Shown here one piece after another: positions 1 through 55,450 of a DNA stretch of 55,450 nucleotides; positions within the stretch are counted from its first letter, which is position 1, and the number at the start of each line of letters is the position of its first letter. Location of the stretch: assembly GCA_015232555.1 (NCBI GenBank), contig JADFZJ010000027.1, forward strand, positions 1 through 55,450. The letters are read 5' to 3'. A program made the position numbers and the translations under genes. Under the pieces are notes generated by a model. The model saw only the letters and a list, made by a program, of their open reading frames with translations. It did not search any database and was not told the origin of the DNA. This stretch comes from Desulfamplus sp. (GTDB lineage: Bacteria > Desulfobacterota > Desulfobacteria > Desulfobacterales > Desulfobacteraceae).

Positions 1-705
1 GTTTATGATGGTGCTTATGGGAATAACCCTAGTCTGCAAATGGTGCGGAGCTGCGGACTGCATATGATTTCCAAACTGCAATGCAATTCAGTTTTATAGT
101 TTTGTTACGAGGGGGAGTATAGTGGTCATGGTCGTCCCCGCAAATATGGAAATAAAGTTGATTATAAAAATCTTCCTGACAAATATCTGAAGAGGCAGAC
201 TGTGGAACGCTCAGTAGAGGAACGGATTTACCAAATGGAGGTCTGGCACAAAGATTTTCCTGAATTATTAAATGTAACGGTGATTCAGAGAATACAGCTC
301 AAAGATGGAAAGAGCGGACATGTTGTATTATTCAGCGATGACCTGAATCTGCCATACGATAAGATAATTTTGTATTACCGTTTAAGATTTCAAATTGAGT
401 TTACTTTCAGAGATGCTAAACAATACTGGGGATTGGAAGATTTTATGAATATAAAAGCTGCTCAGGTCAAAAATGCAGCTAACATTTCGATGTTTATGGT
501 GAACTTTTCCCGCTTTTTAACAGAGCAGAATAGAGCTGATACCGAACCAAGTATTTTTGATATCAAAATCCGTTCTCAAACCGCATTCTGTCTGGATTTG
601 ATATTAAAAAATAACCCTGAAATTTCAAAGGTTATTTCTTTTGAAAAATTACAAATGACCCTCGCTGATATAGGCTGCATTCATCCTCAGAAAAAGGCTG
701 CTTAA
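1..705 (+). pseudogene. IS4-family transposase remnant, C-terminal part, with in-frame stop
   Basis: This is the distal part of a DDE transposase that enters from beyond the left edge. One frame reads from base 1 to the TAA at 703-705, interrupted by a TAG at 97-99. The same frame resumes directly after it (residues like GHGRPRKYG), so this looks like a nonsense mutation, probably from a Tyr codon. The C-terminal part carries the IS4-family Y-x2-R-x3-E-x6-K signature (YRLRFQIEFTFRDAK, around 375-420), which includes the catalytic Glu. A DGAY motif near base 7 may be the preceding acidic region. The piece after the stop could start at GTG 202 but would lack the upstream catalytic Asp residues. 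I therefore call it an inactive fragment. The left end of the element is outside the window and no right inverted repeat could be confirmed. Confidence 0.8.
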
Positions 706-720
706 TTGGCGAAGGTATTG

Positions 721-758
721 AGTAAGAATATCTATTTATTTAGTAAGCATATCTATTT
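721..758. repeat. Imperfect 17-nt direct repeat downstream of the transposase
   Basis: AGTAAGAATATCTATTT (721-737) is repeated as AGTAAGCATATCTATTT (742-758), one mismatch, 21 nt apart. It lies between the transposase remnant and the stop of the next gene. It could be part of the IS end or a chance AT-rich duplication. Confidence 0.5.
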
Positions 759-771
759 GTTGAAGCAGAGA

Positions 772-2631
772 CTAATCTTTAAAGTGTATCTTGATTTTAT
801 AGACACCATTTTCAAGACGTGCATCTAATGGCAGGTTTGCCTTTTCAAACACCTTTATCATTGGATGATTCTCTGCAAGTATCTCTGCTGAAAATCCCTT
901 TATACCTTGCTCCCTTGCAAGAGTTGTAAGAAGATTCAGCATATAACTGCCAACTCCAATACCCTGATATGCCTCTTCAATCAAAAATGCAACCTCTCCA
1001 TAACTTGTACGTTCATCTCTTACAAATCTTGCCTCTGCAATGATCTGTTCATCGCAAGCATTACCTATTAAACCCACTATAGATATCTCTTTGCTGTAGT
1101 CAACATTTACATACTCCTGCATCTTGTCGTGTGACATAGTTTTAATAGAGTAGAAAAATCGATAATAGATTATCTTATCAGAGCAGCGATAGAAAAAATG
1201 GCGCATTGACTCTTCATCAGAAGGCTTGATTGCTCTAAAACGAATAGTAACACCACCCTTAAAAGTCTCTTTTCCAGAGATGTGAGCAGGATAAAGATGG
1301 GCAGATAGACTACTGAAAATCTGATTTGAATAGATTATCTTTTTATCTCTTGCCTGCTCCATAAGATGTTCTCTATCGTCAGGATGGGCAATATCTATCA
1401 TTGCTTGAGCACGCTCTCGGAGTGTCCGCCATTTAAGGTTTGCAACACCATATTCAGTAACAATTATATGAACAGATTCTCTAAGCCTAAGCTGGTTTGG
1501 ATAATCCATAAGTACAGTCAAAATATTGGATTCCCCTTTAAGATTTCTGCTTGGAAGAGCGACAATAATGCAACCGTCTTGAGACGCTTCTGCACCTTTG
1601 AAAAAATCAATAACCTCTCCTGGTCCTGTAACCACAGCTCCTTGTAGTGGAAATGCAATACCGCCCAAAAGATCGGCTTTTCTCGCCTCATATAGTGCAA
1701 CAAATTGAGGGTTTTGTCCTATTAACTGAGGATTACACACCCAGTCAATACCCTGAAACTCAACTAAAGGGTTACGGTCAAGCCACTTCATAAGTGCTTT
1801 GGACCCAATGGCGTAAGATGTAAGAGATTTTCCTCTAAACGGTGACTTTTTAGAGTTGGTAACTGCACCGCTTTTAACAAGAGTTGCAAGAGCATCTGTA
1901 AAATAGAGAGTATGAATCCCTAAATCTTTTTTAGATGTAAGGTGAGGCACTAAAGCATCAAACAGAGCACCATGAGAAAAAGAGAGACAATCACCGTCTT
2001 GTATTATTGATGCCACATTTAATGCGACTTTTCCCATCTGCTCGTAAGCTGGATGTGGGTTATATGTTACAGGTGCTTTAGTTGATTTAACTAACAGATC
2101 AAAGCTATCTATTGAGACAAAAGTATCTCCAAATGTAAACGGCATATCAGGATTTATCTCTGCAATAACTAAAGATGCCTGATCTATAGCCTCTTTTGCC
2201 ACATCTACAGCAACACCAAGGCTGCAATATCCAGCTTCATTGGGTGGAGTAATTTGTACAATTGCAACATCAATAGGGATTCTTCTTGATCGGATGATCT
2301 TTGGAATCTCAGATGAATAGGCAGGAATCAGATCAACAAGTCCTGATGAAATTGTATGAGAGGCAACAAATCCTGAAAAAAAAGTTTTCACCCGATAGTT
2401 AGGGGCATCAAGTTTTTCAGCAGATAGCACAATATCACCTAAAACAGCCAACTGAACAAATTCGATATCTCTAAGGTTGTGAACATCACAGTTTAGAAGC
2501 ACCTTCATAACTGTTCTTGGAGCCGCAGGTCCTGTTCCTATAAATACTGTCATTCCCGGTTTAATTTTTGTCAGGACACTTTCTGGTGAAATTACATGCT
2601 CTTCCCAGTTGAATTTATTAATCTTTTTCAT
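772..2631 (-). CDS. Acetyl-CoA hydrolase/CoA-transferase family protein fused to a GNAT acetyltransferase domain
   Basis: This 619-residue two-part protein has an acetyl-CoA hydrolase/4-hydroxybutyrate CoA-transferase-like region (about residues 10-430) and a C-terminal GNAT domain (about 460-619). CoA-transferase family features include SFSHGALFDALVPH near 218-230, VTGPGEVIDFFKGAE near 334-348 and VTEYGVANL near 391-399. The GNAT domain has the acetyl-CoA loop QGIGVGSYML at 556-565. Aligned by eye to family members with an ALEVDLTG-like motif, where the catalytic Glu sits, this protein reads ARKADLLG, placing Lys318 at the Glu position. The reaction (CoA transfer, hydrolysis or protein acylation) is therefore uncertain. 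It is a soluble protein. The start is ATG followed by KKINK, with only a weak ribosome binding site. hemW ends 46 nt upstream on the same strand. Confidence 0.85.
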   Translation of the reverse strand: MKKINKFNWEEHVISPESVLTKIKPGMTVFIGTGPAAPRTVMKVLLNCDVHNLRDIEFVQLAVLGDIVLSAEKLDAPNYRVKTFFSGFVASHTISSGLVDLIPAYSSEIPKIIRSRRIPIDVAIVQITPPNEAGYCSLGVAVDVAKEAIDQASLVIAEINPDMPFTFGDTFVSIDSFDLLVKSTKAPVTYNPHPAYEQMGKVALNVASIIQDGDCLSFSHGALFDALVPHLTSKKDLGIHTLYFTDALATLVKSGAVTNSKKSPFRGKSLTSYAIGSKALMKWLDRNPLVEFQGIDWVCNPQLIGQNPQFVALYEARKADLLGGIAFPLQGAVVTGPGEVIDFFKGAEASQDGCIIVALPSRNLKGESNILTVLMDYPNQLRLRESVHIIVTEYGVANLKWRTLRERAQAMIDIAHPDDREHLMEQARDKKIIYSNQIFSSLSAHLYPAHISGKETFKGGVTIRFRAIKPSDEESMRHFFYRCSDKIIYYRFFYSIKTMSHDKMQEYVNVDYSKEISIVGLIGNACDEQIIAEARFVRDERTSYGEVAFLIEEAYQGIGVGSYMLNLLTTLAREQGIKGFSAEILAENHPMIKVFEKANLPLDARLENGVYKIKIHFKD

Positions 2632-2677
2632 CTTATGATAATCTCTTCATACGCTTTGATTGTAAAAATCTTTAAAA

Positions 2678-3934
2678 CTATTTCAACATTTTATTCACAA
2701 ACCATCTAAGGATAGTATCTAAAAACAGCCATCCGTCATTAGTCAATCTGCATCTTTCCCCTTCAATTTTTCCCCACGATCTTTTTTCGAGCTGATTTAT
2801 AACATCTTTAAATATAATTTCAAATTGACATTCACCATATAACTGTTCAAACGATTTAATATCAATTCCTTTATCAGTTCTAAGACTAACCATTATCATC
2901 TCAATGAGTTGCTGTTCATTTGTTAAGGTCTCTTGTTCTGCAACAGGCAGTATCCCATTCTCAATTAAGGATAGATATTTATGCACACTTTTGGTGTTCC
3001 ATGAGCGTTTAAATAGTGCGTTATCTGAGAGTAATTGAAAGTAGTATGAATGTGCAGAAGGTCCAAAACCAAGATATGTCACCATCTCCCAATATTTTTT
3101 ATTATGTATGGATTGATGCTCTAAAGTGGCAGCAAAGTTTGATATCTCATAATGAGAAAAACCTTTAGATACAAGATATTCTGATGTCAATTTAAAAAGA
3201 GATGCCGCCTTTCCATCATCAAGGGGTTTGATATCTCCTCTCTTATATGCTGCAAACATAGGCGTGTCAGATTCATAGCTGAGCATGTAACATGAAATGT
3301 GTTCTGGGTGGCATTCAAGGGCAGCCTCAAGATCAGCAAGCCATATTTTTTCTGTCTCTTCTGGAAGACCATACATAAGATCAATACCTATATCATCAAA
3401 TCCCGCATCTCTTGCAGATAGAATAGTTTGACGTGATGCATCAGCAGAATGAATTCTTTCAAGAAAAGAGAGTTTTCTATTCTGAAATGACTGTACGCCA
3501 ACGCTCAAACGGTTGACTCCATATTCTCTTATCTCTTTAAAATAACTTTCTTTTACACTTCCGGGATTTACCTCCATTGTGATCTGTAAATCTTGGCGTT
3601 TATTTGGAAACTTAAAACTTTTAGTAACTGCCGCAACTATTTTTTCAAGCTCTCCACTTGTCAAAAGAGATGGAGTTCCGCCACCAAAATAGATTGTATC
3701 TACAATAAGAGCAGGGTCAGCACGCATTTCAAGCTCTTTTATCAAGTCTGTGACAAATCTTTTTTTAAAAGATAAATCAGAGATAGAATAAAAATCGCAA
3801 TAGGGGCATTTTCTGATACAGAAGGGGATATGAATATATATACCAGCAGCAGCAGTAGTAGGAGGAGGAGGAGGAGGAGGAGAATGAACAGCAATAGCAC
3901 ATCTTTCATCATTATTGTTATTCTTGAGTAACAC
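2678..3934 (-). CDS. hemW: HemW-like radical SAM protein (coproporphyrinogen III oxidase-like)
   Basis: This is a radical SAM protein of the HemN/HemW family. It has IYIHIPFCIRKCPYCDF with the CxxxCxxC cluster motif, then a YFGGGTPS glycine-rich motif and the typical GVQSFQ and DLMYGLPEET segments. At about 390 residues after the leader it matches HemW (a heme chaperone-like protein) better than true HemN. I prefer the GTG start at 3934 because AGAGGTGG lies 5 nt upstream; it gives 418 residues and overlaps the gspE stop by 17 nt. An ATG at 3985 is also open but has a poor ribosome binding site. The N-terminal leader is unusual: a run of seven Pro, two Thr and three Ala encoded by trinucleotide repeats lies just before the first conserved beta strand. 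Its role in heme loading is inferred from the family. Confidence 0.88.
   Translation of the reverse strand: MLLKNNNNDERCAIAVHSPPPPPPPTTAAAGIYIHIPFCIRKCPYCDFYSISDLSFKKRFVTDLIKELEMRADPALIVDTIYFGGGTPSLLTSGELEKIVAAVTKSFKFPNKRQDLQITMEVNPGSVKESYFKEIREYGVNRLSVGVQSFQNRKLSFLERIHSADASRQTILSARDAGFDDIGIDLMYGLPEETEKIWLADLEAALECHPEHISCYMLSYESDTPMFAAYKRGDIKPLDDGKAASLFKLTSEYLVSKGFSHYEISNFAATLEHQSIHNKKYWEMVTYLGFGPSAHSYYFQLLSDNALFKRSWNTKSVHKYLSLIENGILPVAEQETLTNEQQLIEMIMVSLRTDKGIDIKSFEQLYGECQFEIIFKDVINQLEKRSWGKIEGERCRLTNDGWLFLDTILRWFVNKMLK
3845..3884. repeat. Trinucleotide microsatellite inside the hemW 5' end
   Basis: On the + strand this is a run of AGC units, then AGT units, then seven AGG units. On the coding strand it gives poly-Pro, Thr-Thr, Ala-Ala-Ala at the N-terminus of the HemW-like protein. 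Loss or gain of whole units would keep the frame. Confidence 0.85.
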
Positions 3935-5696
3935 GTACCACCTCTTCCATGCTGGTAATTCCCTGTAACACTTTTGAAATTCCATCCTGCCGAAGTGTGG
4001 TCATACCCTGCTCAATAGCAGTTTTTTTAATCTGATTTGAGTCAGAAGTCATCAGAATAACATTCTTAATAGCATCGTTGATTTCCATAATCTCAAATAT
4101 TGCCTGACGTCCAGCGTATCCTGTACCAAAACATTTTGAACACCCTTTAGGCTTGAATATCTTTATATTTTCAGTGATATTCAAAAGAATACGTTCCCCT
4201 GCATCTGGCACATAGCCTGATTTGCAATAAGGACATAACACCCTCACCAATCTTTGAGCTGCAATAGCCTTGACTGATGAAGTGATAAGATATGGCTCAA
4301 CTCCAAGATCAACAAGCCTTGTAACAGCCCCGGGAGAGTCATTTGTATGGAGAGTAGAAAAGACAAGATGACCTGTAAGGGCAGACTGTATGGCAATTTC
4401 AGCAGTTTCCAGATCTCTTATCTCTCCAACAAGAATAACATCAGGGTCCTGCCTGACAATTGACCTTAAACCACTTGCAAAGGTCATCCCGATCTTGCGG
4501 TTCACCTGAATCTGTCCAATTCCTTTAAGGTTGTACTCCACAGGGTCTTCAATGGTGATTATATTTTTATCTGGCGAGTTGATTGTGGATAGAGCTGCAT
4601 AAAGTGTTGTTGTTTTTCCGCTTCCTGTGGGACCAGTTACCAGCACAATTCCGTTGCTAAGTGTGATAAGCCTGTTGAAAATATCTAAATGGGAAATAGA
4701 TATACCAGATTGCGATAGCTCAAGTAACGTGCCTGATTTGTTTAAAAGCCTCATCACAAGACGCTCGCCGAATGATGTCGGAACAGTTGAGATTCTGATA
4801 TCAACTTTCTGCTCTCCTGTTCTCACCTCAAGCCTGCCGTCCTGTGGAATCCTTTTTTCTGCTATGTTCATATCAGCCATAACCTTGATTCGAGATACTA
4901 ATGCGGACTGAATCCATTTGGGCGGTTCAAGCAGATCGTATAAAATACCATCAATTCGGTATCTTATCTTGATTGTATCCTGAAACGGCTCGATATGGAT
5001 ATCGCTGGCATTTGCCTTAACAGATTGGGATATTATGTGGTTTACCAGCCTGATTACTGGTGCATCGCTTGTATTGTCAAGAAGGTCTGAAGTTTCTTCA
5101 ATTGCCTTGATTATGGTGGTGCCGTTCTCCTCCATATTTTCCACAATCTGTCTTGCACTTTCTGTATTCTGATTGTAGAGGTGATTTATGGCAGAGAGTA
5201 TTTCAGAACGGGGCACAAGAACAGTCTCGTATTCAGAAAGGTTTAGAAAGTTTGCGATATCATCAGAAGGAGAAAGATCACAAGGGTTGTTAATCGCAAT
5301 AACGACTGGGCTGTTTATTGAACTTTTTTTAATTAAACCATCTTTAAGAGGTGCTGGAACCATGCAGTATTTTTTGAGAAAATGGATAGATATATTTTCC
5401 GTAAAACCCTGTTTAATCAGGTAGTCTGTAAAAGAGCACTTGTAGTGAGAGCTATTCCCTTCACTCATATAGAGATTATCCTGCAAAATAGCGTCAACAC
5501 TGATATTGTTCATATATGGGATTGAATAAATATCACCCATAACTTGGAGGATAATAGCTTCCTGCACTATGCTTGATGATATAACAGATTCAGTAAAATT
5601 TATCCGATCATTGTAATAGAGTTTTTTTATCTTTTCTCTATTATCGTCAGAAATTTCGATTTTCTCTGATAGCGATTCTAAAATTTTATTAATCAA
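3918..5696 (-). CDS. gspE: GspE/PilB-type secretion ATPase
   Basis: Traffic ATPase of the type II secretion/type IV pilus family, 592 residues. The N-terminal ~200 residues resemble a GspE N1/MshEN-like region. It is followed by ASDIHIE, Walker A GPTGSGKTTT (about 354-363), an Asp box with DPDVILVGEIRD as Walker B (about 414-425), and a His box TGHLVFSTLHTND. A zinc-binding CM domain has CPYC (about 487) and CSKC (about 517), typical of GspE and PilB. It would drive assembly of a pseudopilus or pilus at the inner membrane. No gspD/F/G or pilC/Q genes are nearby, so the machine it serves cannot be told from context. The start appears to be TTG at 5696 with GAGG about 12 nt upstream. hemW overlaps its 3' end. 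Confidence 0.9.
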   Translation of the reverse strand: MINKILESLSEKIEISDDNREKIKKLYYNDRINFTESVISSSIVQEAIILQVMGDIYSIPYMNNISVDAILQDNLYMSEGNSSHYKCSFTDYLIKQGFTENISIHFLKKYCMVPAPLKDGLIKKSSINSPVVIAINNPCDLSPSDDIANFLNLSEYETVLVPRSEILSAINHLYNQNTESARQIVENMEENGTTIIKAIEETSDLLDNTSDAPVIRLVNHIISQSVKANASDIHIEPFQDTIKIRYRIDGILYDLLEPPKWIQSALVSRIKVMADMNIAEKRIPQDGRLEVRTGEQKVDIRISTVPTSFGERLVMRLLNKSGTLLELSQSGISISHLDIFNRLITLSNGIVLVTGPTGSGKTTTLYAALSTINSPDKNIITIEDPVEYNLKGIGQIQVNRKIGMTFASGLRSIVRQDPDVILVGEIRDLETAEIAIQSALTGHLVFSTLHTNDSPGAVTRLVDLGVEPYLITSSVKAIAAQRLVRVLCPYCKSGYVPDAGERILLNITENIKIFKPKGCSKCFGTGYAGRQAIFEIMEINDAIKNVILMTSDSNQIKKTAIEQGMTTLRQDGISKVLQGITSMEEVVRVTQE

Positions 5697-6126
5697 ATCG
5701 TATTAAACCTCTTATAACTGCATTAAAAAATTAGGGATTTAAAAACTTAAATCTCAAGCAGCAATATAAAAAATTATGGTAAGTATTAAGCCATGCTTTT
5801 TTTTGAAACAATATTGAAGTTTAAGAGTCAAGTCCAGTTTTTTCTTAAATAAGCAAGTTAAGGCATCCTTGATTTTGAGAGTATATTTTTTGAAGCAAAA
5901 ACCCAATTTCAGGGGGGATTCATATCAAAACTTAAAAAAAGTGTTATTTGAGTTTTGATGAGCTCATAAAAATCTCAAAAGATAACTATTTGATAATATA
6001 GCCAATATATAGATATTAATCTTGTGTTTATAGTATTATCTTGATATATAAGTTATATTATACATATATTTAACATCTAATGGACAATATGCACTGTGGG
6101 GTAAGCGGCTATATCGAATTTTAATT
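5697..6126. other. Intergenic AT-rich region between divergent gspE and the K+ channel gene
   Basis: About 430 nt, very AT-rich, with no convincing open reading frame or RNA gene on either strand. It must hold the promoters for the divergent gspE and channel genes. Apart from the promoter-like match listed separately, I see only short low-complexity A/T runs. Confidence 0.6.
6041..6070 (+). promoter_or_regulatory. Possible sigma70-like promoter for the K+ channel gene
   Basis: TTGATA at 6041-6046 and TATATT at 6065-6070, 18 nt apart, lie 56 nt before the ATG. The region is so AT-rich that chance matches are likely. Confidence 0.25.
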
Positions 6127-7128
6127 ATGGATAAACTTAATAAACTTATATTTTCAACAATAGCCTCTTTTGTTATCTTGTTTGCAGGAACTGCAGGCTA
6201 TATGATTATTGAGCAATGGGATTTGATAGATTCCATTTACATGACAGTGCTTACCCTCGGTTCAGTGGGCTACAGTGAAGTACACCCATTGAGCTTCAAT
6301 GGTCGTGTTTTTACAATATTCCTGATAATTTCAGGAATGAGTTTAGTTATGTATCTTGCGGGTTTAGTGGTTCAGTTTGTGGTTGAAGGAGAGATGAGAA
6401 CTATCCTTGGGAGAAGAAAATTGGATAAAAATATTAACGGGCTAAGAGGACACTATATAGTTTGCGGTTATGGAAGAATTGGACGTACGCTTTGCAACCA
6501 GATAAAAGAGCACGGTTTTAACGTAGTTGTTGTGGAGAAAAATGAAGAGCTTCTGCCTCTGCTTGAAAAAGATAAAACTCTTTATGTACATGGTGATGCC
6601 TCCAATGAATCCATTTTGCTGAAAGCTGGAATAGAATATGCCAGCTCATTGATTGCCGTACTTGCAACAGACACTGATAACGTATTTCTTGTGCTCACTG
6701 TACGACAGCTAAATCCTAATATATATATTATGGCAAGAGCTGGAAGCGACAGTGTTAGAAGCAAACTGGTTGCTGCTGGAGCAAACAGGGTAGAGTCACC
6801 TTATGAAGTTGGCGCTGTATCCATGTCGCTGAAACTTTTGCAACCAAGTGTTAGTGACTTTCTTGACATTGCACTCTCCCGCAAGGAGAAGGCTATCCAG
6901 ATTGAAGAGGTAACCATCTCTCCAAAATCACAAATCCTGAATGTAATGCTCAAGGATTCAGGAATTCGCCAAAATTATAATATCATTATAATTGCCATCA
7001 GAAAAAAGGCTGGAGATATGATATTTAATCCATCTTTTGAGACATTCTTGGAGGCAGGAGATACTATTATAGCAATGGGCAGGACGAGCAATCTGAAAAA
7101 ATTCAATGAAGAGTTAAATCCGCAATAA
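6127..7128 (+). CDS. Two-TM potassium channel with cytoplasmic RCK (TrkA-N/TrkA-C) domains
   Basis: This 333-residue membrane protein has TM1 (about 8-28), a re-entrant pore loop TVLTLGSVGYSEVHP (about 41-55) and TM2 (about 63-88). A regulator-of-K+-conductance module follows: a Rossmann fold with GYGRIGRT (about 114-121), the acidic end of beta2 at VVVEKNEE, GDASNES, and a TrkA-C domain in the last 80 residues. This is the MthK/Kch-type layout, probably gated by nucleotide or cation. The selectivity filter reads SVGYSE rather than TVGYGD, so the last filter Gly is Ser. No clear ribosome binding site precedes the ATG. A hairpin terminator follows the stop. It is transcribed alone, divergently from gspE. 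Confidence 0.88.
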   Translation: MDKLNKLIFSTIASFVILFAGTAGYMIIEQWDLIDSIYMTVLTLGSVGYSEVHPLSFNGRVFTIFLIISGMSLVMYLAGLVVQFVVEGEMRTILGRRKLDKNINGLRGHYIVCGYGRIGRTLCNQIKEHGFNVVVVEKNEELLPLLEKDKTLYVHGDASNESILLKAGIEYASSLIAVLATDTDNVFLVLTVRQLNPNIYIMARAGSDSVRSKLVAAGANRVESPYEVGAVSMSLKLLQPSVSDFLDIALSRKEKAIQIEEVTISPKSQILNVMLKDSGIRQNYNIIIIAIRKKAGDMIFNPSFETFLEAGDTIIAMGRTSNLKKFNEELNPQ

Positions 7129-7132
7129 TGAA

Positions 7133-7163
7133 AAACGGTCATGCCTTTATGACATGACCGTTT
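7133..7163. terminator. Bidirectional rho-independent terminator
   Basis: AAACGGTCATG (7133-7143) pairs with CATGACCGTTT (7153-7163) around a 9-nt loop, an 11-bp stem. It is preceded by an A-run and followed by TTTAAAAAA, and lies between the convergent channel and cyclo-ligase genes, so it can serve both. Confidence 0.85.
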
Positions 7164-7193
7164 AAAAAATGCTCTTTAAAAAAAGAATCTGTT

Positions 7194-7781
7194 TTAAATC
7201 TTGAATATAGTTCTCTTGTCTGTGATAATTATATCTAAATTATACTTTCTGGACTCCATCGGAATGTGTTCAACAAGCTGCTCTTCAAATGCAATAGCTA
7301 TTTTACGAGTGGTTTCGGGCAGTTTTGAGATAAGCCTGTTGTAAAATCCATCTCCAAACCCAACTCTTCCACCTTTTTCGTCAAAGGCAAGACCAGGTAT
7401 TAGTGCAACATCAATCATATCCAATGGTATTTTTTTGCACAAATTAGTGTCTGGCTCCAATACATCTGACTCAGTCTTTATTATATCTGAATCATAATTG
7501 TTAATGCGGAGCAGTGTTATTGAATGCCGGGACTCTGAATAAGCAGGAAGAACAATCCCTTTTCTGACATCAAGACTTGTTCTGATAATTTTTTCAGTTG
7601 GCAGTTCAGTGCTTCTCTGGATATAAAGCAGCACAAGTTCTGCCTCTAAAAAATTTGCAAAGCTCAATAAATTTGATTCAACAGCTTTCTGCTTTGCAAC
7701 TTTCTCCTCTTCTGTCAGCATAGACATCTTTTCTAACACTTCGCCAATTAAACTTTTTTTACTGATTTTTGTCTCATTCAT
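7194..7781 (-). CDS. 5-formyltetrahydrofolate cyclo-ligase
   Basis: Converts 5-formyl-THF to 5,10-methenyl-THF with ATP in cytosolic one-carbon metabolism. About 195 residues, the usual length. Family signatures are LPAYSES in the middle, EPDTN before the acidic turn, the conserved IPGLAFDEKGGRVGFGDGFY segment (about 123-142), and the C-terminal AIAFEEQLVEHIPME. The start taken is the ATG at 7781, with GGAG about 12 nt upstream; a GTG at 7799 in the same frame is possible and would add six residues. The gene is convergent with the channel gene (shared terminator) and divergent from serS. Confidence 0.9.
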   Translation of the reverse strand: MNETKISKKSLIGEVLEKMSMLTEEEKVAKQKAVESNLLSFANFLEAELVLLYIQRSTELPTEKIIRTSLDVRKGIVLPAYSESRHSITLLRINNYDSDIIKTESDVLEPDTNLCKKIPLDMIDVALIPGLAFDEKGGRVGFGDGFYNRLISKLPETTRKIAIAFEEQLVEHIPMESRKYNLDIIITDKRTIFKI

Positions 7782-7861
7782 AATTTTTATCGTCTCCACT
7801 TATAAAACAGGTTTTTTGCAATATTATACAGCATAAAACAATTGTCAATCAGCAATTATCG

Positions 7862-7890
7862 TTGACTGTTTGAAAATTGCGTGATAATTT
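7862..7890 (+). promoter_or_regulatory. Possible serS promoter, overlapping an 18-bp AT palindrome
   Basis: TTGACT (7862-7867), a 17-nt spacer and TAATTT (7885-7890) resemble a sigma70 promoter about 60 nt before the serS ATG. The -10 region overlaps a perfect 18-bp palindrome (7884-7901, ATAATTTTT and its complement), which could be an operator or chance in A/T-rich DNA. Confidence 0.35.
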
Positions 7891-7952
7891 TTAAAAATTA
7901 TTAATCAGATGATAATTTCAACTATTTGCACAGGGATCAGGCAGGTATTAAA

Positions 7953-9263
7953 ATGCTGGAAATAAAGTATGTTAGAGAGAATGTAGATAGTGTCAGAAAG
8001 TCTTTGGAAAACAGAAAATCTACTGCTGATTTTGACACTTTTCTTAAAGATGAAAAAAAAAGAAGAGAGCTGCTTCAGGAGATTGAGAACCTAAGACATC
8101 ACAGGAACAAAGTTTCTGATGAGATTGCCTTAATTAAAAAATCTAAGCATAACGAATCAGCACAATCAGAAAACAAGGATGCTGATACTAAAATTATAGA
8201 GATGAGAACCGTTTCAGAGAAGATAAAACAGCTTGACACCACCCTTGCCCAAACAGAGATTACAATTGACAGCTTCATAATGAACATTCCAAACATTCCT
8301 CATACTGATGTACCAATCGGCAAAGATGAAAACGATAACCGCCTTGAACGGCAGATTGGAACACCAAGAACATTTCATTTTCCTATAAAACAGCACTGGG
8401 ACATCGGAGAAGAGCTTGGTATTCTTGATTTTGCAAGAGCTGCAAAAATTACTGGTGCAAGATTTCCACTCTACATGGGCAGCGGTGCAAGGCTTGAAAG
8501 AGCACTTATCAATTTTATGTTAAATACCCATATTAATGAACATGGATTTACAGAGATTCTGCCTCCATTTATGGTAAACAGAAAAAGCCTTACTGGAACC
8601 GGTCAACTGCCCAAATTTGAGGAAGACCTCTTTAAACTTGAGGGCTGGGACTACTTTATGATTCCCACGTCAGAAGTGCCCATGACAAACATCTATTCTG
8701 ATGACATAATACCCGAAAAAACTCTGCCAATAAGATTTACAGCCTATACTCCATGTTTCAGGTCTGAAGCTGGTTCTCATGGTAAAGACACCAGAGGATT
8801 AATAAGACAGCATCAGTTTAACAAGGTTGAGATGGTAAAATATACAACTCCTGAAACATCGTTTGACGAGCTGGAATCAATGGTTGCTTCTGCTGAAACT
8901 ATTCTCAAAAAGCTCAATCTGCCATATCAAGTTATAACACTCTGCACAGGAGACATGGGATTTTCTGCTGCAAAGACCTATGATATTGAGGTCTGGATGC
9001 CGGGACAGGATAAATATAGAGAGATATCATCTTGCAGCAACTGCACAGATTTTCAGGCAAGACGTGCAAATATAAAATTTAGACGGGAAGGTGCAAAAAA
9101 ACCTGAGTTTGCCCACACTTTAAATGGCTCAGGTTTGGCTGTAGGCAGATGTTTTGCCGCTATTCTTGAAAACTACCAGCAGCCTGATGGTTCAGTTGAG
9201 ATTCCAGAAGTATTACAACCTTACATGGGCGGACAAAAGGTCATTACCTATGAAAATCGATAA
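7953..9263 (+). CDS. serS: Seryl-tRNA synthetase
   Basis: Class II aminoacyl-tRNA synthetase, 436 residues. The start [14 protein letters not shown] is the normal SerRS N-terminus, with CAGG a few nt upstream; an ATG 27 nt further up is open but unlikely. The N-terminal long coiled-coil arm (about 25-105) binds the long variable arm of tRNA-Ser. The catalytic core has motif 2 ([20 protein letters not shown]) and motif 3 ([18 protein letters not shown]). The coiled-coil arm holds a hydrophilic stretch [16 protein letters not shown], which looks like an insertion at its turn. The stop overlaps the start of thrC by 14 nt, so the two are probably co-translated. Confidence 0.96.
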
Positions 9264-10755
9264 TTTTCCCAAAGAGATTCAGACATTTCTTATTCCGCAG
9301 CCACAAGGAGACCTGTTTTATCAGTGCCTTGGTTGCAGTGCCACCTATCCAATAAAAGAGCTACTCTATGTCTGCCCTAAATGTGGTCAAGTACTTTTAA
9401 TACACAACCGCAATTTTGATGAACTCAAAAAAATTCCAGGGAAAACATGGCAGCAGATATTTGATTACAGAAGAATGCTTAATATCCCTGCACTTAAAGG
9501 AATTTATCGTTACCATGAGTTTATCGGACCAAATATTCCTCTTAATTCAATAGTCTATTTAGGAGAGGGACACACGCCAATTGTTGAGGCAAACAGACAG
9601 TTGCAGGCAAAGGCTGGAGCTAAATTTTATTACAAGAACGATGGTCAAAATCCAAGTGCATCATTTAAAGATAGAGGCATGGCAAGTGCTCTATCTTACA
9701 TCAAATATCTTATTGACACTCGCCTTGCGTCCAATATTATTGCTATATGTGCATCTACTGGTGATACTTCTGCATCTGCCGCACTTTACGCATCCTATCT
9801 GACACCAGATATTAAATCGGCAGTGCTGCTTCCATACAAGAAAGTAACACCTCAGCAACTATCCCAGCCATTGGGAAGCGGTGCTAAAGTGTTTGAAATT
9901 CCTGGTGTATTTGATGACTGCATGAAGATTGTGGAAAAGCTCTCGGAAGAGTATCCAGTTGCCCTGCTCAACTCCAAAAATGCATGGAGAATTTTGGGGC
10001 AGGAGTCATACTCTTATGAAGTTGCCCAGGATTTTGAATATGAGATGCACGACAAGGTTATTATTGTTCCAATTGGAAATGCAGGTAATATCTCTGCTGT
10101 GATGAGCGGTTTTCTTAAATTTTATGAGGCTGGTATTATAGATACTCTGCCAAAAATTATAGGTGTTCAGTCAGAACATGCTGATCCTGTATTTAGATAT
10201 TATTTAGAACCAGATGTGGACAAAAGAGTTTTTAAGCCTGTTACAGTAAAACCAAGCGTTGCACAGGCTGCCATGATTGGCAATCCTGTATCTATGCCAA
10301 GGGTAATAGCAATTGCCAACCGATATAATGAAATGTCTGGCAGAAAAAATGTATTTTTTATACAGGTAACTGAGCAGTCAATCATGGATTGGTCTCTTGA
10401 TGCAAACAGGAACGGACACATTGCCTGTACCCAAGGCGGGGAGTCGTTAGCAGGACTTGTACAGGCAGTAGAACAGGGCATTATAACGGATCAAGACATT
10501 GCAATTGTTGATGCTACTGCACATGCAATCAAATTCTCAGGATTTCAGGATCAATATTTCCAGAAGACCATTGATAAAGATTATGAGATTAAGCCAAATC
10601 AGAGTTTAATTAATATGCCGTCTCTTGTTATGCCTGAAAATCGTGAAAAAATTCCTGCTCAGGGCAAACCTCTAAGTGACGATGATTTTAAAATTTTTGC
10701 AGATGATATTTCAAGAAAAATCGCAACTGAACTTAATCTTGTTAAAAACTCATAG
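9250..10755 (+). CDS. thrC: Threonine synthase with N-terminal zinc-ribbon
   Basis: PLP-dependent enzyme converting O-phosphohomoserine to threonine, 501 residues. The ATG at 9250 lies inside the end of serS and has AAAAGG upstream. A treble-clef-like zinc ribbon with CLGC and CPKC (about residues 20-45) precedes the fold type II PLP core. The PLP lysine is in [10 protein letters not shown] (about residue 140) and is followed by [12 protein letters not shown], the phosphate-binding loop. [12 protein letters not shown] is another conserved cofactor-contact segment. The zinc-ribbon form is seen in many archaea and deltaproteobacteria. Threonine synthesis is cytosolic. Pairing with serS may be simple co-transcription. 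Confidence 0.93.
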
Positions 10756-10826
10756 TTTCAATGGAATGAGCTGATATTTAAAATAATTTATCTTGTTATT
10801 TAAGGAATTGTAATCCAACAATAATT

Positions 10827-10848
10827 GCAGCGAAGCTGCTTATTTTCT
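10827..10848 (+). terminator. Weak hairpin terminator after thrC
   Basis: GCAGC (10827-10831), GAA loop, GCTGC (10835-10839), followed by TTATTTT. The stem is short (5 bp), so termination may be partial. It sits just upstream of the LysM gene. Confidence 0.4.
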
Positions 10849-10856
10849 GAAAATTG

Positions 10857-12395
10857 ATGGTTAAAAAAGTGATAGTTAATACCATGCTAAAAAAACAAGG
10901 AATAGTGGCATTACTGTTGTTATTTACTACTCTGTTTTTATTTATAGCAGACAATCTATTATTTAGCCATAACTCAGTATCTGCTCAATCTTCTCAAATC
11001 GTTGATGCGTCTTTCAAATCTTCTGACTCCTCCTCGTCCTCCCAAACTTATAGGTCAAAGCCCCTCTCTACTGCCCCTGAAGCCAATTCTGTTGAATCGC
11101 CACTGTCTCAATCTGGTCAATCATCTGATTCACAAGCTATCCTTTCAACTTCATATAAGCGATATACTCTTTACAGGTATAATGACTTTTATATTCTGTG
11201 CGAACCTTATACCGTGCAGGATGGAGACTGGATTTATAAAATATTCAGATCAAAAGGAGAGCTGTCTAAAGAAGATTTCGGAATGTTTATGCGTATTTTT
11301 AAGAATTTGAACCCAAATATAAAAGATACTAATACCATAAAAACTGGTCAGAGGATCACCATTCCATTAAAAAAATCAAAGTATAATGACTTCAAGGAGA
11401 GCAGTCCAGGAGTTGTAGAACTTCCAACAATAACCCTCTCTCAACTCACTGATGCATCCAAACCAATTAAGAAGCCAATATCAGACAAAAAAACTTTATC
11501 AGATACATATAAAACCAATGCTTCGAAAAAAAAACCATCTGCTGAAATTCCTGTTCGTCATTTAAAGCAATTTGCCGCACTGAACGATGGAAAATTGATG
11601 TTAAAAGGGAAATATTATTTTCCCCGTGATAATCAAGATGATCTGGTTATTGATGTTGCATTTAATCCTCTCATGCAGTTTAAAAATGGTTCCAGAATTT
11701 TATTTGTCCCTGAAATAAGTGCCTTTGAAGGGTGCTTTAATACCATAAAAACTTTCTGGCATGACTTTAAAATTATAGAATTTAAAGAGGTGACATCCTC
11801 GTCTTTGTATGAGCCTCAACTATCAATGCAATCTGATGACACGTTTAAATATAATCATCAAATTAATTCTCAATTTGAATTGGTTGAGCCATTGGAAGAT
11901 ATTTATGTTCCGATAAATATGATTCTTGAAAAAGATCATAAAGCGGCTGTGAAGAAACTTCTTGAAATCACAAAATATAACTATACACCAGAAAAAGAGA
12001 TATCTCTATCTGTTGGAAACATCACAGTAACGGTAACGCCTGGTATTATTACCAGAGAAGGTTCTTCTGACATACTGGTTGTTTTTGGGGATATATACGG
12101 TTCCGCCCTTGAAGCCCTTAAAGAGATAAAACAAGGTGATATTTTAACTATCTCACCACTTCTCACAACTATTGATGTTACCAAAAAAATATTCTCTGTT
12201 CTTGGTGCATCCACAACAGAGAATCCAGCTTTTGTAAACCCGAGTAACGGTAAAACATTGTCAATTGAGGGAATACATGTCAAAATTAGCAATCAAGAGC
12301 TATTTATCACCCAGAAATCTGTATTACTTAAAGAGGCATTCAGATACTTGATTGAAAAAAATATCACTATTTTAAGGACTGATGATCGTCTATAA
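10857..12395 (+). CDS. LysM-domain envelope protein, otherwise unrecognised
   Basis: About 512 residues. The N-terminus has a strong hydrophobic segment (about 15-34) ending near SVSAQ, which fits a signal peptide or membrane anchor. A Ser/Gln/Pro-rich linker follows. A LysM-like domain starts at YTVQDGDWIYKIF (about 117-170) and ends with the typical GQRITIPL. The rest (about 230-513) is beta-rich with no family I recognise. LysM suggests peptidoglycan binding in the periplasm. The ATG at 10857 is taken; TTG at 10854 or ATG at 10884 are alternatives and none has a good ribosome binding site. The downstream TPR lipoprotein starts 34 nt after the stop, so the two probably form an envelope operon. 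Confidence 0.75.
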   Translation: MVKKVIVNTMLKKQGIVALLLLFTTLFLFIADNLLFSHNSVSAQSSQIVDASFKSSDSSSSSQTYRSKPLSTAPEANSVESPLSQSGQSSDSQAILSTSYKRYTLYRYNDFYILCEPYTVQDGDWIYKIFRSKGELSKEDFGMFMRIFKNLNPNIKDTNTIKTGQRITIPLKKSKYNDFKESSPGVVELPTITLSQLTDASKPIKKPISDKKTLSDTYKTNASKKKPSAEIPVRHLKQFAALNDGKLMLKGKYYFPRDNQDDLVIDVAFNPLMQFKNGSRILFVPEISAFEGCFNTIKTFWHDFKIIEFKEVTSSSLYEPQLSMQSDDTFKYNHQINSQFELVEPLEDIYVPINMILEKDHKAAVKKLLEITKYNYTPEKEISLSVGNITVTVTPGIITREGSSDILVVFGDIYGSALEALKEIKQGDILTISPLLTTIDVTKKIFSVLGASTTENPAFVNPSNGKTLSIEGIHVKISNQELFITQKSVLLKEAFRYLIEKNITILRTDDRL

Positions 12396-12429
12396 TATAA
12401 CAATTTCAATGTTTATCAGGAAAATATTT

Positions 12430-13281
12430 ATGAAAAACTTTATTTCATATAACGCCCATGCAATGACTTACACAACGAAAAATGAAAGTCTTCATACAAA
12501 CAAAAAATATATATTAATTTATATCTCTTTAATATTACTCTTATTGTCTTCTTGTACTAAAAACTCGACAAGCCCCAAACTCGACAGTCAGGAAGGAAAA
12601 ATGGCGACAGCCACAAAAGAGTTAGGTGAAGCATTTATGGCTGAGGGCAACTATACTGCTGCATTGAATGAATTTCTTAAGGCAGAAAAAATAAGCCCTT
12701 CAGACCCTTACCTTCATAATGATTTAGGGTTGACCTATATGGCAAAAAAGCGGTTTGATCTTGCAGAAGAGCATTTTAAACGAGCTATTACTCTGAACCC
12801 TGATTACATTCCTGCAAAAAATAATCTTGGCAGTGCATATCTTAGGCAGGAGAAATGGGACCTTGCTATAGCATGTTTTAAGGAGATATCTGATAACCTT
12901 TTATATGCTACTCCCCATTATCCGCTTTCAAATTTAGGATGGGCATACCTTGGGAAAAACGATCTAAAACTTGCTCAACAACATTTTTTAATGGCATTAG
13001 ATGCACAGCCAGATTTTATTAATGCCATTCATGGTCTTGCGATAACATATCTCGAAAGTTCTGAACTTCAATCTGCTTTTAAGGTGTTGACTGAAGGGAT
13101 TAATAAGCATTCGGATAATAAGGGCGGTGGGATTGCAATTCTTTATGCGGATATGGCAAAAGTTTATGAAAAAAATCGTCAATTTGACAAGGCAAAAGAG
13201 AACTGGAAACGAGTTGTTGAGCTTGCCCCTTCTGGAAGCGGGCTTGCTCAAGAGGCAAATGATAAAATTAATAGATTGTAA
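12430..13281 (+). CDS. TPR-repeat lipoprotein (PilW/PilF-like)
   Basis: Predicted outer-membrane or periplasmic lipoprotein. A hydrophobic segment ends in LILLLLSSC, a good lipobox with Cys about 42 residues from the chosen start. It is followed by tandem tetratricopeptide repeats (ALNEFLKAEKISPSDPYLHNDLG, AEEHFKRAITLNPDYIPAKNNLG and further copies) to the C-terminus, at least five by eye. Such proteins act as scaffolds, for example PilW/PilF in type IV pilus secretin assembly; that specific role is only a suggestion. The ATG at 12430 has AGGA upstream; ATG 12409 and ATG 12463 are alternatives. It follows the LysM gene. Confidence 0.8.
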   Translation: MKNFISYNAHAMTYTTKNESLHTNKKYILIYISLILLLLSSCTKNSTSPKLDSQEGKMATATKELGEAFMAEGNYTAALNEFLKAEKISPSDPYLHNDLGLTYMAKKRFDLAEEHFKRAITLNPDYIPAKNNLGSAYLRQEKWDLAIACFKEISDNLLYATPHYPLSNLGWAYLGKNDLKLAQQHFLMALDAQPDFINAIHGLAITYLESSELQSAFKVLTEGINKHSDNKGGGIAILYADMAKVYEKNRQFDKAKENWKRVVELAPSGSGLAQEANDKINRL

Positions 13282-13319
13282 AAACAAAAACCTCTATTGT
13301 TATTGAAACTTACACTACA

Positions 13320-13928
13320 CTACTTGATATAAACAAACAGATCACTATCCAGTATATCAGATAACTTTTGATATTGCATATCCTTATCTGACACTAAAGG
13401 CTTTTCAACTCTCCAGTTAATATTGATATCAGGGTCATTGTATATAATACCGTATTCATCCCCAGGTGTATAAACGTCAGAGCATTTGTATGTAACATCG
13501 GCAAATTCACTTAATACAGAAAAGCCATGAGCAAATCCTGCTGGTATAAAAAGTTGCCGTCTATTCTCGTCTGAAAGGATAACACCTGTCCAATTACCAA
13601 AAGTGGGAGACCCTTTTCTTATATCTACAGCCACATCAAAAATTGTACCTCTGACAGCATAGACAAGTTTTGCCTGAGGATTCTCAAGCTGATAATGCAG
13701 ACCACGTATTACACCTTTTTTTGAACGAGAGTGGTTATCCTGAACAAAATTGACAGTAACCCCACCTTTTCGATATCGATCTTTTTGCCATGTTTCAAGA
13801 AAAAATCCTCTGGAATCTTCAAAAACATCAGGCTCAATAACCAGCACACCATCAAGCATTAACAAATCAATGAACTCACCTGATGGCGAGTTATTAACTA
13901 TTACAACAGGATTAAAACATGTAACCAT
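13320..13928 (-). CDS. rmlC: dTDP-4-dehydrorhamnose 3,5-epimerase
   Basis: Cupin-fold epimerase of dTDP-L-rhamnose synthesis, 202 residues. Diagnostic stretches are PDVFEDSRGFFLETW, VQDNHSRSKKGVIRGLHYQ (containing the catalytic His), FDVAVDIRKGSPTFG and FIPAGFAHGFSVLSE. The conserved fold begins near residue 27, so there is a ~23-residue N-terminal extension. I keep the upstream ATG because it is preceded by a good GGAG ribosome binding site, whereas the internal ATG (13859) has none. It is the last gene of rmlB-rmlA-rmlC on the minus strand, 45 nt after rmlA. Confidence 0.94.
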   Translation of the reverse strand: MVTCFNPVVIVNNSPSGEFIDLLMLDGVLVIEPDVFEDSRGFFLETWQKDRYRKGGVTVNFVQDNHSRSKKGVIRGLHYQLENPQAKLVYAVRGTIFDVAVDIRKGSPTFGNWTGVILSDENRRQLFIPAGFAHGFSVLSEFADVTYKCSDVYTPGDEYGIIYNDPDININWRVEKPLVSDKDMQYQKLSDILDSDLFVYIK

Positions 13929-13985
13929 TCAAAATTCTCCAAGCTATTCAAATTCTCTGGAATTTTCAAAACTTCAAAATTCTCC
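13928..13985 (-). repeat. Triplicated ribosome-binding-site-like motif between rmlA and rmlC
   Basis: On the minus strand GGAGAATTTTGAA occurs at the 3' end of rmlA (13973-13985 region), a degenerate AGAGAATTTGAA follows, and GGAGAATTTTGAA occurs again immediately before the rmlC ATG, where it supplies the ribosome binding site. It looks like short tandem duplication within the 45-nt spacer. Confidence 0.65.
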
Positions 13986-14861
13986 GAAATCATTTTTATC
14001 GCGAATCAGCCTCATCAGGTACTGCCCGTAATCGTTTTTCAACATATCTTTAGCAAGAGCTTCAAGGTGAGAATCTGAGATGTACCCAAGCCTGTAAGAT
14101 ATCTCTTCAATACACGCAATTTTAAGTCCTTGTCTGTTCTGCACTGCTTGAACATAAGCCGATGCCTGTTGAAGTGCCTCGTGTGTTCCAGTATCAAGCC
14201 ATGCGAAACCTCGCCCAAGCAGTTCTACTTTTAGATTACCATTTTTAAGATAGACATTATTTACATCGGTAATTTCAAGTTCTCCCCTTGCAGAGGGTTT
14301 CAGATTCTCCGAAATTGTAATAACATTGTTATCATAAATATAGAGACCAGGAACAGCATATACAGATTTTGGTTTTGCAGGTTTTTCCTCGATTCCTAAA
14401 ACTTTACCTGTAGAGTCAAATTCCACAACTCCATACCGTTCAGGGTCTTTGACAGGATATCCAAATATCAGACCGCCCTTTTTCATTGAAACTGCATTTT
14501 TCAAAACATCTTGAAGCCTGCTGCCATAGAAAATATTGTCCCCGAGTATCAGGGTAACACCGTCATTGCCTATAAAATCCTTTGCAAGAATAAATGCCTG
14601 TGCAATACCATCTGGTTTTGGCTGTTCCATGTATGAAAACCCAAGCCCTAAATTTGAACCATCTTGGAAAAGCTCTTTAAACCTTGGAAGATCAACAGGG
14701 GTTGAGATAATCATTATCTCTCTGATGCCTGCAAGCATTAACACAGACAGAGGATAATAGATCATTGGTTTATCATAGACTGGTACAAGCTGCTTGCTTA
14801 CCGCTTTAGTTATGGGATAAAGCCTTGTGCCTGAACCTCCTGCTAAAATTATTCCTTTCAT
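13974..14861 (-). CDS. rmlA: Glucose-1-phosphate thymidylyltransferase
   Basis: Makes dTDP-glucose from dTTP and glucose-1-phosphate. 295 residues, the family length. The N-terminal nucleotide-binding loop is [38 protein letters not shown] follows, then LGDNIFYG (metal-binding Asp), [16 protein letters not shown] and [14 protein letters not shown]. It starts 6 nt after the rmlB stop and feeds its product to the rmlB dehydratase. The C-terminal codons overlap the short repeat that also forms the rmlC ribosome binding site. Confidence 0.96.
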
Positions 14862-14867
14862 AAAAGA

Positions 14868-16094
14868 TTACTCCTTATAATGGCTCTTTATCCAGTTGAG
14901 ATATTCACCTGATTTGATTCGTTCAACCCACTTTATGTTATTCAGATACCATTGAACTGTCCGCTCAATGCCAGTTTTAAAAGACTCTTCTGGCTGCCAC
15001 CCAAGCTCTTCTTTAAGTCTTGTGCAGTCAATCGCATATCTGAAATCATGTCCTGGTCGATCTTTTACGAAACGGATAAGCTCTTTTGAGGAAGATAGTT
15101 GTGATGATGTTTTATTGATCTCAAACCTAACATTGCCCGTAAGATTAGCTTGCTGAGCACGATCAACAATAGCACATATATTTTCAACAACCGTTCTGTT
15201 TTCAAGTTCGCAACCGCCGCCAATATTATAGGTACCTCCTCTTACACCTTTTTGCATGATAAGCCAGATTGCAGAACAGTGATCCCTTACATAAAGCCAA
15301 TCCCTTATATTTTTTCCTTCTCCATAAATTGGAAGTTCTTTCCCATCAAGAGCGTTGAGAATCATAAGCGGAATAAGTTTTTCAGGAAATTGGAATGGGC
15401 CGTAGTTGTTGGAGCAGTTTGAGATTGTAACAGGCAATCCGTAAGTCTCGTGCCATGCCCGAACTAAATGGTCAGATGCAGCTTTTGACGCTGAATAGGG
15501 GCTGTTTGGTGAATATGGAGTATTTTCAGTAAAATAGCCTGTTTTACCCAGAGTTCCGTAAACTTCATCAGTGCTGATATGGTGGAACAGAATGAATCTG
15601 CTCTTTTTATCATCTGTTCCACCTGAGCTGCCGCTATTATTCTCAAAAAATCTTTTTCTTGAGCATTCAAGCAGGTTAAAAGTTCCTTTTATGTTGGTAT
15701 CAATAAAAATTTCAGGTGAGGCAATAGATCGATCAACATGAGATTCTGCTGCAAAGTGGCATACAGAGTCAATTTGATATGCTTGAAAAATTCTCTCCAT
15801 CTCTGCCATATTGCAAATATCAGCTTTTTCAAAAATATATCTAACTTGAGATTTGTTGTCAGATGATTGATTATTTTCATTTTCATGCGTCTCATGGTTT
15901 TGACCTATCTGACCAAACTCTTTTTCAATATCTTCAAGGCTGTCAGGATTTCCAGCATAAGTCAACTTATCAACATTAATAATTCGTCCTGTAAAAGAGT
16001 GTTCATCTTCTCTTAAACCAGAATCTTTTAACAGATATCTGATAAAATTTGACCCTATAAATCCGCACCCGCCAGTTACAAGAAGGTTTTGCAT
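14868..16094 (-). CDS. rmlB: dTDP-glucose 4,6-dehydratase
   Basis: Extended SDR enzyme converting dTDP-glucose to dTDP-4-keto-6-deoxyglucose. It starts MQNLLVTGGCGFIGSN (NAD-binding TGGxGFIGS). The catalytic motifs are STDEVYG (with the Asp-Glu pair) and the YxxxK of YSASKAASDH. At 408 residues it is longer than the usual 340-360. The excess lies in hydrophilic segments: NHETHENENNQSSDNKSQ (about 67-84), NNSGSSGGTDDKKS before the catalytic strand, and a Ser-rich stretch near SSQLSSSKE. The ATG at 16094 starts the conserved fold; a GTG at 16115 would add seven residues. It is the first gene of the rml cluster. No rmlD reductase is in the window. Confidence 0.95.
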   Translation of the reverse strand: MQNLLVTGGCGFIGSNFIRYLLKDSGLREDEHSFTGRIINVDKLTYAGNPDSLEDIEKEFGQIGQNHETHENENNQSSDNKSQVRYIFEKADICNMAEMERIFQAYQIDSVCHFAAESHVDRSIASPEIFIDTNIKGTFNLLECSRKRFFENNSGSSGGTDDKKSRFILFHHISTDEVYGTLGKTGYFTENTPYSPNSPYSASKAASDHLVRAWHETYGLPVTISNCSNNYGPFQFPEKLIPLMILNALDGKELPIYGEGKNIRDWLYVRDHCSAIWLIMQKGVRGGTYNIGGGCELENRTVVENICAIVDRAQQANLTGNVRFEINKTSSQLSSSKELIRFVKDRPGHDFRYAIDCTRLKEELGWQPEESFKTGIERTVQWYLNNIKWVERIKSGEYLNWIKSHYKE

Positions 16095-16138
16095 TGATCT
16101 GTCTCTACCCCTCACTCACATTTTAATTGCTGCTTAGT

Positions 16139-16690
16139 TTACTTATTAAATGACCTATCAAACAGAGATTTCATAGCTTCTTTAGCATCCTCAGAAAGAT
16201 TGCGAGTGCCTGTTCCCGCAAAGGTTTTATGGCTGATTATAGGTGTTACCTCAATCCAGTTATTATTGACCCACGAAAACCACTGTTTGCGATCCTGCTC
16301 ATAGACAAACACAGGTCTGTTAAATAGCCTTGCAAGCTCAACACCCCAGCCAGTCCCACCTTTTACAGTATTGTCAGGCAGTATCCAGCCAACCACAAAA
16401 ACCTGATAACCGTTGTTTACCATGTGGAAAATTGACTGAATAACCTTACGTATAGTATCTACCTTTGAAAAATTGCGTCCCATGCGGGCAGAGACAATGT
16501 CCATACTGACATCACCTTTTTGAAGCTCTTCATTTGAGAGAATCTTCAGACCGACTTCTCTCTCTATGACATGACCTTCAAATGTGAAATTAACCTCATT
16601 AATTCCAAACTGCTGTGCAAGTTTTCCAAACTCTGCCTCTGCACCTTTATGACCGCCGCTGAACAGCGTTACATCACATTTAGTCAACAT
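16139..16690 (-). CDS. Unrecognised 183-residue protein, possibly Rossmann/SLOG-like nucleotide binding
   Basis: I do not recognise a named family. The protein starts MLTKCDVTLFSGGHKGAEAEFG, a beta strand followed by a Gly-rich loop and helix. In the middle it has GYQVFVVGWILPDNTVKGGTGWGVELA, a second strand and Gly-rich loop, then RPVFVYEQDRKQWFSW and a C-terminal FAGTGTRNLSEDA. That pattern recalls SLOG/LOG-like or YpsA-like nucleotide-binding proteins, but this is a guess from motif shape. It is soluble, with no signal or TM segment. It lies 45 nt upstream of rmlB on the same strand and downstream of a terminator that separates it from the EAL-HDOD gene. No ribosome binding site stronger than AAGGA was seen. 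Confidence 0.7.
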   Translation of the reverse strand: MLTKCDVTLFSGGHKGAEAEFGKLAQQFGINEVNFTFEGHVIEREVGLKILSNEELQKGDVSMDIVSARMGRNFSKVDTIRKVIQSIFHMVNNGYQVFVVGWILPDNTVKGGTGWGVELARLFNRPVFVYEQDRKQWFSWVNNNWIEVTPIISHKTFAGTGTRNLSEDAKEAMKSLFDRSFNK

Positions 16691-16725
16691 CTTGTTATCC
16701 TTTTTTCAAATTGATTTATCGTAAA

Positions 16726-16746
16726 AGGCGGGCTTTACGCCCGCCC
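16726..16746 (-). terminator. Rho-independent terminator of the EAL-HDOD gene
   Basis: GGCGGGC (16727-16733) and GCCCGCC (16739-16745) form a GC-rich 7-bp stem with a 5-nt loop. On the minus strand the stem is followed by TTTTAC, so it ends transcription from the EAL-HDOD gene. Confidence 0.85.
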
Positions 16747-16802
16747 ATTAATATCAGGCTTATTTTACCTTTACCTGCTCAGGCAATAGGCATAAATAGC
16801 CG

Positions 16803-18029
16803 CTATATCTTCAAAAAATTATCAGCCATTTTTACTGCATCTATGTAAATTGATGGCAGATGTAAAGTTAGATCGTCATGCTCTTCGGGCAAAATACAGT
16901 CATACAAAACACAGTCAGCCCAACTCCCCTTTTCAAAGCAGTTGCAAAGAGAGAGCAGAGCATTAAAACTTTTATTATTTCCTAACAATCCATCACTAAC
17001 TTTTTTTGAGAAGGATATTTCAGCCAGAATAGTTTTCATATCCTTATCAAGCATTGCATCAACTGTGGAGAAAAGTCCCATTGTAAAAAGCTCTTCACCA
17101 GAAAAATCGGTCTTGACATATTTTCCAATCAACTCACACATCCTTGCCCTGACAACAGATAGCCTCATTAGTTCGTCAGGCTTGCTGTCGCTGAGTCCAG
17201 CAGCCGCAACTACCCTTACAAACTGCTTGATAGTATCTTCTCCAAGATATGAGACTGCCTCTTTGATCGTGCTTATCTCATTAACTCTTCTAAAGTATGG
17301 AGAGTTGATAAATTTCATCAGTTTATAGGATATTGATATATCGTTTTTGATAGCTCGGGCAATTTTATCAAAACTCATATCACTTTTGCCAAGCTCAGAG
17401 ATAAGGCTCAAAAGAGTCATTTTATTTGAAGGAATATCTGTTTTTGATATAATCTCTGGTTTTGAGAAAAAATATCCTTGAAACAGAGTAAAACCCATCT
17501 CTTTAGCCTGTAAAAACTCATCATGAGTCTCCACCTTTTCTGCTAAAAGAGTTATATTGAATTTACTCTTAAGAGCTTTCACAAGACCTGCAATAGTATT
17601 TAACGGGGTTGCCATAAGATCAAACTTTATGATGTTGGAAAGTTTAATCAGATTGGTATATTTCTTATCAAAAATAAAATCATCAAGAGCAACTGTATAT
17701 CCTTTTTTCCTAAACTCTTTAATGGCATTTTCAACATAGATATCTGGCTCAATATCTTCAAGAATCTCAACAACAATACTGTTTTTTGGAAACAGAAGTG
17801 GTGTTTTATTTAAAATCAACTCTTTGGTGAAATTGATAAAACCAGGGTGATTTCCTGTAATTTCACCTATTCCCATTGAAAAAAAGGTATTTGCTAACAG
17901 TCGTGAGGTACCGATATTACCATCAATCCCTGGAAATGAGTTTTTCAGGCTGTCCCGGAAAAGAAGTTCATAAGCATAGGTTTTTTTATTCTGGTTTAAA
18001 ATGGGCTGCCGTCCAACAAAAATATCCAT
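16803..18029 (-). CDS. EAL-HDOD signalling protein with degenerate EAL motif
   Basis: 408 residues in the YuxH-like layout: an EAL-type c-di-GMP phosphodiesterase fold (about 1-200) followed by an HDOD domain (about 200-395). The EAL signature position reads YELLFRD. ALDDF, KFDLM, LAEKVET and FQGYFFSKP mark the rest of the fold. Because ExL and several metal ligands are changed, I infer little or no phosphodiesterase activity, perhaps only c-di-GMP or protein binding. HDOD domains occur in c-di-GMP and motility regulation without known enzymatic activity. The start MDIFVGRQPIL is canonical for the family and is preceded by AGGA. A strong terminator follows, so it is monocistronic. Confidence 0.88.
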   Translation of the reverse strand: MDIFVGRQPILNQNKKTYAYELLFRDSLKNSFPGIDGNIGTSRLLANTFFSMGIGEITGNHPGFINFTKELILNKTPLLFPKNSIVVEILEDIEPDIYVENAIKEFRKKGYTVALDDFIFDKKYTNLIKLSNIIKFDLMATPLNTIAGLVKALKSKFNITLLAEKVETHDEFLQAKEMGFTLFQGYFFSKPEIISKTDIPSNKMTLLSLISELGKSDMSFDKIARAIKNDISISYKLMKFINSPYFRRVNEISTIKEAVSYLGEDTIKQFVRVVAAAGLSDSKPDELMRLSVVRARMCELIGKYVKTDFSGEELFTMGLFSTVDAMLDKDMKTILAEISFSKKVSDGLLGNNKSFNALLSLCNCFEKGSWADCVLYDCILPEEHDDLTLHLPSIYIDAVKMADNFLKI

Positions 18030-18129
18030 AGAAATATCCTAACTATATTTGTTTATACATAATAAGTTCTGCCTAACAAATTTATCAGATTGGAACTTTT
18101 ATATAACTATCCATATTTATTATCTTAAA

Positions 18130-19341
18130 TTAATGTATGTTATCGTTTTTTTTAAATAGAACTATTCTATTTGAATTAGTCCCTTTTTGATTATTGGAAA
18201 CTCCCCAAATATTTGCAGTTTTGGTAAATATCTGTTCATTTATCATTATGCCTTCACAAGAAAAACCTTGATCAGCTCCTATACTGACAATATGTTCATC
18301 TAATTTAACCTTGCCGTTTCTTACTTCTCCAACCTCAAATGCAACATAGCCATTATACTTAGTTATTCTATAAAGCTGCTTAAAAACTTTACTCATAACT
18401 TCACTCCAATCCTCTATCGTTTTTGACATTGTAATCTCTTTGCCGACTTTATCAGAATCAATATTGTTAAACCAGCATCTAAGCCAGTTATCATCAGCAT
18501 ATTGAACTATATCAAGAAAAGGAGGAGAAGTTACTGTAAGTTGAACAGAATCATCAGGTATCTCGTTAGTATCGATAGCGTCTTTGTTAAGAAAAATGGA
18601 TTGGCTTCCAATCTCTCTCAATATTTTAATCTGTTTTTTATCTAATTTTTTTATTAACGCTCTTGTTTTTTTTATTATAATCTCTTTTGTATTTCTATAC
18701 GCAGGTATTTGATCGCGTTTTGCGTTAATTTTTATCTGATTTTGACGAGATACTGCCTGATTAGGAGGCAGCGTATATACAGAAAAGAATCCTGTAGAAT
18801 GACCTGTCAACCTGTTTGTTGCAACCATTCTTATCCATGAATCAACATCATCTTCTGTGTTACTTTTATCTTTTTCTGCAAGATACTCTTTAATTGATAT
18901 AATTTCTCTTAATGTATCTTTATGGTAAAACATTGATAAATCAATATCTTTGTCATAATTTATAACGTGGTTTATAAGCGGTATATCATTTAACCTTTTA
19001 CAGATTGATTCTAAGTCTGGAACAAATAATCTTGGTCTGCATAAAATCTTACTTAATGGATTGAGATCGTTTGATATTACATTTCTTCCGAGTAACGCAG
19101 ATTCTATTATAGTTGTTCCTCTGCCTGTGAAAGGATCATATACAATATCATTAGGTTTTGTTAATAGTGTAATGAAAAAGTTAGGCAGTTGCGGTTTAAA
19201 ACATGCTCTATAGGATATTTCATGGATAGCGTTTGCCTGTCTCTGCTTTGATGTCCAGAATTCATTAATAAATTTGGGGATTTTGCTATTATTTTCAATT
19301 GTAAGGTATTCTATGGATGTTTTTTGCGTATTCTCAAGCAA
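18130..19341 (-). CDS. Orphan site-specific DNA methyltransferase (N4-cytosine/N6-adenine type)
   Basis: 403 residues. HEISYRACFKPQLP and YDPFTGRGTT (about 70-80, the AdoMet-binding FxGxG equivalent) precede the catalytic TSPPF (about 268-272, an SPP[FY] motif as in amino-methyltransferases). This order (AdoMet motif first, catalytic motif second) indicates circularly arranged beta-type amino MTases. No restriction endonuclease or specificity subunit is adjacent, so it is an orphan or a solitary regulatory or defence-remnant enzyme. The only start in frame near the conserved region is a TTG at 19341, with a weak ribosome binding site; the conserved region begins about residue 20, so the true start may be slightly different. 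Codon use is richer in A/T than in its neighbours, suggestive of transfer. Confidence 0.87.
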   Translation of the reverse strand: MLENTQKTSIEYLTIENNSKIPKFINEFWTSKQRQANAIHEISYRACFKPQLPNFFITLLTKPNDIVYDPFTGRGTTIIESALLGRNVISNDLNPLSKILCRPRLFVPDLESICKRLNDIPLINHVINYDKDIDLSMFYHKDTLREIISIKEYLAEKDKSNTEDDVDSWIRMVATNRLTGHSTGFFSVYTLPPNQAVSRQNQIKINAKRDQIPAYRNTKEIIIKKTRALIKKLDKKQIKILREIGSQSIFLNKDAIDTNEIPDDSVQLTVTSPPFLDIVQYADDNWLRCWFNNIDSDKVGKEITMSKTIEDWSEVMSKVFKQLYRITKYNGYVAFEVGEVRNGKVKLDEHIVSIGADQGFSCEGIMINEQIFTKTANIWGVSNNQKGTNSNRIVLFKKNDNIH

Positions 19342-19571
19342 CCCATCAGTTTTGATAAAACTAAACTCACTTAAATAAGTTTTAATATCAAATTATCCTT
19401 TTGTATTGACATTTCATAATGCCTTCCATTTTAAATTCATTTTTTTAGTGTTTGATGCTCAATATTTGTTATAAGATATATGTTCACCTTATAATCAGCA
19501 ATGACAGCCTATTAATCTATTTCTTACATAAAACAGGCAAAAACTCAACAATTAAAAGGAGATTTAAAACG

Positions 19572-22496
19572 GTGGATAATAAGCAAACCAATAAGCATAA
19601 GACAAAATACCTTAAAGATTATAGCCCTCCATCATATTGGATTGACAAGATTGATCTCCAATTTGATTTAAACGAGCAAGAGACCATTGTAACTTCAACT
19701 ATGAAAATCAGAAGAAATAGAGAGGTTGCAGATGAAAATACTCCTTTAATATTTGACTGCAAAGAGCTTGAACTCCTCTCTGTTATTGCAAACGACATGG
19801 TATTATGTGCGGGTCAATATGAGACTGGAAAAGACGTTGAGACGGGAAAGGATATTTTCAAATTACCCAAAGTCCCCGAAGAGTTCACCCTTGAGATAAA
19901 AAATAGACTCCAACCACATCAAAATACAGCATTAGAAGGGTTATACAAATCTGGTGGAAAAGGGGAATACAAAACAGGCGGCACATTCTGCACACAATGC
20001 GAAGCTGAAGGGTTCAGGCGTATCACATGCTTTCCAGATCGCCCCGATGTTATGACTCATTTTTCCTGCATAATCACTGCTGACAAGGCAAAATATCCTG
20101 TTCTGCTTTCAAATGGTAATATCGTAGAAAGAGGAGATATACCACAAAAGGGTAATCTGCCTAATGATTTTCAATCTAAATATAGTACTAATTCTGACAA
20201 TCAGAATGACCAATATAGTGCAAATAGACGACACTATGCAATATGGGACGATCCATTTAAAAAGCCTTGTTATCTTTTTGCCCTTGTTGCAGGAGACCTT
20301 GCCCTTATTGAAGATCATTTTACAACATGCTCGGGCAGAAAAATTACCCTCCATATTTATGTGGAGCATGAGAACAAGAACCAATGTGCTCATGCGATGC
20401 AATCACTTAAAAAAGCGATGAAGTGGGATGAGGAGCGTTTTGGCAGGGAGTATGACCTTGACCTCTACCAAATTGTTGCTGTCAACGACTTTAATATGGG
20501 TGCAATGGAGAACAAGGGACTTAATGTTTTTAACTCTAAATTTGTCCTTGCAGATATCAAAACAGCCACAGACACTGATTTTATGAACATTGAAAGGGTT
20601 ATTGCCCATGAATATTTCCACAACTGGACAGGCAACCGAATCACTCTTAAAAACTGGTTTCAATTGAGCCTCAAAGAGGGTTTGACCGTATTTAGGGATC
20701 AAGAGTTTTCATCTGACGTAAATTCCAGAGCTGTGCAGAGAATTTCAGATGTAAGAAAGCTCAGAACCTTGCAGTTTGCCGAAGATTCAGGTCCAATGGC
20801 ACACCCTGTAAGACCAGAATCTTACATTGAGATGAACAACTTCTACACCATGACAGTTTATGAAAAAGGTTCAGAAGTTATAAGAATGCTCTTTGAGATT
20901 TTAGGAAAAGAGCTGTTCAGAAAAGGTATGGATATCTACTTTGAGCGGTTTGATGGTCAGGCAGTAACTACTGAAGATTTTGTTCAGGCAATGGAAGATG
21001 CTGTTAATATGAGAAATGCCTTAAAGATAGAGAACTCAAAAGGAAAATATGGTTTAGATAAAGAGAACCCAATAGATTTCTCACAGTTCAAATTATGGTA
21101 TTCTCAATCTGGAACTCCTCAGATAACAGTAAAAAGAGAGTATGAAAAGAGTAAAGCAGCAGCCACTCTAAAAAAAGAAGACTCTGAAACCTCTTGTAAT
21201 CTCTTACTCCATATAAGCCAGCATACAAAACCAGACAAAAATCAGTCAGTAAAACTTCCAATGCTCATTCCAGTAAAATTTGGACTTATAGCTCCTGATG
21301 GTAAAGAGATAGAAAACAGCTCTCAAATACTTACCCTTAAAGAGCTAAATCAAACATTTAAATTTCAAAATGTCCCTAAAGGTTCACTTCCATCTCTGTT
21401 CCGTGGATTCTCAGCACCAGTAGTTATCAACACAGATTTAACACATCAAGAGCTTGCGTTTCTAATGGCAAATGATACTGACGAATTTAACAGGTGGGAT
21501 GCTGCCCAGCAGTTATATTTCATGGAGCTTGATTGCATAATCATTATGTTGCAGAAAGGGGCTGAACCCTCTGTATCCGATCATCTTGTTACTGCATTTA
21601 AAAAGGCTCTATCTGATTCCATAGCCTATTCAGTATTAGTTGACCGTGCATTAACCGCAAAGGCTATCACTTTGCCTGATGAAACTGAAATCGGACAAAA
21701 ATATGATCCCGTTGATGTTGATGCTATCCATTCAGCACGTTCTTTTTTAGAACAATATCTTGCAAAGGCTTGTGAAGGCGAGTTCAAAGAGATTATAAAA
21801 ATTTGTTCAAAAGCGGATCCAAATGATCTATCTCATGCTGCAATGGCTGACAGAAGCCTTAAAAATTGTGCATTGAACTATATTGCAACACTTGACACTG
21901 ATGAATCACAGAAGATGGTAGTTGAGCACTATAACAATGCTCGGAATATGACTGACGAGATTGCAGCACTATCCATTCTATGCAGCAGTTCTGGTAAATA
22001 TGATTTGAAGGCTCTTAAATCTGATAAAGCAAATTTTAAAAGATTTGAGAAAAAAGATGCAGATATGGAAGATGCACTTTTACGATTCCGTGAAAAATGG
22101 AAGGTATCTCCGCTTGTAATGGATAAATGGTTCTCTGTTCAGGCTGGCTCAACACGACCAGATACTCTAAATAGAATTAAAGAGCTTGTTAGGTATCCTG
22201 AGTTTTCATGGAAAAATCCAAACAGGGTAAGGTCTGTTCTATCTGTTCTTGGTAGTTCAAATCCTGTAATCTTTCATAAGATAGATGGTGAAGGGTATAA
22301 GTTTTTTGCAGAGCGGGTAATTGAGTTGGACAGGATAAATTCCCAGATTGCAGCAAGAATGGTATCAGCGTTTAACAGATGGCGAAAGTATGATCTTCTA
22401 CGTCAAAAAATGATGAAAGAGAGATTAGAACAGATAGTGTCAATGCCCAATCTCTCCCGTGATGTCTATGAAATCGTATCAAGGGCATTAGAGTAG
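19572..22496 (+). CDS. pepN: Aminopeptidase N (M1 family)
   Basis: Zinc metallopeptidase that removes N-terminal residues from peptides, cytosolic. The GTG start at 19572 is chosen because AAGGAG lies 9-10 nt upstream and YLKDYSPPSYWIDKIDLQFDL is the usual PepN N-terminus; this gives 974 residues. It has GAMEN (exopeptidase motif) and HEYFH-x18-E (zinc site, HEYFHNWTGNR ... LKEG). The C-terminal DUF3458/ARM-like region is present. It exceeds the ~870 residues of the enterobacterial enzyme through hydrophilic inserts, for example STNSDNQNDQYSANRR. The gene is divergent from the methyltransferase and convergent with the aldehyde oxidoreductase gene. Confidence 0.95.
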   Translation: MDNKQTNKHKTKYLKDYSPPSYWIDKIDLQFDLNEQETIVTSTMKIRRNREVADENTPLIFDCKELELLSVIANDMVLCAGQYETGKDVETGKDIFKLPKVPEEFTLEIKNRLQPHQNTALEGLYKSGGKGEYKTGGTFCTQCEAEGFRRITCFPDRPDVMTHFSCIITADKAKYPVLLSNGNIVERGDIPQKGNLPNDFQSKYSTNSDNQNDQYSANRRHYAIWDDPFKKPCYLFALVAGDLALIEDHFTTCSGRKITLHIYVEHENKNQCAHAMQSLKKAMKWDEERFGREYDLDLYQIVAVNDFNMGAMENKGLNVFNSKFVLADIKTATDTDFMNIERVIAHEYFHNWTGNRITLKNWFQLSLKEGLTVFRDQEFSSDVNSRAVQRISDVRKLRTLQFAEDSGPMAHPVRPESYIEMNNFYTMTVYEKGSEVIRMLFEILGKELFRKGMDIYFERFDGQAVTTEDFVQAMEDAVNMRNALKIENSKGKYGLDKENPIDFSQFKLWYSQSGTPQITVKREYEKSKAAATLKKEDSETSCNLLLHISQHTKPDKNQSVKLPMLIPVKFGLIAPDGKEIENSSQILTLKELNQTFKFQNVPKGSLPSLFRGFSAPVVINTDLTHQELAFLMANDTDEFNRWDAAQQLYFMELDCIIIMLQKGAEPSVSDHLVTAFKKALSDSIAYSVLVDRALTAKAITLPDETEIGQKYDPVDVDAIHSARSFLEQYLAKACEGEFKEIIKICSKADPNDLSHAAMADRSLKNCALNYIATLDTDESQKMVVEHYNNARNMTDEIAALSILCSSSGKYDLKALKSDKANFKRFEKKDADMEDALLRFREKWKVSPLVMDKWFSVQAGSTRPDTLNRIKELVRYPEFSWKNPNRVRSVLSVLGSSNPVIFHKIDGEGYKFFAERVIELDRINSQIAARMVSAFNRWRKYDLLRQKMMKERLEQIVSMPNLSRDVYEIVSRALE

Positions 22497-22523
22497 TAGA
22501 TAATGGGCTGTAGATGTTATAAA

Positions 22524-22557
22524 AACTGTAGAGACGCACGTCAGCGTCTCTACAGTT
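22524..22557. repeat. Dispersed palindrome GTAGAGACGC, copy 1
   Basis: AACTGTAGAGACGC (22524-22537), six-nt loop, GCGTCTCTACAGTT (22544-22557): a perfect 14-bp stem between the convergent pepN and oxidoreductase genes. The same core recurs at 34917-34952 and 55265-55292. No T-run follows, so it is REP-like rather than a classic terminator. Confidence 0.9.
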
Positions 22558-22661
22558 CCCATTATTTTATCTCTAAATGTGTATCTGTTTTATATGAAAT
22601 TTTCTCAACTGACTCTCATTTTTCGTTGTGTAAGTCATTGAATGGGCGTTATATCAAAGAG

Positions 22662-24389
22662 TTAGAAATTCAGAGTCTCTTGAAGCTCATCTATTGAGAA
22701 ATCCCACTCTGTATTGTGCGGTGGAAACTTGCTGTTAAACATTTCTGGCAACTGATCATCAAGTTTTGTAAAGCCTGCCCGTTTGTTGAACTCCTTCTCA
22801 TCATTGAGAATTGATTTTCCAAGAGAGACAACATCGTCAGGTGTAAGTTTAAGACCATACTGGGCATTAAGAAGATCAACAATTGTCTGAACCCCATCTG
22901 CATTGTCAAGAACAGCAAAGGCAACAAATAGACAAAGCCCTGCTGTGTCAATAGCTGCTGTGGCAATCTGAAGATTTTTGGAAAGCTCAATATTACCCTC
23001 TTTTTTCAGAGGATTGATATCACCGCCAACCTTGAGTATATTAGCTGTTACACCATATCCGGCTGTGTGATCCGCCCCCATTGGAGTTGTAGCGTAAGTT
23101 ACACCAACACCTTTTACAGCACGAGGATCATAAGCTGGAAGTCCCTGACGCTTAACAACAGGCACACGATCAACACCAAGTGCATCACCCATAAAAGCAG
23201 CACCATTGCCAAGAATTTTGCCGTTTCCAGTTCCTTTTGCAACCTCTTTTAAAAGTGCAATAGCAGCTTTTCCATCGCCCCAAGGTAGAAGCCCACCCTC
23301 CATAGCTACGCCAATGGCTACACCAGTCTCAATTGTGTCAACACCAATATCGTCAGAGAGCCTGTCAAGCATTGCAATATCATCAATATCCTTGATTGTG
23401 GTGTGTGCACCAAAAGCCCATAAAGTCTCATACTCAAAGCCTGATGTGAGCTGTTTTCCGTCCTTGTCGTTATAAACCTGAGAACACTTGATGACACAGC
23501 CAGGATGACACCCTTCAGATACAATCCCGCCTCTTGCTTTGATGTTTTCAACCATCTTTTCGCCGCTGATATCCTGTGCATGGTCAAAACGTCCGCTTCT
23601 GAAATTCTTTGTGGGAAGTGCTCCAGCCTCATTGATAACATTTACAAGAACAGCCGTACCAAATCCTGGAAGTCCTTGACCTGTTACAGGGTGGTTGTTG
23701 AGCATCTCAACCCAGCGTTTGTTTGCAGCTTTAAAGGCTTCAGAATCAACAATTGGAAGACGCTCGCAACCTTTATCGTCAACCACAATTGCTTTAACTT
23801 TCTTTGAACCCATTACTGCACCAAGACCTCCCCGACCAATAGCTCGTCCCGGCGTTCCTTTCATGTCAGCCTGCTGAATGCTTGCAGCTTTAAGCCTCTG
23901 CTCTCCTGCGGGTCCTATACTCATTACACCAGTATTTTTGCCATATTTTGCCCAAAGTTTTTCAATGGTCTCATAGTTGCCCATGCCTACATAATCATCT
24001 GCCGGTAAAATCTGAACACCATCTTTTGTGATTACAACCATACTGTAATCGTCATCATCTGGTTTTCCTTCAAGAACCACTGCCTTGATTCCAAGCCTTG
24101 CAAGTTTTTGGGAGACAAAACCGCCTGAATTGCTCTCCTTGATACCGCCTGTTAGTGGAGATTTTGCACCAACAGAGAGCCTGCCTGAATTAGCTGCTGG
24201 TGAGCCTGACAAAAGACCCGGAGCTATTACAAGTTTGTTTGCAGCTCCTAATGGATGGCAGGTTCCGGGAACCTCATTTAATACCATTCTTGAAGTTAAT
24301 GCCCTTCCGCCAAGCCCTGCAAGCTCTGCTGGAACATCTTCAAATGTGTAGCTTCTTGCTGCCGTGTTAATTCTGAGAATCTTTGACAT
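22662..24389 (-). CDS. aor: Aldehyde:ferredoxin oxidoreductase (tungsten AOR family)
   Basis: Oxidises aldehydes to acids with ferredoxin, using a tungstopterin cofactor and a [4Fe-4S] cluster. 575 residues from the ATG at 24389, preceded by GGAGGAA. The N-terminus MSKILRINTAARSY begins the AOR N domain, followed by LGGRALTSRM, GRLSVGAKSPLTGGIKESNSGG and PAGEQRLKAASIQQ. The cluster cysteines are in EGCHPGCVIKC (about 290-301) and DTAGLC near 495. It is slightly shorter than archaeal AORs (605). In syntrophic and sulfate-reducing bacteria such enzymes handle aldehydes or reduced carboxylates; the substrate cannot be read from sequence. It lies 90 nt downstream of rtcB, with no terminator seen between. 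Confidence 0.93.
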   Translation of the reverse strand: MSKILRINTAARSYTFEDVPAELAGLGGRALTSRMVLNEVPGTCHPLGAANKLVIAPGLLSGSPAANSGRLSVGAKSPLTGGIKESNSGGFVSQKLARLGIKAVVLEGKPDDDDYSMVVITKDGVQILPADDYVGMGNYETIEKLWAKYGKNTGVMSIGPAGEQRLKAASIQQADMKGTPGRAIGRGGLGAVMGSKKVKAIVVDDKGCERLPIVDSEAFKAANKRWVEMLNNHPVTGQGLPGFGTAVLVNVINEAGALPTKNFRSGRFDHAQDISGEKMVENIKARGGIVSEGCHPGCVIKCSQVYNDKDGKQLTSGFEYETLWAFGAHTTIKDIDDIAMLDRLSDDIGVDTIETGVAIGVAMEGGLLPWGDGKAAIALLKEVAKGTGNGKILGNGAAFMGDALGVDRVPVVKRQGLPAYDPRAVKGVGVTYATTPMGADHTAGYGVTANILKVGGDINPLKKEGNIELSKNLQIATAAIDTAGLCLFVAFAVLDNADGVQTIVDLLNAQYGLKLTPDDVVSLGKSILNDEKEFNKRAGFTKLDDQLPEMFNSKFPPHNTEWDFSIDELQETLNF

Positions 24390-24479
24390 ATTCTGTTTCC
24401 TCCATGATTTTATTGACACCGTTATTAATCTATTACTTTTTGCAAAAAAACAGCTAAAAAAACAACTATATACCTTATC

Positions 24480-25748
24480 TCAAAACTTTCTCTTTTTTGA
24501 TTTGAAATGTGTTATTTCTGGTGGAGACATTTTTACCAATTTGGGATCAAACCGAGCAATAATAGAGACTAAATCTCTCTGCTGAAACATAACCTCTTCA
24601 ATATTTTTGTATGCCATTGGAACTTCGTCAAGTCCTGCTGATAGAAGAGATATTCCACGCTGTCTGAGCAGTGAATCTAAATCACTCCACTTATACTGCC
24701 TCATAGCAGCGTTACGGCTCATACGTCTGCCTGCTCCATGTGCTGCTGATTCAAGTGATGCAGGATTGCCAAGCCCTTGAACTACAAATGCAGGAGATGC
24801 CATTGAACCAGGAATAATCCCTACAACCCCTTTTCCTGCAGGAGTTGCACCCTTGCGATGGACAATCACCTCTCTTGTCTGTGATTCTCTTGCTCCTGGA
24901 AGATTAATATTTAAAGATGTCCGCCACGCAAAGTTATGGTGGTTATTCAAGGTAATAATTGACTGTCCGCCCAAAGATTGAATAACGCTCTTGTGAATAA
25001 TCTCGTGGTTTGCCTCGGAATACTTTCCCATAAGCTCCATTGCCATCCAGTATTCCTGCCCCTCGGAGCTATTCATATCAAGCCATGCAAGGTCTTGTAA
25101 ATCTGTCGGAAGTTCAGGGTGAATCCGTTTTGCTAATTTGCTGTAATGGGAAGCTATCTCTGAACCCGCACCTCTGCTGCCACTGTGGGTTAAAAGTGCT
25201 AAATATTCCCCTGATTTAAGATGAATCGTGTTTTTAAGAGACGGCTCTTCTTTATCAAGTGTTAATTTTCCAAACTCTGCAAAGTGGTTACCGCTTCCGC
25301 TTGTCCCAAGCTGTCTCCACGCTTTGTCCTTCAACGATTTAACAAAGCTGCAAAAGCTCCAGTCAGTATCCATAACCTTGTGCATCTTTGGTGTTGAATA
25401 CTCCTCTCCAACACCAAATTTTGTCTCTCGCTCAAGGGCTATCTTGAATCTGCCTCTATTTTGCTCAAATTCAGAATATGGTATATCAAGAACTGTCATG
25501 CAGACACGGCAGGCAATATCAACCCCCACAGCATAAGGAATCACGGCATTATTGACAGCAAGCACTCCGCCAATCGGAAGTCCATAACCTTTATGGGCAT
25601 CTGACATAAGAGCACCCATCACAGAAACAGGAAGGCTACACGCCTGATCCATCTGAATAAGAGCCTCTGGATCCAAATTCTCTCCCCATATCTTGTATGG
25701 AGCTGTTTTGCTATTTTTCTGGTTTGGGTTACGGGCAATATCTACCAT
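24480..25748 (-). CDS. rtcB: RtcB-type RNA ligase (3'-phosphate/5'-OH)
   Basis: 422 residues. Metal-binding and guanylylation residues are visible: MSDAHKGYGLPIGG, GVDIACRVC (Cys ligand), GTSGSGNHFAEF (His), THSGSRG (His), LNNHHNFAW (His), HRKGATPA, PGSM, and HGAGRRMSR, whose His accepts GMP. The enzyme joins 2',3'-cyclic phosphate or 3'-phosphate RNA ends to 5'-OH ends with GTP and Mn2+, for tRNA or rRNA repair. No archease or rtcA/rtcR regulator is adjacent, unlike the classic rtc operon. The protein is complete with no intein. It may share a transcript with the downstream oxidoreductase gene. Confidence 0.96.
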   Translation of the reverse strand: MVDIARNPNQKNSKTAPYKIWGENLDPEALIQMDQACSLPVSVMGALMSDAHKGYGLPIGGVLAVNNAVIPYAVGVDIACRVCMTVLDIPYSEFEQNRGRFKIALERETKFGVGEEYSTPKMHKVMDTDWSFCSFVKSLKDKAWRQLGTSGSGNHFAEFGKLTLDKEEPSLKNTIHLKSGEYLALLTHSGSRGAGSEIASHYSKLAKRIHPELPTDLQDLAWLDMNSSEGQEYWMAMELMGKYSEANHEIIHKSVIQSLGGQSIITLNNHHNFAWRTSLNINLPGARESQTREVIVHRKGATPAGKGVVGIIPGSMASPAFVVQGLGNPASLESAAHGAGRRMSRNAAMRQYKWSDLDSLLRQRGISLLSAGLDEVPMAYKNIEEVMFQQRDLVSIIARFDPKLVKMSPPEITHFKSKKRKF

Positions 25749-26004
25749 AGATATCTCTCCATTGTGTTCTTAAACAGAATAAACTCTACACTGTTTTACT
25801 AAAGCATGGTAACTTGTTAAAAATACATGATATTAAAAAGCCACTGCTTGTGATTAACAGAGCATAATTGAGGGAAATAATCAAGTAAAAGAACTTTTTG
25901 AGTTTTTTGATAACTAAAAGAAGATGTCTACAATAAACTTTAGATCGTATCGTGCACAGTTCAGCCATGGCAATTCGCTGTTAAGTAAGGAAATTATAAA
26001 TTTC

Positions 26005-26034
26005 TTGACACACTGATAAAGCTAATTTATGAAA
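26005..26034 (+). promoter_or_regulatory. Possible livK promoter
   Basis: A perfect TTGACA (26005-26010) is followed after 18 nt by TATGAA (26029-26034). It would give a ~130-nt leader ahead of livK that contains the inverted repeat at 26077-26107. Confidence 0.35.
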
Positions 26035-26076
26035 CAACCAAGATTTTTACAGTTGATATGTTTTAAATTGTATAAA

Positions 26077-26107
26077 TTGCATTATTAAATCTCTATTAAT
26101 AATGCAA
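26077..26107 (+). promoter_or_regulatory. 12-bp perfect inverted repeat in the livK leader
   Basis: TTGCATTATTAA (26077-26088) and TTAATAATGCAA (26096-26107) flank a 7-nt spacer. There is no T-run after it. It may be an operator for a dimeric regulator or a leader hairpin controlling the import operon. Confidence 0.5.
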
Positions 26108-26173
26108 GATTACTATTTATAATCATATCTTTTTACTATTTAAAGTTCACTATTTTAGAAGGAGAAACTTTTA

Positions 26174-27343
26174 ATGAAACAGAGAAAAATAAACGCAGCT
26201 CTTTTAGTAATGGCATTTTGCGGAATGGTCATGGCTGCATCAGTTATTGAAACACCTTCAGTTCTGGCAGCATCAGCTTACAAGATAGGCGGAATTTTTG
26301 ACTCAACAGGTCCAGCATCATTTCTGGGTGATCCTGAAAAGAAAACAATGGAGATGATGGTTGAGCAGATCAACGCTGCTGGCGGTATTGACGGACAGAA
26401 GGTTGAAGCTGTAATCTACGATTCTGAAGGCGATCCTGCAAAGGCAGTCAGTGCTGTCAACAAACTCCTTCATAAAGACAATGTTATTGCAATTATTGGA
26501 CCAAGCACTACACCAACTACCCTTGCTATTGTCAATTTTATTGAAAAAGCACGAGTTCCGCTTATCAGTTGTGCTGCTGGCGTTGAGATCACCTCACCTA
26601 TAAAACCATGGGTATTTAAGACTGCCCAGAGCGATCTTCTTGCTGTTGCAGCAATTTACAAAACCATGCAGGCAAAAGGTATTAAAAAAATCGGTATCAT
26701 CACAGTGGCAAATGCCTTTGGAGAGAGTGGAAAAAATCAGCTTGTTGGTCAGGCTAAAGATTTTGGAATTGAGGTTGTTATTAAGGAGAGTTTTGGACCA
26801 AATGACACAGATACCACTGCTCAGTTGACAAAAATTAAATCAGCTTTACCAGACGCTATTGTGTGCTGGGGAACAAATCCTGGACCCGCTGTTGTTGCCA
26901 AAAATGTCAAGCAGCTAAAGATAGATGTCCCTCTTTATCAGAGTCATGGAGTTGCCTCTCCAAAATTTATTGAACTCGCTGGAGACGCATCAGAAGGTAT
27001 TATTCTGCCAACTGGTAAAATTCTTGTTACCAAACTTCTTGCAGAAACTGACCCTCAAAAAAAGATACTTGAGAAGTATGAGGCAGATTACAAAACAAAA
27101 TTTAACTCCAATGTATCTGGTTTTGGCGGATACGCTTATGATGCTATGCTTATGCTTGACAATGCAGTCAAAGGAAGCGGCGGAGATAAAGAGAAAATAA
27201 GAGCGGCTTTAGAATCGACTAAAAAATATGTTGGAGTTACAGGAGAGTTCAACTTTTCCGCCACAGACCATAATGGTTTATCTCCAGATGCTTTTGTTAT
27301 GGTTGAGATCAAGGGCGGAACATGGAAGCTGTTAGACAAATAG
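26174..27343 (+). CDS. livK: Branched-chain amino acid-type ABC transporter, periplasmic binding protein
   Basis: 389 residues. A signal peptide with hydrophobic core LLVMAFCGMVMAASVI is cleaved near LAASA. It is followed by the type I periplasmic binding fold: IGGIFDSTGPASFLGDPEKK, then AAGGIDGQKVEAVIYDSEGDPAKAV and IIGPSTTPTTLAI, the usual ligand-pocket strands. The ligand may be a branched-chain amino acid, another amino acid or an aromatic acid; family members vary. AGAAGGAGA gives a strong ribosome binding site 8 nt before the ATG. A terminator-like hairpin downstream probably raises livK expression over livH and livM. Confidence 0.92.
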   Translation: MKQRKINAALLVMAFCGMVMAASVIETPSVLAASAYKIGGIFDSTGPASFLGDPEKKTMEMMVEQINAAGGIDGQKVEAVIYDSEGDPAKAVSAVNKLLHKDNVIAIIGPSTTPTTLAIVNFIEKARVPLISCAAGVEITSPIKPWVFKTAQSDLLAVAAIYKTMQAKGIKKIGIITVANAFGESGKNQLVGQAKDFGIEVVIKESFGPNDTDTTAQLTKIKSALPDAIVCWGTNPGPAVVAKNVKQLKIDVPLYQSHGVASPKFIELAGDASEGIILPTGKILVTKLLAETDPQKKILEKYEADYKTKFNSNVSGFGGYAYDAMLMLDNAVKGSGGDKEKIRAALESTKKYVGVTGEFNFSATDHNGLSPDAFVMVEIKGGTWKLLDK

Positions 27344-27371
27344 CGATTGCAACTTATTTAAATCATATTCC

Positions 27372-27416
27372 AAAGATTTGACAACTTTTTACAAGCTGTC
27401 AAATCTTTTTTTTCAA
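27372..27416 (+). terminator. Intra-operon hairpin terminator between livK and livH
   Basis: AAAGATTTGACA (27372-27383) and TGTCAAATCTTT (27397-27408) form a 12-bp stem with a 13-nt loop, followed by a run of T. It lies 29 nt after livK and 33 nt before livH, as in many ABC import operons where partial read-through sets binding-protein excess. Confidence 0.88.
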
Positions 27417-27448
27417 ATGCTTATTAAGTTCAAAGTAAGGTTTTAATC

Positions 27449-28324
27449 ATGCAGGAGATAATTCAATATCTTTTTTCAGGTGTCACAACAGGCTCCATCT
27501 ACGCTGTTATTGCAGTAGGTCTTTCGATGCTCTACAGCTCAACTGAACTTATTAACTTCTCTCATGGTGAATTTGTGATGCTCGGAGCCATGGGTATTGT
27601 TACGTTATGGGTTCATTTATCCCTGCCTCTTCCATTGGCATTTATCCTGACTGTGGCTGGTGTATCAGTTATAGGTATGCTATTTGAGCGATTTGCCATA
27701 AGAACTGCAAAAAAGCATCAGCCAATAACACTTGTGATTATTACAGTTGGTGCATCTATTTTGTTTCGCGGCTTGGCAATGATACTTTGGGGAAAAGATC
27801 CGTTCAGCGTTCCTTCATTCTCCAAGCACGAATCAATTGAGATTGCAGGGGCAGCTTTAGTGCCTCAAAGTCTCTTTATTGTAGTTGCAGCTTTTATTCT
27901 TGCTGGTGCTATCCATCTTTTTTTCAAACAGACACTTACAGGAAAGGCAATGGTTGCATGTGCTGTAAATAAAAAGGCTGCATGGCTTTCGGGTATCCCG
28001 TCAGAACGGATTGGAGTGCTTGCATTTATAATCAGCACTGGCACTGGTGCTGCTGCTGGGATTTTTATAGCCCCAATAACGATGAGCAGTTACGATATGG
28101 GCACAATGCTTGGACTTAAAGGCTTTTGTGCTGCCATGATAGGTGGACTTGGAAGTCTTTGGGGAGCTTTTGCAGGAGGTATTTTGCTTGGCGTACTTGA
28201 ATCGCTTGGTGCTGGTCTTATCTCCTCTGGACTGAAAGATGCCATTGCATTTATTCTCCTTCTTTTAATTTTATATATCTGCCCCGCTGGTCTTTTCTCC
28301 GCAAAGGTTGCAAAACGCTTCTGA
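27449..28324 (+). CDS. livH: Branched-chain amino acid-type ABC transporter permease
   Basis: 291-residue inner-membrane permease with about eight TM helices. The start MQEIIQYLFSGVTTGSIYAVIAVGLSMLY is the LivH N-terminus, followed by INFSHGEFVMLGAM, a family signature. CAAMIGGLGSLWGAFAGGILLGVLESLGAG near the C-terminus is the conserved loop that contacts the ATPases. AAGG lies 9 nt upstream of the ATG. It would pair with livM as a heterodimer. No LivG or LivF ATPase gene is adjacent. Confidence 0.93.
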   Translation: MQEIIQYLFSGVTTGSIYAVIAVGLSMLYSSTELINFSHGEFVMLGAMGIVTLWVHLSLPLPLAFILTVAGVSVIGMLFERFAIRTAKKHQPITLVIITVGASILFRGLAMILWGKDPFSVPSFSKHESIEIAGAALVPQSLFIVVAAFILAGAIHLFFKQTLTGKAMVACAVNKKAAWLSGIPSERIGVLAFIISTGTGAAAGIFIAPITMSSYDMGTMLGLKGFCAAMIGGLGSLWGAFAGGILLGVLESLGAGLISSGLKDAIAFILLLLILYICPAGLFSAKVAKRF

Positions 28325-28328
28325 TTTT

Positions 28329-28366
28329 TTACCTAACAATATTTACCTAACAATGCTGTATTGTTA
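28329..28366 (+). repeat. Short direct repeat and hairpin between livH and livM
   Basis: TTACCTAACAAT occurs at 28329-28340 and 28343-28354. The second copy runs into an inverted repeat TAACAAT/ATTGTTA (28348-28354 and 28360-28366) with a 5-nt loop. It could be an RNA processing or mild attenuation signal. Confidence 0.5.
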
Positions 28367-28417
28367 AATTGGCGTATAATAAACTATAAATTTTATGAAA
28401 CATAACAGGCTCTAACT

Positions 28418-29404
28418 GTGGCTGAACAAAAACGAATATTTATTGAACACTCCATTTTTATGCTCGTAGTAATTTTATGCGGTATTTTTATAGAAAATAC
28501 CTATTACCTTCAAATTATGACCTTTATCGGCATAAACACACTTCTTGCTTTGGGGCTTAATATGCTTATGGGATACGCAGGACAGGTATCTCTTGGACAT
28601 GCCGCATTTTATGGTATCGGTGCATATACCACAGCAATTCTATCTACAACATTTGGAATCTCTCCATGGATTGCTCTATTGTGTGCTGTAGGAGGGGCTG
28701 TTTTTATTGCATTTGTTGTAGGGCTTCCGACTCTTAAACTTTCAGGTTACTATCTTGGCATGGGGACTCTTGGATTTGGCATGATTGTCAACATTGTCTT
28801 CCGTGAATGGAGTTCTGTAACAGGTGGCTCGTCAGGATTTGTTGGAATTCCCATGCTTGAAGCTGGTTCAATTCTGTTTGAATCTGGCAGCAGCTACTTC
28901 TTTTTAGTGTGGGCAGTGGTGTTTATCGCAATTATAATCTGCCGCAGAATTCTCTCCTCACGCATGGGTCGTGCCCTTCGTTCTATCCACGATGGCGAAA
29001 ATGCATCAATGGCAGTTGGGGTGAACACCCATTTTTTGAAATTACAGATTTTTATGTTCAGTGCAGCACTTGGTGCAATTGCAGGATTTTTATATGCTCA
29101 TTTTGTTATGTTTATCAGTCCTGAATCCTTTGGATTCATGGTCTCTGTTAAAATGGTCACAATGGTGGTTATCGGTGGTATGGCAAGTGTATGGGGTGCA
29201 ATTTTAGGGGCATCTCTTCTAACCCTGCTGCCTGAAGTGCTGCACAGCTTTCAGGAGTATGAGATGATTATTTTTGGGCTGATTTTAATGGTTGTGATGA
29301 TTTTTATGCCGCAAGGGTTGACAAGAGGTTTGCTTGATATTTATGAACATTCCCGTAAAAAAACGGGTAAAATTGAACAACTCAATCTTAATTTTAAGGA
29401 TTAA
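28418..29404 (+). CDS. livM: Branched-chain amino acid-type ABC transporter permease
   Basis: 328-residue inner-membrane permease, about nine TM helices. LivM signatures: GINTLLALGLNMLMGYAGQVSLGHAAFYGIGAY, LKLSGYYLGMGTLGFG, and MVTMVVIGGMASVWGAILGA near the C-terminus. The start is GTG at 28418 with a weak AGG upstream. In most liv operons livM is followed by the ATPase genes livG and livF; here a DUF2065 gene and a radical SAM gene follow instead, so the ATPases must be encoded elsewhere or be shared. Confidence 0.92.
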   Translation: MAEQKRIFIEHSIFMLVVILCGIFIENTYYLQIMTFIGINTLLALGLNMLMGYAGQVSLGHAAFYGIGAYTTAILSTTFGISPWIALLCAVGGAVFIAFVVGLPTLKLSGYYLGMGTLGFGMIVNIVFREWSSVTGGSSGFVGIPMLEAGSILFESGSSYFFLVWAVVFIAIIICRRILSSRMGRALRSIHDGENASMAVGVNTHFLKLQIFMFSAALGAIAGFLYAHFVMFISPESFGFMVSVKMVTMVVIGGMASVWGAILGASLLTLLPEVLHSFQEYEMIIFGLILMVVMIFMPQGLTRGLLDIYEHSRKKTGKIEQLNLNFKD

Positions 29405-29411
29405 CAAGAAA

Positions 29412-29603
29412 ATGAAATTTTTCCTTTGTGTAATGGGGATGGTTATGATTGTAGAAGGTTTGCCCTATTTTGCCTTTCCTGAAAAGATGAAAGATATAAT
29501 TTCTGCAGTAACCCAGCTTCCAGACAATTCTCTTCGCCGTTTTGGGGCGGTACTTATGCTACTTGGACTTGGGGTGGTCTATTTTGGAAAGAGCCTATTA
29601 TAA
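29412..29603 (+). CDS. DUF2065 small inner-membrane protein
   Basis: 63 residues from the ATG at 29412, with AAGGA about 11 nt upstream. It has two hydrophobic segments separated by a charged stretch: FFLCVMGMVMIVEGLPYFAFPEK, then LRRFGAVLMLLGLGVVYFG. The EGLPYFAFPE and LRRFGA patterns match DUF2065 (YjeT-like). Function is unknown. The stop of livM lies 7 nt upstream, so it is probably in the liv transcript by position. Confidence 0.8.
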   Translation: MKFFLCVMGMVMIVEGLPYFAFPEKMKDIISAVTQLPDNSLRRFGAVLMLLGLGVVYFGKSLL

Positions 29604-29647
29604 AATTCAGCGTATGATAAAATTAATAGCAGCAGACAGAATTAATT

Positions 29648-30631
29648 ATGGAAGATAAAAAAAGAAGATACTCAGATTACAACTCATACTTAAAATCACT
29701 CTATGGAGAGCGGGTTCAAAAAATTATTGTTGATGCTGGTCTTAACTGCCCTAACAGAGATGGAACTATTTCAAGAGGAGGCTGTATTTACTGTAACGGC
29801 AAGGGTTCGGGTTCAGGACTTTGGAGTAAGGGAGTCTCAATAACAGAACAGATTGAACTTGGTCGTAATGCCATGACTCGGCGGTACAGTGCAAAAAAAT
29901 TTTTGATCTATTTTCAATCTTACACTAACACATACACCTCTTGTGAGCGTATGAAAGAAATGTATGATGAAGCACTTAGGGCAGATGGTGTAGTAGGAAT
30001 GGCAATCGGGACCAGACCAGATTGTATTGATCAAGATAAGATAGACCTAATTGATTCATACGCTGACAAATATCTTGTGTGGCTGGAATATGGTCTTCAA
30101 TCAAGCCATGACAGAACTCTTGAGCTGATAAACCGAGGGCATGATTTTGCATGCTTTGTTAAGTCAGTGCAGATGGCAAAAGAGAAACGGCAGATTTCAG
30201 ATAGTCATGGATACGCAAATTCAGGAGATCATAAAAGTAATGGGATTAATGTGTGTGCACATGTTATTTTAGGTCTTCCAGGAGAGACAAGAGAGATGAT
30301 GATTGAAACGGCTCAAAGAATAGGTGAGCTTGGTATTCACGGGGTTAAAATTCATCTGCTTTATGTGGTAAAAGGGACTTTTTTAGAAAAGATGTTTAAA
30401 AACGGCAGTTACGCATGTATGACTCAAAACGATTATGTTGAGACTGTCTGCGATTTTATTGAGCATCTTCCTGCAAATATTGTTATTCAAAGAATTACAG
30501 GAGATCCCCACCCTGACGAACTTGCTGCACCAGAGTGGGCACTTGATAAACATAAAACTTTTAACATGATACAAAAGACATTTGAAAAAAGAGATTCATG
30601 GCAGGGAAAGCTGTATGTAAAAAAGTTTTAG
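29648..30631 (+). CDS. YhcC/TIGR01212-type radical SAM protein
   Basis: 327 residues. It starts with the family pattern YSDYNSYLKSLYGERVQKIIVDAG, then the cluster cysteines in NCPNRDGTISRGGCIYCN (one Cys, then CxxC 12 residues later). VWLEYGLQSSHDRTL and HVILGLPGETREMM are further family motifs. The substrate is not established in the literature I know. A hydrophilic stretch SDSHGYANSGDHKSNG (about 180-195) appears inserted before the HVILGLPGE strand. The ribosome binding site is weak. The TAG stop lies inside a terminator hairpin. Confidence 0.9.
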   Translation: MEDKKRRYSDYNSYLKSLYGERVQKIIVDAGLNCPNRDGTISRGGCIYCNGKGSGSGLWSKGVSITEQIELGRNAMTRRYSAKKFLIYFQSYTNTYTSCERMKEMYDEALRADGVVGMAIGTRPDCIDQDKIDLIDSYADKYLVWLEYGLQSSHDRTLELINRGHDFACFVKSVQMAKEKRQISDSHGYANSGDHKSNGINVCAHVILGLPGETREMMIETAQRIGELGIHGVKIHLLYVVKGTFLEKMFKNGSYACMTQNDYVETVCDFIEHLPANIVIQRITGDPHPDELAAPEWALDKHKTFNMIQKTFEKRDSWQGKLYVKKF

Positions 30632-30657
30632 CTATAAATTGCAGCTAAAATTTGATA
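30626..30657 (+). terminator. Rho-independent terminator of the YhcC-type gene
   Basis: TTTTAGCT (30626-30633) and AGCTAAAA (30643-30650) form an 8-bp stem with a 9-nt loop, followed by TTTGATATTTTTTT. The left arm includes the TAG stop. Confidence 0.6.
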
Positions 30658-30665
30658 TTTTTTTA

Positions 30666-30983
30666 TCAGATATTCCTGCTTGTATAAAGTCGTTCAGCAT
30701 CTTCAAGCGAGGAGGCATATCCTTTAAAACCCTCCATATCTTCGCACGACATTATAACATCAGATGCAAAAAATCCCTCAACCATGCTTTTATCTCCGTG
30801 CTGCATAAGTGCCAAAAAAAGAACGGGCACAATACTTACTCCAGTAGTTCCTGTTTGAACAGCATATTTTAATGGCTTTTCAGTTATATAAGCTGCAAAA
30901 AGCGTCTGTTGAACAGGCATTATCTGTATAATTTCAGGATTATGGCTGTGACTATGTTCATGTTCACTACAATTATTGCACAT
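30666..30983 (-). CDS. Unrecognised small protein with Cys/His-rich N-terminus
   Basis: 105 residues, no family recognised. It opens MCNNCSEHEHSHSHN, a possible metal-binding stretch with CxxC and alternating His. A compact region follows (QTLFAAYITEKPLKYAVQTG, VSIVPVLFLALMQ, DVIMSCEDMEGFKGYASSLEDAERLY). There is no signal peptide or clear TM helix. The ATG at 30983 is chosen; a TTG at 30995 sits directly on the AAGGA motif, so the start is not fixed. It is convergent with the radical SAM gene and divergent from nadE. It could be a small metal-binding or sensory protein; this is a guess. Confidence 0.6.
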   Translation of the reverse strand: MCNNCSEHEHSHSHNPEIIQIMPVQQTLFAAYITEKPLKYAVQTGTTGVSIVPVLFLALMQHGDKSMVEGFFASDVIMSCEDMEGFKGYASSLEDAERLYTSRNI

Positions 30984-31149
30984 AATAGATATCAATCCTT
31001 TTTTGTTTGGGTTGTTTGTTTTTTTCTTTAGTTCAATTTTAATTCTAATCGGATATTCATGTCATTTCAATATTAAACTTAAGGCTCTTATTGTATTTCG
31101 ATGTTTTCATAGGGAGTGATACTATTCCCCCTCTCCTTATGGGGTGGGC

Positions 31150-31163
31150 AGATTAGTGCGTAA
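31150..31163. repeat. AGATTAGTGCGTAA short dispersed repeat, copy 1
   Basis: The 14-mer occurs here, upstream of nadE, and again at 33129-33142 upstream of the methionine aminopeptidase region. Each copy sits in a non-coding spacer. Confidence 0.5.
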
Positions 31164-31199
31164 CATAACTTATAAGATCACAATTTGGAGGAAAATAAT

Positions 31200-32036
31200 A
31201 TGGAAAAAATAGCCAAACATATCGAAGCATGGCTCAAAGATTACTGTATAAAATCAAGATTAAACGGATTTGCAGTCGGGATATCTGGCGGAATTGACTC
31301 TGCTGTAACATCAACTCTTTGTGCAAGAACAGGTCTTCAAGTTCTTGCCTTGAACATGCCAATCTACCAATCTCCTCATCAATTTAACCTGTCAGAGAGC
31401 CACATCAGGTGGCTTGAAAGCTCTTTTGCTAACGTACAAGGGGTAATGGTTGATTTAACTCCATCTTTTCAGACATTTGAAAAGAGTCTCCCGCAAGAGA
31501 TCCAAGACGGCTTGACTATGGCAAACGCACGCTCTCGTTTTAGAATGGTAACTCTCTATGCGTTTGCGGGTCACCATAAACTTTTAGTAGTCGGAACAGG
31601 CAACAAGGTTGAAGATTTTGGAGTAGGATTTTATACAAAATATGGGGACGGAGGGGTTGATATCTCACCTATTGCAGATCTGTTCAAAACAGAAATTTTT
31701 GCTCTTGGCAAATATCTTGGAGTGAGTGACGACATCATCAAAGCTCCTCCCACTGATGGATTGTGGGAGGATAACAGAACAGATGAGTCTCAAATCGGGG
31801 CGAGCTATCCAGAACTTGAATGGGCAATGAGATATGAGCAAAATAAAAATTATATGATAGATTGCTCTAAATATGGTAAAGGAGACAGTTTCAGGGTTGA
31901 ATGCGATGATAAAGATGAAAATATTTTATCATCAAGACAGAAAGAGGTGCTCTCCATTTACAGAAAATTTAACCGAATGAATCGTCATAAAATGGAGCCT
32001 ATTCCTATCTGCCTCATACCTGATGAGTTCAGATAA
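31200..32036 (+). CDS. nadE: NAD+ synthetase, ammonia-dependent type
   Basis: Amidates nicotinic acid adenine dinucleotide to NAD+ with ATP. 278 residues, with no glutaminase domain. The P-loop-like VGISGGIDSAVTSTL (about 28-42) is the ATP-pyrophosphatase motif. VVGTGNKVEDFGVGFYTKYGDGGVDISPIADL is the NadE signature. The ATG at 31200 is preceded by GGAGG with 8-nt spacing. It is the only plus-strand gene between two minus-strand blocks, so it is probably monocistronic. Confidence 0.94.
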   Translation: MEKIAKHIEAWLKDYCIKSRLNGFAVGISGGIDSAVTSTLCARTGLQVLALNMPIYQSPHQFNLSESHIRWLESSFANVQGVMVDLTPSFQTFEKSLPQEIQDGLTMANARSRFRMVTLYAFAGHHKLLVVGTGNKVEDFGVGFYTKYGDGGVDISPIADLFKTEIFALGKYLGVSDDIIKAPPTDGLWEDNRTDESQIGASYPELEWAMRYEQNKNYMIDCSKYGKGDSFRVECDDKDENILSSRQKEVLSIYRKFNRMNRHKMEPIPICLIPDEFR

Positions 32037-32087
32037 AGTTGAAAAATCTAAACCCATTAAAATCATTACAACCGCTTTAAAACGATC

Positions 32088-33062
32088 TCAAAGCTCATAA
32101 GGCGTAAGGCTTTCATATCCTTTTGCAGTAACCAATATGGTCTGCTCAAACTGTGCGGACAGATACCCGTCATCAGTTACAGCAGTCCACTTATCTTCAA
32201 GAATATGGAGCTTTCTGGTGCCAAGGTTAATCATCGGCTCAATTGTGAACACCATGCCCGGAACCAGCATTAACCCTTTTCCTCTTTTTCCAAAATGGAG
32301 AATCTGAGGCTGTTCGTGGAATTGCAAACCAACTCCATGCCCCACAAACTCTCTTACAACAGAACAGCCTTGACTCTCTGCATAATTCTGTATTGCCCAG
32401 CCGATATCACCAAGTCGTGCACCTGGCTGCACAACCTCAATTGCCCGCTTAAGAGACTCTCTTGCAACTGAGACAATTTTTTCACCATCAGGGGTAGGTT
32501 TTCCCACAAAAAATGTTTTGTTGGCATCAGCATAATACCCATCTAAAATCGGGGTGATATCAATATTGACAATATCGCCATCTTTTAAAGTTCGTTCACT
32601 TGGGATACCGTGACAGATAACCTCATTGACTGAAACGCAGACGCTTTTAGGAAATCCGCGGTAATTTAAGGGTGCAGGGACTGCCCCTGCTTTAATGGTC
32701 TCCTCATGGACAAATGTGTTGATATCATCGGTTTTAAGCCCTGGGCGGATCATATTTTCAACTTTGTCCATAATTTCAAGCAGCAGAACTCCAGCTTTTC
32801 GTATCCCTTCAATCTGATGTGGCTCTTTGAGAGTAATATCAAATTTCTTTTTGTACTGCTCCTTTAGTGTAGGTATTTTGGGCGGAACTTTAACCCCGAA
32901 TTTTCTTGTTATTTTGTTAAGCAGGCTTGATGGTGAAATTGGTGACTGTGATGCTATTTCGATATTTGAATTTTTATTCATACAACAGAATTTATATTTC
33001 TTCCCGCTTCCGCATGGACACAAACTGTTTCTGCCGATCGTCTCTTTAGATTGCTGTTTCAT
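32088..33062 (-). CDS. map: Type I methionine aminopeptidase with N-terminal SEC-C motif
   Basis: Removes the initiator Met from nascent proteins. 324 residues. The N-terminus carries a SEC-C zinc motif CPCGSGKKYKFCC (CxCx8CC, about 16-28), followed by a linker and the aminopeptidase (about 70-324). The five metal ligands are visible: Asp in DITPILDGYYADANK (two), His in VGHGVGLQFHEQP, Glu in FTIEPM and Glu in QFEQTI. SEC-C may dock the enzyme near the ribosome or SecA-like partners; that is inferred. It lies 85 nt downstream of miaB on the same strand. Confidence 0.95.
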   Translation of the reverse strand: MKQQSKETIGRNSLCPCGSGKKYKFCCMNKNSNIEIASQSPISPSSLLNKITRKFGVKVPPKIPTLKEQYKKKFDITLKEPHQIEGIRKAGVLLLEIMDKVENMIRPGLKTDDINTFVHEETIKAGAVPAPLNYRGFPKSVCVSVNEVICHGIPSERTLKDGDIVNIDITPILDGYYADANKTFFVGKPTPDGEKIVSVARESLKRAIEVVQPGARLGDIGWAIQNYAESQGCSVVREFVGHGVGLQFHEQPQILHFGKRGKGLMLVPGMVFTIEPMINLGTRKLHILEDKWTAVTDDGYLSAQFEQTILVTAKGYESLTPYEL

Positions 33063-33095
33063 TATATTTACTCTTTAATATTTTACTTATTGATA

Positions 33096-33142
33096 TTACG
33101 CACAGTCCATCTCCACAGAGGAAGCGAAGATTAGTGCGTAAA
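33096..33142. repeat. Inverted-repeat spacer element between map and miaB with the AGATTAGTGCGTAA copy 2
   Basis: TTACGCAC (33096-33103) and GTGCGTAA (33134-33141) are inverted around 30 nt. The right side belongs to AGATTAGTGCGTAA (33129-33142), shared with 31150-31163. It may be a decayed short mobile or REP-like element. Confidence 0.45.
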
Positions 33143-33147
33143 ATGAG

Positions 33148-34617
33148 TTATAATTCTAATTTTTTTGTAAGACTTCCCCACAACGAATGAGGATAAGCCT
33201 GCTCTATATAAATGTCAACTATCTGCCCTTGAGCTATATTATCAGCGTAAAAATGGACAATCTTGCCTGACTCTGTGCGTCCTGTCATTTGAGGCAGAAC
33301 TTTAGAGGATGTATTATCTAAGTCAGATGATATTTTGACATCTTCGTGCTCCTGAGTATTCTCTTCGTGCCGTCTTTTTAAACTTTTGCCTTCAACTAAA
33401 ACAGGCTGGACAGCTCCAACTAATGCCTGATTTCTCTTTTCAGTATAGTGCTCTTGAATGGCAAGCAGTTCGTTGAGTCTTGAGAGCTTTTCATCATCAT
33501 CAATATGACCTGAAAATTTTGCTGCTGGTGCATTTGGGCGGTCAGAATAGGTAAATGCAAACAGACCGTCAAATTCAACTGTTCTTACAAGATCAAGAGT
33601 CTGTTCAAAATCTTCACGACTCTCTGATGGAAATCCAACAATCATGTCAGATGAGAGTCCAATATCAGGGCAGTGTCTTCTTAGTGTCTCGATTCTTTCA
33701 AGATATCTCTCTCTGGTATAACCCCTATTCATCTTTTTAAGAATGGTGTTTGAACCTGATTGTACTGGAAGATGGAGTTGATTGCACACTTTTTTGATAT
33801 CTCTTATTGCAAAAATAAGCTCATCTGAAATATCTTTTGGGTGGGATGTGGCAAATCTGATACGCTCAATTCCATTGATATCATTAATCTTTGCAAGAAG
33901 TTCTGGAAAAGAGTGGTTTCCATAGGAATTAACATTCTGACCAAGCAGAGTAACCTCCTTAACTCCTGAATCTGCAAGAATGGCTATCTCTTGAACAATG
34001 CTCGCAGGTGTTCTGCTGCGTTCCCGTCCTCTGACATACGGTACAATACAGTATGTACAAAAATTATTACACCCCTGCATAATAGTTACAAATCTTAGCA
34101 CCTTCTCTCGGTCAAGTGTTGCAACATTGGGCATTGATTCAAAGATATTGCTGCTCTCTTCTATGTCAGTAATGTGTGTTTTACTGCCATTATCTATCTG
34201 AGATAGAACACTCTTTATAAGATGGGGAAGCCTTTCAAATGCTTGAGTTCCCATAACAATATCAAGATGGGGAATACGTTTAAATACATTTGCCCCCTCT
34301 TGCTGTGCGACACAACCAGCCATGATCGATATAAGATTTGGATTCTTCCGTTTTTTGTTGGCAAGAGTTCCAAGGAAGCTGAACGCCTTTTCCTGTGCCT
34401 TTTCTCTTATGGAGCAGGTGTTGCAGACAACAATATCAGCTTTGTCTAAATCTTCGGTTTTTGCATATCCAATATTGTGAAGAATATCAGATATTTTTTC
34501 AGAATCATAGCTGTTCATCTGGCAGCCAATGGTATAAACGTAAGCAAAACCGCTACTATTTAAGCTTCTTTTATTATTTGATTCACTCGTGTGAGTTATT
34601 CTGTTTTTACTATTCAT
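33148..34617 (-). CDS. miaB: tRNA-2-methylthio-N6-dimethylallyladenosine synthase
   Basis: Methylthiolates i6A37 in tRNAs. 489 residues. N-terminal cluster cysteines are in TIGCQMNSYDSEK, NTCSIREKAQEK and MAGCVAQQ. The radical SAM cysteines are in GCNNFCTYCIVPYVRGRERSR. LLGQNVNSYG and ATSHPKDISDELI follow. The C-terminal TRAM domain holds a hydrophilic insertion of ~30 residues (RRHEENTQEHEDVKIS and on) between the VLVEG strand and GRTESGKIVHF. The N-terminus has a ~20-residue Ser/Asn-rich leader. It is followed by map, and DUF4911 lies 63 nt upstream on the same strand. Confidence 0.95.
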   Translation of the reverse strand: MNSKNRITHTSESNNKRSLNSSGFAYVYTIGCQMNSYDSEKISDILHNIGYAKTEDLDKADIVVCNTCSIREKAQEKAFSFLGTLANKKRKNPNLISIMAGCVAQQEGANVFKRIPHLDIVMGTQAFERLPHLIKSVLSQIDNGSKTHITDIEESSNIFESMPNVATLDREKVLRFVTIMQGCNNFCTYCIVPYVRGRERSRTPASIVQEIAILADSGVKEVTLLGQNVNSYGNHSFPELLAKINDINGIERIRFATSHPKDISDELIFAIRDIKKVCNQLHLPVQSGSNTILKKMNRGYTRERYLERIETLRRHCPDIGLSSDMIVGFPSESREDFEQTLDLVRTVEFDGLFAFTYSDRPNAPAAKFSGHIDDDEKLSRLNELLAIQEHYTEKRNQALVGAVQPVLVEGKSLKRRHEENTQEHEDVKISSDLDNTSSKVLPQMTGRTESGKIVHFYADNIAQGQIVDIYIEQAYPHSLWGSLTKKLEL

Positions 34618-34680
34618 CTATTCACTATAATTTATCTAATTATTATAATATGTTTCTATTTATTACAATCTGTCTTTAAT

Positions 34681-34890
34681 TTATAACTCATTAATATAAA
34701 TATCCTTTTTCAGATCAGCAAGCACAGCCTCAACATCTTCCATACACCCGGGAGCAATGGCAAATCTGACAACTCCCTCTTTTGCATCAAGGGTAGTTAT
34801 TACTGCAAGACCGTCATGGGCTTCAAAAATAAATTTCAAAAAACCGATTCTGCTCTTATCTACTCTAAAAAGTTTATGAATTGTTCTCAT
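34681..34890 (-). CDS. DUF4911 small protein
   Basis: 69 residues from the ATG at 34890, with AGGA upstream. The pattern RIGFLKFIFEAHDGLAVITTLDAKEG and a C-terminal PG motif match DUF4911 proteins, whose function is unknown; they are often near tRNA-modification genes in this group. An upstream in-frame ATG at 34932 lies inside the palindromic repeat and is rejected as the start. The gene precedes miaB by 63 nt. Confidence 0.75.
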   Translation of the reverse strand: MRTIHKLFRVDKSRIGFLKFIFEAHDGLAVITTLDAKEGVVRFAIAPGCMEDVEAVLADLKKDIYINEL

Positions 34891-34916
34891 TACCGTTCCT
34901 GTAAAAATTTTTATAT

Positions 34917-34952
34917 AAAAGTAGAGACGCACGGCTGTGCGTCTCTACTTTT
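34917..34952. repeat. Dispersed palindrome GTAGAGACGC, copy 2
   Basis: AAAAGTAGAGACGCAC (34917-34932), loop GGCT, GTGCGTCTCTACTTTT (34937-34952): a perfect 16-bp stem. It lies between the hybrid kinase and DUF4911. With a flanking T-run on either strand it could terminate transcription in both directions. Confidence 0.92.
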
Positions 34953-35014
34953 TTTATGATTAATTGTACTTATGAACTTTTGCATGATTAATTTTACTTA
35001 TGAATGCGTGAATA

Positions 35015-36709
35015 TCATAAATCAAGAACTTCTCGAATCAAAATATCCAAATTTTTTGTGATTAACGGTTTTTCCACATATTTTTTAATACCAATCTGTA
35101 GAGCCTTCTCTTCAGATATTTTATCACTGTATCCTGTGCAGAGAATAATCGGAATATCAGGTCGGATTTTTAGAGCTTCGATTGCAAACTGATCTCCCTC
35201 CATACCCGGCATTGTCATGTCTGTGATAATAAGATTGAACTTATCAGGTTCTTGTTTAAAGGCTTTAAGGGCGGCAATTCCACTTATAAAGGGTAGCACC
35301 TCGTATCCTCTGCTCTCTAAAATTTCTTTGGTCACATCCAATATCATCTGTTCGTCATCAACAAGAATTATGGTCTCTGTACCAAATTGTGATGAGCATT
35401 GATTTGTTTCACTATTTTTTACATCTCTTTTCCGCTCAACCACAGGAAAATAGACCCGAAATACGCTCCCTTTTTCTGGCTCGCTCTCCACTTTTATGTA
35501 ACCGTCATGCTCTTGGACAACAACATGTACAATCGAAAGTCCAAGTCCTGTTCCCTGTCCCTCTTTTTTTGTTGTAAAATAGGGGTCAAAAATTTTTCCT
35601 ATAATCTCTTTATCTATTCCTGTTCCAGTATCTTTTACTTCAAGCTCTAAATACTTGCCTGATTTAATGTTGAGTTCTGGAATACAATCTTTTTGAGTAC
35701 AGTCAATCTCCGTTAAGGTGATAGATAATATTCCTCCACTCTCACGCATGGCATGATAGGCATTTGTACATAAATTCATCAGCACTTGATGAATCTTGGT
35801 TGGATTGCCAAGTATTTTTGCATTGGATTTTATAGTGACATTTATATCAATAGTAGTTGGAATAATTGAACGAAGGAGTTTTAATGTCTCTTTAACATCT
35901 ATGGAGAGCGTCATGGGATGTTTTTGGGGAGATGAAGCTCTGCTGAATGTCAATATCTGATTGATAAGCTCTGCTGCTTTCTGTCCGCTTTGTAAAATAT
36001 TCTTAATATAGCTTAGTGCCTTCTCACTGTTTTGATCTTTAATACTTGTTTCTGCCAATCTGGAGTATCCGAAGATACCTGACAAGATATTGTTAAAATC
36101 GTGTGCAATTCCACCTGCAAGTGTTCCTATGGCTTCCATTTTCTGTGCCTGTATAAGTCGTGCTTTAACCTCTTCATTCTCTTTTGCAGATTTGGCAAGT
36201 TCTGTAATATCCCTGAACGCTGCAAGAAGGTAACTGCTGCCCGCTATATCTACAAACGAGGTAGTTATGTCACAGTAAATAGAGCAGTTATCAGATGTTC
36301 GCATCTCAACATGGCTGAGTGTTGCTTTGTAGCTGACTGAGTTAGACACAAGATTGTTCAGTATCAGGCTTTTATTGTTATGAGCAAACAGTTCCCATAC
36401 TTTCAACCGCTCCATCTCTTCATAAGTGTAATGAAACATGCGGCAGGCTGTCTGGTTGAACAGGTAAAAACCTCCGTCATCAAGATTGACAAGAATAAGT
36501 GCATCGCTGGTGCTGTTAAAGATCAGGGAGAATTTTTTTTCATTCTCCTCAGCTCTCTCCTTTGCAAGACGAAGTTTTTTTATCTGATCCTGAAGTTGCG
36601 GGAAATAGCTCTTTCTGAGAGAACCTTTGCCAAGACCTACAATTTTACTTCTCAGCTCGCTTTGAGTTTCATATATACTGTTATCATTGCGATCAGAAGA
36701 GTCGCTCAT
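35015..36709 (-). CDS. PAS-domain hybrid histidine kinase with C-terminal receiver
   Basis: 564 residues, cytosolic (no TM helices). An N-terminal coiled-coil (about 30-62) leads to one PAS domain (about 63-175). The HisKA box [11 protein letters not shown] (about 203-213), an HATPase with DTGTGIDKEIIGKIFDPYFTTK, and a receiver (about 445-562) with ILVDDEQMI, IITDMTMPG (phosphoacceptor Asp) and VEKP follow. The start ATG lies 17 nt inside the alcohol dehydrogenase gene and has GAGGAAATTT before it, so translation is probably coupled. It may sense the redox or metabolic signal tied to that enzyme. Confidence 0.93.
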   Translation of the reverse strand: MSDSSDRNDNSIYETQSELRSKIVGLGKGSLRKSYFPQLQDQIKKLRLAKERAEENEKKFSLIFNSTSDALILVNLDDGGFYLFNQTACRMFHYTYEEMERLKVWELFAHNNKSLILNNLVSNSVSYKATLSHVEMRTSDNCSIYCDITTSFVDIAGSSYLLAAFRDITELAKSAKENEEVKARLIQAQKMEAIGTLAGGIAHDFNNILSGIFGYSRLAETSIKDQNSEKALSYIKNILQSGQKAAELINQILTFSRASSPQKHPMTLSIDVKETLKLLRSIIPTTIDINVTIKSNAKILGNPTKIHQVLMNLCTNAYHAMRESGGILSITLTEIDCTQKDCIPELNIKSGKYLELEVKDTGTGIDKEIIGKIFDPYFTTKKEGQGTGLGLSIVHVVVQEHDGYIKVESEPEKGSVFRVYFPVVERKRDVKNSETNQCSSQFGTETIILVDDEQMILDVTKEILESRGYEVLPFISGIAALKAFKQEPDKFNLIITDMTMPGMEGDQFAIEALKIRPDIPIILCTGYSDKISEEKALQIGIKKYVEKPLITKNLDILIREVLDL

Positions 36710-37898
36710 AAATTTCCTCTACATCGTGTTGGGTTGGCATTACAGGATTTGTAAGTATACAAGGGTCAGCAAGTGCAAAACGGGCAAGCTGAGGTAAATC
36801 GTCTCTTTTAATGCCCATTTGGGAGAGTCTTGTATTTATTCCGACCCCTTTTCTCAAAGTACGCAGACGCTCTATAAGGCTCTGTTTGATAAAATCAAAA
36901 TTATGAGACGATTCAACAGAATCAAGATTAATGTCAGAATTGTCAGCCATCCTAATACCCATTGCTCGTGCAATTTCAGCATATTTTTTTTCAGCATATT
37001 TGAAATTGTAATCTACAGCATGTTCAAGCAAAATTGCATTGCACTCTCCATGAGGCAGATCAAATCCTCCACCTAAACTGTGAGCCATAGCATGGACAAT
37101 GCCAAGACTTGCGTTGGAAAATGCAATTCCTGCAAGAAGGCTTGCAAGCGTCATCTGGTAGCGATAGTGCATGTTGTCAGGCTCATTAAAGGCACCTTGA
37201 AGGTTTTCATTAATCAGCGATATGGCTTTAATAGCATTGATGTCAGTAATAGTTGAACTGGCATTAGATACAAATGCTTCAAACGCATGGACAAGAGCGT
37301 CAATTCCAGTCTCGACGGTCAGTTTGGGCGACATGGTTGTTGTGGTTAAAGGGTCAATTATAGCAAGATCAGGCACCATTGATTTGCTGATAATGGCAAT
37401 CTTCACCTTTCGATTTGAATCCACAATAATTGCAAACTGTGATATATCTGCTGCTGTTCCAGCAGTTGTAGGAATGCAAATAAGAGGCGGTCCTGGAACT
37501 GGCACCATATCAACACCTTCAAAATCGAGTATGTTTGCCTCGTTAGAACTTACAACTCCTATACCTTTAGCACAATCCATAGGGCTTCCACCGCCAATTG
37601 CAACAATAAGATCACACGACTCTTTCAGGAAAAGAGCAGCACCAGCCATAACCTCATAATCTTTTGGATTTGGCGTAACATCCCTGAATATAACGCTCTT
37701 TACTCCATGCAGTTTTAGGGACTCCTCAACTTTAGCTACCCATCCAGCAGCTATGATCCCTGCGTCAGTTACAATAAGCACCTTATTTACTCCAAAATTA
37801 CTCACATAATCTCCAACTGTTTCAAGAGCACCCACACCCATTAAAAACTCAGGAGCAACAAATTTTCTCAACTCTTTCATATTAATATCGCTATTCAT
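36693..37898 (-). CDS. Iron-containing alcohol dehydrogenase
   Basis: Group III (Fe-type) NAD(P)-dependent alcohol dehydrogenase, 401 residues from the ATG at 37898, with AGGAGG 5 nt upstream. It has the nucleotide-binding AIGGGSPMDCAKGIG, the PTTAGTAAD segment and the metal site (Asp in PDLAIIDP, His in GIDALVHAFEA, and the His in VHAMAHSLGGGFDLPHGECNAILL). A hydrophilic stretch SDINLDSVESSHN (about 335-350) appears inserted. The substrate cannot be read. The 3' end overlaps the hybrid kinase gene by 17 nt, a physical link between a dehydrogenase and a sensor. Confidence 0.94.
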   Translation of the reverse strand: MNSDINMKELRKFVAPEFLMGVGALETVGDYVSNFGVNKVLIVTDAGIIAAGWVAKVEESLKLHGVKSVIFRDVTPNPKDYEVMAGAALFLKESCDLIVAIGGGSPMDCAKGIGVVSSNEANILDFEGVDMVPVPGPPLICIPTTAGTAADISQFAIIVDSNRKVKIAIISKSMVPDLAIIDPLTTTTMSPKLTVETGIDALVHAFEAFVSNASSTITDINAIKAISLINENLQGAFNEPDNMHYRYQMTLASLLAGIAFSNASLGIVHAMAHSLGGGFDLPHGECNAILLEHAVDYNFKYAEKKYAEIARAMGIRMADNSDINLDSVESSHNFDFIKQSLIERLRTLRKGVGINTRLSQMGIKRDDLPQLARFALADPCILTNPVMPTQHDVEEIYERLF

Positions 37899-38192
37899 GT
37901 AACCTCCTGTAGATACCTTCTTTTTATTAGGGAGTTGACTTGTTTCTTGCATGAGCTAATCTGATTCGGACTTATAGATTTAGCTGCCTATAACAGATTT
38001 GAGGGGAGCAAAGATTTTAAGCTGAAAAAATAAACATCTTCTGTTATTGTTGTAGTTTACAGACAAAACGATAATCAAGGAGAGTTTGTCAATAAATCAG
38101 TTGCCACGACATTGCCCCGTCAACATAGAACTATTTGCCTATATTTTTGTCAAGAAGAATACGAGATTCATATTTTTAATATTGATATACTT
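37899..38192. other. Spacer between divergent alcohol dehydrogenase and DUF4838 genes
   Basis: About 290 nt. It holds AAGGAG at 38077-38082, 3 nt before a TTG-started 47-codon frame (38086-38229) that ends in an ATGA overlap with the ATG at 38226. This small frame might be a leader peptide or chance. No other feature is evident. Confidence 0.5.
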
Positions 38193-40226
38193 ATGCAACG
38201 AATGGATAGACATATTTTCTCACGAATGAAATTGACAGTAACCATTTTAGCTTTTTTAATTTTGACGGCAAATGATGCAATGGCAGAGAATATAGTTTCA
38301 GAAGATCATAATGTAGTTAAAGACGGTATGTTTATAACAATTAACAGCAATCCAAATGCAGCAATAGTAAAGCCGTCAAATGCAACACTTAGGGAAGATT
38401 TTGCTGCAAAAGAGATTCAAAAGTATATCAAAAAAATTTCAGGTGCTGATGTGCCTATAAAGCCTGACTCTGAAATGTTATCAGACAACTTGATACTGAT
38501 AGGCGGACCTGAGAGAAACTTGAAAACCGCTGCCCTGATTTCTCAAGAGCAGTTTGATCATTTAGTTCCAGGACCTGAAGGGATATTGATAAAGAGTTTT
38601 AGCAATACAACATTGGTGATTGCTGGAAGCAGTAAAAATTCTTTTGAATATGAAAGGGGCACTATCTACGCTGTTTATGAGTTTCTTGAAAAATATCTTG
38701 GATGCAGTTTTGCATCTTATGGAAAGCCTGATATGGGAATGGGAGAATATGTTCCAGCAATACAATCGATTAAAATAGGAGAAATCTCATATTCCAAAAG
38801 CAGAGCAGATAACTTATACCGCACGGCTATATTGCAGTATTACAACACCACTATTCCACCTGATCATGGTCTAAACATAGATTTTATCGACTGGGCAGCC
38901 AAGAACAGATACAACCGTATCCTGACAATGGAGAGCATTTACACAGCTTTTAAAAGTAATGGAATGTTTGCAGCGGCTCAAAAAAGAGGGATACTTTTTA
39001 CAGTGGGACATCATGAATCTTCAAGGCTTTTCCTTCCTCCTGATGGAAACAGATTTTTTAAAGAGAGATATTACACAACACACCCTGAATATTACAGACT
39101 TCAAAAAGATGGAATAAGACTTCACAACACCACTGCATGGAGAGATTCATGGATTTTTTGCAGCAGAAACCAGAACGCAGTCAAGCAGTTTGCAGATAAT
39201 GTAAAAGCGTGGTTGGCGTTAAATCCATATATTGATATTGTCTGTATATGGCCCAATGATCTATCAGCCTTACAATGCACGGACGAGCTATGCTCTTTTT
39301 ACAGTAAAGTTGAAAATTATGCCTATTTTGTGAATGAAGTCGCTAAACAGGTAAAAGCAGTCTATCCTGATATTAAGATTGATATGCTTGCATATTCAAA
39401 CTTATTCAACTGCCCTGAAGGTATTAGGCTTGATCCGTCAGTTATTATTGATGAATCAACGTGGAGCAATAAAGGGTTACGAAGAGTTGGAAAAAGCGAT
39501 GGAACTTCGTTGATTGGAACTGCTTATGAAACTAATGCAAAGCAGTGGCATGATACAGGTGCCACTGTTGTCTTTTATGAGTATTTTATGGGAAATTTTG
39601 GTGCTAAACAGAAATATCTTCCAATGGCTGATGAGATGCAGGCGGTGTTCAGCTATTTTAAAAAGAGTGGTTATTATCAAGGGTCAGGTACTCAGATAGA
39701 AGTTTTTAATATCTGGAACTGCCTTTTTAATTTTTATACCCACGGCAGGACAAGTTATGATACAACCCTCAGTATGAACGATAATCTTGACAGGTTCTGT
39801 AAAATATTTGGAGCAGGTGCACCTTTTATAAAGTCCTACATTCAATATGTGGAGAGCGTAATTGACGGGCAGGTAAGATATGATGAGGCTGGCAACTATC
39901 TTGTCTTGAATTCGGACAAAACAAAAATATATGAACTGTTTGAAATGGCGTATAAAGCAGAATCAGAAGAGAGACTGCTGGATAATATCCGCTTAATGCG
40001 TATGGCATTTAGATATAGTGATTTATCGACAATCGGCGGAAATGATGCTGAGTTAAAATATATGTATGATAATTTTGACAGCTATGCACACAATCCAGGC
40101 TATGGGATATATATTGCTGTAACTAAGACAGAGGATTCTCCAAATATATCACCGCCGAGTAGCTCCATAGATTCATATCAGCCTGATAAATGGTATATTT
40201 GCAGCCGCCGCAGCTATAAACAATAA
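38193..40226 (+). CDS. Secreted DUF4838 / GH67-like glycoside hydrolase-related protein
   Basis: About 678 residues. A signal peptide with core TVTILAFLILT is cleaved near DAMA. An N-terminal domain (LREDFAAKEIQKYIKK and on) resembles the non-catalytic N-domain of alpha-glucuronidases. The larger DUF4838 region follows, with HPEYYRLQKDGIRLH, VCIWPNDLSALQCTDELCSFYS and MLAYSNLFNCPEG. The fold is TIM-barrel-like by homology; no catalytic activity is proven for the family. The start is uncertain: ATG 38193, 38202 and 38226 are all in frame and none has a good ribosome binding site. rlmN begins 15 nt downstream, so co-transcription is likely. Confidence 0.82.
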   Translation: MQRMDRHIFSRMKLTVTILAFLILTANDAMAENIVSEDHNVVKDGMFITINSNPNAAIVKPSNATLREDFAAKEIQKYIKKISGADVPIKPDSEMLSDNLILIGGPERNLKTAALISQEQFDHLVPGPEGILIKSFSNTTLVIAGSSKNSFEYERGTIYAVYEFLEKYLGCSFASYGKPDMGMGEYVPAIQSIKIGEISYSKSRADNLYRTAILQYYNTTIPPDHGLNIDFIDWAAKNRYNRILTMESIYTAFKSNGMFAAAQKRGILFTVGHHESSRLFLPPDGNRFFKERYYTTHPEYYRLQKDGIRLHNTTAWRDSWIFCSRNQNAVKQFADNVKAWLALNPYIDIVCIWPNDLSALQCTDELCSFYSKVENYAYFVNEVAKQVKAVYPDIKIDMLAYSNLFNCPEGIRLDPSVIIDESTWSNKGLRRVGKSDGTSLIGTAYETNAKQWHDTGATVVFYEYFMGNFGAKQKYLPMADEMQAVFSYFKKSGYYQGSGTQIEVFNIWNCLFNFYTHGRTSYDTTLSMNDNLDRFCKIFGAGAPFIKSYIQYVESVIDGQVRYDEAGNYLVLNSDKTKIYELFEMAYKAESEERLLDNIRLMRMAFRYSDLSTIGGNDAELKYMYDNFDSYAHNPGYGIYIAVTKTEDSPNISPPSSSIDSYQPDKWYICSRRSYKQ

Positions 40227-40241
40227 GGAGTAACACATAAG

Positions 40242-41357
40242 ATGCAGGATATTAAGGAGCTTACAAGAGATGAGCTTGCTAAATGGTTTGAAGAGCACGA
40301 TATGAAGAGCTTTCGTGCAGGACAAGTTTTTAAATGGATATACTTACGTCAAGCAGATACATTTGACGATATGACAGACCTTGCAAAAGATGCAAGAGCG
40401 TTGCTGAAAGAGCATTTTTACATACCAAGGCTTGAGATAGAATCAACTGAGTTTTCTGCTGATGGAACAGAAAAACTGCTTTTTAAACTTACAGACAACA
40501 ACTATATTGAAGCTGTTCTTATCCCGCAAAAAGATCACTTTACTTTGTGCATCTCATCTCAGGTTGGATGTGCTCAAGGTTGCAGATTCTGTCTTACTGC
40601 AAAAGGGGGATTTATACGCGACCTTACATCTGCTGAAATAATATCTCAAGTTAGAGATGCAAAACAGCATCTTGAGCTTAGACATAAGATAGAAGAACAA
40701 AATTTAGATAAAATCAACGACAATCCGATTAAAATAGAGCCAAAACGGGGTGAACCAACTGGAAATGCAGGCAGTTTAGCCAATATTGTATTTATGGGAA
40801 TGGGTGAGCCTCTTGCCAATTATGATGCTGTAGTCAAGTCTTTGCATACCATTACAGAAACCGATTTCGGGCTTAAATTCTCTCCCCGCCGCGTTACTGT
40901 CTCAACATGCGGGCTTGTGCCTGAAATAAACCGCCTCTGCATGGATACTGACGCAAATCTTGCAATATCTCTCAACGCCACAGAAGATGAGACAAGATCG
41001 ATGCTTATGCCTATCAACAGAAAGTATCCAATAAAAGAGCTTTTAAATGCCTGTCGATCCTATAAGCTCAAATCACGAGACAAGATAACTTTTGAATATA
41101 TTTTGATAAAAGGGATAAATGACAGTGACGCAGATGCAAAACGGCTTGTAAGTATGCTCGGTCCAATAAAATCTAAGGTGAACATAATTCCATTTAATCA
41201 ACACGATAGAAGCGATTTCAAACGTCCATCGTCTGAAGATGTGAGCCGCTTTGTTCAGATACTTCTTGATAGGCAGGTTACGGCAATTGTACGAAAGAGC
41301 AAGGGGGACGATATTTCAGCAGCATGCGGGCAGTTGAGGGCAAAGTTGATATCTTAA
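40242..41357 (+). CDS. rlmN: 23S rRNA (adenine2503-C2)-methyltransferase / tRNA m2A37 methyltransferase
   Basis: Radical SAM methyl synthase, 371 residues. CAQGCRFC (CxxxCxxC, about 110-117) binds the cluster. VFMGMGEPLANYDAV, the FSPRRVTVSTCG segment and the C-terminal AACGQL (methyl-accepting Cys) are all present. A hydrophilic segment, HKIEEQNLDKINDNPIKIEP and the residues after it (about 149-180), widens the loop before the VFMGMGEPL strand. AAGGAG lies 11 nt upstream of the ATG. Confidence 0.96.
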   Translation: MQDIKELTRDELAKWFEEHDMKSFRAGQVFKWIYLRQADTFDDMTDLAKDARALLKEHFYIPRLEIESTEFSADGTEKLLFKLTDNNYIEAVLIPQKDHFTLCISSQVGCAQGCRFCLTAKGGFIRDLTSAEIISQVRDAKQHLELRHKIEEQNLDKINDNPIKIEPKRGEPTGNAGSLANIVFMGMGEPLANYDAVVKSLHTITETDFGLKFSPRRVTVSTCGLVPEINRLCMDTDANLAISLNATEDETRSMLMPINRKYPIKELLNACRSYKLKSRDKITFEYILIKGINDSDADAKRLVSMLGPIKSKVNIIPFNQHDRSDFKRPSSEDVSRFVQILLDRQVTAIVRKSKGDDISAACGQLRAKLIS

Positions 41358-41443
41358 ATATTTATCTTATCTTTATGTTTGTTTTTACACGGAAGAAAAT
41401 TATCATTCATAGGATTGATTACTTTAATTATATGGAGTGTATT

Positions 41444-42532
41444 ATGAAAACATTGTTTGATCCAGTCAAGTTGGGAGACATCTCACTTCCCAACCGTATT
41501 ATTATGGCTCCGTTGACCCGCTGCCGTGCAAGTGAAGGCAGAGTTGCCAATAGTTTAATGGCAGAATATTATGTTCAACGTGCAACTGCGGGTTTGATTA
41601 TCAGTGAAGCCACATCTGTTACGCCTATGGGAGTAGGTTATCCAAATACACCGGGTATTTGGTCAGATAGGCAGGTTGAGGGTTGGAAACTGGTTACAGA
41701 TGCCGTGCACAAAGCCGGAGGTCGGATTCTGCTCCAGTTATGGCATGTTGGAAGAATCTCTGACCCTTTTTACCTGAATGGTCAACTACCTGTAGCACCA
41801 AGTGCAATTGCAGCAAAAGGAGATGTAAGTCTGCTGCGCCCGAAAAAGAGCTATGAAGTGCCGCGTGCACTTGATAGCAGCGAGATTCCTGCCATAGTTG
41901 AAGCATATAGACAAGGGGCAGAAAATGCAAAAAAGGCTGGCTTTGACGGTGTGGAGGTGCATGGTGCCAATGGCTATCTGCTGGATCAATTCCTTCAAAG
42001 CACAACGAACAAGCGTACAGACGATTATGGAGGCACTATTGAAAATCGGGCAAGATTACTGTTGGAGGTAGCTGATGCAGCTATTTCTGTTTGGGGAGCA
42101 GGTCGTGTAGGAATGCATTTAGCACCAAGAGGAGATGCTCATGACATGGGCGATATTGATCCTGATGCAACTTTTGGTTATGTTGCAAAAGAGCTTGGAA
42201 GACGAAATATTGCCTTTATATTTACCCGTGAGCATTTTAATGAGCCAGCGTTAACGCCTGCACTAAAAAAGACGTTTGGCGGGATTCTTATTGCTAATGA
42301 ACAGCTTACAAAAGAGATCGGAACTAAGCTCGTACAAGATGGGATAGCTGATGCGATTGCTTTTGGTAGAGATTTTATTGCCAACCCTGATTTAGTAGAA
42401 CGTCTGCGTAAAGATGCACCCCTTAATGAGCTTGATCTCACAACACTATATGGTTCTGGACAAAAAGGTTATACTGACTATCCTGCATTTACCAGCGTCC
42501 CGCTTGACCCGTATATCTTACCAAAGATATAA
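41444..42532 (+). CDS. Old Yellow Enzyme-type alkene reductase
   Basis: 362-residue FMN oxidoreductase (NemA/OYE type). It starts MKTLFDPVKLGDISLPNRIIMAPLTR, with GGAG 7 nt upstream of the ATG. It has the active-site LQLWHVGRIS, the substrate-binding His-x2-Asn in VHGANGYLLDQFLQ, and FGRDFIANPDLVERL near the C-terminus. It reduces activated C=C bonds with NAD(P)H. It lies 86 nt after rlmN with no clear terminator between. A perfect 16-bp palindrome follows the stop. Confidence 0.93.
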   Translation: MKTLFDPVKLGDISLPNRIIMAPLTRCRASEGRVANSLMAEYYVQRATAGLIISEATSVTPMGVGYPNTPGIWSDRQVEGWKLVTDAVHKAGGRILLQLWHVGRISDPFYLNGQLPVAPSAIAAKGDVSLLRPKKSYEVPRALDSSEIPAIVEAYRQGAENAKKAGFDGVEVHGANGYLLDQFLQSTTNKRTDDYGGTIENRARLLLEVADAAISVWGAGRVGMHLAPRGDAHDMGDIDPDATFGYVAKELGRRNIAFIFTREHFNEPALTPALKKTFGGILIANEQLTKEIGTKLVQDGIADAIAFGRDFIANPDLVERLRKDAPLNELDLTTLYGSGQKGYTDYPAFTSVPLDPYILPKI

Positions 42533-42544
42533 ACTTGATTTTTT

Positions 42545-42560
42545 ATTAAGAATTCTTAAT
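42545..42560. repeat. Perfect 16-bp palindrome after the OYE gene
   Basis: ATTAAGAATTCTTAAT lies between two convergent genes. It is A/T-rich with no loop, so it may be a protein-binding site or a weak bidirectional transcription end. Confidence 0.4.
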
Positions 42561-42656
42561 TCAATATATTCAGTACAAGCTGATTGAGCAACACCATAGC
42601 ATAACTACCTGTTGCCCTATCAAGCTGCTCTTGCATTATAAAAAGTTTTTTTCAGT

Positions 42657-43427
42657 TTATTCGTCAGAATATATGTCATAATCTGGATAGTATTTTTTTG
42701 CACAATTTTTACAGATACTATGGCTGAATTGTGCTTCTGAATGGGATTGAATATACTCCTCCATTTGCTGCCAATAGCCCTTGTCATCTCTGATGCTTTT
42801 ACAATGCATACATATCGGTAAAAACCCGCTTAATGTTTTTATCTCAGTAAGGGCATGTTCAAGATTTTCTTTTTCCTTTCTGAGCTGGCTTTCTGTATCC
42901 TTGATTCGCTGGTTTCTTCTTGCGTTTTCTATCGCAAGAGCACAAACTTCAATTATTGACATTGTAAGGTTAAGATAATGTTCCTTATATTCAGGAAAAC
43001 TTATCTCATCAATTTCAAGTAATCCAAGCTTGTTATCTTTATAACTTAACGTTACCCTGAAGCCTTTATTAGATTCTGTCCATTCATATTTTTTGTCAAA
43101 ATTTAAAAGACGGCTTTTAATTTTATCGTCCTCTTCTTCCATTGAAGGTATTAAAGAGTATAATTTTTCAGGCTGCTTATCCTTTTGTAAAGATATATAA
43201 AATGCTTTTGCTGGTGAAAAAAGAGTCTGAAATACATTAAGGATACTTTCAATTGACTGTTTCTCTGTCTCTGACTGTATAATCTGTGCCAAAAGGTCAA
43301 ATGTCATAGCATATTCAGCAGTTTGTCTTTTCGCAATTTTAAGTTCAATATCAGGTGTTGTTATCTCTTTATTGTCAATTAACAAATTAATCCCCCTAAA
43401 CCCAATTTGACATCCTGCAAAACCCAT
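42657..43427 (-). CDS. GAF-like sensory protein with C-terminal CxxC...CxxC motif
   Basis: 256 residues. The middle (about 45-170) reads as a GAF-like domain (IIQSETEKQSIESILNVFQ at its start, EVCALAIENARRNQ at its end). A coiled coil follows (about 175-195), then a C-terminal motif with CMHCKSIRDDKGYW, YIQSHSEAQFSHSICKNC. That Cys pattern (two CxxC pairs ~40 apart, with conserved His) is seen at the C-terminus of many receiver- or PAS-containing proteins and may bind zinc; its function is not known to me. No kinase domain is present. It begins 69 nt after the UroD-type gene, possibly in the same transcript. Confidence 0.8.
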   Translation of the reverse strand: MGFAGCQIGFRGINLLIDNKEITTPDIELKIAKRQTAEYAMTFDLLAQIIQSETEKQSIESILNVFQTLFSPAKAFYISLQKDKQPEKLYSLIPSMEEEDDKIKSRLLNFDKKYEWTESNKGFRVTLSYKDNKLGLLEIDEISFPEYKEHYLNLTMSIIEVCALAIENARRNQRIKDTESQLRKEKENLEHALTEIKTLSGFLPICMHCKSIRDDKGYWQQMEEYIQSHSEAQFSHSICKNCAKKYYPDYDIYSDE

Positions 43428-43496
43428 TGTCTATCCAGTAAACTCAAGGGAGCAATTCAAGTTTTGCAGGAACTCTATTATCCTAAAACTTATATT

Positions 43497-44540
43497 TTAA
43501 CAAATTAACGGATAACTACCCCATTTATGAACAGCGTCAGATATTGCCATTAATACCTCATCAGGAACCTGAAATGGAATTTCACCATGATTATCAGACA
43601 AAATAAATCCACCTCCTGCACCTGCCTGCGAAATAACTCTCTTTACATTATCCTCTGTTTCCTTAGGTGTCCAACGTCTCATTTCTATTCCATTCAGATT
43701 ACCCATAACTGTAAGTCTGTTTTTACAACTATTTTTTAACTCCTGAATGTTTTCTTCTACGCTGACTCCAACTATAGCCGTACCAGTATTAGCTATCTCT
43801 TCAATAATAGATAGACAGCGACCAGAAGCCATGTGTGTTGCGGTTGGTCCTTTAATTTTGGCTATGGTTCGTTTAGCAACTTCAAATCCTGTTTTAAGAT
43901 ACATCTCTTTAGTCGTAATTGTTGTTGAAGATAGAGGATCGAAATAGCATATTGCTGTAGTTCCAGCATCTAACTGTGCATTAGCCCAGTTTACACAAAA
44001 TTCTTCATTTATTTTCATCAGATGGCTAAACAAATCAGGTCTCTCATACATTAGCTCAATATATTTATCAAATCCCATCTGCATAACAGGCAATGAAAAT
44101 GGAGACATTACAACTCCAATAATCGGAACTTCATCTCCAACTTTTTCTTTAATCAGATGTGCTGATTTTAATACTTTATTTAGGCAGGCACTCTTTTTTA
44201 TATCAGGAATTTTCAGACTACTAATATCTTGAAAAATTTTAATAAAAGGCTCACCTGAATTTGCAGGTCCATCATCATGATATATTACCTCACCGCCGAA
44301 TGCCTCTATTTCAATCGGTGCATAGAAAAAATTATAAATAGAGTCATGGCGGTATTTGGCACGTAATCTTAACTGTCCTTCAGCTACGTTTTCGCCTTTG
44401 GAAAAATATTCTTTTATGGAGAGTCCCAACTCTTTAGCTCCGTGCATGGTCAGAAGCAGAAAAAAAGGAACTCGATCTGGCTCTTTATGCACTAATGTTG
44501 TTAAAACTCTTTGTAAAGATGTCATATTCTCTTTAATCAT
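43497..44540 (-). CDS. UroD-superfamily corrinoid methyltransferase (MtaA/CmuA-like)
   Basis: 347 residues in the UroD/MtaA fold. Typical stretches are TSLQRVLTTLVHKEPDRVPFF at the start and VVMSPFSLPVMQMGFDKYI, then GTTAICYFDPLSS and THMASGRCL, where His and Cys could be zinc ligands as in MtaA/CmuA. LTVMGNLNGIEMRRWTPKETE follows near the C-terminus. Such enzymes move methyl groups between a corrinoid protein and a thiol or halomethane. The ATG at 44540 overlaps the corrinoid gene stop (ATGA) and has GGAGG upstream. No MtaB, MttB or MtmB homologue is in the window, so the methyl donor is unknown. Confidence 0.86.
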   Translation of the reverse strand: MIKENMTSLQRVLTTLVHKEPDRVPFFLLLTMHGAKELGLSIKEYFSKGENVAEGQLRLRAKYRHDSIYNFFYAPIEIEAFGGEVIYHDDGPANSGEPFIKIFQDISSLKIPDIKKSACLNKVLKSAHLIKEKVGDEVPIIGVVMSPFSLPVMQMGFDKYIELMYERPDLFSHLMKINEEFCVNWANAQLDAGTTAICYFDPLSSTTITTKEMYLKTGFEVAKRTIAKIKGPTATHMASGRCLSIIEEIANTGTAIVGVSVEENIQELKNSCKNRLTVMGNLNGIEMRRWTPKETEDNVKRVISQAGAGGGFILSDNHGEIPFQVPDEVLMAISDAVHKWGSYPLIC

Positions 44541-45166
44541 AAGCTGCCTCCCATAACACTTTTTATGACTAATACAGCCTCTGAAGCAGTGCTGCACATA
44601 GCATCAGCTCGAACCTCCTGCCACAGTTGCTTATCAAATCTAAAAGGTGCTCCGCCAACCACTATTTTTACATCAAGATTTAAAGAATCAAGTTTTTCTT
44701 TAAGAGGTTTCACCTTAAGTGCTGAATGAAGCATCAGAACAGATACGAGTATGATCTTTATCTTATCGTTGTTAATACGTTGAACCAATTCTTCAACTTC
44801 CATTATTCCGTAATCTAAAAGATCAAATCCGCTTGCTCTTAAAAGTGAATATACAATTGTTTTTCCAAGTTTGTGATGATCTGAAAGCACACATATTGCC
44901 ATTTTAGGTTGATCTTTTCTGTCTGGATCGCCGGGAGGTAATACCTCGTCAATAAGCTCTTCACAAATACGCCCAGCCATGTAAACTTGAGACAAGGCAA
45001 ATACACCACTCTTCCACCCCGCTCCTATACGCTCAAGAGCTGCAATAACTACATTTTCAATAAAACTGATTTTATCAATAGAGACAGCATCTTCCAACAT
45101 CTCTCTTGCCGCTACTCTGTTTACAGATAAAAGTGCCTCCATAAAATTACTTATATTTTTTTCCAT
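44537..45166 (-). CDS. Methyltransferase corrinoid protein (cobalamin-binding)
   Basis: 209 residues. An N-terminal helical cap domain (about 1-85) precedes the Rossmann-like B12-binding domain. The base-off cobalamin signature DxHxxG is present as D96-H97-H98-K99-L100-G101 (His98 is the expected cobalt ligand), followed by an S/L-rich strand VSVLMLHS (142-149) and GGAPF (171-175). It should carry a corrinoid and shuttle a methyl group, with the UroD-type protein as partner. It starts 3 nt after the hybrid kinase stop and overlaps the next gene by 4 nt, a tight translational unit. Confidence 0.92.
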   Translation of the reverse strand: MEKNISNFMEALLSVNRVAAREMLEDAVSIDKISFIENVVIAALERIGAGWKSGVFALSQVYMAGRICEELIDEVLPPGDPDRKDQPKMAICVLSDHHKLGKTIVYSLLRASGFDLLDYGIMEVEELVQRINNDKIKIILVSVLMLHSALKVKPLKEKLDSLNLDVKIVVGGAPFRFDKQLWQEVRADAMCSTASEAVLVIKSVMGGSL

Positions 45167-45169
45167 AAA

Positions 45170-48100
45170 TTACTCTTTTAATTTATTTGGTTTAAGAACA
45201 TCACGTATTTTTTTATCCATATCACTTATCGTAACAGGCTTCATTAAAAATCCTTTAATACCCATAGAAAGAGCCTGCTCTTCTGACATGATTGTGCTGA
45301 ATCCCGTAAATAACAGTATTGGAATATCAGGACGTATTTTAATCAACTCAACTGCAAGTTTATCTCCTGACATAGACGGCATTGCCATATCTGTAATGAC
45401 CATATCAAATTTATCGGGGCTGGAACGAAATGCTTCAAGAGCTTCAATACTGCTGCTGCGTGAAGTAACCTTATAGCCTAACCGTTCTAACATACCTTTT
45501 TGCAATGCAATCAGTACAATTTCATCATCTACAAGAAGTATCCGTTCATTACCTCCCTGCATGGGTATGTTTACTTGAAGGACATCATCTTTTTTCAGAT
45601 AACTCTCAGCAACAGGCAGATAGATATTAAATTCTGTACCTTTGCCAATCTTACTATTTAAACGAATAAAACCACCGCAATTCGTTACAATTCCATGAAC
45701 AGATGAAAGTCCAAGACCAGTTCCTTTACCCTGCTTTTTTGTTGTAAAAAATGGGTCAAAAATTTTATCTCTTATATCTTCTGGTATCCCTGTGCCTGTA
45801 TCAGATACTGTCAAACAGGCATAAATCCCTTTCTGAATATTATTATCGATTACATCCTGTTCATTTAATTCGGGATTTAACTCCACCTCTTTGAGGGAGA
45901 CGGTCATTGTCCCCCCTGTCTCTTCCATAGCATGATAAGCATTGGTTGCAAGGTTCATTACAATCTGATGAATCTGTGTCGGGTCAGCGTTTATTAATCC
46001 ACACTCTTTCTTGATATCGTTTTTAATGTCAATGGTTGCAGGGATTGTAGAACGAATGAGTTTTAAAGCCTCTTTCACAATATGCTGCATCTTCATCAAC
46101 CTCACTTCACTTTTTTCCTGACGGGCAAATGTAAGAATCTGCTTTACCATATCTTTGGCTCGCATAGAAGCAGCATAAATCTCATCAAGGCTGGAACGCA
46201 ATGGACTATCTTTAGGAATATCTTCTGACAGCATCTCTGTATAACCCATAATCGGGACAAGAATATTATTGAAATCATGGGCAATACCACCTGCAAGTAC
46301 ACCGATAGCCTCCATTTTCTGGGATTGCTGGAGTTTATTTTCAATTGTCTTAATATCAGTAATATCACGAAGAACATGCAGGATTGAAACAGTATTGTCT
46401 GTATGACAAATTGGCGAGAAAGAAACACTGTAGTTTTTATTGTCATTTGGACTGACAACTTCAGTTTTTATTGAATCGCCATTCAGCACTTTTTTGCTTA
46501 AACACCATGGACACGGTTCATTAAATCCATAAAGTGACTTATGGCAACACTCTCCTACAGAATTATGACCAACTTTTTTTGTCATTGCAAAATTCATATA
46601 TTCAATTATATGTTCTGATGAACATATAAATGCGGCATCATCCATAGATTCCATCATAGAACGATATTTTTCTTCACTTTCCCTGAGGGATAATTCAGTC
46701 TTTTTATGTTCGGTTATATCCCTGAACTCAACTACTCTGACAGTTTTTCCTTTATAAGGAATATTCCGAGCTTCCAAACGCATTGGATATTTTTCCCCGT
46801 TTTTACGTAAACCAACAGCTTCATAGGGCTTTTCGTAACCAGCAAGAATATTGTTCATAACTATGGCACGGGTCTTTTCAGATATGAGTAGTAAACCGTT
46901 CATACCTATAAGTTCATCAATGGAATAACCAGTCATGTCCGATAAACCTTGATTACATTCAAGAATCACTCCCTTATCATGAATTGCAATACCGCCAAAA
47001 GAGGCATTATGAAGGGCTTTAAAACGTTCTTCACTCTCCCGAAGGGCATCCTCACCTCTCTTGATCTCAACAAATTTCCAGACAGAATCCATAAGCAGGG
47101 TAAGTTGCAGCACATCAATTTCATTATAATCACGTTCTTTGTTAGCAATACCTAATACAGCCACTATCTTCTCATTATTAAACACTGGGATAGTCATGAA
47201 TTTATTTATATTGACATGACCTTCTGGATACCCCTTTTTAGAAGGATGATAGGCATTGTAGTCATTTACAATTATAGCTTTCCGTTGCCGAACAGCCTCA
47301 CCCCAGATACCAGTCTTCTCAAGTTCATACACGGTTGGTGGTTGAACAATTCTACACTCGTCCATTACAGCATGAGACCAGGTGTTAAGAGTAAATTGCT
47401 TCGACTCTTCATTATAAAAAAGGATATAGCCGATTTTGCTGCCAGTGAGCTTAAGCGCTTCATTTAGTGCATTTTCAAGGAACTCTTCTGATGTATTTGC
47501 ACGATACTGCATAATGTTGAGCATAGTTTTAAGACGTATCTCATTTAGTAATCTTTTTTCTTCTGCATGTTTTCGCTCAGTTATATCAACCTCTGAGCCT
47601 GCCATACGTAAAACTTCACCTGCTTCATTAAACAAAGAGATACCGCGATCAGAAATCCATTTATATGAACCATTTTTACACCTGACTCTGTATTCTTCTT
47701 CAAATATAGGAGTTTTTTCTTTAAAATGATTATTTAAAGCTGCCATTACACGAGATATGTCATCAGGATGAATATTCTTTTTCCATTCATACTCGCTATT
47801 GCTTACCTCATTTTCTGCATAACCCCGCATAGACTTCCATTGTGGTGAAAAAAAGACTCTTTTGTTTTTAACATCCCAATCCCAAATTGCTGCAGAAGTT
47901 CCTGCCATAACAAGTTCGTAACGTTCAGTGCGTTCACGCAGTGCAGCTTCGGCATCCAGTCGTTCCATCTCGGCGGCAGCTCTCACTGCCACCATTTCCA
48001 TCATAGTTTCTGCAAGCCATCTATCTTTCAACGGTTTTCTTCCAATAACTGCAATCAAACCAATTGGTTTGATGTTATGGTTGAAAAGTGTAACTCCTAT

Positions 48101-49264
48101 ATAACTCTCTGCACACATTTCTTGAAGAACAAGGTCTTTAGGAAATAATTGACTTACTTTTGATGGAAAGCAGCAGATGGTCTTACCAACAGCTTCACCG
48201 CATGGTGTATCTTTCAGGGTATATGTTATGTTGTCATCAAAATGGTCATCTGACCAGAGTGCAACTGTCCGAGCTGTTAGTCCGTCTCCCTCAAGGATAT
48301 CGATACAGACAAAATCCATCTCAAGGCTTTGGGCTAAATATCTTGATATAACTTTAAAAAAAGGCTCATCTCCATTCCCGCCGGCAGTTTGTGCAAGAAA
48401 AGCATGAGTTTCTTCTATTCTCTTACGGTCTGTTATATCAATTGCAACGCCTTGATAGCGTATCACTTTGCCATATTCATCATGTTCTGGTTCTCCACGC
48501 GACATGATCCATTTTTGCTTACCATCTTCATGATTTACACGCCACTCAACATTTAACTTTTCTCCTGAACATGCGGCAGCTTGAACTATTGACGATGCAA
48601 TCTCTCTATCATTAGGGTTAATAGATTGCAGCCATAAGTCATAAGAAGGTTTATTACCTTTATATGATTTCAGACCATAAATATCCCATATTTCATCTGA
48701 CCATATATTTTCATTTGTTCTTAAATCCCACTCCCAACAACCAGCTTTTGCGGATTTGAGAGCAAGTTTTAAACGGTCATTACTCTCTTTTAACGCAACT
48801 GTGGTATGATTTATTTCTGTTATGTCATGGATTATTGAAAATAGACAATCTTTACCTTTAAAATGGGCGGGAGAAGAATAAACTTCTACAGAAACATTCT
48901 CTCCGCCAGATAGTTTATGTATAAAGTTAAAATAATTTCTCTCTTCGGCAAAAGCCTTCTTCATCTCTAAGTCAATTTCTTCCTTCGTCAATTGATTAAT
49001 GTCACAAATTCTTAGTTTTTCAAATTCTTCAACTGAATAGCCATAAAACATTCGAGCTGCTTTATTTGCTCTCACAATACCACCACTGTTAACATCAATA
49101 AGCAACATTACTGCATGATGATTTTCAAACATTAAGTGGCATAGTTTATCACTCTGTTTTAACGCCTCTTTGGTATGCTTAAGCTCGTATTTAACTTGCT
49201 CCAGCTCTTCGTGTTTTTGTTCTAATTCTTTAAAGGTGTATTTTCTATCCATAAAGAGATCCAT
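45170..49264 (-). CDS. Multi-PAS/GAF hybrid histidine kinase (1364 residues)
   Basis: Cytosolic sensor, no TM helices. By eye the order is PAS1 (about 30-145), PAS2 (150-275), GAF1 (286-435), PAS3 (445-570), GAF2 (591-735), PAS4 (743-862) and PAS5 (865-980). The HisKA box [11 protein letters not shown] follows (about 992), then an HATPase with [22 protein letters not shown], and a receiver (about 1240-1360) with LLVDDEIVL and [12 protein letters not shown]5 has [16 protein letters not shown] (about 905-920), possible metal or redox cysteines. The start at 49264 has AAGG upstream; an apparent extension to 49327 reads through the hairpin and is rejected. It is the first gene of the corrinoid module and has no DNA-binding output. 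Confidence 0.93.
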
Positions 49265-49314
49265 TTTAAACCTTATAAAATACAGCGTCCGAAGGACTCT
49301 GTTGTGCGGAGCGA

Positions 49315-49338
49315 TACCCCGCCACAAGCGGCGGGGTA
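49315..49338. repeat. REP-like hairpin TACCCCGCC
   Basis: TACCCCGCC (49315-49323) and GGCGGGGTA (49330-49338) make a GC-rich 9-bp stem with a 6-nt loop in an otherwise A/T-rich spacer. No T-run follows on the minus strand. It is much more GC-rich than its surroundings and resembles REP-type elements. Confidence 0.75.
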
Positions 49339-49404
49339 GTTCATTAGAAAAAAATCAACTCAGGATTCATATTTTTATATGTAAACGTATAACTATTTGT
49401 ATGA

Positions 49405-51231
49405 TCAGTATTTTAGAGATGCAATATCTAATTCCCAGTAACCTTCTGTTTTAAAAAGCAACGAAAACGACAGCTTTATATCTTGGAATACAGCACATGA
49501 GATATTCAAATTAAGGTCTTGCCCAACCTTAATACAGTCAGAATTATTCCCATCAGCAATATCATAGGTTACAGAATTCATGTCTAAACTCCATCGATAT
49601 TTCAGAGGATCAATGGAGTTTAGGGTTAGTCCAAGTTTCATGGCACCCCCCATATAATCTATGCATGGGATTCGAAAACTTAGATCTTGATTTAATGTTA
49701 AACATCCACAGTCTTCGCATGTTCCAGTATCCTTCGAAGCTGGATCTAAAATCAAAGCTGTCCAACCATCTGCAATTTTACTCCATGCACCCTCCGGGGC
49801 ACAAACTGCAATGTCGGCAGATTTGTTTCCATCAAAATCTCCAACAGCCATAGAATTACCCATCCACCCACCTGATAAACTATCTACAGGTTCTGGAGCC
49901 AAAATCATTAAATCTGCTTCTTTGTCAATTTCAATTTTTTTAGCTAAGGTATTTTTTCCATAAATGACGTGAATCCATCCATTTGGTGAACTTTTAAAAA
50001 ATGCTGATGGAGTACTGATGATTATATCTCCAATTCCATCTCCATTAATATCTTTAGCTACAATAGCGGTACCGGTATAAAATAGATCAATAACCTCATC
50101 GCTTAGTCTTAGGGTTACATCTGAATCCTCGTATAGATCCATTGTTGTAGATAGATTACTACTTCCATAGACTATTTGAACTTTTCCATATCCTGTTACG
50201 CCTGAAACTCCAAGTCCAGATTGTGGTGCACCAATTAATATATCAGCGTATTTATCACCATTTACATCACCGACTGCCATGGATCCACCAACTTGATCTT
50301 TCTTAAATTCTCCTTGTATTGACAAATTTACATCAGTTGGAATCTCCATTGCAGCGTTAAACGTTTTTTTACCATATATTACATAAACAATACCAGCTAA
50401 ATCAAGTCCTAAATCGACGATATTATGTTCTGGAACACCTAATGCCACGTCAATTATACCATCTCCATTGATATCTCCCGTAGCCATACTCATGACTTTA
50501 ATCATTGAACCAGTTTTAGATTTCAATACTACATCAGGAACGATTTCGCCTGTCCAATCAGTTTTACCTAAAAAGATGTAACCGGTACCACCATAGTCAT
50601 CCCACTCTATAATGTCATATTTTCCATCACCGTTAATATCACCAGAACATACTGAACTAACACGCATCTTTAATGCACTCGGAAGTGGTAATGTAACATC
50701 AGCCCCACTACTTAAAGTAATTGCTCCAGAAAGCCCTGTTTTACCAAATAAAATATAATGTTTAGTATTCTCGTAAAAACTGTTGCGACGTTGGGCAATA
50801 ATTAATAAATCATCCACGCCATCACCATTATAATCTCCTGATGATAATTTTCTCCCAGCATGTTCATTTTCTAAACCACCAAAAAGGACAAGATCGGCTT
50901 GGCTTACACCATCTTTGATTTTTTCCATACCCGTCAATGTTGCCAAACTTGATTTTCCAAAAAAAACGAAAACAGCTCCAACATCCTTAATACCTCTTTT
51001 AGAATCTTCCTGTGGTGCTCCAAATGCAACATCATCTATTCCATCTGCATTAAAGTCACCTACGGTTACATCAGTTCCCATGTAAGCATAATCAGTAGAA
51101 CCATGTCCAAGAAAATTTACAACTTCTAATTTTTCTGTGAGTTGTAGTGTGTTTGCGTCCAATAGGGGTATTCCAAATATTAGACAAGACATACCAATTA
51201 CGATAGCGATTTTTCCCATTTTTTTCTTCAT
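49405..51231 (-). CDS. Secreted FG-GAP seven-bladed propeller protein with tandem C-terminal motifs
   Basis: 608 residues from the ATG at 51231, with GAGGAGG 6 nt upstream. The signal peptide core IAIVIGMSCLIFGIPLL is followed by seven FG-GAP repeats, each with a Ca-binding-like DxNxDGxxD. Examples are GDFNADGIDDVAFGAP, GDYNGDGVDDLLI, GDINGDGKYDII, GDINGDGIIDVALGVP, GDVNGDKYADILIGAP, KDINGDGIGDIIIS and GDFDGNKSADIAVCAP. This suggests an integrin alpha-like propeller. The C-terminus has two copies of a beta-rich motif (CLTLNQDLSFRIPC ... WSLDM, then CIKVGQDLNLNISC ... WELDI). Predicted to be surface-exposed or exported, with a role in adhesion or ligand binding inferred. It is flanked by sensory genes with no operon evidence. 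Confidence 0.85.
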   Translation of the reverse strand: MKKKMGKIAIVIGMSCLIFGIPLLDANTLQLTEKLEVVNFLGHGSTDYAYMGTDVTVGDFNADGIDDVAFGAPQEDSKRGIKDVGAVFVFFGKSSLATLTGMEKIKDGVSQADLVLFGGLENEHAGRKLSSGDYNGDGVDDLLIIAQRRNSFYENTKHYILFGKTGLSGAITLSSGADVTLPLPSALKMRVSSVCSGDINGDGKYDIIEWDDYGGTGYIFLGKTDWTGEIVPDVVLKSKTGSMIKVMSMATGDINGDGIIDVALGVPEHNIVDLGLDLAGIVYVIYGKKTFNAAMEIPTDVNLSIQGEFKKDQVGGSMAVGDVNGDKYADILIGAPQSGLGVSGVTGYGKVQIVYGSSNLSTTMDLYEDSDVTLRLSDEVIDLFYTGTAIVAKDINGDGIGDIIISTPSAFFKSSPNGWIHVIYGKNTLAKKIEIDKEADLMILAPEPVDSLSGGWMGNSMAVGDFDGNKSADIAVCAPEGAWSKIADGWTALILDPASKDTGTCEDCGCLTLNQDLSFRIPCIDYMGGAMKLGLTLNSIDPLKYRWSLDMNSVTYDIADGNNSDCIKVGQDLNLNISCAVFQDIKLSFSLLFKTEGYWELDIASLKY

Positions 51232-51352
51232 AAAAAACCTCCTCAAAAGTATAACTTATTTAAAATTAGTGATCGGCCTATCCGACTACTATCCATCTTT
51301 GTGTTGATACAGTGGAACACGTTTTTACTTGTGGAGATTGAGACAATTTTTT

Positions 51353-53440
51353 TCATTGTCGAATTGAATTGTCATCAGACAGGGGAAGAAAAACCATAAA
51401 AGTGCTTCCATGATCTTTTTCACTTACAACTCCAACCATACCACCCCATGACTTTACTATTCCCAATACAATTGGCAGCCCCAAGCCCCGCCCTGCAAAT
51501 TTGGTTGTAAAAAACGGGTCAAATAGTTTGCAAACATTTTCTGCACTGATTCCACATCCTGTGTCTGTAACTTCTAAACAGGCATATATATCTGACGAGA
51601 ATCTATAATCATCAGGAACAATATAAAATTTTGAAATATCAATATTTGATGCTGATATAGCTTTTACAGAGAGCTTAATTGTACCTTTACCATTACCAAT
51701 ACTTTCTGAGGCATTATTAATCAGATGAGTTAGAACCTGTCTTATCTGAGCTGTATTGGCACGAACAGTTATTTGAGCATCTGTGATGTCTGTTGCTATG
51801 GTGATATTGTTGTGCAATGATGATTGAAAATGTGTCAAGCTGCTGCGGCAAAATTCTGAAATATCAATCAATTCTGGTTTAACAATACTCTGTCCAAGAT
51901 ATGTGAGCATAGAGACACTGACATTAGAACATAAACGAGCTGCTTTCATTGCTTCAATAATATTACCGATTACAAATGAGTCTTCAGGCAAATCTTCTAA
52001 AGCAAGTTCTAAATTCCCGCTTACAGCACAAAGATAGTTATTAAACAGATGGGCGATTCCTCCAGCCATTTGACCAAGGCTTTGAGCTTTTTGAAGTCTA
52101 AGATTGACTGCTTCAAGCTCTTTCTGTTTTATCTCAGCCTGTTTTTTTTCAGTAATATCTAAAAACACACCAACAGACCCCCTTATCCGCCCTTTAGCAT
52201 CAAATAGAGGAACGGCATTGCCTAACACAAATACCTGTCTCCCGTTAGGAAGCAGATATGAAAATTCCTGATCCCTCACTTCTTGACCAAGTGCAATTGA
52301 CTGCTGCATCGGCAGCTCTTTTGCTTGGTATTTTGTGCCGTCTGGCTTTAAATGTGTAATACTAAAAGATATCTTTTTTTCTTCAAACGATGTTTGAGAG
52401 ACATTCATTTCTGGCATTATATGAAAAAACTCATTTACATAACGATTCCCTTTAATGAATCGGCACTCAGGGTCAGTTCCTATCCAGACAAAGGCTGGTA
52501 TAGCATCTAATACTGTCTCAAGCTCTTCTGTTCTTTGGCGAAGTATCTCTTCTGACTTTTTACGCTCTGTAATATCATGATAAATACTCATAACAGCAGG
52601 TTCATTATTCCAATTTATACAACGTGCACTAACAACTATAGGTATTTCTAAACCATCTTTACGCTGAAGTTTGGTTTCAAATTTAATATGACCGTTTTCA
52701 ATCAAATGGTCTATCAGTTCAGATTCTCGTTGAGCTTCATCAGAGGTTTTTACTTGAGAAACTTTCATGGATATCAACTCTGAGTTATCGTAACCAAGCA
52801 GTTGACAACTCATTGGATTAACTGCTAAAATTTGACTTTTTGTATCGTGTATTAATATTCCGTCATTTGCATTCTCAAAAAGCAGTCTATATTTTTCTTC
52901 GCTCTCCTTTAATTTTGCCGTACGTTCTTCTATCAATTTCTCTAACTCTTTTTGGTGTTTTTCTAACTCCTCTTCTATCCGTTTACGCTCCTTTATTTCT
53001 GCCATTAATTCTTTAGTTTGAGCCTCTATTTTTTGTTGAAGCTGACGCATTTTAAGGTGGGTTCTAATTCTGGCAAGCACTTCAGAAGATTGAAAAGGTT
53101 TAGTTATGTAGTCAATTCCACCTTCTTCCAAGGCTTTTACTTTCAAATCAGTTTCATTCATGGCACTGATGAATATAATAGGAATATCTTGTGTTGCAGG
53201 ATTTAACTTAAGCTGACGGCAAACGTTGATGCCGCTCATATCGGGCAGATTAATATCCAGCAAGATCAGATCAGGCAGCTTAGAGGAGATGCTTCTCAAT
53301 GCTAACTCCCCGTCGTTAGCTGGTCTTACCTTATAATTTGCATTCTTAAGGATTTCCGACATTAATTTAAGGTCTGATATATTATCTTCAACTACAAGAA
53401 TCTCACCTTGTGAATAAGTATGATCTTCGGCAATATTCAT
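51353..53440 (-). CDS. Receiver-PAS-PAS histidine kinase
   Basis: 695 residues, soluble. The N-terminal receiver (about 12-125) has [21 protein letters not shown] (phosphoacceptor Asp) and YITKPF. A coiled coil (about 130-185) leads to PAS1 (about 185-305) and PAS2 (about 310-440). The HisKA box reads [11 protein letters not shown] (about 462): the residue after His is Leu where Asp is usual. The HATPase has [22 protein letters not shown] and [12 protein letters not shown] overlaps the stop of the upstream hybrid kinase (ATGA, 4 nt), so the two are translationally coupled and may exchange phosphate. Confidence 0.92.
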
Positions 53441-55221
53441 TTGACACCTTCCTTAATCAGCTTATCTAAAATTACAAGAATTTTCTTATACTCTAAGCCT
53501 TCAATCATACGGCGTAATAATGCACCCACAACAGTGTCATGCTCACCAATTCTCATTGCTGTTTCAAGGCAAACTTTTTCATCTAACCTTACAGCAGCCT
53601 CTTGCAACTTGACGATCAGACTATATGGAATTTTTCTCAACCTCTCTTGGTCTAACTCTTCATTTTCAATGGCAGGGTTTTGTCTATCTTTATCGGCATA
53701 TAAGAAATTTATTCCAAGATGTTTTTTTAAAGCAGTATAAATCTCCGAATCTCTGTATGGCTTGCGGATAAAATCATCACAGCCTGCTTTTAGAATCTCT
53801 ATGCGTTCTTCTTCCAGTGCATGAGCTGTAAGGGCAATAATTTTAGTGTTAATCCCAATTTCACTTTTAATACAACGGGTTGCTTCTAACCCATTCATCA
53901 CTGGCATTCGGATATCCATCCAGATCAGGTGAGGCTGCCAGATTTTACACTGTTCTACAGCCTCAAGTCCGTTTACTGCATATCGAAGTTCAAAACCTAA
54001 CGGCTCAAGAATTCCGCGAAGTAATAGAAGATTCTCACGATTGTCCTCAGCGATAAGGATACCATAGTGTTTATCCGCTTCTACAACTCCAGTTATACGT
54101 TCATTCAATATATTCGTAGAGGTTAATTTAGAGTTTTCAGGGATATTTACAGGTATCTCAAAATAGAATATAGAACCTTTGCCATATTCACTCTCAAGTC
54201 CTATCTCACCTTCCATTAATTCGACAAACTGCTTGCAGATAGCCAGCCCAAGACCAGTACCTGCTTCTTTAGCTGGTTGATTATTGCTTTGCTCAAAAGG
54301 GGAGAAAATACGATCTTTATCCTTATTATGAATGCCAATGCCTGAATCATGAACTTCAAAACGTAATTGAGATAACTGAGGAGATAGCTGCTTTACCACT
54401 TTAACCTTAAGTATTACACCGCCTTGTTGAGTGTATTTAAAAGCATTTGCAAGCAGATTGGTCAATATTTGACGCAGTTTCCCAGCATCAATATTAATCT
54501 CTTCAGGCAGATCAGGTGATAGTTCTACTCTAAAATACAACCCTTTTTCTGTGCCCTTTAAAGAGATAAAAGATTCAATTTCATACAAAAGCTGCTTTAG
54601 ATTGACATCAGAGTTTTCTTTTACAATATGACCAGCCTCAATTTTAGAAATATCCAACACATTATTGATAAGTTCCAATAGATGTTCAGCACTTTTACAG
54701 ATGATACTTAATTTGTCTAACTGTTCTGGAGTAGTATCTTCAGCCTTTCTAAGAAGGTTTGTGAATCCTAAGATTGCATTTAACGGAGTTCTAAGTTCAT
54801 GGCTCATGTTGGCAAGAAAAGCACTTTTCGCACGATTAGCAGCTTCAGCCTCCTCTTTTGCCTTGGTTGCCCTATTTTTTGCACGGTGCATGGCTTCACT
54901 CATCAATGAGATTAATATGCCGTTTACAGAGAAAACAGCCATGCCCAGCCAATCGCCAGGATCATCTATGAATGGTTGATCAACTGGCGACCAAAATATA
55001 ACAACTAAAGCAGATAAAGCAGTCGAAGTTATTCCAGAATAGAAACCACCGTAAAGAGCAGAAGCCATTACAGCAGGATAAAACGTTACCCATGGGATAC
55101 GCAGTTCTAATCCCCCAAGAGGCCACACGCGTAAAGCAGAGGCTCCAATAACAACTGAGATAGCAAACAGATACTGTAAAATAATTCTATTGTTATTTTT
55201 TAAAGAAGTATCATTAAACAT
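53437..55221 (-). CDS. Membrane-anchored hybrid histidine kinase (DUF4118-like, receiver, helical tail)
   Basis: 594 residues. Four hydrophobic segments (about 14-110) resemble the DUF4118/KdpD-type membrane region. A coiled linker follows (118-135), then [12 protein letters not shown] (HisKA, about 140). The HATPase (about 245-360) has DSGIGI and [17 protein letters not shown] receiver (about 385-505) has [22 protein letters not shown] (phosphoacceptor) and IRKPY. A C-terminal ~90-residue helical tail ([19 protein letters not shown] and after) lacks an obvious HPt His motif. It is the first gene of a two-kinase unit and overlaps the next by 4 nt. Confidence 0.93.
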
Positions 55222-55264
55222 TTATAGCACCTGTTCAAGGTCATAAATTGAGTTTTACCTAAAC

Positions 55265-55292
55265 TGTAGAGACCCACGGAGGTGCGTCTCTA
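55265..55292. repeat. Dispersed palindrome GTAGAGACGC, copy 3
   Basis: GTAGAGACCCAC (55265-55276), loop GGAG, GTGCGTCTCTAC (55281-55292): an 11/12-bp stem with one mismatch. It is the third copy of the core seen at 22524-22557 and 34917-34952, here in the spacer upstream of the membrane kinase gene. Confidence 0.85.
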
Positions 55293-55360
55293 CTTAGATA
55301 TAAACACTCAAGAATATCTTAAATTCAGTGATGTCCGGTTAGGTTCTTGCATATGATTTT

Positions 55361-55450
55361 TTAATGCTCTTTGAAATTTTTTTCATCAGGTGTTGTATGA
55401 TGGTCTCCATACAATTCGTTGAGAATGGTTGTTCTGAGATTTCTAACTCT
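55361..55450 (-). CDS. C-terminal tail of a gene running off the right edge
   Basis: The minus strand is open from 55450 to a TAA at 55361-55363, giving 29 residues that end TTPDEKNFKEH. The hydrophilic, charged tail with mixed codons looks like a real C-terminus, but 90 nt is too little to name or prove it. The palindromic copy 3 lies between it and the kinase gene. Confidence 0.35.
   Translation of the reverse strand, partial: RVRNLRTTILNELYGDHHTTPDEKNFKEH

Follow-up and report, generated by a model that had tools for sequence, protein, structure and literature searches.

A conserved pair of corrinoid protein and UroD-fold methyltransferase linked to exchangeable signalling outputs, a candidate chemoreceptor of anaerobes

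Introduction

Binding is the main way in which bacteria are known to detect small molecules. In Methanosarcina, the partners of the sensor kinases RdmS and MsmS are corrinoid/CoM-methyltransferase fusions, and both kinase genes presumably lie beside corrinoid/methyl-transfer genes. RdmS and MsmS of the methylotrophic methanogen Methanosarcina acetivorans are described as sensor kinases associated with corrinoid/methyl-transfer genes (PMC11784639, PMC11619418); RdmS has no H-box and no autokinase activity, and the same is called likely for MsmS (PMC11784639). The mec cassette of anaerobic dichloromethane degraders encodes the kinase MecA, which carries a PocR domain, the corrinoid protein MecB, the UroD-superfamily MT-I proteins MecC, MecE and MecI, the regulator MecD, the MT-II MecF and a transporter, and is presumed to be catabolic (PMC9768040). 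In the Cdm system, CdmB is a UroD-fold MT-I, CdmC its corrinoid protein and CdmA an MT-II; there, as in acetogen O-demethylases, a zinc-free UroD-fold MT-I acts on its own corrinoid protein (PMC13222342). Type 1 mlp clusters, found in many anaerobes, combine several UroD-superfamily (MtaA-like) Mlp proteins with a corrinoid protein and a Ram/RACE activase, the described clusters having no H4folate methyltransferase, and neither "sensor" nor "signal" is used in the accessible text of that paper (PMC10418091). In Phaeobacter, a DUF1638 protein (PF07796) is needed, with a RamA-like protein, for the split B12-dependent methionine synthase (PMC5764234).

Here we analyse a four-gene operon in a 55,450-nucleotide stretch of a Desulfamplus sp. 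contig (JADFZJ010000027.1), called the window below. It resembles mec in the order kinase, corrinoid protein, UroD-fold protein and in tying a sensor kinase to a methyl-transfer set (PMC9768040), but has one UroD protein and a dedicated gene of the GAF/DUF1638 kind, with no MT-II or further UroD proteins within the four-gene unit, a distinction drawn from the published mec descriptions. From RdmS and MsmS it differs in a kinase with HisKA and the H-box HDFNN, and from Cdm in having no MT-II. Type 1 mlp clusters, with at least Mlp2 and Mlp3, Ram/RACE and a corrinoid protein together, contrast with its single UroD gene, a sensor gene and no RACo activase in the unit. The Phaeobacter DUF1638 protein likewise acts with a corrinoid protein; it is stand-alone with a metabolic phenotype (PMC5764234), whereas in relatives of our operon the domain shares a protein with GAF and with a kinase or GGDEF domain. 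No description of a corrinoid-UroD operon with a kinase or GGDEF sensor was found in the open-licence PubMed Central literature, a body that leaves most subscription papers outside its scope.

Results

Organisation of the locus

The genes lie on the minus strand in the order hybrid kinase, corrinoid gene, UroD gene and GAF/four-Cys gene:

45170..49264, minus strand: hybrid histidine kinase (P0001; PAS/GAF repeats, HisKA, HATPase, REC), the probable local output partner
45167..45169, minus strand: 3-nt gap between kinase and corrinoid gene, the same spacing as in Desulfamplus loci L032 and L033
44537..45166, minus strand: corrinoid protein (B12-binding_2 cap and B12-binding domain by Pfam, DxHxxG)
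44537..44540, minus strand: ATGA overlap (4 nt) between the corrinoid gene and the UroD gene, also available to 49 of the 67 measured relatives
43497..44540, minus strand: UroD-fold corrinoid methyltransferase, putatively MT-I-like; the open reading frame extends to 44597 with a GTG start
42657..43427, minus strand: third gene of the conserved set, dedicated GAF and four-Cys tail (P0004), a short form of the relatives' DUF1638-GAF-kinase/GGDEF gene
42894..43319, minus strand: system-specific GAF domain, matched in 2 of 198 genomes of the phylum at E 1e-6, both times at this operon
42660..42842, minus strand: C-terminal four-Cys tail (CxxC...CxxC), four copies in the genome, no Pfam family above cut-off

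On re-reading, the four reading frames, their order and their junctions (kinase stop, 3 nt, corrinoid ATG; ATGA; 69 nt) proved base-exact as given in the initial annotation. The 69 nt before the last gene hold up to its longest reading frame and are a minimum, because it is not certain where the GAF gene starts: in the Desulfamplus ortholog of L032, the listed frame begins about 14 codons later. The annotation had also reported the absence of an activase and a substrate-specific methyltransferase, which is true of this locus but not of the genome, where two RACo-family activase-type matches (C70, C84) and one MttB-family gene (C61) lie away from the operon.

Conserved linkage and exchanged outputs

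As relatives we took the best 80 of 160 loci by similarity to the window UroD protein (57-96% identity), which hence represent one clade; most are metagenome bins, and they spread over 14 named phyla, including many unrelated bacteria and some archaea (L087 and L105, on the same contigs as G330 and G126, are counted once, within the 80). A corrinoid domain lies within 1.5 kb of the UroD gene in 78 of the 80, and a gene with DUF1638 and/or GAF follows UroD in 69 of the 72 with enough downstream sequence. The annotation had argued that sensing and methyl transfer belong together and had named loss of linkage in relatives as the finding that would speak against this; the linkage held, which bears the argument out.

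Behind the enzyme pair, the output is a histidine kinase in 51/72 loci, GGDEF in 7/72 and a four-Cys tail in 9/72. Within 2.6 kb after UroD, and with DUF1638 counted by an HMM built for this analysis, the 72 loci divide into DUF1638+GAF+HATPase (46), GAF+HATPase (5), DUF1638+GAF+GGDEF (7), GAF+four-Cys (7), DUF1638+GAF+four-Cys (2), loci where the output was not resolved (2) and loci with none of these (3: L045, L084, L110). GAF and HATPase share a single reading frame in 49 of the 51 kinase loci (49/72 relatives), 42 of these 49 also carrying DUF1638; GGDEF was Pfam-confirmed in all 7 third-gene proteins concerned, and in a more distant corrinoid-UroD pair (L030) DUF1638 is fused to PAS and HD domains. 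The genome of L045, with UroD and corrinoid genes and the third gene not adjacent, has the GAF elsewhere, and 12 of the 69 loci with a third gene are without DUF1638. Judged by gene content, it is the gene behind UroD that is conserved as a signalling partner, and an enzyme pair that stays the same while the signalling outputs change has the look of a sensory input module.

The components also vary together. Corrinoid, UroD, GAF and DUF1638 sequences co-diverge (r 0.60-0.75; 0 of 999 permutations as high), and two genomes with UroD, those of G119 and L110, have neither the GAF nor a close corrinoid relative, their best corrinoid E-values being 8e-24 and 9e-25 against 6e-63 to 1e-104 in six other genomes searched. 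The L110 UroD protein is the only one among 81 with D335, N336 and H337 all altered, and the G119 copy carries H337N.

Kinase genes are common in these genomes, so one could suspect chance neighbours or an assembly artefact. This hardly deserves credence: the linkage spans 14 named phyla, the ATGA overlaps recur, and the operon is also found in the complete chromosome of Desulfonema magnum strain 4be13 (L047) and in Desulfocicer vacuolatum DSM 3385 (L081). We reject a chance neighbourhood on the linkage counts together with 30 control URO-D loci, whose 1.5-kb flanks held no kinase, GGDEF or DUF1638 domain by custom models; these controls are the best PF01208 matches, 18 of 30 above 400 bits and many HemE-like by score, with a corrinoid gene detected at only 4 of 30.

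The hybrid kinase is a local output

The large kinase counts 1364 aa from the ATG at 49264, as annotated, or 1360 aa from the ATG at 49252. It is a hybrid histidine kinase by Pfam, with HisKA (39.4 bits), HATPase_c (79.5) and REC (70.8) above cut-off besides PAS and GAF repeats, and its H-box lies at residue 996 of the 1364-aa form. The initial annotation took it for the partner of methyl transfer, a view that fails as a general rule: close orthologs of its C-terminal part stand just upstream of the corrinoid gene in 3 of 80 relatives (L032, L033 and L034; 3, 3 and 54 nt upstream; identities 71, 66 and 65%). As a conserved partner it is accordingly rejected, and on this distribution it is a local output only.

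From its adjacency, the kinase is probably the output partner of the window's GAF protein, against which it can be said that it carries PAS and GAF sensors of its own. In 5 of 9 four-Cys loci (L032, L033, L036, L037, L053; none in L035, L042, L079, L087) versus 6 of 52 others (p 0.007), a reading frame with HATPase has its end no more than 500 bp ahead of the corrinoid gene, and a looser count of any upstream HATPase or receiver match gives 7/9 versus 8/52; these loci are related and so not independent, and the enrichment is suggestive only.

The corrinoid protein and the UroD-fold protein

The corrinoid protein has the domains of methyltransferase corrinoid proteins (PF02310, 62.5 bits; PF02607, 33.2 bits; both over cut-off). 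Its DxHxxG motif, noted earlier, is D96-x-H98-x-x-G101, with D96, H98 and G101 invariant in all 70 aligned sequences, window included. Its best-scoring solved relatives are methylamine corrinoid proteins, and it falls below the methylamine-type family TIGR02370 (72.7 bits, cut-off 215.3).

The UroD protein is a clear member of the URO-D superfamily (PF01208, 191.5 bits, gathering score 23.9). HemE was rejected (TIGR01464, 71.7 bits, cut-off 302.95), as was MtaA/CmuA (TIGR01463, 107.2 versus 235.4 bits; equivalog NF040654, 100.4 of 400; HxA, not HxC). We take HxC...C to be the thiol-activating zinc site of the MtaA/CmuA methyltransferases. Aligned to 4ay7, the first zinc-site Cys of MtaA is replaced by Ala in 79 and by Ser in 2 of 81 UroD sequences, while around the second Cys the window has SDNHGE, an alignment made by eye outside the HMMER match. 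Because of this Ala, the protein looks more MT-I-like than MtaA-like, and from its fold family, corrinoid partner and conserved residues it is a candidate substrate methyltransferase (MT-I) such as CdmB or OdmB. The annotation's puzzle of a set "without a substrate methyltransferase" thereby dissolves, as UroD-fold proteins are themselves known MT-I enzymes (PMC13222342) or, for MecC and MecE, proposed ones (PMC9768040).

H255, D335, N336, H337, E339, E96, E98 and D220 are each kept in 79 to 81 of the 81 sequences, and single active-site changes occur with the partners present (H255L in L040, D335E in L061, E98Q in L109, and others). Mean pairwise identity is 64% for UroD (81 rows with the window), 49% for the corrinoid protein (70) and about 30% each for GAF (68) and DUF1638 (59), incomplete domain matches being dropped. 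Such strong UroD conservation would also fit an ordinary enzyme.

The replaced zinc-site Cys invites another reading, in which the kinase module senses the presence or the Co(I)/Co(II) state of the corrinoid and UroD is a ligand-binding or docking subunit that turns nothing over. DUF1638 goes with reductive activation of corrinoids in Phaeobacter (PMC5764234) and at loci in the phylum, and no methyl acceptor recurs beside the operon. A docking subunit would hardly keep these eight residues, though, a zinc-free UroD-fold MT-I is active (PMC13222342), and the third genes without DUF1638 speak against it as well; we regard this cobamide or redox sensor as improbable.

The third gene

The third protein of the window has no Pfam match above cut-off; it is without DUF1638 (no PF07796 match at the 27-bit cut-off) and without a kinase domain. 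An AlphaFold2 model (mean pLDDT 76) supports a GAF fold through a weak Foldseek match (best E 2.6e-5), weak also by query-normalised TM-score (0.27-0.51 in the 50 matches listed). Fold searches with a DUF1638-GAF-kinase model were filled by kinase-domain matches.

PF07796 exceeds 27 bits in L024, L030, L055, L063, L064, L065, L070, L079, L089, L102 and L103, stays below it in L092 and L095 and has no match in L025. DUF1638 is a family tied to corrinoid reactivation: among its 30 best loci in the phylum, flanks of up to 1.5 kb hold a corrinoid domain in 13 and a RACo-type activase in 8. The genome's only other URO-D gene, on C10, lies in the order corrinoid-UroD-DUF1638-kinase, and the GAF subfamily has 0 matches in the sister operons of G153, G042, G027 and G067.

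Search for metabolic partners

No metabolic family recurs among the 131 same-strand neighbours within 3 kb of the operon. The scan covered all same-strand frames of at least 130 aa (131 of 229, at 60 of 80 loci), opposite-strand frames and every frame with kinase or receiver domains being left out, and its families are the 25 commonest of 146 and of 62, so that a lone MT-II gene is possible. The commonest Pfam family reaches at most 2/102 in one set and 3/29 in the other (a secretion-tail domain). Clustering gave scattered families, the largest (an ABC-exporter-like protein) at 7 of 81 loci and about 5 kb or more away; a 4-locus cluster at distance 0 consists of frames overlapping the UroD gene (opposite strand in the example shown). 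RACo and MttB queries matched neighbours at one locus each (L057; L089, two frames). That no pterin-binding MT-II recurs is concluded from these neighbour clusters and domain scans, within the same 25 commonest families, because a query first taken as MetH is, judging by its sequence and by the mutase-type genes that it matched nearby, more likely a fused acyl-CoA mutase.

These neighbourhoods bear on a second alternative, a small demethylase for catabolism or salvage that has dedicated regulators and passes the methyl group to an acceptor enzyme encoded elsewhere, the sensor gene doing no more than regulate expression, the role suggested for MecA. In favour of this, UroD-fold MT-I enzymes are well known (PMC13222342), mec shares the gene order (PMC9768040), RACo-family activases exist elsewhere in the genome, and UroD is highly conserved. 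Against this stand the missing MT-II, transporter or other recurrent metabolic family beside the operon, a signalling gene close behind UroD whose GAF was found at no other place in the 198 genomes at E 1e-6, outputs that extend beyond two-component kinases to GGDEF proteins, and the fusion of corrinoid-associated DUF1638 into the kinase itself in many relatives. We consider a demethylase unlikely, if the more serious of the competing explanations.

Discussion

We favour, with some confidence, the reading of a chemoreceptor whose input half consists of the corrinoid protein and the UroD-fold methyltransferase, and which the GAF gene after them couples to a signalling output. This reading draws on the gene content and its conserved linkage, on the exchange of outputs, on components that diverge and are lost together, on the conservation of corrinoid and active-site residues and on the lack of recurrent metabolic neighbours. 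The pair is probably a chemical sensor rather than part of feeding metabolism, because across many unrelated bacteria, and in some archaea too, it comes with a signalling gene dedicated to it.

In such a receptor, the UroD protein, presumably catalytically active, would demethylate a specific small compound and load its methyl group onto the corrinoid, turning Co(I) into CH3-Co(III). The GAF protein, mostly with DUF1638, would dock on the corrinoid protein or its complex with UroD and report its state, in physical contact with it; what is read would be the methylation state, and neither the binding of a ligand nor the redox state of the cobalt. The signal would leave through a histidine kinase in the same protein or through a diguanylate cyclase, and in the window the likely output is the hybrid kinase of the gene immediately upstream. 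A point against this reading is the resetting of the receptor, for which neither an MT-II as methyl acceptor nor an activase turns up repeatedly next to the operon.

More tentatively, with a chance that we put slightly short of even, this may be a new class of chemoreceptors that use a corrinoid methyltransferase for sensing: a substrate would be detected through the passage of its methyl group to a dedicated corrinoid protein, whose methylation state is read by a dedicated GAF, usually DUF1638-GAF, protein, the outputs would be interchangeable (histidine kinase, diguanylate cyclase; HD in a sister group) and the cassette would move between phyla of anaerobes. Sister corrinoid-UroD-DUF1638-kinase operons with other UroD active sites would then be receptors for other methyl compounds.

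Even if it serves as a catabolic system, this is a widespread operon family with no description found in the open-licence literature. If the chemoreceptor reading is true, sensing through corrinoid methyl transfer would follow a principle other than ligand binding, DUF1638, a family without an assigned mechanism, would gain a place in corrinoid signalling, and the operons would be natural modules with kinase or cyclic-di-GMP read-outs, suggesting how some anaerobes may detect methylated compounds.

Organization of the operon and related genes

The window is the entire contig C26 of a draft genome of 3.82 Mb in 106 contigs. The operon lies on its minus strand and comprises four genes. A hybrid kinase of 1364 aa (P0001) is encoded first, then a corrinoid protein of 209 aa, a UroD-fold protein and finally a GAF/four-Cys protein of 256 aa, with intervals of 3, -4 and 69 nt. 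The first three proteins were each assigned to a broad family by Pfam, and the UroD and corrinoid proteins scored far under the cut-off for all NCBIfam subfamilies that they matched; the closest named relatives of the UroD are found in Desulfamplus bins (96 and 87% identity). The third gene, downstream of the UroD, is a short form without DUF1638 and ends in the following feature:

42660-42842, minus strand, four-Cys C-terminal tail, PICxxCKxIRDxxGYW...SHxICxxC; no Pfam family above cut-off

Elsewhere in the genome, the four-Cys tail is found in a receiver-domain protein (contig C33) and in a protein directly downstream of a hybrid kinase (contig C52). On contig C18 (L004 6463-8348), a 375-aa B12-domain protein is followed by a 257-aa protein with a window-type tail, and a W...EH stretch in this locus is one that we take, by eye, to resemble CarH photoreceptors. 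Contig C9 (L002 13-6655) encodes another B12-binding protein; a small protein and then three kinase/receiver genes come immediately after it, in a stretch without UroD. An ORF fragment on C52 (L173 8783-9211) shares 91% identity, across a 98-residue stretch, with residues 146-243 of P0001, which suggests that it may be a duplicated or exchanged sensor segment.

Conservation across relatives

When the UroD alignment was used to scan 84,980 species genomes, 160 relatives were returned; the best 80 (57-96% identity) were retained, and their loci were searched for domains by a stop-to-stop HMM scan of the plus strand. They include L047 and L081, from Desulfonema magnum and Desulfocicer vacuolatum, which encode the corrinoid protein, the UroD and a GAF-kinase. 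Of these best 80 of 160, 78 have a corrinoid domain no more than 1.5 kb from the UroD, the exceptions being L101, whose contig begins within the UroD gene, and L110; the corrinoid and UroD genes overlap by ATGA at 49 of the 67 junctions measured. Among the 72 loci with at least 1.5 kb of downstream sequence, 69 encode GAF and/or DUF1638 downstream of UroD, in combination with different outputs.

Output classes of 72 loci, from domains counted in the 2.6 kb downstream of UroD
DUF1638+GAF+HATPase: 46
GAF+HATPase: 5
DUF1638+GAF+GGDEF: 7
GAF+four-Cys tail: 7
DUF1638+GAF+four-Cys tail: 2
Output class not resolved: 2
None of these domains: 3 (L045, L084, L110)

Of the 51 kinase loci, 49 have GAF and HATPase on a single ORF, which also bears DUF1638 in 42. 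Loci of the GGDEF type include L092 (Methylobacter) and L065 (Nitrospirae). Pfam confirmed the kinase, GGDEF and HD outputs of third genes. Of the 14 third genes tested for DUF1638 (relatives in the window clade and the sister-group locus L030), 11 exceed the Pfam cut-off, and those of L025, L092 and L095 do not.

Gene order varies in L082, L084, L085 and L097, four loci that together represent cable bacteria (Electrothrix) and a Desulfobulbaceae bin: here UroD comes ahead of the corrinoid gene, with a further UroD behind it in L082 and L084. Corrinoid protein and UroD are joined as a single ORF in a Brocadia bin (L074), as are UroD and DUF1638 in a Spirochaete bin (L094); if real rather than sequencing errors, these fusions favour physical contact between the products.

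A proposed sensory role

From genome anatomy, we infer that the module is sensory, with UroD and the corrinoid protein as the input of a methyl-transfer chemoreceptor that the third gene couples to an output. This is because, first, the input is followed by interchangeable outputs, including histidine kinases, GGDEF domains and four-Cys tails, as well as an HD domain in the sister group (L030). Second, no metabolic family recurs beside the operon: neighbour clusters around the relatives' operons are sparse, and a scan of 131 same-strand neighbours within 3 kb found no recurrent metabolic neighbour, the commonest Pfam family accounting for at most 2 of 102 in one batch and 3 of 29 in the other. 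Third, DUF1638, here fused into kinases and GGDEF proteins, is generally a corrinoid-linked family: among its best 30 loci in the phylum (L112-L141), the 1.5-kb flanks contain a corrinoid domain in 13 and a RACo-type corrinoid activase in 8, and genetics in Phaeobacter links it to B12-dependent methionine synthase (PMC5764234).

Only suggestive in the same direction is that a HATPase kinase gene lies within 500 bp upstream in 5 of 9 loci with four-Cys-tail third genes, versus 6 of 52 of other types (p 0.007; related loci are not independent). In the window this kinase is P0001, and L032, L033 and L034 have close orthologs of its C-terminal part at the matching position. Beside the proposed receptor there is neither a methyl-acceptor enzyme (MT-II) nor an activase that would reset it; RACo-family activases are encoded elsewhere in the genome. 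We found no description of the conserved arrangement as a system in the open-licence literature; its parts belong to known families, and the novelty would lie in the arrangement itself, with a mechanism that we infer.

Function of the UroD-fold protein

The best solved relative of the UroD is the CoM methyltransferase 4ay7 (E 6e-18). None of the 81 UroD sequences, however, retains the zinc-ligand Cys of the HxC motif: 79 have Ala at this position and 2 have Ser, so that a role as an MtaA-type thiol methyltransferase is unlikely. CdmB is an example of a UroD-fold substrate methyltransferase (MT-I) that lacks zinc (PMC13222342). With a mean pairwise identity of 64%, the UroD is more conserved than the corrinoid protein (49%) and the GAF and DUF1638 domains (about 30%), which suggests one fixed ligand that would be read out by diverging outputs.

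Possible transfer, co-divergence and co-loss

The 81 UroD sequences come from 14 named phyla (5 rows unassigned). In a quick tree, with hosts that are mostly metagenome bins, they require 28 phylum changes against a minimum possible of 13, which suggests that the module may have been transferred between phyla. Pairwise distances among UroD, corrinoid protein, GAF and DUF1638 correlate with r of 0.60-0.75, values that contain shared host ancestry and that 0 of 999 permutations reach.

At E 1e-6, a search of 198 genomes of the phylum detected the operon's GAF subfamily in 2, each time at this operon. Exactly one copy was present in each of G330, G126 (already counted among the two), G395, G396 and G398-G402, all of which have this UroD and its corrinoid gene. 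In G119 and the genome of L110, which have UroD alone, searches turned up no close corrinoid relative and no copy of the GAF. Only in L110 are D335, N336 and H337 all altered among the 81 UroDs, and the G119 copy carries H337N and N113L; conserved positions are also altered singly despite a full partner set, e.g., H255L (L040) and D335E (L061). In L045 the third gene is not adjacent, and this GAF is present elsewhere in its genome. Judged from sequence, the module appears to move and decay as one unit.

A wider group of corrinoid-UroD operons

The window's genome has only two URO-D matches, each corrinoid-linked, and thus no evident HemE in the draft, for which an alternative haem route would account. 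The second, just distantly related to the window UroD, belongs to an operon on contig C10 (L001 8344-15018) with the order corrinoid-UroD-DUF1638-histidine kinase, followed by a hybrid kinase. Among nine UroD matches outside this genome, those of G119 and G374 have no such partners. Corrinoid, UroD and DUF1638 domains occur together in four genomes of the same phylum (G153, G042, whose corrinoid gene is truncated by the contig end, G027 and G067). Their UroD identities are 25-31%; three of them have a kinase output, and the other has an HD-domain output. A search of these four for the window's GAF subfamily found none, and their UroDs diverge at positions conserved in the window clade. As a lead rather than a census, this suggests that such operons may form a receptor family with differing specificities.
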